From Klebsiella pneumoniae (GTDB taxonomy: Bacteria > Pseudomonadota > Gammaproteobacteria > Ga0077536), in NCBI GenBank assembly GCA_945876945.1, contig CAMCQE010000028.1, positions 1 to 34,233 of the forward strand: 34,233 bases of DNA, written 5' to 3'. Positions 1-34,233 of this stretch are shown piece after piece (position 1 is the first letter of the stretch; the number at the start of each line of letters is the position of its first letter). The position numbers and the translations under genes are program-made. A model generated the notes under the pieces. The model was not told the DNA's origin. It did not search any database and saw only the letters and a list, made by a program, of their open reading frames with translations.

Positions 1-150
1 CGGACCACCCGGTCCCGGACCACCCGGTCCCGGACCACCCTGACCCGGACCACCCGGTCCCGGACCACCCGGTCCCGGACCACCCTGACCCGGACCACCC
101 TGGCCCGGGCCACCCTGTCCCGGACCACCCTGGCCCGGGCCATCCGGCCC
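1..150 (-). repeat. Ten tandem 15-bp units coding a G-(P/Q)-G-G-P pentapeptide
   Basis: Ten in-frame 15-bp units start at 1, 16, 31, 46, 61, 76, 91, 106, 121 and 136. On the coding (minus) strand each reads Gly-Pro-Gly-Gly-Pro or Gly-Gln-Gly-Gly-Pro. Units nearest the window edge are almost identical; those nearest the FecR domain carry more substitutions, and the last (136-150) is degenerate. The array touches the window edge and is probably longer. The length is a multiple of three, so copy-number change would keep the frame. Confidence 0.95.
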
Positions 151-819
151 CGGCGGCATGCCGTTGGGCGGCGGCGCGGCGGGGCCTTTGCGGGTGAAAT
201 CAGGCTTGAAACGGGACGGTCGCGGGGGTGCCAGCTTGTTCGGGACAAACGCCCGCAGACCTTTCACCACCGGCAGACGGCCGGCCTTATTCCGAACCTC
301 CACCGCGCCTGAGGTGGTCCGCACATGCAAGCCATCGGGCAAGGCGCTGCCGTCGGTCTGGGTGCAATCGCCCTGGCAGAACAGCGCGTCGTACGCGGTG
401 CCTCTGATGCCGATGGTCGCCACCACCGTTCGCATCTGGTACCGCTCGGTGTTTCGATGGCCGATGGCGCCGCTCAAGGCGCGCACGCCGCCTCGAATCA
501 AGTCAAAGATCGCTTGCTCAGTGCCATCCTCAGCGCCGTTATAGCGGTACTCGGCAATTTTGAAACGGGAGTTGCTCTGCACGGCCACCGCCCCGCCGTC
601 GCTGAACTGAAGCCGCGCTTCACCGCGGCCGGTTTGAACGGTATCGCCATTGAACACGGCGCTGTTCGGAAGGAGGGGCTCTTTGGGGCCAGTTGCGCGT
701 AGCACCTCGGCTTGGCCGGAAACAGCGGTCACCCGCGCCACTTTCGCGGGCTCGACCGCCAGCACAGGAAAGGTCGCCAAACCCAGCAACAGAAGCAGAA
801 AGGAAACCAGTGTGGGCAT
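1..819 (-). CDS. FecR-domain protein with Gly/Pro/Gln-rich repeat tail (3' end outside window)
   Basis: The reading frame is open from an ATG at 819 to the window edge (273 codons, no stop reached). A GGAAAG ribosome site lies at 825-830. The first ~21 residues (MPTLVSFLLLLLGLATF...VLA) look like a signal peptide, though without a basic N-region. Residues ~22-175 match a FecR-type domain: the pattern VSGQAEVLR, then DTVQTGRGEARLQFSDGG, then TVVATIGIRGTAYD, typical of periplasmic or surface FecR proteins. A basic, proline-rich linker then leads into pentapeptides of the form G-(P/Q)-G-G-P that continue off the window. Such FecR proteins in Proteobacteria often sit next to CHASE2-type cyclases or secretion genes rather than iron-uptake genes, so no iron role should be assumed. 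The gene diverges from the oxidoreductase at 916. The family call is firm; the function is unknown. Confidence 0.85.
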   Translation of the reverse strand, partial: MPTLVSFLLLLLGLATFPVLAVEPAKVARVTAVSGQAEVLRATGPKEPLLPNSAVFNGDTVQTGRGEARLQFSDGGAVAVQSNSRFKIAEYRYNGAEDGTEQAIFDLIRGGVRALSGAIGHRNTERYQMRTVVATIGIRGTAYDALFCQGDCTQTDGSALPDGLHVRTTSGAVEVRNKAGRLPVVKGLRAFVPNKLAPPRPSRFKPDFTRKGPAAPPPNGMPPGPDGPGQGGPGQGGPGQGGPGQGGPGPGGPGPGGPGQGGPGPGGPGPGGP

Positions 820-915
820 CGCGTCTTTCCGAGTGCAGAGACCGCCGTGTCGGCGCGCCCAAATAAAGCATTAAGCTTCCGGGGCTAAGTCTTACCAGTT
901 TTAAGGAGTTCTCCC

Positions 916-2016
916 ATGGCCCTGAGCGCCAACCGATTTCAGCTCGCGGTGTTCGGCAGCAACGTCAGCCATGGCTGCACCATATCATCCGCCGCCGGCG
1001 GCATTGAAGTGAACTGGGACGAATCGCTCAGCATCGCGCGAACCGCCGATCGCATCGGGCTGGAAGCGCTCATTCCGGTGTGCCGCTGGAAAGGCTTTGG
1101 CGGCCCCAGCGAGTTCAATCACCGCAGCTTCGAGACCTGGACCTGGGCCGCCGGACTGGCGCAGGCCACGCAGCGCATTCACGTGTTTGCGACCACCGCC
1201 GTGGCTTCGATTCATCCGGTCCTCGCCGCCAAACAGGCGGCGACTATCGACCACATCTCGGGCGGACGCTTTGGCCTCAACGTGGTCGCTGGCTGGAACA
1301 GTCACGAGGTGGCCATGTTTGGCAAAACCCAATTTCCGCACGCCGAGCGTTATGCGATGACCGACGAATGGATGCGCTTCATTCACGAACTCTGGACCCG
1401 CGACGGCGAGTTCGATTTTGCGGGCACCTATTTCAACGGGCCGCGCTGCTACGCTGAGCCGAAGCCGCTGCAACGCCCCCGCCCGCCGGTGATGAGCGCG
1501 GGCGTTAGCCCGGCGGGCCGGCGCTTCGCCGCCCAGCATGCCGACATGAATTTCATCCTTGCGCCCAATCTCGAAATGGCGAGCGCCACGGTGGCCGATG
1601 TGCGCCGGATTGCGCGAGACGAGTTCGCGCGCGAGGTTGAGGTGTGGGGTAACGCGGCGCTGTTCATCGGCGCCACCGAAGCCGAGGCTAAGGACTACTA
1701 CCAACATGTGATTCACGAACAGGGCGATCTGGTGGCGGCCGGCAATTTGCTGGACACCTTCACCGCCGAATCTGGCAGCCAATTGCCCGACCCAGCGCTG
1801 CGTGAAAGCTATCTGCGCAACATGATGGCCGGCTATTCGGGCTTTCCCGTAGTGGGCACCGCCAGCAGCATCGCCGACTTCCTGCAGGCCATGGCCGATT
1901 GCGGCATGGCGGGCGCCACGCTGTCATGGCCGGATTACGCGAGCGGTCTCAAGCATCTTGAACGCGATCTGCTGCCAGAACTGCAAACGCGCGGCCTGCG
2001 CCAAGCCGCCGGCTAA
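916..2016 (+). CDS. LLM-class flavin-dependent monooxygenase (RutA/SfnG-like)
   Basis: A 366-residue protein with a clear Shine-Dalgarno (AAGGAG at 903-908, 7 nt before ATG). It has the bacterial luciferase-like TIM-barrel pattern throughout: an early substrate-pocket segment (RWKGFGGPSEFNHRSFE), then IHVFATTAVASIHPVLAAKQ, then the flavin-binding hallmark ATIDHISGGRFGLNVVAGW near residues 111-130, and the PVMSAGVSPAGRRFAAQHAD segment. The family uses reduced FMN and O2, usually with a partner flavin reductase, to oxidise small substrates. The GFGG and GGRFGLNVV segments are closest in my memory to pyrimidine monooxygenase RutA and dimethylsulfone monooxygenase SfnG. No rut or sfn genes and no flavin reductase are nearby, so the substrate is open. 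It stands alone between a divergent FecR gene and the convergent secretion operon, whose last gene it overlaps by 4 bp. Confidence 0.9.
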   Translation: MALSANRFQLAVFGSNVSHGCTISSAAGGIEVNWDESLSIARTADRIGLEALIPVCRWKGFGGPSEFNHRSFETWTWAAGLAQATQRIHVFATTAVASIHPVLAAKQAATIDHISGGRFGLNVVAGWNSHEVAMFGKTQFPHAERYAMTDEWMRFIHELWTRDGEFDFAGTYFNGPRCYAEPKPLQRPRPPVMSAGVSPAGRRFAAQHADMNFILAPNLEMASATVADVRRIARDEFAREVEVWGNAALFIGATEAEAKDYYQHVIHEQGDLVAAGNLLDTFTAESGSQLPDPALRESYLRNMMAGYSGFPVVGTASSIADFLQAMADCGMAGATLSWPDYASGLKHLERDLLPELQTRGLRQAAG

Positions 2017-3350
2017 GGCTCGCGCCCGCTCTCGGCGCGATAGCGTTGGAGCGGGCTGAGCAGAAAATCGAGGACTCGTCGCGTGCCCAGTTCAAAGTCG
2101 ACGGTAACGCTCATACCGGGCGTCACGCGTTGCGGCCGACCGTCAACGGACAAAGTCTCGTCATCGGGCCTGATCGTTACCACAAAGCGCAAGGCCCGAT
2201 CGGGGCCGGTCTGGGCGTCGGCGGCGATCTCGCGCACCACGCCTTGCAGCGTGCCGTAGCGGGTGAAATTGAAAGCATCCACCTTGATCCGCACCGGCTG
2301 CCCGCGCTGGATAAAGCCCCGATCGCGATTTTCCACCAGTGCCTCAATCGTCAAGGGCCCGTCCTCCGGCACGATTTGCATTAAAGCCTCAGCCGGATTC
2401 ACCACCGCGCCGGTTGCATGCAGGGCCAGCGCCTGCACCCGCCCCGCAACCGGGGCATACAGCGTCAGGCGGTCCCGTTGCGTGCGGGCCTTAATCACCG
2501 CGGCCCGCAGCGCCAGCAGCCGTTCTTCAAGCGCGGCTAACTCGCCTTGCCACCGCCGGGTGAACTCGGCGCGAGTCGCTTGCCTGCGCGCGTTCAGCCC
2601 GGCCAAGGCGGCTTGCGCCTCGCCTCGCTGCCCGTCCAGTGCCGCCAGCGACTGCACCAAGGCCAGCCGGTCCCGTTCGCGTTGGAGATATTGCACGCGT
2701 GGCACTACCCCTCGCGCCTGCAAGCTGGCGAGCGCGCGGGTTTCCTCCACCAGCAGCGCGAGGCTTTGTTGCTCTGCCCGCGTTTCCCGTGCGGTGGCGG
2801 CGAGCCGGCTCCGCTGCTGCTGTTGTTCGTTCGCGAGGGCCGCAAGCGCCGCTTTAAAAGCGAGCCATTCGGCCGCGAGGCGCGTCTGCGTATCCTCATT
2901 CGGCGCCCCTTGAGGCGCGGTCTGCGCAGGCGACCCAAGCTCGTTGCGGGCGGCGTGCAGCAGCGCCCGCAGCCGCCATTCGTCTTGCACCAGTCGCTGC
3001 CCGGTGTCCTGCAGTTGGCGTAGCTCCGCGTCCGCGATCGTGGCATCCAGCGTGAGCAGCGGCTGCCCCGCCAGCACCCGCTCGCCCTCTTCTACCCACA
3101 GTTCACTGACCACGCCAGGCACTAGCGACTGAATCGATTTGTTCTGCCCCACGACCACCACCTTGCCCGGCGCGTTCGCCAAGATTTCGATCCGGCTCAG
3201 CCACGCCCACAGCACCAGCCCCAGGCACAGCCCGCACAGCGCGAACATCAGGCCGCGCGCGATCCCTAAGACCGGTGTCTGCGCCAACGCCGCTGCGGGC
3301 GCTGAAAAATCCCGCCAGAGGGCCGGTCTGGTGTAACGCGCCGAATTCAA
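2013..3350 (-). CDS. Type I secretion membrane-fusion (HlyD-family) adaptor
   Basis: Periplasmic adaptor of a type I secretion system, bridging the inner-membrane ABC transporter to an outer-membrane TolC-type channel. A short cytoplasmic N-terminus precedes one membrane span (GLMFALCGLCLGLVLWAWL), then a lipoyl/barrel half (APGKVVVVGQNKSIQSLVPGVV), a long Ala/Gln/Arg-rich coiled-coil hairpin over roughly residues 95-270, and the returning HlyD barrel (APVAGRVQALALHATGAVV, then PLTIEALVENRDRGFI...GQPVRIKVDAF). Start choice is uncertain. I chose TTG at 3350, which overlaps the upstream ATPase stop as TTGA and leaves about 20 residues before the hydrophobic stretch; a GTG at 3389 in the same frame is the alternative (458 aa). 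Neither has a good Shine-Dalgarno, consistent with translational coupling. The gene ends by overlapping the convergent monooxygenase gene. Confidence 0.9.
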   Translation of the reverse strand: MNSARYTRPALWRDFSAPAAALAQTPVLGIARGLMFALCGLCLGLVLWAWLSRIEILANAPGKVVVVGQNKSIQSLVPGVVSELWVEEGERVLAGQPLLTLDATIADAELRQLQDTGQRLVQDEWRLRALLHAARNELGSPAQTAPQGAPNEDTQTRLAAEWLAFKAALAALANEQQQQRSRLAATARETRAEQQSLALLVEETRALASLQARGVVPRVQYLQRERDRLALVQSLAALDGQRGEAQAALAGLNARRQATRAEFTRRWQGELAALEERLLALRAAVIKARTQRDRLTLYAPVAGRVQALALHATGAVVNPAEALMQIVPEDGPLTIEALVENRDRGFIQRGQPVRIKVDAFNFTRYGTLQGVVREIAADAQTGPDRALRFVVTIRPDDETLSVDGRPQRVTPGMSVTVDFELGTRRVLDFLLSPLQRYRAESGREP

Positions 3351-5485
3351 GCGGCGAAGCCTGCCGCACCACGCGCCTGCAAGGCCCACAGCCGTGCGTA
3401 GGCCCCGCCGCGCGCTACCAATTCGGGATGCGTTCCCTGCTCAAGAATCTGCCCTTCATCGAGCACCAGAATGCGATCTGCCCGACACACCGCACTCAGG
3501 CGATGGGCAATCAACAGCACCGTTCTGCCGCGCGCAATCTGCCGCAGGTTCTGGTTGATGATCTGTTCGGTGTCGTAGTCGAGTGCCGAGGTCGCCTCGT
3601 CGAGAATCAACAAGCGAGGGTCGGTGACCAAGGCCCGTGCCAACGCAATGCGTTGCCGCTGCCCGCCCGACAGGCCCACGCCCTGCTCGCCCACCATGGT
3701 GTCGTAGCCTTCCGGCAAACCCAGAATGAACTCGTGCGCCCCAGCGAGTTGCGCGGCGGCGACGATGCTTGCCATCGGCATGCCGGGCTCTCGTAGCGCG
3801 ATGTTCTCGCGCACGCTGCGATTGAATAAACGGTTCTCCTGCAGCACCACGCCGATCTGGCGCCGCAACCACTGCGGATCTAACAGCGCGAGATTTTGGC
3901 CATCGAGCAGGATGCGTCCACCTTGCGGCACGTGCAGACGCTGCAGAAGGCCGGCGATGGTGCTTTTGCCCGAACCCGACGGCCCCACCAGCGCCAGCAC
4001 GGTGCCACGCCGACACTCAAAGCTGAGCCCGCGCAAGATGTCCGGCCCCTGTGGCCGATAGCGAAACTGCACCGCCTCAAACGCGATCTGGCCTTGCATC
4101 GGGGGCTGCTGGCCGTGGCTGGCAATGCGTTCAGGTTCCGGCAAGGCGTGCATCAAGGTGCCAAGCCGCTTGAGCGAGACGCCCGCCTGCTGGAGTTCCT
4201 GCCAACACTGCGCGAGGCGCAAGACCGGTTGCGCGATCCGCGCCGCGATCAGGTTGAAACCCACCAACTCGCCCACCGTGAGCGCACCGCTCATGACGAG
4301 ACGCGCGCCCAGCCACAGCGTGGCGACCGTGGTGAGTTTTTGCAGAAAGCTCATGCCCTGCGTAAAGAGACTCGTCACCCCGGAGGCCGACTGGCTGGCA
4401 AGGCCCGAGGCCACCAGCAGTTCGTCCCAGCGTCTGGTGTGCGCGACTTCAACAGCCGCGGCCTTGAGGGTTGCGATACCGCTGACAGATTCCACCAGAA
4501 ACGCCTGCGCCTCGGCGCTCCGCGCGTGGCGGTCTTCGAGGCGAGCGCGAAAAATCGGCGTGAAAAACAGGGTCATCAGCACCTGCAGGACCAGCCCTAC
4601 CGCCACCACCGCCGTGAGGCTGGCGTGATAGCAGAGCAGCAGCGCGAAAAAGCCGCCCGCGAACAGCAGGTCGATGACGAGCATCAGCGCCGGGCCGGTG
4701 AGAAACGCCCGCAAATGCTCCATTTCACGCACACAGGCCACCGTATCGCCCACCCGCCTTGCTTCAAACCAGGCCAAAGGCAGGCGCAGGAGATGCCGCC
4801 AAACGCGCGCGCCCAGCGCGACATCGAGGCGGGTCGCGGTGTGCAGTAAAAGATGCTGCCGGAGCGCGCCAAGCACAATCTCGAAACCACTGCACAGCAG
4901 GAGTCCCACGCACAGCACGTCCAGCGTGGAGGGCCGCTGATAGGCCAGCACCTTGTCGATCACGACCTGAAAAAACAGCGGTGCCACGAGCGACAGCAGT
5001 TGCAGAAAACCGGTGGCGATGAGCACTTCGAGCAGCGCTGCGCGATGACGGCGCAGGATGGGCCACCACCAGCCGCGACCCGCGTTGTCGGTCTCCCCGG
5101 GGCCGCGCGAGCGGGGATGTGCCAACAACACCTCGCCCTGCCATTGACCGAGAAAAGCCTCCCGCGCGACGACGGTGGGCGCCGCGCCGGGCGCCTGGAT
5201 GAGCACCTGATCCGACTGTAGTCCCGCCAGCACCACGTGCTCGCCGTTGGCGAGTGGCGCGAGCACAGGAAACGGCAGGTGCGGCAGCTGTTCGGGTGCC
5301 GGCCGCACCCACTTCGCCTTCAGTCCAAGCTGCCGTGCGGCCTCACACAAGGCGGGTTTACTGAGCGGCTCGCCAACCTCGCCGGAAGCCTCGCGGAGCG
5401 CGCTGGCCTCGGCGGGCACGCCGTGCAGCCGTGCCATGAGCACCAGGCCCTGCAGCCCGCTGTCCTGCGATCTGGGCACCGACAT
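3347..5485 (-). CDS. Type I secretion ABC transporter (HlyB-like, inactive C39-like domain)
   Basis: A 712-residue inner-membrane exporter that powers one-step secretion of (usually RTX) proteins. Order: a C39-like N-terminal domain (~1-130); an ABC transmembrane domain (~150-440); an ATPase domain (~465-705) with Walker A GPSGSGKS at 501-508, Q-loop VVLQEN, signature LSGGQ at 605-609, Walker B LLILDE at 625-630 and the switch His in IAHRLS at ~661. In the N-terminal domain the position that is catalytic Cys in peptidase C39 is Ser9 (motif QDSGLQG), like the non-cleaving domain of HlyB. It therefore probably recognises an uncleaved substrate rather than trimming a double-glycine leader. I chose ATG 5485 because a perfect AGGAGGT lies 8 nt upstream; an in-frame start at 5572 lacks this. 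It overlaps the adaptor gene by 4 bp. No RTX substrate or TolC homologue is in the window. Confidence 0.95.
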   Translation of the reverse strand: MSVPRSQDSGLQGLVLMARLHGVPAEASALREASGEVGEPLSKPALCEAARQLGLKAKWVRPAPEQLPHLPFPVLAPLANGEHVVLAGLQSDQVLIQAPGAAPTVVAREAFLGQWQGEVLLAHPRSRGPGETDNAGRGWWWPILRRHRAALLEVLIATGFLQLLSLVAPLFFQVVIDKVLAYQRPSTLDVLCVGLLLCSGFEIVLGALRQHLLLHTATRLDVALGARVWRHLLRLPLAWFEARRVGDTVACVREMEHLRAFLTGPALMLVIDLLFAGGFFALLLCYHASLTAVVAVGLVLQVLMTLFFTPIFRARLEDRHARSAEAQAFLVESVSGIATLKAAAVEVAHTRRWDELLVASGLASQSASGVTSLFTQGMSFLQKLTTVATLWLGARLVMSGALTVGELVGFNLIAARIAQPVLRLAQCWQELQQAGVSLKRLGTLMHALPEPERIASHGQQPPMQGQIAFEAVQFRYRPQGPDILRGLSFECRRGTVLALVGPSGSGKSTIAGLLQRLHVPQGGRILLDGQNLALLDPQWLRRQIGVVLQENRLFNRSVRENIALREPGMPMASIVAAAQLAGAHEFILGLPEGYDTMVGEQGVGLSGGQRQRIALARALVTDPRLLILDEATSALDYDTEQIINQNLRQIARGRTVLLIAHRLSAVCRADRILVLDEGQILEQGTHPELVARGGAYARLWALQARGAAGFAA

Positions 5486-5493
5486 GGTCCCGC

Positions 5494-5500
5494 ACCTCCT
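5494..5500 (-). promoter_or_regulatory. Strong Shine-Dalgarno fixing the secretion ATPase start
   Basis: On the minus strand the sequence AGGAGGT, fully complementary to the 16S rRNA 3' end, lies 8 nt before ATG 5485. It is the best ribosome site I saw in the window and decides between this ATG and the longer in-frame start at 5572. Confidence 0.85.
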
Positions 5501-5602
5501 TGCTTGAGAGGTCGGGGAGCGTGGCAGTGAGGGCGGGGTTGCGTCTCGCGCCGGACGGCGGGGCGGAGCCACACGGGAAAGATTCCCGCCGGCGACCGGA
5601 TG

Positions 5603-5634
5603 CTTGCGCCAATGGCGCGGCGCGCTGGCGCAAG
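5603..5634. repeat. Perfect 9-bp inverted repeat in intergenic region
   Basis: CTTGCGCCA (5603-5611) pairs perfectly with TGGCGCAAG (5626-5634) around a 14-nt loop. No T-run follows on either strand, so it is not a standard intrinsic terminator. It lies between the cloverleaf-like repeats and the secretion ATPase start. A smaller hairpin, CGGGAA/TTCCCG with a 3-nt loop, lies next to it at 5574-5588. Confidence 0.7.
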
Positions 5635-5651
5635 GGGGGCTTTGGAGCAGC

Positions 5652-5760
5652 GCTGAAGAAGTCCGTTAATGCGCTGCCGGCATTAACACTGCGGGCATCG
5701 AGGCCGGCGGCACAGCCAGTGCCGCCAGGCAGGCGCTGCCGTTGGCAGCGCCTCTTCAGC
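5652..5760 (-). other. Cloverleaf-forming set of nested perfect inverted repeats
   Basis: An outer pair GCTGAAGA (5652-5659) / TCTTCAGC (5753-5760) encloses three consecutive perfect hairpins: GTTAATGC/GCATTAAC (5665-5672 / 5680-5687, loop 7); GGCGGCAC/GTGCCGCC (5706-5713 / 5719-5726, loop 5); and AGGCGCTGCC/GGCAGCGCCT (5731-5740 / 5744-5753, loop 3). Position 5753 can belong to either the third hairpin or the outer stem. Read on the minus strand it begins 2 nt after the stop codon of the PfkB kinase, so it would be the 3' end of that mRNA or a long leader of the secretion genes (167 nt from its end to the ATG). Neither strand has a terminator-type T-run. It could be a structured RNA, a processing or stability element, or a REP-like DNA repeat. 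I saw no flanking target-site duplication. Confidence 0.7.
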
Positions 5761-5762
5761 CA

Positions 5763-6701
5763 TTACCAGTTGAGTTCGGTGCCGAACTCCCGCGCATAGC
5801 GCGCGGCAAACGCCATACGGGTGAAACGATGATTTTGCGTGCCGGCGTGCTCGATTTTGATCGCGCCCATCAGGCTCGCAATGCGCCCCGTCACCGACCA
5901 GTCCAAGCCATGCATCAAACCGTAAAGCAGGCCCGCGCGATAGGCGTCGCCGCAGCCGGTCGGGTCGCGCAACTGGGCAGGTTTCGCCGCTGGAATCTCC
6001 AGCGTGCCGTGATTGCGATACACCACCGAGCCTTCGCCACCGCGGGTCACCACCAGCGCCTGCACGTGTTCGCTGATTTCCGCCAGCGTCCAGCCCGTGC
6101 GCTCCTGCATCAACTCGGACTCGTAGTCGTTCACGGTCACGTAGCTGGCCTGCATGATGAACTGCTTGAGGTCGTCGCCGTTGAACATCGGCAGGCCCTG
6201 ACCCGGATCGAAAATGAAGGGGATGCCGGCGTCTACAAACTGCCGGGCGTGCTCAATCATGCCCTGACGACCGTCCGGGGCCACGATACCCAGGGTGGCG
6301 CCGGCCACATCGCTCACGCGATTGAGATGCGCCTGTTCCATCGCGCCGGGATGAAACGCGGTGATTTGGTTGTCGTCGAGATCGGTAGTGATGAACGCCT
6401 GGGCGGTCATGGTGTTTTCCATCACCCGCACATGGCTGCGATTGATCCCGAAGCTATCCATCCACTGCGCATAGGGTTCGAAGTCGATGCCCACCGCGCC
6501 CATCGGAATGGGCTCGCCGCCGAGCAGCTTGAGGTTGTAGGCGATGTTGCCGGCGCAGCCGCCGAACTCACGACGCAACTGGGGCACGAGGAAAGACACA
6601 TTCAGGATGTGGATCTTGTCCGGCAGGATGTGATTCTTGAACTGGTCCTGAAAGACCATGATGTTGTCGAAGGCAAAAGAGCCACAAATGAGCGCGGACA
6701 T
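5763..6701 (-). CDS. PfkB-family carbohydrate/adenosine-type kinase
   Basis: A 312-residue ribokinase-fold kinase. The family signature is DPTGCGDAYRAG near residues 243-254 (catalytic Asp in GCGDA, anion hole GCG), and the substrate-binding GG motif is EFGGCAGNIAYNLKLLG near residues 45-61. The N-terminus (ALICGSFAFDNIMVF) fits the bacterial 'carbohydrate kinase' subgroup often annotated as adenosine kinase; it would phosphorylate a nucleoside or sugar with ATP in the cytosol. The sequence alone does not settle adenosine against ribose or another sugar. It lies 62 bp after the adenylate-cyclase-like gene on the same strand, which would fit a role in adenosine/AMP metabolism, but that is inference. 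Its stop is followed at once by the cloverleaf-like repeats. ATG 6701 is the natural start, with the first beta strand right after it. Confidence 0.85.
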   Translation of the reverse strand: MSALICGSFAFDNIMVFQDQFKNHILPDKIHILNVSFLVPQLRREFGGCAGNIAYNLKLLGGEPIPMGAVGIDFEPYAQWMDSFGINRSHVRVMENTMTAQAFITTDLDDNQITAFHPGAMEQAHLNRVSDVAGATLGIVAPDGRQGMIEHARQFVDAGIPFIFDPGQGLPMFNGDDLKQFIMQASYVTVNDYESELMQERTGWTLAEISEHVQALVVTRGGEGSVVYRNHGTLEIPAAKPAQLRDPTGCGDAYRAGLLYGLMHGLDWSVTGRIASLMGAIKIEHAGTQNHRFTRMAFAARYAREFGTELNW

Positions 6702-6763
6702 GGCGGATTCCCGAAGTTAAAGCAAGGGCGGGAATGGTGCCCTAGGCGTGCGTCCCGCGCCAG

Positions 6764-9700
6764 TTAGCGGTCGCCGTGTGGCCCCGGCGGGTTGCCCGCC
6801 GGCCGCGCCACATGCCTGTCGAGTTCACTTTTGGCCTGCCGCATAAACCCGAGTTCGAGCCCTTCGTCAAAGCTGGCGTACACCCGCCCTAGTGCCTCGG
6901 CGGTGTCCGCCGCGGGCGGATAGGCTCTGGAAAGCCTTAGCTGCGAGCTCGCAATGCGGAGCTGGGCCAAGCGATTGTGCTGTTCCTCAGCCACCGTCAT
7001 CGCCTGCCGCCAGCGCTGGTCGGCCTCTGCAAGATTGCCGTGCGCCATCGCGACTTCGCCGCGCAGGCGCAGGACTTCGGATTCCAGCCAACGCTCGCTG
7101 ATGCCGCGGTGAGTCAGCAAAGGGTCATCGAGAGTGGCTTCAACCTCATCAATCCGTTCGAAGAACAGCAGGGTATTGGCCTGAACCATCAGAAAAATAT
7201 GCAGGCCGATGGTGGCGCCGCTGGCGCGCCAGCGCGCAATGGCGTCTTGCACCTCGTCAAGGCCTTCAGGTAGACCCTGTCTCGCCCGGGCCCAACCGCG
7301 CACCACTTCGCCGGCCACCTGCAGATAGGGGAAGCCGCGTTCCCCGGCCAATGCCACCACTCGCGTTGCCCAGTGCTCGGCCTGCTCAATCTGCAAGAAA
7401 AAATGACTGTTCCACATCGCCGCACCGTAGGCGAACACACGGGAGAACGGATGGTCGATGGCCTCAGCGCGCGCCACGGCGCTCGCCAGTTGCGCCTGCG
7501 CCTGTTCGGGATAGCCCAGAAAACCCAAGGTCCAGCCCAGAATGCCGCGATTCGCCACGTCGGGGTCCTGGCCAAACTGCGCCACCAGCCCGGCGTGTGC
7601 GTCGTGCTTGAACAGACTCACCGCCTGCTCCATATGCCGCCTGGCGACGACGAAATTGCCCGTCCAATAGGCGTTATTGCCGAGCAGCCGGTGCGCCTCC
7701 AGCAACAGCGCCGAGTCCTGCGACAGTGCGGCAAGGTCGAGCAGTTCCTGCCCTATTCGGGCCGCCTCCAGCATCTCGCCCTGCCCCTGCCGGAATTGCC
7801 ACAGGCCACGCAGCGCGCGAAACAGTTCCGCGTGATTACCCACCTGCCGACACAGCTCGCTGGCGCGCGCATAGGCCAACTGCACTTCCGGCGCGGCATA
7901 GCTGCGCGCGGTGGCCGCCGCGGTGCCGAGTTCCAGCTGCAGTCGCAGTTCGCAGCGCGCGAGCGCGTCGTCTGGCGGGAGTAAAGCGACCAGCTTGAGC
8001 GCCTCGCGAAAGAAGTGCATGGCTTCAGCGTTCACGTAGGCGTCGGCGGCCCGATTGCCGGCCCGCTCGTAGTAATCAATGGCTTTCAGCAAGGCCTCAG
8101 CGTCGGGCACGCCGTCCTCGCCGGCCTTGCGCCAATGGTAGGCCAGCGTGGTAAAGCCTTGCGCAAGGTCGTCGGCGTGTTCCTGTTCGTACCACAGGGC
8201 CAGCGCCCGGTGCAGCTGGCGCCGTTGGGAATAGAGCATCAGCTGATAGGCGCTATCCTGAATCAGGCCGTTGCGGAAGGCGTAGGTGAGGTCGAGATCG
8301 GGGCTCAGTCCGTCACGGCGGCGCCCTGGCCGACGGAGCATCTCGTGCGAGCAGAGTTCACCCAGATGGGCGTCCAGGGCCGTCTCGCCTAAGGCCATGG
8401 GATAAATCGAAAACAGGGCACGGCGCGGGAAACTGCGCCCAATCACGCTGGCCACCTTCAGCGTCAACTGGGCCGGCGCTGGCAGACGGTCGATGCTCGC
8501 GTTGATAAGCCCTTCCAGCGTGCCGGCGATTTGCCATTCGTCCGCCTTCCCCGCTTCGGCGGCGATGGCCAGCGCGCCGTCGTTGAGCGTCAACACCCCA
8601 CGATGCAGCAAGGCATTCAGCAAGACCTCGGCAAAATAGGGGTTGCCATCGCTGCGCTCCCAGAGCAAGGCCGACACCGCGGCGGGAATATCCGCCAGCG
8701 CGAGCTTGGCGCTCAGCACGCGCGCCAGCGCCTCGCGATCCAGCGGGCCAAGGCGCAGATGCGCAGCGCCAGCGTTCTCTACAAAGGTCTGAAAATCACC
8801 GGCCTGTCGTCGCCGTAGGCCGAGCACCATCTGCAATCCGGGCAAGGCCGCGTGCACGTGCGCGAGCAGGGCAATCGAGGCGGCGTCAAGCCACTGCACG
8901 TCGCTTAGCGCGAGCAGCAGCGCGCCGCGTTCGCCATGGCGCTGCAGGATGGCCACGACCAGTCGGTGCAGGGCCTCCACGCGAGCGCGAGCGCTGAGCT
9001 TGGCGGTGACGTCGGTCTCTGGCCACTCGAGCGCGAACACCGGTCCCAGTAAGGGCGCTTGCGCCGCCAGCGCGGGGTCGTCGGCCAGCGACAACAGCAG
9101 GCTGGACCGAAGATTCTCGGTCTCGCCCGTGGTCTGATTGATCTTCAGACAGGCGGCCAACAGCTGCCGCCAGACGAAATAAGGCGTGTTGGCGTCGATG
9201 GCATCGCCCGCGCTGGTGAGGACCTGATATCCCGTGCTCGTGGCATACGCAGTCAAACCATCGAGGAGCGCACGCGACCCCAGGCCAAGCTCGGCTTCCA
9301 GCACCATCAGTCGTGCAGCATCGGCATCACGGCGTTCAAGGAAAGCGCGCAAGCTGGCGCGCTCGATGTCGCGCCCGTCGAAACCGCTTCCGGGCGCTTC
9401 GGTCTGCTGCGCAGGCTCACGGCGGCGGCCGGGTTGAAAGATCGCGACCGGCGCCGCCTTGCCCTTCAAGCGCACGGGTGGCAGCGCCAAACAGTCAATC
9501 CGTTCACCCGCGGCGGCCGCGGTGGGGGCGTCGCAAAGAATGCCGCCCTTGGCGGCCACCATCAGGCGGGCCGCCAGATTCACCACGTCGCCCATGACGG
9601 TGTATTCGCGTCGCCCGTCGCTGCCCACAGCGCCACAAAACGCGGTACCGGTCGTGACCCCAACCGAAGAGCGAAATCCGAGCGCAGTCAGGCCTTCATG

Positions 9701-10702
9701 CATGGCCTGCGCGGCGCGCAAGGCACGCTCGGGATCATCCTCATGGGACAGCGGCGGCAGTCCCAGCACTGCAATCAAGGAGGCACCCTTATCGTCCACG
9801 CTGATTTTGTTGATGCTGCCCTCGAACCGGTATAGCGCGGCCTGCAAGGCACAGGTCGCCTGCTGCGCCTTCTCGAGCGGGGTGTCGTAGGTGAAATCCG
9901 GCAGATTGATAAAGACCACCGAAATTGATCGCAACTCCGCGAGCCAGTCGGTTTGACCGGCGTCGAGTCGCGCGCGAATGGCGCCGGGAATAAATTGGCG
10001 CAGGGCATCCAGGGTTTCAGGCAGCGCCGCCACCCGCGTGAGCGGCGCCGTCATTGGCGGCGCCTCACTCGCCACGAGCCGCATCACGCCCTGCGCCAGC
10101 GCAGTGGCCGCCGGCTTGCGCGCCAGCAAGGCCCAGGCCTCTGCGGAGAGCACCACGTCCCCCGGTTCGGCCTCGCCGTTAGCAACGCCGACCTGGCTCA
10201 GCGGCGCGCCAGCGATCAGCAACTCCCAACGTTTGAACACGCCGCCCAGCTGCATGGCGGCAATCTGTCCGGCGCCGATGGCCACCTTGAGCGAGAGCGC
10301 TACCTCGTCACCGACCTCAAACCGATGCAGCCGGGCCTGAATCCGGCGGGCGCTATCCGCGACGGTTTGCGCCAGCGCCGGCAGCTCGTCGTCGCGCTGC
10401 GCGGGCCACAGGGCGAGCAAGGCATCGCCGGCGAACTTCACCACATCGCCACCGGCCTCGGTGATGAGCGCGATGAGTTCGCCAAAGTAGGTGTTGAGAT
10501 AGCGTGTGAGGTCTTCGGCGCCCGAGGGACCGCGCGCCGCGAGGCGTTCTGTCAGCGCGGTAAACCCAGAAATGTCGGCGAACAAGACAAGGGCAGGAAA
10601 GTTTTCGGCGCTGGGTTCATCCAGCGAAGTGAGCCCGGCGTTGTAACGCCGGATAACCAACGAGGGTACGAAACTGGCAAGCGTAGGCAGGAGACCGGTC
10701 AT
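6764..10702 (-). CDS. Soluble-adenylyl-cyclase-like protein: two cyclase domains, AAA/STAND module, TPR-like tail
   Basis: A 1312-residue cytosolic protein. Class III cyclase domain 1 (~35-195) has FADISGFTALTE with metal Asp43 and GGDVVKFAGDALLALW with Lys89 and Asp93. Domain 2 (~255-420) lacks the first metal Asp (SVVFINLPDF) but has VNLAARL with Asn375 and Arg379, the transition-state pair that domain 1 lacks. The two halves should therefore form one composite site, as in mammalian sAC (ADCY10), which these segments resemble closely. Then comes an AAA/STAND-type region (~440-700) with a Walker B-like LALSDVQWLDAAS near 597-609. At the expected P-loop (469-478) the sequence is EAELGLGSRA: no Lys and no following Ser/Thr, so ATP binding there is doubtful. 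The rest (~800-1300) is helical TPR-like. Expected product is cAMP; bicarbonate control is only an analogy. It lies 60 bp after the diguanylate cyclase on the same strand. Confidence 0.9.
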   Translation of the reverse strand: MTGLLPTLASFVPSLVIRRYNAGLTSLDEPSAENFPALVLFADISGFTALTERLAARGPSGAEDLTRYLNTYFGELIALITEAGGDVVKFAGDALLALWPAQRDDELPALAQTVADSARRIQARLHRFEVGDEVALSLKVAIGAGQIAAMQLGGVFKRWELLIAGAPLSQVGVANGEAEPGDVVLSAEAWALLARKPAATALAQGVMRLVASEAPPMTAPLTRVAALPETLDALRQFIPGAIRARLDAGQTDWLAELRSISVVFINLPDFTYDTPLEKAQQATCALQAALYRFEGSINKISVDDKGASLIAVLGLPPLSHEDDPERALRAAQAMHEGLTALGFRSSVGVTTGTAFCGAVGSDGRREYTVMGDVVNLAARLMVAAKGGILCDAPTAAAAGERIDCLALPPVRLKGKAAPVAIFQPGRRREPAQQTEAPGSGFDGRDIERASLRAFLERRDADAARLMVLEAELGLGSRALLDGLTAYATSTGYQVLTSAGDAIDANTPYFVWRQLLAACLKINQTTGETENLRSSLLLSLADDPALAAQAPLLGPVFALEWPETDVTAKLSARARVEALHRLVVAILQRHGERGALLLALSDVQWLDAASIALLAHVHAALPGLQMVLGLRRRQAGDFQTFVENAGAAHLRLGPLDREALARVLSAKLALADIPAAVSALLWERSDGNPYFAEVLLNALLHRGVLTLNDGALAIAAEAGKADEWQIAGTLEGLINASIDRLPAPAQLTLKVASVIGRSFPRRALFSIYPMALGETALDAHLGELCSHEMLRRPGRRRDGLSPDLDLTYAFRNGLIQDSAYQLMLYSQRRQLHRALALWYEQEHADDLAQGFTTLAYHWRKAGEDGVPDAEALLKAIDYYERAGNRAADAYVNAEAMHFFREALKLVALLPPDDALARCELRLQLELGTAAATARSYAAPEVQLAYARASELCRQVGNHAELFRALRGLWQFRQGQGEMLEAARIGQELLDLAALSQDSALLLEAHRLLGNNAYWTGNFVVARRHMEQAVSLFKHDAHAGLVAQFGQDPDVANRGILGWTLGFLGYPEQAQAQLASAVARAEAIDHPFSRVFAYGAAMWNSHFFLQIEQAEHWATRVVALAGERGFPYLQVAGEVVRGWARARQGLPEGLDEVQDAIARWRASGATIGLHIFLMVQANTLLFFERIDEVEATLDDPLLTHRGISERWLESEVLRLRGEVAMAHGNLAEADQRWRQAMTVAEEQHNRLAQLRIASSQLRLSRAYPPAADTAEALGRVYASFDEGLELGFMRQAKSELDRHVARPAGNPPGPHGDR

Positions 10703-10762
10703 GATGGCGAGCCCAAATTCGTTAGCGATACCGGGGCCCCGAGTGTGCCACTAAAAGCCCGC

Positions 10763-12535
10763 TCAGTCGCTCGCGGGGAGCTCGTCTTTGGCCACCTCGG
10801 TGCGATTGCGACCCTGCTCTTTCGCGCGATAAAGCGCCGCATCGGCCTGCGCCAGCAAAGTCTCGACGGAAAGATTGAGCCCCGGGCCAAGTTCGGCCAC
10901 GCCCAGGCTCACCGTGACGATACCGAGCGGATGGTGCGGGTGTTTAATCTGCTGCGCCATCACCTGCAGGCGCAGTAATTCGGCGACGCGTAGGGCGCCG
11001 GAGGCTTCGGTCGCTGGCAGGATGAGCGCGAACTCCTCACCCCCATAACGGCAGGCAAGGTCGTCCGGGCGATGCACAATCTCCTTAATCACCCGCGCAA
11101 TGGCGCGCAAACACACATCGCCTTCGGGATGCCCCAGCGCATCATTGAATTTTTTGAAGTAATCGACATCGAGCATCACGAGCGACAAGGATTCACGCCG
11201 TCGCTGGGCGCGATCCCAGGCTTGATTGAGGCCGGCGTCGAAGGCTCGCCGGTTGCCCAGACCGGTCAGATGGTCTTGCAGTGCCAGGCTCTCAAGTTTG
11301 TCCTTGGCCTCGGCAAGCAACTGCGTTCGCTGTTGCACCAGCGCCTCGAGGTCGGCGTTGCGGTTTTCGAGCAGTTGTCGTTCAGCATTTCGATGCCGCA
11401 GTTCGCTGCTGACAAAGCCAGCGGCCGCCAGTACGGCGACGAACACGAAAAAGCCCAGCCCCATGTGCAAATTCTGAAATTCGGCTGTCAGGTCCTGCCG
11501 CACTTCGGAGAGGCCCTGTCGGTAGATAACGAGGCTGTCGAGTTCTGGCAGCGCGGCGACGAAGCAATAGCTTTGGCCAAGTTTCTGCCGCTGGATGGAA
11601 GCACCGGGCTTGAGGCTTAACAATGACTGGAATTCCGCCGGCAACCGTTCGTTCTGGTCGGGCCGTACCCCTTGATGTAGCAACACCTGACCATCGGTCC
11701 GGAACACATAAAGCGGCGCGAATTCAAGGCCTATTTGCACCGTGCGCACCGTCAGCTTGCTCACCAGGTCTTTCAGCAGCAGGTCGTGACCGACGGACCC
11801 GGCCCAAACCCCGTCTCTGAAAAACGGCGCGACCGCGCTCACCATCCATTGTCCGGCAGCCTCATCAAAACTGACGGGGGTCCAGCGCGCGCCATGGTCA
11901 CGATTCTGCGCGGGCGAAGTGAGTTGCACCCAGGGCGTCGCGCGGTAATCGCTCTCGGGCGTGACGCTGAAAATGACCTCGGGGTCGTCGGGGAAGAAGA
12001 TGGCCTGACCGTTGACCAGCGGCAGCACCCAGCTGTTTGCAAAACGCCGATGCAGCGCGCCTTGACGGAAAAGATTGGTGATTCGATAAGCCCGAACGAA
12101 CATTCGCCGCAGGCCGTCGTCCAGCGTCACGCTGGCAGGAATCCAGATGCCGGCGCTGACTCTGGCATCAAATTGATCGCGGCGGCTCCGGAGCATGCCG
12201 TCCGGGGAGCGCTCGATCAGACTCTCGAGCGCAATCGATTCCTCGCTGAGCTCTGCCGAGCGAAAAGACATTTCTTTAGCGAAACGTCCAACACTGGCCT
12301 GTGCGACGACCAGGTCGACTTCGACGCGCCTGATAGCGCTCTCCGTCGCCACTTCGATCGCATTGAGCCTCTGGTTCATCAGGAAATCGGCGACCAGCCG
12401 GTATTCGATCGTCAGCGCAGCAATGACCATCACGACCACCAGCGCGAGCATGCTATAGACGCGACCCAGGGCCTTGTGGGCTTGCGGCCTGTCTTGGGCG
12501 GTGTGAGAGGAGCCTTCCATTGGCGCAGTGAACAT
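10763..12535 (-). CDS. Membrane-bound diguanylate cyclase with periplasmic sensor (GGEEF)
   Basis: A 590-residue protein predicted to make c-di-GMP. Transmembrane helices lie at ~26-45 (MLALVVVMVIAALTIEYRL) and ~358-377 (MGLGFFVFVAVLAAAGFV), flanking a ~310-residue periplasmic domain of Cache-like size, ligand unknown. A short coiled coil (ENRNADLEALVQQRTQLLAEA) joins it to the GGDEF domain (~415-580), which has DHLTGLGNRRAF, DVDYFKKFND and an intact active site GGEEF at 498-502. An inhibitory I-site RPDD (489-492) lies exactly five residues before GGEEF, so product feedback is expected. The start codon lies 2 nt after the uvrA stop on the same strand, indicating translational coupling; ATG at residue 6 is an alternative. 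No EAL or HD-GYP domain is present, so it is a synthase only. Confidence 0.93.
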   Translation of the reverse strand: MFTAPMEGSSHTAQDRPQAHKALGRVYSMLALVVVMVIAALTIEYRLVADFLMNQRLNAIEVATESAIRRVEVDLVVAQASVGRFAKEMSFRSAELSEESIALESLIERSPDGMLRSRRDQFDARVSAGIWIPASVTLDDGLRRMFVRAYRITNLFRQGALHRRFANSWVLPLVNGQAIFFPDDPEVIFSVTPESDYRATPWVQLTSPAQNRDHGARWTPVSFDEAAGQWMVSAVAPFFRDGVWAGSVGHDLLLKDLVSKLTVRTVQIGLEFAPLYVFRTDGQVLLHQGVRPDQNERLPAEFQSLLSLKPGASIQRQKLGQSYCFVAALPELDSLVIYRQGLSEVRQDLTAEFQNLHMGLGFFVFVAVLAAAGFVSSELRHRNAERQLLENRNADLEALVQQRTQLLAEAKDKLESLALQDHLTGLGNRRAFDAGLNQAWDRAQRRRESLSLVMLDVDYFKKFNDALGHPEGDVCLRAIARVIKEIVHRPDDLACRYGGEEFALILPATEASGALRVAELLRLQVMAQQIKHPHHPLGIVTVSLGVAELGPGLNLSVETLLAQADAALYRAKEQGRNRTEVAKDELPASD

Positions 12536-12537
12536 CC

Positions 12538-15399
<2,862 letters not shown>

Positions 15400-15423
15400 A
15401 GGACGGCGGGAAAACTCGCTGGC

Positions 15424-15452
15424 TTGCTTCGGGGACGAGCGGCTAATATACG
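15424..15452 (+). promoter_or_regulatory. Possible sigma70 promoter for the MFS gene
   Basis: TTGCTT (15424-15429), 17 nt, TATACG (15447-15452). The -10 matches 4 of 6 and the -35 matches 3 of 6 consensus bases, so this is weak. It overlaps the proposed uvrA promoter on the opposite strand, which would make the two mutually exclusive. Confidence 0.35.
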
Positions 15453-15474
15453 GGCATTCCAACGACCCCGGCAA
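15445..15474 (-). promoter_or_regulatory. Probable sigma70 promoter for uvrA
   Basis: On the minus strand, TTGCCG (15474-15469) and TATATT (15450-15445) are separated by 18 nt. The -10 matches 5 of 6 consensus bases and the -35 matches 4 of 6. A start near 15438 would give a leader of about 39 nt before ATG 15399. Confidence 0.5.
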
Positions 15475-15505
15475 AACGAATTCACTTGTGAACAACGGCG
15501 ACCCG

Positions 15506-16696
15506 ATGACCCGCACGGAGTTGCGGACGGCACTCGCCCTTGCGGCGGTTTTTTTCATGCGGATGCTCGGCCTGTTCATGGTCGTGCCGGTACTTGGCCG
15601 CTATATCCGCGAGTTTCAGGGCGCCACGCCGCAACTCATTGGCCTCGCGCTCGGCATTTACGGCGCAACGCAAGCCAGCCTGCAAATTCCCTTCGGCCTG
15701 TGGTCTGACCGCATCGGCCGCAAACCGGTGATCACCGCGGGGCTTGCGATCTTTATCGCCGGCAGCGGCATCGCCGCCGTCGCGGCGTCAGCGGCGCATA
15801 TCTGGGGCGTGATCATTGGCCGCGCGGTACAGGGCGCCGGCGCCGTCTCCGGCGCCACCCTCGCGCTGGCCTCCGATCTCACCCGCGAAACCCAACGCAC
15901 CAAGGCCATGGCCATCATTGGCATTTGCATCGGGCTCGCATTTTCGGTGGCGTTCGTCGTGGGTCCGATGCTGGACGGCAGGTTTGGGCTGGCGGGCGTG
16001 TTCATCGCCAGCGGCAGTCTGGGACTGATGGCAATGGTCTTGTTGTGGGTGCTCGTGCCTAACCCTGCCCCACAGGCGCCGGAATTGGCCGGCGCGCCGG
16101 CGCAGGCGCCTGATGTCAGCAATCGCAGCGAGTTGGTGCGCCTGCAGTTCGGCGTGCTGTGTTTGCACATGGCGCTGACCGCCAGCTTCGTCTCGATTCC
16201 TGTAGTGCTCAGTCAGGAACTCGGCCTGCCGGCCAGCGCGGACTGGCAGATTTACTTCCCGGTCTTGCTGTTCTCCTTGCTCGGCATGGGCCCGCTGATT
16301 GCCTTGGCCCGGCGCCCGGAATGGGGCCAACGGGTGTTCGCCGCCGCCATCCTCTGTATCGCGGTGGCCGAAGCGGGCCTGTGGTTATTGCCCGCAGCGC
16401 GCTGGCCGATCGGCGGCGCCTTGGCGCTGTTCTTTGTGGGCTTCAATTTTCTGGAAGCCTCGTTGCCGAGTCGCATCTCGCGCGCCGCACCGGTGGCACG
16501 CAAAGGCGCTGCACTCGGCACCTATTCTTCCGGCCAGTTCGTGGGGATGTTCCTCGGCGGCGTGCTGGGGGGCTTCGTCGCCAGCCATGCCGGCACGCGC
16601 AGCGTTTTCGCCGCGGTTGCCCTGCTGTGTCTGATTTGGTTTGTGCTCAGCGCGCGGCCCGTGGTGAGCCCCACGGCCAAGCCGGCGAACGCCTGA
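15506..16696 (+). CDS. MFS drug/proton antiporter-like transporter (YajR-like core)
   Basis: A 396-residue major facilitator with about 12 hydrophobic spans. Motif A is [12 protein letters not shown] after the second helix (~66-77). Helix 1 ([19 protein letters not shown]), [16 protein letters not shown] and the [17 protein letters not shown] segment closely follow E. coli YajR, but the protein stops after the 12-helix core and lacks YajR's C-terminal cytoplasmic domain. It probably exports a small molecule with proton influx; no substrate can be named. Translation may begin at ATG 15506 or at an in-frame GTG at 15488; neither has a Shine-Dalgarno, and YajR alignment allows both. It sits between uvrA (divergent) and ssb (same strand, 120 bp downstream), an arrangement I recall from other Beta/Gammaproteobacteria. 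Confidence 0.9.
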
Positions 16697-16726
16697 CGCT
16701 GCACTGCTCAGCGCCCCTTTTCGCGC

Positions 16727-16755
16727 TTAACGGGACTTATTGGCAGCGGTAGAAT
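16727..16755 (+). promoter_or_regulatory. Probable sigma70 promoter for ssb
   Basis: TTAACG (16727-16732), a 17-nt spacer, and TAGAAT (16750-16755). The -10 matches 5 of 6 and the -35 matches 4 of 6 consensus bases. A start near 16762 would leave a leader of about 55 nt before the ssb ATG, suggesting ssb is transcribed independently of the MFS gene. Confidence 0.55.
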
Positions 16756-16816
16756 CACGCTCAGCGCGCAAGGATGTGCGCCCTCACCTCACGCATAACA
16801 ACACGGAGATCCGACT

Positions 16817-17347
16817 ATGGCTCGCGGTTTGAACAAAGTAATGCTCATCGGCAATCTCGGCGCCGATCCGGAAGTGCGCTACGGCACCAGTGGCTCCAGC
16901 ATCGTGAACGTCCGCCTGGCGACCGCCGAGTCATGGCGCGATAAAGAAAGCGGCGACATGCAGGAACGCACCGAGTGGCACCGCGTGGTGTTCTTCGGCC
17001 GGCTGGCCGAAATTGCCGGCGAATACCTGAAGAAAGGCTCGCAGGTGTACATCGAAGGCAGCATTCGCACCCGCAAGTACAACGACAAGGACGGCGTAGA
17101 ACGTTATGCCACCGAGATCGTCGCCAACGAAATGCAGATGCTGGGTGGTCGTGCCGGCGGTGGCGGCGGTGGATATGAAGGCGGGGGCGGCAGCAGCGCG
17201 CCGCGTAGCGGTGGTGGCGGCTATGAGGGCGGCGGCAACCGTGGCGGCTATGACGCCCCAGCCGCACCGCGAAGCAGCGGGCCGCGCGGCGGCAATCGTG
17301 AGCAAAGCGCGCCGCCGCCGGATTTCGACGACGACATTCCGTTCTAG
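16817..17347 (+). CDS. ssb: Single-stranded DNA-binding protein
   Basis: A 176-residue SSB. The OB fold spans ~1-110 ([22 protein letters not shown], then [28 protein letters not shown] and the [12 protein letters not shown] strand). A flexible Gly-rich linker (~112-165) follows, with [11 protein letters not shown]-type stretches, ending in the acidic tip DFDDDIPF that recruits repair and replication partners. Length and tip are those of a housekeeping proteobacterial SSB that acts as a tetramer. A GGAGA-type ribosome site lies ~8 nt before ATG 16817. It converges on pyk with only 28 bp between stop codons. Confidence 0.98.
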
Positions 17348-17365
17348 TCTGCTCGCCCGAGAAAC

Positions 17366-17389
17366 CTCCCGGGGTTCAGGCCTCGGGAG
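17366..17389. terminator. Possible weak hairpin between ssb and pyk
   Basis: CTCCCG (17366-17371) pairs with CGGGAG (17384-17389), and an alternative CCCGAG (17356-17361) pairs with CTCGGG (17382-17387). The hairpin overlaps the pyk stop codon. There is no T-run on either strand, so intrinsic termination is uncertain. Confidence 0.3.
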
Positions 17390-18845
17390 TGTCCAGAATC
17401 TCCAGCAAGGTAATGCTGGGCGAATTGATGCTGGTATCCGCGTGGAAACCCCGCACCAGCACGATGAAATCACCCACGCCGGCAAGGCCCAAACGCTGCA
17501 CCGCGCGCCGCGCCACCACGTTCGGGTGCTGGGTACCGACTTCCGGATCCAGCACCGGCACCACGCCCCATAGCAAGTTAATTCGCCGACAGGTCTCAGG
17601 GCTGCCGGAGATCGAGATAATCGGCGCATCCGGTCGGGCCGCGGCCATGATCGAGGCCGTATAACCGCCCGCAGTAATCACCACTACGGCGCGCGCTTTG
17701 ATATCCACCACCAGGCGCGCGGCGGCACTCGCCACCGCATCGCCGTCGCTCAGATGCCCGTGCGCAAAGGCATGCGCCTGTGTGCCGGCCTGTCGGGTGT
17801 GAAATTGATAGGACTCGGTCTGCCGCGCAATGCGGCTCATCATTTCGACCGTTTCCACCGCAAACGCACCCACCGCGGTTTCGCCGGAGAGCATCACCGC
17901 ATCGGCGCCGCTGGCGACGGCGTTGGAGACGTCGGTGACCTCGGCACGCGTGGGGCGGGCGGCGGAAATCATCGACTCCAGCATTTGCGTGGCCACAATC
18001 ACGGGCTTGTCGTAGAGGCGGGCGGAAAGCACCAGTTGGGACTGCGCCAACGGCACCTGCTCCGGCGGCAGTTCAACGCCCAAATCGCCGCGCGCGACCA
18101 TGATGCCGTCGGCCACCTGCAGAATCTCGATGCTGTTTTCCAAGGCTTCAGGTTTTTCGATTTTGGCGATGATGGCGGGACGCGCGTCCAAACCTTTCAT
18201 CAAGGCCAGCAGGGATTCCACGTCTTCGCGTCGCCGGACGAAGGACAAAGCCATGTAATCGACTTTTTGCGCCAGCGCGAATTGGGCGTCGGCGATGTCT
18301 TTTTCGGTGAGCGAGGGCGCGGACACATTCACGCCGGGCAGATTAATGCCCTTGTGATTGCCAATCGGCCCACCCTGGACCACGCGGCAGCGAATTTCGG
18401 TGCCGGCGACCGCCAACACCACCAATTCGGCCGCGCCGTCGTTGAGCAGAATGCGGTCGCCGGTGTGGACATCGGTGGCGATGCCGGCGTACTGCGAGGG
18501 AATCAAGGTGGCGTTGCCCTCGACCTCGCGGGTGGTGACGGTGACCTCGGTGTCGCGGACCAGCTGCAGGGGATTTTCGGCGAAACGGCCGGTGCGAATC
18601 TTCGGTCCGCAGAGGTCGGCGAGGATCGCAGTATGGCTGCCCAAGACCGCCGCCTGCTCCCGGATGTTGGCGATTGCCTGCGCGTGATCGGCCAGCGCGC
18701 CGTGCGACATGTTCACGCGGAACACGTCCACGCCGGCTTCGATCAGCGCGCGCACCTGCGCCGGATCACAGGAGCTGGGGCCCACCGTCGCCACGATCTT
18801 GGTGCGACGGTACTGGAGTAAATCGACGCTGGTCACAATCGACAT
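17376..18845 (-). CDS. pyk: Pyruvate kinase
   Basis: Glycolytic enzyme converting phosphoenolpyruvate and ADP to pyruvate and ATP; cytosolic, normally a tetramer. The 489 residues cover the full A, B and C domains. RRTKIVATVGPSS (~13-25) and VFRVNMSHG are the N-terminal barrel signature. ADLCGPKIRTGRF leads into the B-domain lid. AIIAKIEKPEALENS contains the catalytic Lys, followed by GIMVARGDLGVELP and the metal/substrate helix TQMLESM...PTRAEVTDVSNAV. The C-terminal domain (VVITAGGYTASIMAAARPDAPIISIS) is the allosteric half. ATG 18845 has a GGAG ribosome site ~10 nt upstream. It is 53 bp downstream of lon on the same strand, and no promoter is obvious in that gap. Confidence 0.97.
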   Translation of the reverse strand: MSIVTSVDLLQYRRTKIVATVGPSSCDPAQVRALIEAGVDVFRVNMSHGALADHAQAIANIREQAAVLGSHTAILADLCGPKIRTGRFAENPLQLVRDTEVTVTTREVEGNATLIPSQYAGIATDVHTGDRILLNDGAAELVVLAVAGTEIRCRVVQGGPIGNHKGINLPGVNVSAPSLTEKDIADAQFALAQKVDYMALSFVRRREDVESLLALMKGLDARPAIIAKIEKPEALENSIEILQVADGIMVARGDLGVELPPEQVPLAQSQLVLSARLYDKPVIVATQMLESMISAARPTRAEVTDVSNAVASGADAVMLSGETAVGAFAVETVEMMSRIARQTESYQFHTRQAGTQAHAFAHGHLSDGDAVASAAARLVVDIKARAVVVITAGGYTASIMAAARPDAPIISISGSPETCRRINLLWGVVPVLDPEVGTQHPNVVARRAVQRLGLAGVGDFIVLVRGFHADTSINSPSITLLEILDTPEA

Positions 18846-18898
18846 GATGACGCTCCGGCGGAGTGATACGGCAGCCTCACCTTACCTGATTTTCCCGC

Positions 18899-21313
18899 TC
18901 AGGATGACGCGCCGCGCGCGGGTTTTTGGCCCTTGAAGACCAGAGCTACCACCTCGCGGAAGTGCTCGACAAAACTCACCTTCACCCCACGCCGAACGTA
19001 GTCCGGCAGGTCGTCGTAATCGCGTTGATTGGCGGCCGGCAAGATCACCGCCGAATAGCCAATGCGTTTGGCGGCAATGAGCTTTTCGCGAATGCCCCCC
19101 ACCGGCAGCACCCGCCCCGTCAAAGTGAGTTCACCGGTCATGGCCACCGGCCGCACCAGGGGCTCATTGCGCGCGAGCGACAGCAAGGCGGTGGCCATCG
19201 TGACGCCCGCACTGGGGCCATCTTTCGGCGTGGCACCTTCAGGCACGTGAAGATGGACGTAGGTCTCGTCAAAAAATGCCGGATCGCCCTGATAGATCCC
19301 AAGATTGGCGGCGATGTAGCTGTAGGCAATCTCGGCCGATTCCCGCATGACCTCCCCCAGCTGGCCGGTTAGCCGAAAGCCACGTTGTTTGCTGTGCACG
19401 CGCGCCGCCTCCACCTCCAGCGTGGCACCGCCCATCGCCGTCCAGGCCAAGCCGGTCACCACGCCAACGCCGCGCTGCGGGTTCTCGTGTCGAAACACCG
19501 GCTGGCCGAGCAATTCGATCAGGGCCTGCGGATTAACACGTTCCTGCGTGGCGGGTGCTTCCAGCACTTTCAACGCGACTTTACGGGCCACTCGATTGAG
19601 CTGCTTTTCCAGGTTGCGCACCCCGGCTTCGCGCGCGTAGCCGTCGATAAGGGTGCGCAAGGTGGTATCCGAAAAAGTCAGCTGGCGCGCTTTCAGGCCG
19701 GCGCGTTGCCGCACCCGTGGCACGAGATGCTTTTTGGCGATCGCCAGTTTTTCTTCCATCACATAACCCGCCAGCCGGATGACCTCCATGCGATCGAGCA
19801 GCGGACGCGGAATGCTGTCCAGCTGGTTGGCGGTGCAGACGAACAGCACGCGCGACAGGTCAAAGCGCACATCAAGGTAATGGTCGAGGAAGTTGGCGTT
19901 TTGCTCGGGGTCTAGCACCTCAAGCAAGGCCGACGCGGGGTCGCCCTGATAGGCGCTGCCGATCTTGTCGATTTCGTCCAGCATGATGACCGGGTTCGCG
20001 CTTTGCACCTCGCGCAAGGCTTGCATGAACTTGCCGGGCATCGCCCCGATGTAGGTGCGGCGATGCCCTTTGATTTCCGCCTCATCGCGCATGCCGCCCA
20101 CGCTAAATCGATAGAACTTGCGGCCCAGGGCGTCGGCGATCGAGCGACCGATTGAGGTCTTGCCCACGCCGGGCGGCCCCACGAGCAACAGAATGGAACC
20201 CGCCACGCGGCCGGTGAGCGCGCCAACGCCTAAAAACTCGATGATGCGTTCCTTCACATCGGCCAGGCCTTCGTGCTCGGCGTCAAGCAACTCACGGGCG
20301 CGCGGAATATTCACATCATCGGGGGTGAACTTGCCCCAGGGCAGGGAGGTCAGCGCATCGAGATAGTTGCGGGTGCCGGCGTATTCGGGCGATCCCGTTT
20401 CCAACAAGGAAAACTTGCGGCATTCGTCGTCAATGCGAGACTGCACATCGGCGGGCACCGTGCAGCCTTCGAGGCGCTCGCGGAAACGCTCCAGCTCAAT
20501 CGCCTTGTCGTCCTTGGAAAGGCCGAGCTGCTGCTGGATTTCCTTCAGCTGCTCCCGCAGAAAAAACTGCCGCTGGTTTTCGCTGACGCGCTCCTCAACC
20601 TTCTGTCGGATCTGGCTTTGCAGGCCTGCCACCTCCACTTCGCGCTGAATCAGCAGCATGACTTTTTCCATCCGCCGGAGCAGCGGCACGGTTTCCAGCA
20701 CTTCCTGCAGCTCTTCGCTGGAGGCGCTGGTGAGCGCGGCAGCGAAATCGGCTAGCGGGGAGGCGTCGTCCGGGCTAAAGCGTTCGAGATAGGCTTTAAC
20801 GTTCTCGCGATAGAAGGGGTTTAGCGGCAGCAGTTCCTTGATTTTGGCAATCACCGCGAGGCCGTAGGCGCGCAACTCCTGGGTGTTTTCCGGCGGCGGC
20901 TCGGGGTAGTCGACCTGCGCAAGGAAAGGTGCCTTGTCGGATGCCCAATCGAGAATCCGGAAGCGTTGCAGGCCCTCCGCGACAAACTGGATATGGCCAT
21001 CGCTGCGCATCGGCTGATGCATGCGCACGACCGTGCCAATGCGGCGGAAGTTTTCCGGCGACGGCAGTTCGTGCATGTTGCCGGTGGCATGCACCAGCCC
21101 CACGAGGCGCTGCGGCGTATTGCCAACCCGTTCGACGGTTTCGCGCCAGGGTTCCTCGGGCAGCACGATGGGCATGGTCTGCGCAGGGAAAAACGGCCGG
21201 GATGGCAAGGGAATCAACAGGAGTTTGCCGGGCAGGGTGTCGCGCACACGCGCCGGCACCTGAAGGGTGGCGCCGCCGGCGAGTTGGCTGTCCGCGGTTA
21301 AATCATTCGACAT
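18899..21313 (-). CDS. lon: ATP-dependent protease Lon
   Basis: An 804-residue LonA-type protease, which unfolds and degrades damaged and regulatory proteins as a hexamer. The N-terminal substrate domain (~30-230) is followed by a coiled-coil region (EERVSENQRQFFLREQLKEIQQQ-like), then AAA+ with Walker A GPPGVGKTS and Walker B VIMLDEIDKIG. The peptidase domain holds the Ser-Lys dyad: Ser701 in DGPSAGVT and Lys744 in IREKLIAAKR, 43 residues apart as in E. coli Lon. I chose ATG 21313, which has AGAGGA ~8 nt upstream; the longer frame reaches back into the kinase gene. It lies 67 bp downstream of that kinase on the same strand, with a heat-shock-like promoter in between. Confidence 0.97.
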   Translation of the reverse strand: MSNDLTADSQLAGGATLQVPARVRDTLPGKLLLIPLPSRPFFPAQTMPIVLPEEPWRETVERVGNTPQRLVGLVHATGNMHELPSPENFRRIGTVVRMHQPMRSDGHIQFVAEGLQRFRILDWASDKAPFLAQVDYPEPPPENTQELRAYGLAVIAKIKELLPLNPFYRENVKAYLERFSPDDASPLADFAAALTSASSEELQEVLETVPLLRRMEKVMLLIQREVEVAGLQSQIRQKVEERVSENQRQFFLREQLKEIQQQLGLSKDDKAIELERFRERLEGCTVPADVQSRIDDECRKFSLLETGSPEYAGTRNYLDALTSLPWGKFTPDDVNIPRARELLDAEHEGLADVKERIIEFLGVGALTGRVAGSILLLVGPPGVGKTSIGRSIADALGRKFYRFSVGGMRDEAEIKGHRRTYIGAMPGKFMQALREVQSANPVIMLDEIDKIGSAYQGDPASALLEVLDPEQNANFLDHYLDVRFDLSRVLFVCTANQLDSIPRPLLDRMEVIRLAGYVMEEKLAIAKKHLVPRVRQRAGLKARQLTFSDTTLRTLIDGYAREAGVRNLEKQLNRVARKVALKVLEAPATQERVNPQALIELLGQPVFRHENPQRGVGVVTGLAWTAMGGATLEVEAARVHSKQRGFRLTGQLGEVMRESAEIAYSYIAANLGIYQGDPAFFDETYVHLHVPEGATPKDGPSAGVTMATALLSLARNEPLVRPVAMTGELTLTGRVLPVGGIREKLIAAKRIGYSAVILPAANQRDYDDLPDYVRRGVKVSFVEHFREVVALVFKGQKPARGASS

Positions 21314-21357
21314 CGAGAAAGTCCTCTGAACTGATGCGCCATGCGCTTGTTCATAGA

Positions 21358-21385
21358 GGTGCGGGCCAGATGCCCGGTTTTCAAG
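21358..21385 (-). promoter_or_regulatory. Possible sigma32 (heat-shock) promoter for lon
   Basis: On the minus strand, CTTGAAA (21385-21379) matches the sigma32 -35 element perfectly. After 13 nt, CCCGCACC (21365-21358) partly matches the -10 consensus CCCCATNT (the first three C). It overlaps the stop codon of the upstream kinase and would start transcription ~35-40 nt before the lon ATG. lon is a classical heat-shock gene, which supports the call; the weak -10 limits it. Confidence 0.45.
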
Positions 21386-22640
21386 CCTGCGCGCCTGCGT
21401 CTCCGGTGAGTGCGTCCAGGGCGGCCAGCATGGCTTCTGCACTGTCGTAACGGTCTGCCGGCTGCTTGGCGAGCAGACGGGCAATCAGCGGCTGGTATTG
21501 CGCGACGCCTGCGGGCAACAAGGGGATAGGCGCGTGCAGATGCTGATGAATCATGGCGTGCGAATTGTCGGCCCGAAACGGCTTACGCCGGGTCAGCATT
21601 TCGAACAGGATGATGCCGGCGCTGTAGAAATCACTTCGATGGTCGACTTCCGCGCCGCTCGCCTGCTCCGGGCTCACGTAGTTCGGAGTGCCCAAGGCGT
21701 TATCCACCCGCGTCAATTCGGAGTGTTCCTCCAGCCGGCGCGAGATGCCGAAATCAGCCAGCGCGAGTCGATGCTCGCTGGCAAACAGGATATTGCCCGG
21801 CTTGAGGTCGCGATGAACGATGCCACGCGCGTGAATCGCGGACAGGCCCTGCGCAATCTGGCGGAAATAGCTCATCGCTTCTTCCGGCGTTAAGCCCGCG
21901 ACAATGCGCTGCTTGAGGTCCCCTTCAGGCAGGAACTCCATCGCGATGTAGCCGTAATGCTCGGTAAAACCATGCGCGATAAACCGCACCACCTGCGGGC
22001 TGTCGATAGCGGCAATCAGCTCTGCCTCACGAATGAAACGTTGCAGCAGATGCGGCTCCACCACGTGCGCGAGATCGACAATCTTCAGCACCAGCGGTTG
22101 GCCACCGCCGGCCGGTTCGGCGAGATAAAGACGAGAGTAGGCGCCCTGCCCAATCAGGCGCTGAAAGCGGTAACCGATGCGGTCACCTTGAGGCGTCGCC
22201 CCGAGAGACGCCACGCTGCGCATGATGCGGGCGTCATCCTTGAGCGGCGTCCAGGTCGGCAACGAACGAACCTCGCGCAGCCGCGCCAAACTCTCAGTCA
22301 GGCGTTCGGTGTCGAGGTCGCGCTTAAGCAGGATGTCGCTGGCGCCCTCCCTGATCGCGCGACTCCCCAGATAGACGTCGGCTTCGTCGGCCAGAAGGAT
22401 GGCCGGCGGAAAACCCCGGGCATCCGAATAACGGCGGATCCAGTCGAGGCCACTCGCGATGCCGCCGAGGTTCTGCGCGATGAGCAAAACGTCATACAGC
22501 GCCCAGTTGAAGCTCGGCGGCGGCGCACCACGTTGCTCAGGGTCGTACTCCGTCACCTCTACATCGGACGCTACGCCGGCCAGCGCCCGACGTGTTCTGG
22601 CCAGACCCTCGCGAGAATCGTCGATGATGATTGCTTTCAT
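21381..22640 (-). CDS. Ser/Thr protein kinase with N-terminal acceptor-less receiver domain
   Basis: A 419-residue soluble protein. Residues 1-120 have a response-regulator fold: acidic pair Asp7-Asp8 (IIIDDSREG) and the conserved Lys106 (DILLKRD). The phosphoacceptor position after strand 3 (YDVLLIAQNL) is Ala55, so phosphorelay through Asp is not expected. Residues ~157-410 form a Hanks-type kinase with glycine loop IGQGAYSRLY (163-172), Lys186, catalytic HRDLKPGN (Asp278, Asn283), DFG at 296-298 and the activation/P+1 segment GTPNYVSPEQ. All catalytic residues are present, so it should be active on Ser/Thr. There is no transmembrane helix or PASTA domain. I chose ATG 22640; the longer frame runs into a terminator. 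Its lon neighbour is 67 bp downstream, and a membrane PP2C-type phosphatase lies ~2 kb away. Confidence 0.92.
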   Translation of the reverse strand: MKAIIIDDSREGLARTRRALAGVASDVEVTEYDPEQRGAPPPSFNWALYDVLLIAQNLGGIASGLDWIRRYSDARGFPPAILLADEADVYLGSRAIREGASDILLKRDLDTERLTESLARLREVRSLPTWTPLKDDARIMRSVASLGATPQGDRIGYRFQRLIGQGAYSRLYLAEPAGGGQPLVLKIVDLAHVVEPHLLQRFIREAELIAAIDSPQVVRFIAHGFTEHYGYIAMEFLPEGDLKQRIVAGLTPEEAMSYFRQIAQGLSAIHARGIVHRDLKPGNILFASEHRLALADFGISRRLEEHSELTRVDNALGTPNYVSPEQASGAEVDHRSDFYSAGIILFEMLTRRKPFRADNSHAMIHQHLHAPIPLLPAGVAQYQPLIARLLAKQPADRYDSAEAMLAALDALTGDAGAQA

Positions 22641-22700
22641 GGGCGGGAAGTTCCGGGATGCTGAAACGCGGCCAGGCCACCGCAGTGAACACGAGCGCGC

Positions 22701-22732
22701 CAGAAAAAAGAAGGGCTGCACAAGGCAGCCCT
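22701..22732 (-). terminator. Rho-independent terminator of the small gene
   Basis: On the minus strand AGGGCTGC and GCAGCCCT form a perfect 8-bp stem (22732-22725 / 22719-22712) with a 5-nt loop, followed immediately by TCTTTTTTCTG. It lies 28 bp past the stop of the 72-residue gene and 60 bp before the kinase ATG, so the kinase gene probably needs its own promoter or read-through. Confidence 0.9.
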
Positions 22733-22760
22733 AAATACGCTGGAGACAGGTTGCCCTGTC

Positions 22761-22979
22761 TTACTCACCCACGGAGTTCGGTACGGATGCAGTGCGCGCG
22801 AGAAGGGCGCGACCTTTACGGGTGACAAAGCCTTCAGCGCTCACGTAGCCCTCGGAGATTGCGGTCTGCAGGACCTGCTTGGAGCGTTCGCGCGGCACAT
22901 ACACCACCCCGTCGCCGTAGCGGCGATTGATGAGTTGCGCGATTGCGCTTTCGGTCGAGGTCACTGCATTCCCCTGCAT
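22761..22979 (-). CDS. Small uncharacterised protein, winged-helix-like C-terminal half
   Basis: A 72-residue protein I do not recognise by name. It is basic, with no signal peptide or membrane span. The segment SKQVLQTAISEGYVSAEGFVTRKGRALLA looks like the recognition-helix-plus-wing end of a small winged helix (the 'T-x-K-G-R-A-L-L' ending is common in such wings), and the first half (TESAIAQLINRRYGDGVVYV) is helical. DNA binding is therefore possible but unproven. Start is ATG 22979; a GTG one codon upstream (22982) is the alternative, and neither has a strong Shine-Dalgarno. The gene is an independent unit: an AT-rich promoter with inverted repeats upstream and a strong terminator downstream, which argues that it is real. 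Confidence 0.75.
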   Translation of the reverse strand: MQGNAVTSTESAIAQLINRRYGDGVVYVPRERSKQVLQTAISEGYVSAEGFVTRKGRALLARTASVPNSVGE

Positions 22980-23019
22980 CACTGGTCTGAATCACAAGAA
23001 GTTCAGACAACTTAGCGCC

Positions 23020-23036
23020 TTAGGGTAGTTACCTAA
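23020..23036. promoter_or_regulatory. Imperfect palindrome over the small gene's -10 (candidate operator)
   Basis: TTAGGGTAGTTACCTAA has 5-bp perfect arms TTAGG/CCTAA centred at 23028. It covers the proposed -10 of the promoter that reads into the 72-residue gene. A dimeric repressor would be well placed here; none is identified. Confidence 0.45.
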
Positions 23037-23049
23037 CAAACGATGTCAA
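23022..23049 (-). promoter_or_regulatory. Probable sigma70 promoter of the 72-residue gene
   Basis: On the minus strand a perfect TTGACA (23049-23044) is followed after 16 nt by TACCCT (23027-23022; 3 of 6 consensus bases). The leader would be ~35 nt. The region 22983-23080 is clearly more AT-rich than anything around it. Confidence 0.6.
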
Positions 23050-23079
23050 GATAAAATTATAAGTAATTGATTATCTTGA
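23046..23079. repeat. AT-rich 9-bp inverted repeat at the zapE stop codon
   Basis: TCAAGATAA (23046-23054) and TTATCTTGA (23071-23079) are perfect inverted copies 16 nt apart. One arm contains the zapE stop codon and the other overlaps the TTGACA -35 of the next gene. With so few G-C pairs it is more likely a protein-binding site than a terminator. Confidence 0.6.
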
Positions 23080-24168
23080 TAAGTGAGGACTTGCGAGATA
23101 TTCGAGAGTGGCCATTTCGGAAAGTCGGCTGACCGTTCGCTTGAACGACGCGGCAAGTCGGGTGCCGCGATAAAGGCCGGCCGGCTCGGCATTGGCGGAC
23201 AGCAATAGCTTCACCCGGCGGTCGTAGAGCTCATCAAGCAGATTCACGAAACGTCGGGCGGCGTCGTTGTCGTCTTCGCCCATCACGGGCACGCCGCTCA
23301 GGAGCACCGTGTGAAAGCAGCGGCCGATTTCGATGTAGTCCAGCGTGCTGCGAGCCCCGCCGCAGAGAGTCTGGAAATCAAACCAGACTACGCCATCGGT
23401 TTGCGCCCGGACGGCAAGCGCGCGTCCTTCAACTTCCAGCGTCCCCGCGGTGCAGGCAGCGCCCTGCGTGAGCGCGCCAAAACGTTCCAGCAGCGCCTGC
23501 GCACTGGCGTCATCTACCGGCACGTAATAGGTGGCGGCCTGAGTCAGCGCGCGCAGGCGATAGTCCGTGTCGCCCGCCAACTCCACCACCTCCAGACGTT
23601 CCTTCAGCAGGGCGATTGCCGGCAGGAAGCGCTCGCGTTGCAGACCACCCCGATAGAGGTTGTCCGGCACCTCATTGGAGGTGGTGACCAGCACCACGCC
23701 AAGATCCAGCAAGCCGCGCAGCAAGCGCCCCAGCAGCATGGCGTCGGTGATGTCAGTGACGTGGAACTCGTCCAGACACAGGACCTTCAAGCCTTCAGCC
23801 CAGCGCCGGGCGACCACCAGCAAGGGGTCTTCCACGCCAGCCAGCGTTTTGAGCTCGGCGTGCACCGCGCGCATGAACGAATGGAAGTGCAGACGCCGCC
23901 GCGACGACGGCGGCAGCGACTCGCAGAACAGGTCAACCAGCATCGTCTTGCCGCGCCCGACCGAACCCCAGAGATAAAGCCCCGGCACAGGCCTTGGCGT
24001 GCCCGCTTCACGCCAGCGCGACCACCAGCGCTTGTTCGCACCGGGCTGCTGCAAACCTTCATAAATTCGCTGCAGATGGGCCACTGCACTGGCTTGAGCG
24101 GGGTCGGCACGAAGCCCGTCTCGCGCCAGCCGCTGCTGGTAGAGCGCGAGAGGTGAGCCAGCACTCAT
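23071..24168 (-). CDS. zapE: Cell division protein ZapE (AFG1-like ATPase)
   Basis: A 365-residue AFG1/ZapE-family P-loop ATPase. Walker A is GSVGRGKT (68-75), Walker B is VLCLDEFHVTD with the family-typical EFHVTD extension, and a sensor-type VVLVTTSN follows. The later segments RFVNLLDELYDRRVKLLLSA and RTVSRLSEM are standard for the family. In E. coli ZapE associates with the FtsZ ring at late division and under low-oxygen growth; the eukaryotic relative AFG1 is mitochondrial. I chose ATG 24168 (MSAGSPLALYQQRLA); nine further in-frame residues upstream look like non-coding sequence. It diverges from the PP2C-type phosphatase gene across a 190-bp gap. Confidence 0.95.
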   Translation of the reverse strand: MSAGSPLALYQQRLARDGLRADPAQASAVAHLQRIYEGLQQPGANKRWWSRWREAGTPRPVPGLYLWGSVGRGKTMLVDLFCESLPPSSRRRLHFHSFMRAVHAELKTLAGVEDPLLVVARRWAEGLKVLCLDEFHVTDITDAMLLGRLLRGLLDLGVVLVTTSNEVPDNLYRGGLQRERFLPAIALLKERLEVVELAGDTDYRLRALTQAATYYVPVDDASAQALLERFGALTQGAACTAGTLEVEGRALAVRAQTDGVVWFDFQTLCGGARSTLDYIEIGRCFHTVLLSGVPVMGEDDNDAARRFVNLLDELYDRRVKLLLSANAEPAGLYRGTRLAASFKRTVSRLSEMATLEYLASPHLSR

Positions 24169-24323
24169 TGGTCGCCCCCACGCCAGGCGGCGCATTGGGC
24201 GCGGGGAATTTGGTAGCAGAGGAAAATAAGGCCGTTCAAGGTCAGAACTTCGTCTATGTCGGTCGCGGTCGAGAAGCTAAACGCGGCGTTGATTGGCGGT
24301 CAGCGTATGCTGTCGGCCACTTC

Positions 24324-24337
24324 ATCCCGCGCGGGAT
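24324..24337. promoter_or_regulatory. Perfect 14-bp palindrome upstream of the phosphatase gene
   Basis: ATCCCGCGCGGGAT is a perfect palindrome 21 bp before the proposed ATG at 24359, in the gap between zapE and the phosphatase gene. It could be an operator or a short hairpin masking the leader. I found no convincing -35/-10 pair near it. If translation really starts at the TTG at 24293, it is coding. Confidence 0.35.
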
Positions 24338-24358
24338 ACCGGGCAGTTTACGAATTCA

Positions 24359-26296
24359 ATGCAGATGTCGCGACCTCGCCGCTCGATCCGACGCAAGCTG
24401 CTGAGCTTGCTGATGCTCATCGGGCTGGTGCCCCTTCTCACGCTGGCCTGGCTCGACATCCAGACGCTGGGCGCACTTGGCGCCTCGCTGGCCGAAGAAC
24501 TGGCGGTGTCGCTGACCGAGCAGGCGCGTGCCAATCTGGTCCAGCAGGCAAATGCCAACGCCGCGCGCGCCAGCCGGGAAATAGAACTCATGGACTACAG
24601 TCTGCGGCTGCAGGCGCAGGCCGCGATCGGTCCGGCGGGTGCCCCTCAGAGCCAGGCCGCGATCCGGCAGCGACTGGCGGATTTCCTCACCCGTCGCCAG
24701 CTCCCGCAGGCCGCCCACATCGTCGTCAGCAGCCTGATTTTCCCTGACGGTACGCACACCAGCTTCCCGGCGCGGGCCAAGCTCGACCCCGGGATCGCGA
24801 ACACCGCGGCGGACTGGGCCCGCGCCAGACCCGCGAAAAATCTCACGCATTGGCTGGTGCCTCCCGCGGCTGACCCCAGCGTGCTGGTGGGTGTGCGGCG
24901 GCTAGCGAGCACTGGCAAGGCGGGGACGGGCGTTACCACGATGGCACTCGCCCTTCCCGCGCTGTTGGAAAGTTCATCCCTCAGCCCACCGTTCAATGCG
25001 GGCGCGCTGATCCTGCTCGTCAGTACCGAGGGCAGGGTCGCCTACGTTCACCAAGGCTCCCCCCTCAAGGCATTGACCCGCGGCGCGGCCCTTGTGCTGG
25101 ACGATGGCGGGCAACAGCAAGGCCTGCTGCATGATTTGAAGCACCTTGCGGCGAGCGAACGCGGGGCGCGTTTTCAGGGGCGGGATTACCTTTGCCTGCA
25201 TCGCGCGTTATCGAGGACCGGCTTCCATTTGGTTTGGCTGGTGCCCACCGAGGCGGCCACCGGCTTGGCGCGCGACGCCGGCGCCTATGCGCTGGCCAAC
25301 ACCCGGCGCCAAACCGACGCCTTGATCCCTTTTCTGCTGACCGTTGCCCTGCTCATCGTGCTGGCCGCGTTTTATGCATCACGCAGCGTGACCGGGCCCG
25401 TCTCGCGCCTGAAGTCGGTGGTGCAAGCCGTGGCTGACGGCGATTTTTCGGCCCGCGTCAGCATTCACACCGGGGATGAGCTCGAAGCGCTGGGCGCCGC
25501 GTTTAATCAGATGATTCCCCAACTGGCCGAGCAAACACGGCTGCAGGAATCGCTGGCGCTAGCCCGCGAAGCGCAGCAGCGTTTGCTGCCTGAGGCTGCG
25601 CCCAGTTTCCCGGGTCTGGATATCGCTGGCCAAACGCGCTACTGCGAGCAGACCGGCGGCGACTATTTCGACTATCTCGACGGGCGCCCGCATGGCCACG
25701 AGGCATTGGGGGTGGTGGTTGGCGACGTTGCCGGTCACGGCGTGGCGGCAGCCCTGCTGATGACCACCGCGCGCGCGCTGCTCCACGGAATGTCAGCGAC
25801 TTCGGGCGAGATCGAGCGCACGCTGCAGCAGCTCAACCTGCAGTTGGCTGGCGACGTTCGACCCGGTCATTTCATGACGCTGTTCTACCTGCAGATCGAT
25901 CGGCAGCAACAGCAACTCCGCTACTCGAGCGCGGGACACGACCCGATCCTCTGGTGGCACGCAGACACCGGTCAGTGCACCACGCTCGCCGGACTGGATA
26001 TTCCGCTTGGCATCGACCCGCAGTGGCAGTTTTCTCCCGCACTGGAAGCTGTTTTTAGGGTCGGCGATGTTTTTCTAATGGCCACTGACGGCGTCTGGGA
26101 AACGCGATCGGCGAGCGGGGACCCCTTTGGCAAAGCGCGGCTTGAGTCGCTGCTGTTGCGCCACGCCCGCGAATCTGCCCGCGATATTCTTGAGGCTGTC
26201 TTGCACGATCTGTCTGCGTTCGCCCACGACGTCGCGCCGCGCGATGACGTCACGGTGGTTGTCGTGCGGATTGATTCACCGCCAGCGCTCGCCTGA
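24359..26296 (+). CDS. Membrane sensor with HAMP and PP2C/SpoIIE-type Ser/Thr phosphatase domain
   Basis: A 645-residue membrane protein. A basic N-terminus (MQMSRPRRSIRRK) precedes helix 1 (LLSLLMLIGLVPLLTLAWL). A ~300-residue periplasmic sensor follows, then helix 2 (ALIPFLLTVALLIVLAAFYA), a HAMP domain (VTGPVSRLKSVVQAVADGDF) and a C-terminal PP2C-like domain of ~230 residues. Metal-binding and fold motifs are present: GGDYFDYL, VVVGDVAGHGVAAALLM, YSSAGHDPILWW, LMATDGVWETR and RDDVTVVVV. Such proteins dephosphorylate anti-anti-sigma (STAS) proteins or other Ser/Thr phosphoproteins; no STAS or anti-sigma gene is in the window. The Hanks-type kinase at 21381-22640 is a possible partner by proximity only. 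ATG 24359 is my choice; ATG 24365 and an upstream in-frame TTG at 24293 are alternatives, and none has a good ribosome site. Confidence 0.9.
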   Translation: MQMSRPRRSIRRKLLSLLMLIGLVPLLTLAWLDIQTLGALGASLAEELAVSLTEQARANLVQQANANAARASREIELMDYSLRLQAQAAIGPAGAPQSQAAIRQRLADFLTRRQLPQAAHIVVSSLIFPDGTHTSFPARAKLDPGIANTAADWARARPAKNLTHWLVPPAADPSVLVGVRRLASTGKAGTGVTTMALALPALLESSSLSPPFNAGALILLVSTEGRVAYVHQGSPLKALTRGAALVLDDGGQQQGLLHDLKHLAASERGARFQGRDYLCLHRALSRTGFHLVWLVPTEAATGLARDAGAYALANTRRQTDALIPFLLTVALLIVLAAFYASRSVTGPVSRLKSVVQAVADGDFSARVSIHTGDELEALGAAFNQMIPQLAEQTRLQESLALAREAQQRLLPEAAPSFPGLDIAGQTRYCEQTGGDYFDYLDGRPHGHEALGVVVGDVAGHGVAAALLMTTARALLHGMSATSGEIERTLQQLNLQLAGDVRPGHFMTLFYLQIDRQQQQLRYSSAGHDPILWWHADTGQCTTLAGLDIPLGIDPQWQFSPALEAVFRVGDVFLMATDGVWETRSASGDPFGKARLESLLLRHARESARDILEAVLHDLSAFAHDVAPRDDVTVVVVRIDSPPALA

Positions 26297-26303
26297 GCGG
26301 TGC

Positions 26304-27377
26304 TTACTCGCCGAAAAGATCGAGCTGAGGGCCAAGCCTTGGCGGCTTGAACAACCCGGTTTCCAGACGATGGTCGCTGCGATTGAGCCCCTGCTCACGG
26401 CTCGCCCGGGCAAAGCGTGCCTTGATGAGTTCGGCTAAAGCGCCGGTGCCCGTGAGGCGAGTGCCGAAGTTCGCATCACTGTCCTGGCCGTCGCGCAAAT
26501 CGCGAATCAAGGCCATGACGCGTCCAGCCCTCAGCGGAAAATGGGCCTCGAGCCATTCCTGAAAAATGGGGTTCACCTCGCGTGGCAAACGCAACATCAC
26601 ATAGCCCGCAAAGCGTGCGCCCTGTTCGGCGGCCGCGGCGAGGATCACTTCAAGCTCGTGGTCGTTCAGGCCCGGAATAATCGGGGCAAACATGACGCCA
26701 CACGGGATCCCGGCATCGGCCAACTTGCGGATGGCCTGCAGACGCCGGCGGGGTGCCGACGCGCGAGGCTCCATTATTCGCGCCAGACTGACATCCTGCG
26801 TCGTGACGGATAAAAACACCTGCGCCAAGCCTTTTTTGGCCATCGGACCCAGCAGGTCGATGTCGCGCTCGACCAGCGCAGATTTGGTGACGATGGTGAC
26901 CGGATGCTGCGTTTCCGCCAGCACCTCCAGAATTTCACGCGTCACGCCCAATTGGCGTTCAATCGGCTGGTAGGCGTCGGTATTAGCGCCCAGCGCAATG
27001 CTTCGACAGCGATAGCCCGGGGCCGCCAGTTGCTCGCGAAGGCGCTGCGCCGCGCCGGCCTTGGCGAAGAGCTTGCTTTCAAAATCGAGGCCGGGCGACA
27101 GGTCGACGTAAGCGTGGGCCGGCCGCGCATAGCAGTACACGCAACCATGCTCGCAGCCGCGGAAGGGGTTAATCGACTGCTCAAAGGGAATATCAGGTGA
27201 TTGATTGGTGTTGATGATCGACCGCGCGTGTTCCCAGGTCAGCGAGGTTTTGAGCTTGGGCGGAGGTTCCAGACCGGCGGGCCAGCCGTCGTCAAAGGCT
27301 TCGCGGGCAACGTCCAGATATCGGGCCGTGGGCCTCGAAATGGCGCCCCGGCCGCGCGTGGGAGGTGGCTTGCTCAT
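26304..27377 (-). CDS. PA0069-family radical SAM protein
   Basis: A 357-residue radical SAM protein. The 4Fe-4S motif is CEHGCVYC (Cys75, Cys79, Cys82), preceded by SINPFRGCEHGC, which is characteristic of this PA0069/spore-photoproduct-lyase-like group. Later parts include the SAM-binding GVMFAPIIPGLNDHELE and a C-terminal motif (FGTRLTGTGALAELI) usual for the family. The biochemical role of the family is not established as far as I know; the resemblance to spore photoproduct lyase has prompted nucleic-acid-repair suggestions. It converges on the phosphatase gene with 7 bp between stops, and diverges from the HAD phosphatase across a 209-bp gap in which I see no confident promoter. Confidence 0.93.
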   Translation of the reverse strand: MSKPPPTRGRGAISRPTARYLDVAREAFDDGWPAGLEPPPKLKTSLTWEHARSIINTNQSPDIPFEQSINPFRGCEHGCVYCYARPAHAYVDLSPGLDFESKLFAKAGAAQRLREQLAAPGYRCRSIALGANTDAYQPIERQLGVTREILEVLAETQHPVTIVTKSALVERDIDLLGPMAKKGLAQVFLSVTTQDVSLARIMEPRASAPRRRLQAIRKLADAGIPCGVMFAPIIPGLNDHELEVILAAAAEQGARFAGYVMLRLPREVNPIFQEWLEAHFPLRAGRVMALIRDLRDGQDSDANFGTRLTGTGALAELIKARFARASREQGLNRSDHRLETGLFKPPRLGPQLDLFGE

Positions 27378-27586
27378 GATGTCGGCAACTATGCCTCAGC
27401 GATTGTTCGAGTGGTCTGAATCGGGCCAATATGAACACATATCAAATTATCTGGCCCAGAGGGTGATTACACTGTGCGGCAGTTCCCGGCAGCGCAAATG
27501 CTCATGTTGATTCCCCTCTTACCGTTACCGGTATCAATTTTGGCCACGGTTCGCGCGCATCGGCTTTTACTGGCCGGGGACCGCTC

Positions 27587-28384
27587 GTGAAAATCGCGGC
27601 TCGCGCCGCCCTGAAGGCCATAATTTTTGATGTCGATGGGACGCTCGCCGATACCGAAGAAGTGCACCGTCAGGCTTTCAATGCCACTTTTCTCGATGTC
27701 AAACTGGACTGGTTCTGGACTCCCGAGGTCTATCGAGAGCTGCTGGCGGTGTCGGGTGGGCGCGAACGAATGACGTTTTTCGCCACGTCCTGCGAGCCTG
27801 GCAGCGCCGGCCACGGGCTTGGCAAATCGACCATCGCCGAGATCCACCAACAGAAAACTGCCCGCTACGCCGCCTTGTTGGCGGCAGGCAAAATTCGGTT
27901 GCGGCCCGGCGCGGAGCGGCTTCTGCGCGAAGCGCAGGCCGCCGGGGTGCTGTTGGCGATCGCCACGAGCAGCGCCAGAAGTAATCTTGAAACCTTGCTG
28001 GATCTCAATCTGCCGGCTGGCTGGCGTAACTGGTTTTGCGTCATCGAAAGCAGCGATTCAACCGTCGAGAAAAAACCGTCGCCCGCGGTGTATCAGGCCG
28101 TTCTGGCCAAACTACCGCTCCCGGCGAATGAATGTGTGGTGATTGAAGACACCGTCAACGGTCTGCGCGCCGCCACCAGCGCGGGGATTTGCACGGTGAT
28201 CACCACCCATCGCTATACCCGTCAGGATCAATTCCCGGGCGCCGCGCTGGTGGTTGATGGGCTGGGCGAGCGAGACCATTCGCCGCAGGTGCTGTGGGGC
28301 GACCTGCGGGGCTATTCTTGCGTTGAACTGGGCCTGCTGAACGCTCTGGTTGCTGAAGGGCCAGCGGCCGCTGCGGCTACTTGA
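27587..28384 (+). CDS. HAD-superfamily phosphatase, CbbY-like
   Basis: A 265-residue HAD hydrolase of subfamily IA. Motif I is FDVDGTLADTEE with nucleophile Asp15 and acid/base Asp17. The helical cap includes the CbbY-typical LLAVSGGRERM segment. Motif II is AIATSSARSN, motif III Lys lies in EKKPSPAVYQ, and motif IV is CVVIEDTVNGLRAA. CbbY proteins hydrolyse xylulose-1,5-bisphosphate, a Rubisco inhibitor; no Calvin-cycle gene is in the window, so a general beta-phosphoglucomutase/phosphatase role is equally possible. Translation starts at GTG 27587 with GGGGA 6 nt upstream; no ATG is near. Its 3' end overlaps the convergent protease gene by 8 bp. Confidence 0.9.
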   Translation: MKIAARAALKAIIFDVDGTLADTEEVHRQAFNATFLDVKLDWFWTPEVYRELLAVSGGRERMTFFATSCEPGSAGHGLGKSTIAEIHQQKTARYAALLAAGKIRLRPGAERLLREAQAAGVLLAIATSSARSNLETLLDLNLPAGWRNWFCVIESSDSTVEKKPSPAVYQAVLAKLPLPANECVVIEDTVNGLRAATSAGICTVITTHRYTRQDQFPGAALVVDGLGERDHSPQVLWGDLRGYSCVELGLLNALVAEGPAAAAAT

Positions 28385-29750
28385 TCAGCAACAAAGCCGT
28401 ACGGTTACCCCGGAGCACCCCGAGCAACAGCTGCCCCTTCGTCTGGCCCACCAGCATCACGAAAGACTCCACGTCCGGCACTTCCACGCGGTTGACCGAC
28501 AGAATCACGTCGCCGTCGCGAAGCCCCGCCTTCCAGGCCGCGGTGCCATTGGCCACTTGGGTCACCTGCACGCCATTCACCTGCCCATAGACGGGAGAGT
28601 TCTCATCAAGGTCCGCAACGCTCACGCCCGCCAAACGCGGGTTGCGGATGCCGGAATTGGCTTGCGCCTCTTTGGAACCGCGAGCGCCCACTTGCGCAGA
28701 GGCTTTCATCGCTTTGCCATCGCGCACAAATTCCAGCTGAACCCCATCGCCCACGCGCATCAGGCCAATCTGGTTGCGCAAGTCCGCGGCATCGCGCACC
28801 TGTTTACCGTTGACCTTGGTGACCACATCGCCAGCGCGCAGGCCGGCCCGCTGGGCGGGTGAATCCGGGAGGATCGTGACCAGCACCGCGCCGCTGCGGC
28901 CAGACAACCCAAACGCCGCCGCAAGCTCAGGGTCGAGATTCTGCATTTCGGCACCGAGATAACCGCGTTTGATCTCACCGAATTTGACCAACTGCTCCAT
29001 CACCTGATGCGCCATGTTGATCGGGATCGCAAACCCGATCCCGATATTTCCACCGCTTTGCGAGTAAATCGCGGTATTGATGCCCGCGAGTTCGCCTTTC
29101 AGCGTGACCAGCGCGCCGCCGGAATTGCCGGGGTTAATCGACGCATCGGTCTGAATCAGGTCTTCATAGCCGGTAATCCCAAGGCCGCTGCGCGCCAGCG
29201 CACTCACGATGCCGGAGGTTACGGTCTGGCCAAGGCCGAACGGATTGCCGATAGCGACCACAAAATCGCCCACTCGCAGCCGCTCTGAATCCGCGAGCGG
29301 CAAGCCCACCAGCCCCGTCGCCTTGATTTGAATGACCGCCACGTCGGTCTCCGGGTCGGTGCCCACCAGCTTGGCTGAGAAACGTCGGCCGTCCGTCAAA
29401 CGCACCGAAATCTGGTCGGCGTTCGCAATGACGTGGTTGTTGGTCAGCACCAAGCCGCGATTGGCATCCACGATGACGCCGGAACCCAGACTCTGCGTCT
29501 TTCGCGACTGCGGCATGTTGGGCACGTTGAAAAAGCGGCGGAAAAACGGGTCGTTGAATAAGGGATTGGTGCGCAACTCAACGTGGCCCTCGGTCGAGAT
29601 ATTCACGACCGCCGGCGTCACCTGCGCGAGCATCGGGGCCAGACTCGGCATGGGCGCTTCACCCACCGCCGGCGGTAAGAACGCGACAGCCGGTGCCGTG
29701 ATCAGCGTTAAGCAAAAAAGCGCGGGGAGGAGGTACCGAGTCGATATCAT
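28377..29750 (-). CDS. Periplasmic serine protease/chaperone of the Do family (DegQ/MucD-like)
   Basis: A 457-residue protein with an N-terminal signal peptide (ISTRYLLPALFCLTLITAPAV-like, cut near residue 23). The trypsin-like domain has the catalytic triad His106 (TNNHVI), Asp136 (PETDVAVI) and Ser210 (NPGNSGGAL). Two PDZ domains follow: ~255-345 (GYLGAEMQ...AGLRAGDVVTKVNGK) and ~370-455 (AGLRDGDVILSVNRVEVP). It should degrade or hold misfolded envelope proteins. The lack of a long Q-linker is more DegQ/MucD-like than DegP-like. I chose ATG 29750 because the signal peptide starts there; the longer frame adds 14 residues. It lies 51 bp after coq7 on the same strand, so co-transcription is possible. 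Confidence 0.95.
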   Translation of the reverse strand: MISTRYLLPALFCLTLITAPAVAFLPPAVGEAPMPSLAPMLAQVTPAVVNISTEGHVELRTNPLFNDPFFRRFFNVPNMPQSRKTQSLGSGVIVDANRGLVLTNNHVIANADQISVRLTDGRRFSAKLVGTDPETDVAVIQIKATGLVGLPLADSERLRVGDFVVAIGNPFGLGQTVTSGIVSALARSGLGITGYEDLIQTDASINPGNSGGALVTLKGELAGINTAIYSQSGGNIGIGFAIPINMAHQVMEQLVKFGEIKRGYLGAEMQNLDPELAAAFGLSGRSGAVLVTILPDSPAQRAGLRAGDVVTKVNGKQVRDAADLRNQIGLMRVGDGVQLEFVRDGKAMKASAQVGARGSKEAQANSGIRNPRLAGVSVADLDENSPVYGQVNGVQVTQVANGTAAWKAGLRDGDVILSVNRVEVPDVESFVMLVGQTKGQLLLGVLRGNRTALLLIK

Positions 29751-29801
29751 GCTCAAACTTCCAGAACAGTATTGTGGGAACTCAGGGCGCAAGGCTTGTC
29801 G

Positions 29802-30443
29802 CTAAACCCTTGCGGCGAGTTGCTTCATAACCAGCGCCTGCAGGCGCATCAGCCCGCGAACAATCGCTGGTGGCCGAATCGCCCCATGTCGGGCCGCGTT
29901 CGAGGCGTGGGCCGCCTCATCTTTTTGCATCCGTTCAACAATAGCCCGACTCCGCCGGTCACTCGCCCGAAGTTTGTCGAGATGACCTTCCAAATGTTCC
30001 ACCACCTGCCGCTCGGTTTCCTCGAGGAAACCCAGACTGTGGCGGTCGCCGGGTAGCGCAGACACGAGGCCAATCGCATAGGCCCCGGCGAACCAGACTG
30101 GGTTAAGGCGGCTGGGTAGGCTATCGAGCTCCTGCAAGCGTTGCGCGCACCAGTGCAAATGCCTCTCTTCTTCGCGCGCTGCCCCGTCGAGCAGCGCCCG
30201 AACCGTTTCATCTCGCGCCAGCACGGCCTGCCCCAGATACAAGGCCTGTGCGCAGACCTCACCGGTATGATTGACCCGCATCAAGCGCGCAGATTCGCGC
30301 CTCGACGCCGCATTAGTGCTAGTCTCCGCCGGCAAATCAGCAGGCAAGTCAGCAGGGCTTGCGCTGAAAACGCGCCTAGCGCCTAACAAGGCGTCCAGAC
30401 CCATCACTAAACGGTCTCGCCGACGGTAATTACGCTGAGTCAT
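29802..30443 (-). CDS. coq7: 2-polyprenyl-3-methyl-6-methoxy-1,4-benzoquinone monooxygenase (demethoxyubiquinone hydroxylase)
   Basis: Di-iron hydroxylase for the penultimate step of ubiquinone synthesis. The ferritin-like four-helix bundle shows the iron-ligand motifs RVNHTGEVCAQALY, REEERHLHW, FLEETERQVVEHLEGHL and KDEAAHASNA in order. Presence implies aerobic ubiquinone production. The 213 residues from ATG 30443 (MTQRNYRRRDRLVMGLD) match the usual length; an upstream ATG at 30482 would add 13 residues but has no ribosome site. A near-exact 12-bp duplication near 30332-30355 encodes LPADLPAD in the variable N-terminal linker. It diverges from rplM. Confidence 0.93.
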   Translation of the reverse strand: MTQRNYRRRDRLVMGLDALLGARRVFSASPADLPADLPAETSTNAASRRESARLMRVNHTGEVCAQALYLGQAVLARDETVRALLDGAAREEERHLHWCAQRLQELDSLPSRLNPVWFAGAYAIGLVSALPGDRHSLGFLEETERQVVEHLEGHLDKLRASDRRSRAIVERMQKDEAAHASNAARHGAIRPPAIVRGLMRLQALVMKQLAARV

Positions 30444-30516
30444 CAGTTGCTTGGGCCTGTGTTCTAGGGCACGTTCAAACATCAATCAAAACAGACGCAT
30501 AGGGCGTTCGTTTTCG

Positions 30517-30545
30517 TTGACAACAAAAAGGGGCGTCCGTAACAT
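30517..30545 (+). promoter_or_regulatory. Near-consensus sigma70 promoter of rplM-rpsI
   Basis: A perfect TTGACA (30517-30522), a 17-nt spacer, and TAACAT (30540-30545, 4 of 6). A start near 30552 gives a leader of only ~20 nt before the rplM ATG. A 6-bp hairpin CCGCTC/GAGCGG (30548-30553 / 30559-30564) straddles the predicted start, so it is unlikely to act as an intact RNA leader. Confidence 0.75.
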
Positions 30546-30572
30546 TGCCGCTCTTTTCGAGCGGGCGCAATC

Positions 30573-31001
30573 ATGAAGACCTTTACGGCTACACCTTCCA
30601 CCATCAAGCGCGATTGGTTTGTCATCGACGCGAGCGACAAAGTCCTCGGCCGTCTGGCGACCGGAATTGCCCATCGCCTGCGTGGAAAGCACAAACCCAT
30701 CTTCACCCCGCACATGGACACCGGCGATTACATCATCGTCGTCAACGCAGACAAAATCCGCGTTACCGGTGCCAAGCTCCAAGACAAGTTCTATTACGAC
30801 CATTCCGGCTATCCGGGCGGCATGAAGCAGATCTCATTTGAGAAGCTGCAACAGAAAGCCCCGGGCAACGCTCTGCAGCGCGCTGTTAAAGGCATGTTGC
30901 CGAAAGGCCCGCTGGGTCGCGAAATGGCCAGAAAACTAAAAATTTACGCTGGTGCTACTCACGAGCACTCCGCCCAACAGCCCCAACCTTTGGAACTGTA
31001 A
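30573..31001 (+). CDS. rplM: 50S ribosomal protein L13
   Basis: 142 residues, the usual size of L13, an early-assembling large-subunit protein. The N-terminus [29 protein letters not shown] is diagnostic, followed by [23 protein letters not shown]-type sequence (here [18 protein letters not shown]) and the conserved YDHSGYPGG and [10 protein letters not shown] segments. It begins the classical rplM-rpsI operon, 6 bp before rpsI, behind a strong promoter. Confidence 0.98.
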
Positions 31002-31007
31002 GTCAAC

Positions 31008-31400
31008 ATGGCTACTGAGACCTACTACAGCACTGGCCGCCGCAAAAGTTCTACCGCCCGCGTCTTCATGGCGCGCGGCAGCGGCAATATCAAAATCAAC
31101 GGCCGTACGCTGGACGAATACTTCGGCCGCGAGACGTCCCGCATGATCGTTCGCCAGCCGCTCGTCGCGGCCAGCCACGAACACAGCTTCGACATCAACG
31201 CATCGGTGGTCGGTGGCGGCATCTCCGGCCAAGCCGGCGCGCTGCGCCTTGGCATCACCCGCGCCCTGATGGCTTACGACGAAACCCTGCGTCGCGGCTT
31301 ACGCGCTGCTGGCTTCGTCACCCGCGACGCTCGCGAAGTCGAGCGTAAGAAAGTGGGTCTGCGCAAGGCGAGAAAACGTCCGCAGTACAGCAAGCGCTAA
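31008..31400 (+). CDS. rpsI: 30S ribosomal protein S9
   Basis: 130 residues, standard length for S9. It opens with the [16 protein letters not shown] signature and contains [19 protein letters not shown]. It ends in the basic tail [11 protein letters not shown], whose last Arg reaches the P-site tRNA in ribosome structures. It follows rplM by 6 bp and is followed by a hairpin terminator. Confidence 0.98.
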
Positions 31401-31408
31401 CGCTTATG

Positions 31409-31437
31409 CCACGCCATCCTTGCGATGGCGTGGGTTT
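31409..31437 (+). terminator. Rho-independent terminator after rpsI
   Basis: CCACGCCATC (31409-31418) and GATGGCGTGG (31424-31433) form a perfect 10-bp stem with a 5-nt loop, 8 nt after the rpsI stop. The following T-run is short (GTTTG), so termination may be partial. Confidence 0.75.
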
Positions 31438-31462
31438 GAGAGTGCCGGACCTCTCAAGCCGA

Positions 31463-31491
31463 TGGAGACAGATTTTGAATTGGGCTATCCT
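31463..31491 (+). promoter_or_regulatory. Probable tRNA promoter with GC-rich discriminator
   Basis: TGGAGA (31463-31468), 17 nt, TATCCT (31486-31491), followed directly by GCCGCCCG before the expected start near 31498, ~22 nt before the tRNA. Each hexamer matches 4 of 6 consensus bases. A GC-rich discriminator of this kind is typical of stable-RNA promoters under stringent control. Confidence 0.6.
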
Positions 31492-31519
31492 GCCGCCCGT
31501 TTCAGCCTTCCGGCACTGT

Positions 31520-31593
31520 TGGGGAATCGTCTAACGGTAGGACAACGGACTCTGACTCCGTCAGTCTAGGTTCGAATCCTAGTTCCCCAGCCA
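31520..31593 (+). tRNA. tRNA-Gln (anticodon CTG)
   Basis: A full cloverleaf is visible: acceptor TGGGGAA pairing with TTCCCCA, D-arm with GGTAGGAC, anticodon stem ACGGA/TCCGT around loop CTCTGAC with anticodon CTG at 31552-31554 (reads CAG, Gln), T-arm CTAGG/CCTAG with loop TTCGAAT, discriminator G, and an encoded CCA end. The weak first T-A acceptor pair is usual for tRNA-Gln. Only one tRNA is present here. Confidence 0.97.
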
Positions 31594-31611
31594 TTTATCA
31601 AGTTCATCCGG

Positions 31612-31653
31612 CTCAAAAGAAAACCGCACTAGTGCGGTTTTTTTGCTTTTGAG
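31612..31653. terminator. Bidirectional terminator between tRNA-Gln and the M14 peptidase gene
   Basis: The core AACCGCAC/GTGCGGTT palindrome is centred at 31630-31631. It has an A-run on its left and seven T on its right, so it can terminate in both directions. An outer pair CTCAAAAG (31612-31619) / CTTTTGAG (31646-31653) extends it into a 42-nt hairpin. It ends tRNA transcripts on the plus strand and the peptidase mRNA (stop at 31659) on the minus strand. Confidence 0.92.
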
Positions 31654-31658
31654 GCCCC

Positions 31659-33071
31659 TCAATGCCCCAACGCGCTCAACACAAAATGCCGCTCATCGGT
31701 TGTGACCAGACGTCGATAGGTCGGGTACTGGAACAGCGAACTCGGCGAGGCGAACTCCAGCAGCACCGGCAGCAATCGACCAAACGGCTGAGCGGTGCTG
31801 AATTTGAGGCTGCCGGCTTCCAGGCTCAGCGTTTCTGCTCGTGTTTGGCCACGAAAAAGACCCCAGGTCACCGCCGGTGGCTGGGCCGTGGTGCTTAAGA
31901 CTTCGCAGCGCAGTGGGCGCTCAAGGGTCTCCGCGACCAACCCATGCGCGAGCAAAGCAGACGCCATCGCTGGCGTGTGGTGAGTTAGAAAATAAGCTGC
32001 GGGCAAGGGGCTTAAGGTTTCCGCTTTTAGCCAACGGCGATCGGCAAACGGCACGTCGATGAAGTCGAGGTCTGGATATCGCCGCATACGCAGCCACTCG
32101 ATCCTCTGAGGGCCCGCCGGCACGTAGCGCGCGCTTAACGCAATTACTGCCCCGGCACGCGGTGGCTGCCAGTAGCGTTCATCGCCGAGACGCCCGACCT
32201 CCCTCGCCATCACTTGCAGAAAAGTCTCGATGCAAAGCCGTTGCTTGGCGGTGCGGGTTTCCAGATCCTGATGGCTGGCATACACCCCATCCTTGGGCGG
32301 CATCGGCGTTTCGAGGAGAAACGACAGCGCGCCGTAGAGCGCTGCCTTGTTACGAAAACGACTGATCGAATATCCACCGTGCGTTAGCGGCCTGCGGATA
32401 CTCGTAATTTCCCGGATATAGCGCTGGGCCCGTAACCCACGTTCGCGGACGGCGCCAAGCAAGTGCTTCAGCAGGGTGGCGCTCAGCGCTTGCTGTTCAG
32501 TGGCAATAGCCGGGTGATTGGCGATATCGAACTGGCATTCGAAGTCGGTGAGATAGCCCTCTTTGCCCAGCGTGTGCTGCTTGAATGAAGCCGATTCATG
32601 CGCGTCCAGCACCACCTGTGGTCGCCAGCGCTGCAACAGCCCATTGAGCGCACGCGTTTCGGGTTGCGATAACAGCACGTAGTCGCGATTAAGGTTGACG
32701 CCATTAGCGTTGCGGGCGGTACCGGCGTCGCGGCCATCTGGATTGGCGTCCGGCACGATGAGCACATCGAAGAGGTCGCGCAACCCGGCGAGTGAACCCT
32801 GCGCAAGCGATCTGGCGATCGCCAACAGCGCTTCACCGCCCGCCGGCTCCGAGCCTCCATGATGGGATCCCACCAGCAGGATGCGCGGCAACGGCCGCTC
32901 GCCGTTCGCGAACTCGAGGCCAAGCAGCGGTTGGCCTCGCACGGAATAACCCAAGGTCAATAAGCGGCTGCCTTCGCTAGCGGCGGCGAGCTCGACCAGG
33001 CACTGTCCGATAGCAGCGGCGCTACTGATCTCAGCGGCCCCACTCCGCTCAAGCGGGGTCGCAAGCTTCAC
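31659..33071 (-). CDS. M14-family zinc carboxypeptidase-like protein
   Basis: A 470-residue cytosolic protein (no signal peptide). The zinc site is recognisable as GSHHGGSEPAGGEA (His70/71 and Glu75), the structural DANPDGRDAGTARNANGVNLNRDY run typical of M14 enzymes, and third ligand His158 in VVLDAHES. A Glu in SFLLETPMPP (~285) is a candidate general base. The His-x3-Glu spacing is one residue longer than the usual HxxE. The substrate could be a peptide, a cell-wall fragment or an acylated amino acid. The C-terminal ~170 residues are beta-rich and I do not recognise them. The start is GTG 33071 without a clear Shine-Dalgarno. It follows the CoA-ligase gene by 73 bp on the same strand and ends at the bidirectional terminator. 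Confidence 0.85.
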   Translation of the reverse strand: MKLATPLERSGAAEISSAAAIGQCLVELAAASEGSRLLTLGYSVRGQPLLGLEFANGERPLPRILLVGSHHGGSEPAGGEALLAIARSLAQGSLAGLRDLFDVLIVPDANPDGRDAGTARNANGVNLNRDYVLLSQPETRALNGLLQRWRPQVVLDAHESASFKQHTLGKEGYLTDFECQFDIANHPAIATEQQALSATLLKHLLGAVRERGLRAQRYIREITSIRRPLTHGGYSISRFRNKAALYGALSFLLETPMPPKDGVYASHQDLETRTAKQRLCIETFLQVMAREVGRLGDERYWQPPRAGAVIALSARYVPAGPQRIEWLRMRRYPDLDFIDVPFADRRWLKAETLSPLPAAYFLTHHTPAMASALLAHGLVAETLERPLRCEVLSTTAQPPAVTWGLFRGQTRAETLSLEAGSLKFSTAQPFGRLLPVLLEFASPSSLFQYPTYRRLVTTDERHFVLSALGH

Positions 33072-33144
33072 GCAGCGCGCTCAGGTTGCGAACAGCACTG
33101 TCTCGGATTCATGAATATCCCGTAGGCATCCGCACGCTAAAAAC

Positions 33145-34233
33145 TCAAGATCTCAGCTTGAAACGCTGAATTTTTCCGGTCGCGGTCTTCGGCAGATCGG
33201 GCACGAATTCAATCCAGCGCGGGTATTTGTGAGGGGCCAACTGGCGCTTCACATGCGCCTTAAGGTCAGCGTCCAGAGCGTCATCGGCGACTGCGTCGGC
33301 CTGTAACACCACAAATGCTTTGGGCTTGATAAGCCCCTCTTCGTCTTCAGCCCCAACGACGGCGGCTTCCAATACCTGCGGATGAGAGGCCAGCGCGCCT
33401 TCCACTTCAAACGGCGAAACGTATTGCCCGCTTACTTTGAGCATGTCGTCTGACCGACCGCCGTAAACGTAGTAGCCGTCCGCATCCACGCTGTATTTGT
33501 CACCGGCGCGCGTCCACGGTCCGACAAAAGTGTCCTGCGTGCGCTGGCGATTATTCCAATACAGCAGCGCGCTGGTCGGCCCGCAAATCTGGAGTTCACC
33601 GAGTTCGCCGGGCAGCGCTTCATGGCCATCGTCGCCGATCAGGCGGATCTGGTAGCCCGCGACCGGCTTGCCGGTGGTGCCATAGCGCACATCGCCCGGG
33701 CGGTTGGACAGAAAGATGTGCAACATTTCGGTGGAGCCAATGCCATCCAGAATCTCCACCCCGTAAAGTTCGCTGAAGCGCCGACCGACGTCGGCCGGCA
33801 AGGCCTCCCCCGCGCTGGTGCAAATCCGGATCCCGAGCGCGCTCGCGGCCGGCTTGCCCGGGAAGGCGAGCATCGCGGCGTACAGCGTGGGCACGCCGCA
33901 GAACACCGTCGGTCGATGAGTCTGCAGCCGCTTGAACACCGCTTCCGGCGTGGGGCGCTCCGCCATCAGCACCGTGGTCGCGCCTACGGCCAAAGGGAAG
34001 GTCAGCGCATTGCCAAGACCATAGGCGAAAAACAGTTTGGCCGCGGAAAAAACGGTATCTGATGCCTGCAGCCCCAAGGTGCGCCGCCCGTACAACTCGG
34101 CGGTCTGCATCAGGCTCGCGTGCGCGTGCACGGTGCCCTTCGGGGTGCCTGTCGATCCGGAGGAATACAGCCAGAAACAGGCGTCATCGCAGGTGGTGGG
34201 CGCGGGCTCGGAGTGCGGCTCGGCCTGTGCCAT
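33145..34233 (-). CDS. Benzoate-CoA-ligase-family AMP-forming acyl-CoA synthetase (5' end outside window)
   Basis: The 362 C-terminal codons of an ANL-superfamily enzyme; the frame is open at the window edge, and family members of ~510-530 residues imply ~150 N-terminal residues are missing. The first Met visible is probably internal. Adenylation motifs are present: P-loop YSSGSTGTPKGTVH, the aromatic-pocket segment SAAKLFFAYGLGNALTFPL, GSTEMLHIFLSN, the hinge region GDKYSVDADGYYVYGGRSDDMLKVSG and the catalytic Lys in PKTATGKIQRFKLRS. The AKLFFAYGLGN and STEMLHIF segments are characteristic of benzoate-CoA and related aromatic ligases, which activate benzoate or hydroxybenzoates to CoA esters using ATP. 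The exact acid cannot be read from the fragment. Confidence 0.92.
   Translation of the reverse strand: MAQAEPHSEPAPTTCDDACFWLYSSGSTGTPKGTVHAHASLMQTAELYGRRTLGLQASDTVFSAAKLFFAYGLGNALTFPLAVGATTVLMAERPTPEAVFKRLQTHRPTVFCGVPTLYAAMLAFPGKPAASALGIRICTSAGEALPADVGRRFSELYGVEILDGIGSTEMLHIFLSNRPGDVRYGTTGKPVAGYQIRLIGDDGHEALPGELGELQICGPTSALLYWNNRQRTQDTFVGPWTRAGDKYSVDADGYYVYGGRSDDMLKVSGQYVSPFEVEGALASHPQVLEAAVVGAEDEEGLIKPKAFVVLQADAVADDALDADLKAHVKRQLAPHKYPRWIEFVPDLPKTATGKIQRFKLRS

Follow-up and report, generated by a model that had tools for sequence, protein, structure and literature searches.

Described systems and the locus

REPs are palindromes of 20-40 bp (PMC3733652), and the wider group of REP/BIME repeats (PMC3733652, PMC2817692) shares with the element described here its position, both being palindromes that lie between genes, next to a 3' end; unlike those repeats, this element is present in a single copy without a dispersed family. 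Template switching creates and repairs perfect hairpins (PMC8794818), and here too the comparison of sister species shows perfect stems emerging or being replaced, one stem of the sister looking as if a flanking arm had been copied in inverted orientation, although at this locus the process is deduced from two sequences and the segment has no outgroup. A closer likeness is offered by the U-less stem-loops of bacterial mRNA 3' ends: the locus has a GC-rich perfect hairpin 9 nt past a stop codon, no T-run, and similar gene ends in the same genome, but here that hairpin is followed in a row by another two and by an outer repeat, and the likeness is read from sequence.

The window (the whole stretch of DNA analysed, 34,233 nt) comes from an uncultured gammaproteobacterium, termed G000, whose genome of 3.8 Mb is assembled in 219 contigs and whose class was judged from the best relatives of its kinase. 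The minus strand carries a PfkB-family kinase gene, then a spacer of 277 nt and then a type I secretion operon. The 109-base element (5652-5760) occupies the kinase-proximal part of this spacer; as originally described, it starts 2 nt past the kinase stop codon (5765-5763) on the minus strand and precedes the secretion operon, the HlyB-type and HlyD genes lying downstream on the same strand. The features of the locus are the following.

2013..3389, minus strand: HlyD-family periplasmic adaptor of type I secretion, following the permease gene in the operon (TIGR01843, 332.3 bits, cut-off 208.65)
3347..5485, minus strand: type I secretion permease/ATPase, HlyB-type with a C39-like N-terminal domain (TIGR01846, 832.9 bits, cut-off 725.55)
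5574..5588, minus strand: palindrome CGGGAATCTTTCCCG, ~100 nt upstream of the ATG of the HlyB-type transporter, outside the reported element
5603..5634, minus strand: H4 hairpin, CTTGCGCCA-N14-TGGCGCAAG, 9 bp arms 5603-5611/5626-5634, outside the reported element
5652-5659 with 5753-5760, strand unassigned: outer stem, GCTGAAGA/TCTTCAGC, 8 nt, closing the proposed four-way junction
5665..5687, minus strand: H3 hairpin, GTTAATGC-CGGCAGC-GCATTAAC, 8 nt arms 5665-5672/5680-5687, loop of 7, species-specific
5706..5726, minus strand: H2 hairpin, GGCGGCAC-TGGCT-GTGCCGCC, 8 nt arms 5706-5713/5719-5726, loop of 5
5731..5753, minus strand: H1 hairpin, AGGCGCTGCC-AAC-GGCAGCGCCT, 10 nt arms 5731-5740/5744-5753, loop of 3, 9 nt past the kinase stop
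5763..6701, minus strand: PfkB-family kinase gene, 5' of the spacer (PF00294, E=7.7e-39)

Orthologues of the kinase are present in most relatives. The start of the HlyB-type transporter was placed at the ATG at 5485-5483, 3' of AAGGAGGT, and not at the GTG at 5572; the sister species, G001, has the same start. Upstream of the kinase, on the minus strand, lies a gene (6764-10702) for a 1312-aa protein that combines a guanylate/adenylate cyclase domain, an AAA ATPase and TPR repeats.

The inverted repeats and their identity

The four perfect inverted repeats of the original prediction were all recovered exactly (outer 8; inner 8, 8 and 10; loops of 7, 5 and 3), and two further features, H4 and the palindrome at 5574-5588, were missing from its list. 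The nested four-way junction that these repeats were thought to form stands as far as the repeats themselves are concerned, but they cannot all pair at full length: the outer stem and H1 both need T5753, so at most 7+10 or 8+9 pairs can form there.

The element was said to match nothing recognised, and no Rfam family reached its gathering score; a permissive scan returned chance-level matches only (E 2.5 and 3.5). In that scan, ncS01 (RF02865, Burkholderia sRNA 1) aligned over its full length to 5649-5757 on the plus strand, but it scored 14.5 bits where the gathering score is 58, and its E value of 3.5 is what chance would give. Neither ARAGORN nor Rfam placed a tRNA or tmRNA at the site, the only tRNA being a tRNA-Gln at 31520, in line with the view that the element is not a tRNA. 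Nor is it an intrinsic terminator, there being no T-run: on the minus strand, H1 is followed by GCCTGG and H2 by GGCCTC. The simple sites of attC have the consensus GTTRRRY / RYYYAAC. The H3 arms (GTTAATG and CATTAAC) do not fit this consensus, and the neighbours are a kinase gene and a secretion operon, so that attC was also rightly set aside. A decayed coding fragment was considered as well; the indels of 1 nt and 8 nt between G000 and G001 within the element would argue against coding constraint.

Distribution among relatives

Searches of its own genome for the 109-bp sequence revealed a single copy and, even at E<=10, no second one beyond short chance matches, which excludes the dispersed REP-like repeat that had been put forward as one possibility. 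Among the 36 genomes of the family (the order comprises the same 36), a homologue was found only in the sister species G001, and the plasmid and phage records searched contained no match. Four other genomes (G047, G014, G026 and G009) gave short matches of 19-32 nt, the size of a hairpin.

The spacer between the kinase and the secretion genes measures 277 nt in G000 and 285 nt in G001, versus 129-159 nt in eight relatives. Judged from these lengths, the element is part of a lineage-specific expansion of the spacer by ~120 nt.

Comparison with the sister species

In G001, the outer stem has 2 of its 8 pairs broken and H3 has lost 4 of 8, the latter because the surrounding segment (5660-5698) has been replaced: it retains 46% identity to G001 with an 8-nt gap, versus flanks of ~90%. 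All 8 pairs of H2 and all 9 pairs of H4 are unchanged, with one substitution and a 1-nt indel in the H2 loop and one substitution in the H4 loop. H1 keeps 8 of 10 pairs unchanged, one having become G-U and one being broken. The compensatory changes expected of a conserved fold did not appear in this comparison, whose depth of one homologue is weak: the outer stem and H3 are broken, H2 and H4 are invariant and hence uninformative, and the change in H1 is one-sided. The loss of the outer stem and H3 in the sister contradicts a conserved cloverleaf.

Divergence was compared with that of four-fold sites in both flanking genes, 73 of 575 of which differ between the two species (12.7%). The spacer minus the replaced segment changes at the same rate (27/238, 11%; p=0.64), and the replaced segment is substituted at 21 of 39 positions (p=6e-9 versus the four-fold sites). 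The stem arms of H1, H2 and H4 have 2 changes in 54 positions versus 25 in 184 elsewhere, a borderline difference (p=0.05). The G001 spacer is folded at least as strongly as that of G000 (z -4.7), but the fold is different. There, the replaced segment supplies CGCTGAACAA, which pairs locally with TTGTTTAGCG, the homologue of the 3' arm of the outer stem.

Folding and chance expectation

On the minus strand, that of the kinase mRNA, the minimum free energy (MFE) fold includes each of the four stems except H3, while the plus-strand MFE fold is the cloverleaf, slightly altered; the corresponding z values are -3.3 and -3.9, and the whole spacer is highly folded. In a 434-kb sample of the genome, which served for the surveys of hairpin density and of gene ends, perfect hairpins of at least 8 bp occur at 0.265 per kb, versus 0.260 per kb under a Markov model. 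Three of them within 110 nt are found once in the 434 kb, at this site. Such clusters appeared 0 times in 20 Mb of simulated genome-like sequence (order 3) and twice in a further 20 Mb modelled on the composition of the spacer itself, so the three-hairpin cluster exceeds what base composition would give under models that ignore palindrome-making mutational processes. The original statement that the arrangement is very unlikely by chance is borne out to that extent, the null models representing composition only.

Interpretation of the element

We conclude that the element is most likely a rapidly changing piece of ordinary intergenic spacer, because it is single-copy, is confined to this species and its sister, and has lost the cloverleaf fold in the latter. 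In the fuller reading that we favour, and which we consider probable, the lineage-specific expansion would hold local hairpins independent of one another and not an evolved four-way junction; H1, probably with H2, would be a U-less hairpin at which the kinase mRNA ends, and the remaining stems, H3 and the outer one, would be incidental. Three observations lead us to read H1, probably together with H2, in this way. It is a stable hairpin located just past the kinase stop, at 9 nt; of the 18 gene 3' ends that fold strongly in the 434-kb sample, in which ORF calls were crude, 16 are without TTTT; and in two members of the genus, G004 and G008 (L016 and L015), a U-tailed terminator-like hairpin (AGCCCG..CGGGCTTTCT) lies directly past the kinase stop, where G000 has H1. 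By position and by analogy, H1/H2 might block 3'-to-5' exonucleases or mark the end left by Rho-dependent termination, and the other GC-rich hairpins that lack T-runs at gene ends of this genome may act likewise. The original suggestion of a 3'-UTR stability or processing element is possible for H1 and H2 only. As for H3 and the outer stem, they most likely arose from short inverted-copy (template-switch) mutations, given that the CGCTGAACAA/TTGTTTAGCG stem of G001 is what would result if the flanking arm had been copied in inverted orientation; with two sequences and no outgroup for the segment, the direction and the mechanism of the switch are our inference.

The main rival is that the hairpins have no function at all, the spacer being neutral and GC-rich and replication errors continually making and breaking palindromes in it. 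The divergence of the spacer at the four-fold-site rate, the outright replacement of the H3 segment in G001 and the absence of the expansion from all other relatives examined speak for this explanation, but the H1, H2 and H4 stems have changed slightly less than other positions (p=0.05) and both species are strongly folded, so we hold it to be a possible but clearly less probable account. The slower arms also count against our favoured reading, as does the strong folding of G001, since structure as such may be selected despite different stems. The spacer could accordingly be selected for strong folding while its stems turn over by template switching, structure content mattering and not the particular fold; we give this little credence, but if it were true, the sister species would each keep an array of hairpins made of different hairpins.

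Also improbable is a role in a structured 5' leader of the type I secretion genes, in which alternative folds would control transcription or translation of the operon. The element does precede the operon and shares its strand, in a spacer that is highly folded throughout and carries a conserved palindrome whose distance from the ATG varies little; but that conserved part (5574-5588) is downstream of the element, the operon is likewise present in relatives that lack the 120-nt expansion, and no promoter-like site was found upstream when scored against the sigma-70 consensus only. The leader proposed originally is possible in principle, but the part of the spacer that is conserved lies outside the element. 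A previously undescribed four-way-junction RNA under selection, either a small RNA or a processing element, is very unlikely: four nested perfect repeats, the rarity of the three-hairpin cluster in simulations and a plus-strand MFE fold near the cloverleaf are set against the broken outer stem and H3 in the sole homologue (G001), the lack of any other homologue in the family and order, plasmids or phages, and the lack of an Rfam match at gathering score. More unlikely still is that a small mobile element, or a palindromic one of REP type, was inserted 3' of the kinase gene and left this remnant. The ~120 nt by which the spacer exceeds that of other genus members and a palindromic make-up recalling that of REPs would suit it, but there is no second copy in the genome, none in the family beyond G001 and none in the plasmids or phages, and hairpins are as dense in the genome as in simulated sequence.

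A conserved palindrome upstream of the secretion operon

On the evidence of the orthologous spacers, the palindrome at 5574-5588 is the conserved element of this intergenic region. Its core, GGGAA-N3-TTCCC, covers 5575-5587, and a loose form (GGGA-N3..7-TCCC) occurs in 9 of 10 orthologous spacers versus 0.28 expected by shuffling, at 101-103 nt from the transporter start in six of them and at 126-129 nt in three. Across the family, the strict form GGGAATNNTTCCCG was found 26 times, with varied neighbours, versus 4 for a reversed control, which preserves composition and not the palindrome. Within this genome, the loose pattern is not enriched (21 matches versus 21 for the control) and no regulon emerged from it. 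At L228, L229 and L233, the palindrome lies upstream of genes that, judged from their translations, are TonB-dependent-receptor-like; in some cases another GGGAA..TTCCC-like site is close by.

In summary, four nested perfect stems can still be species-specific, and one sister genome suffices to dissolve a cloverleaf. A useful by-product of the analysis is the conserved palindrome upstream of the HlyB-type secretion operon, which is a plausible regulator site and may be an operator.
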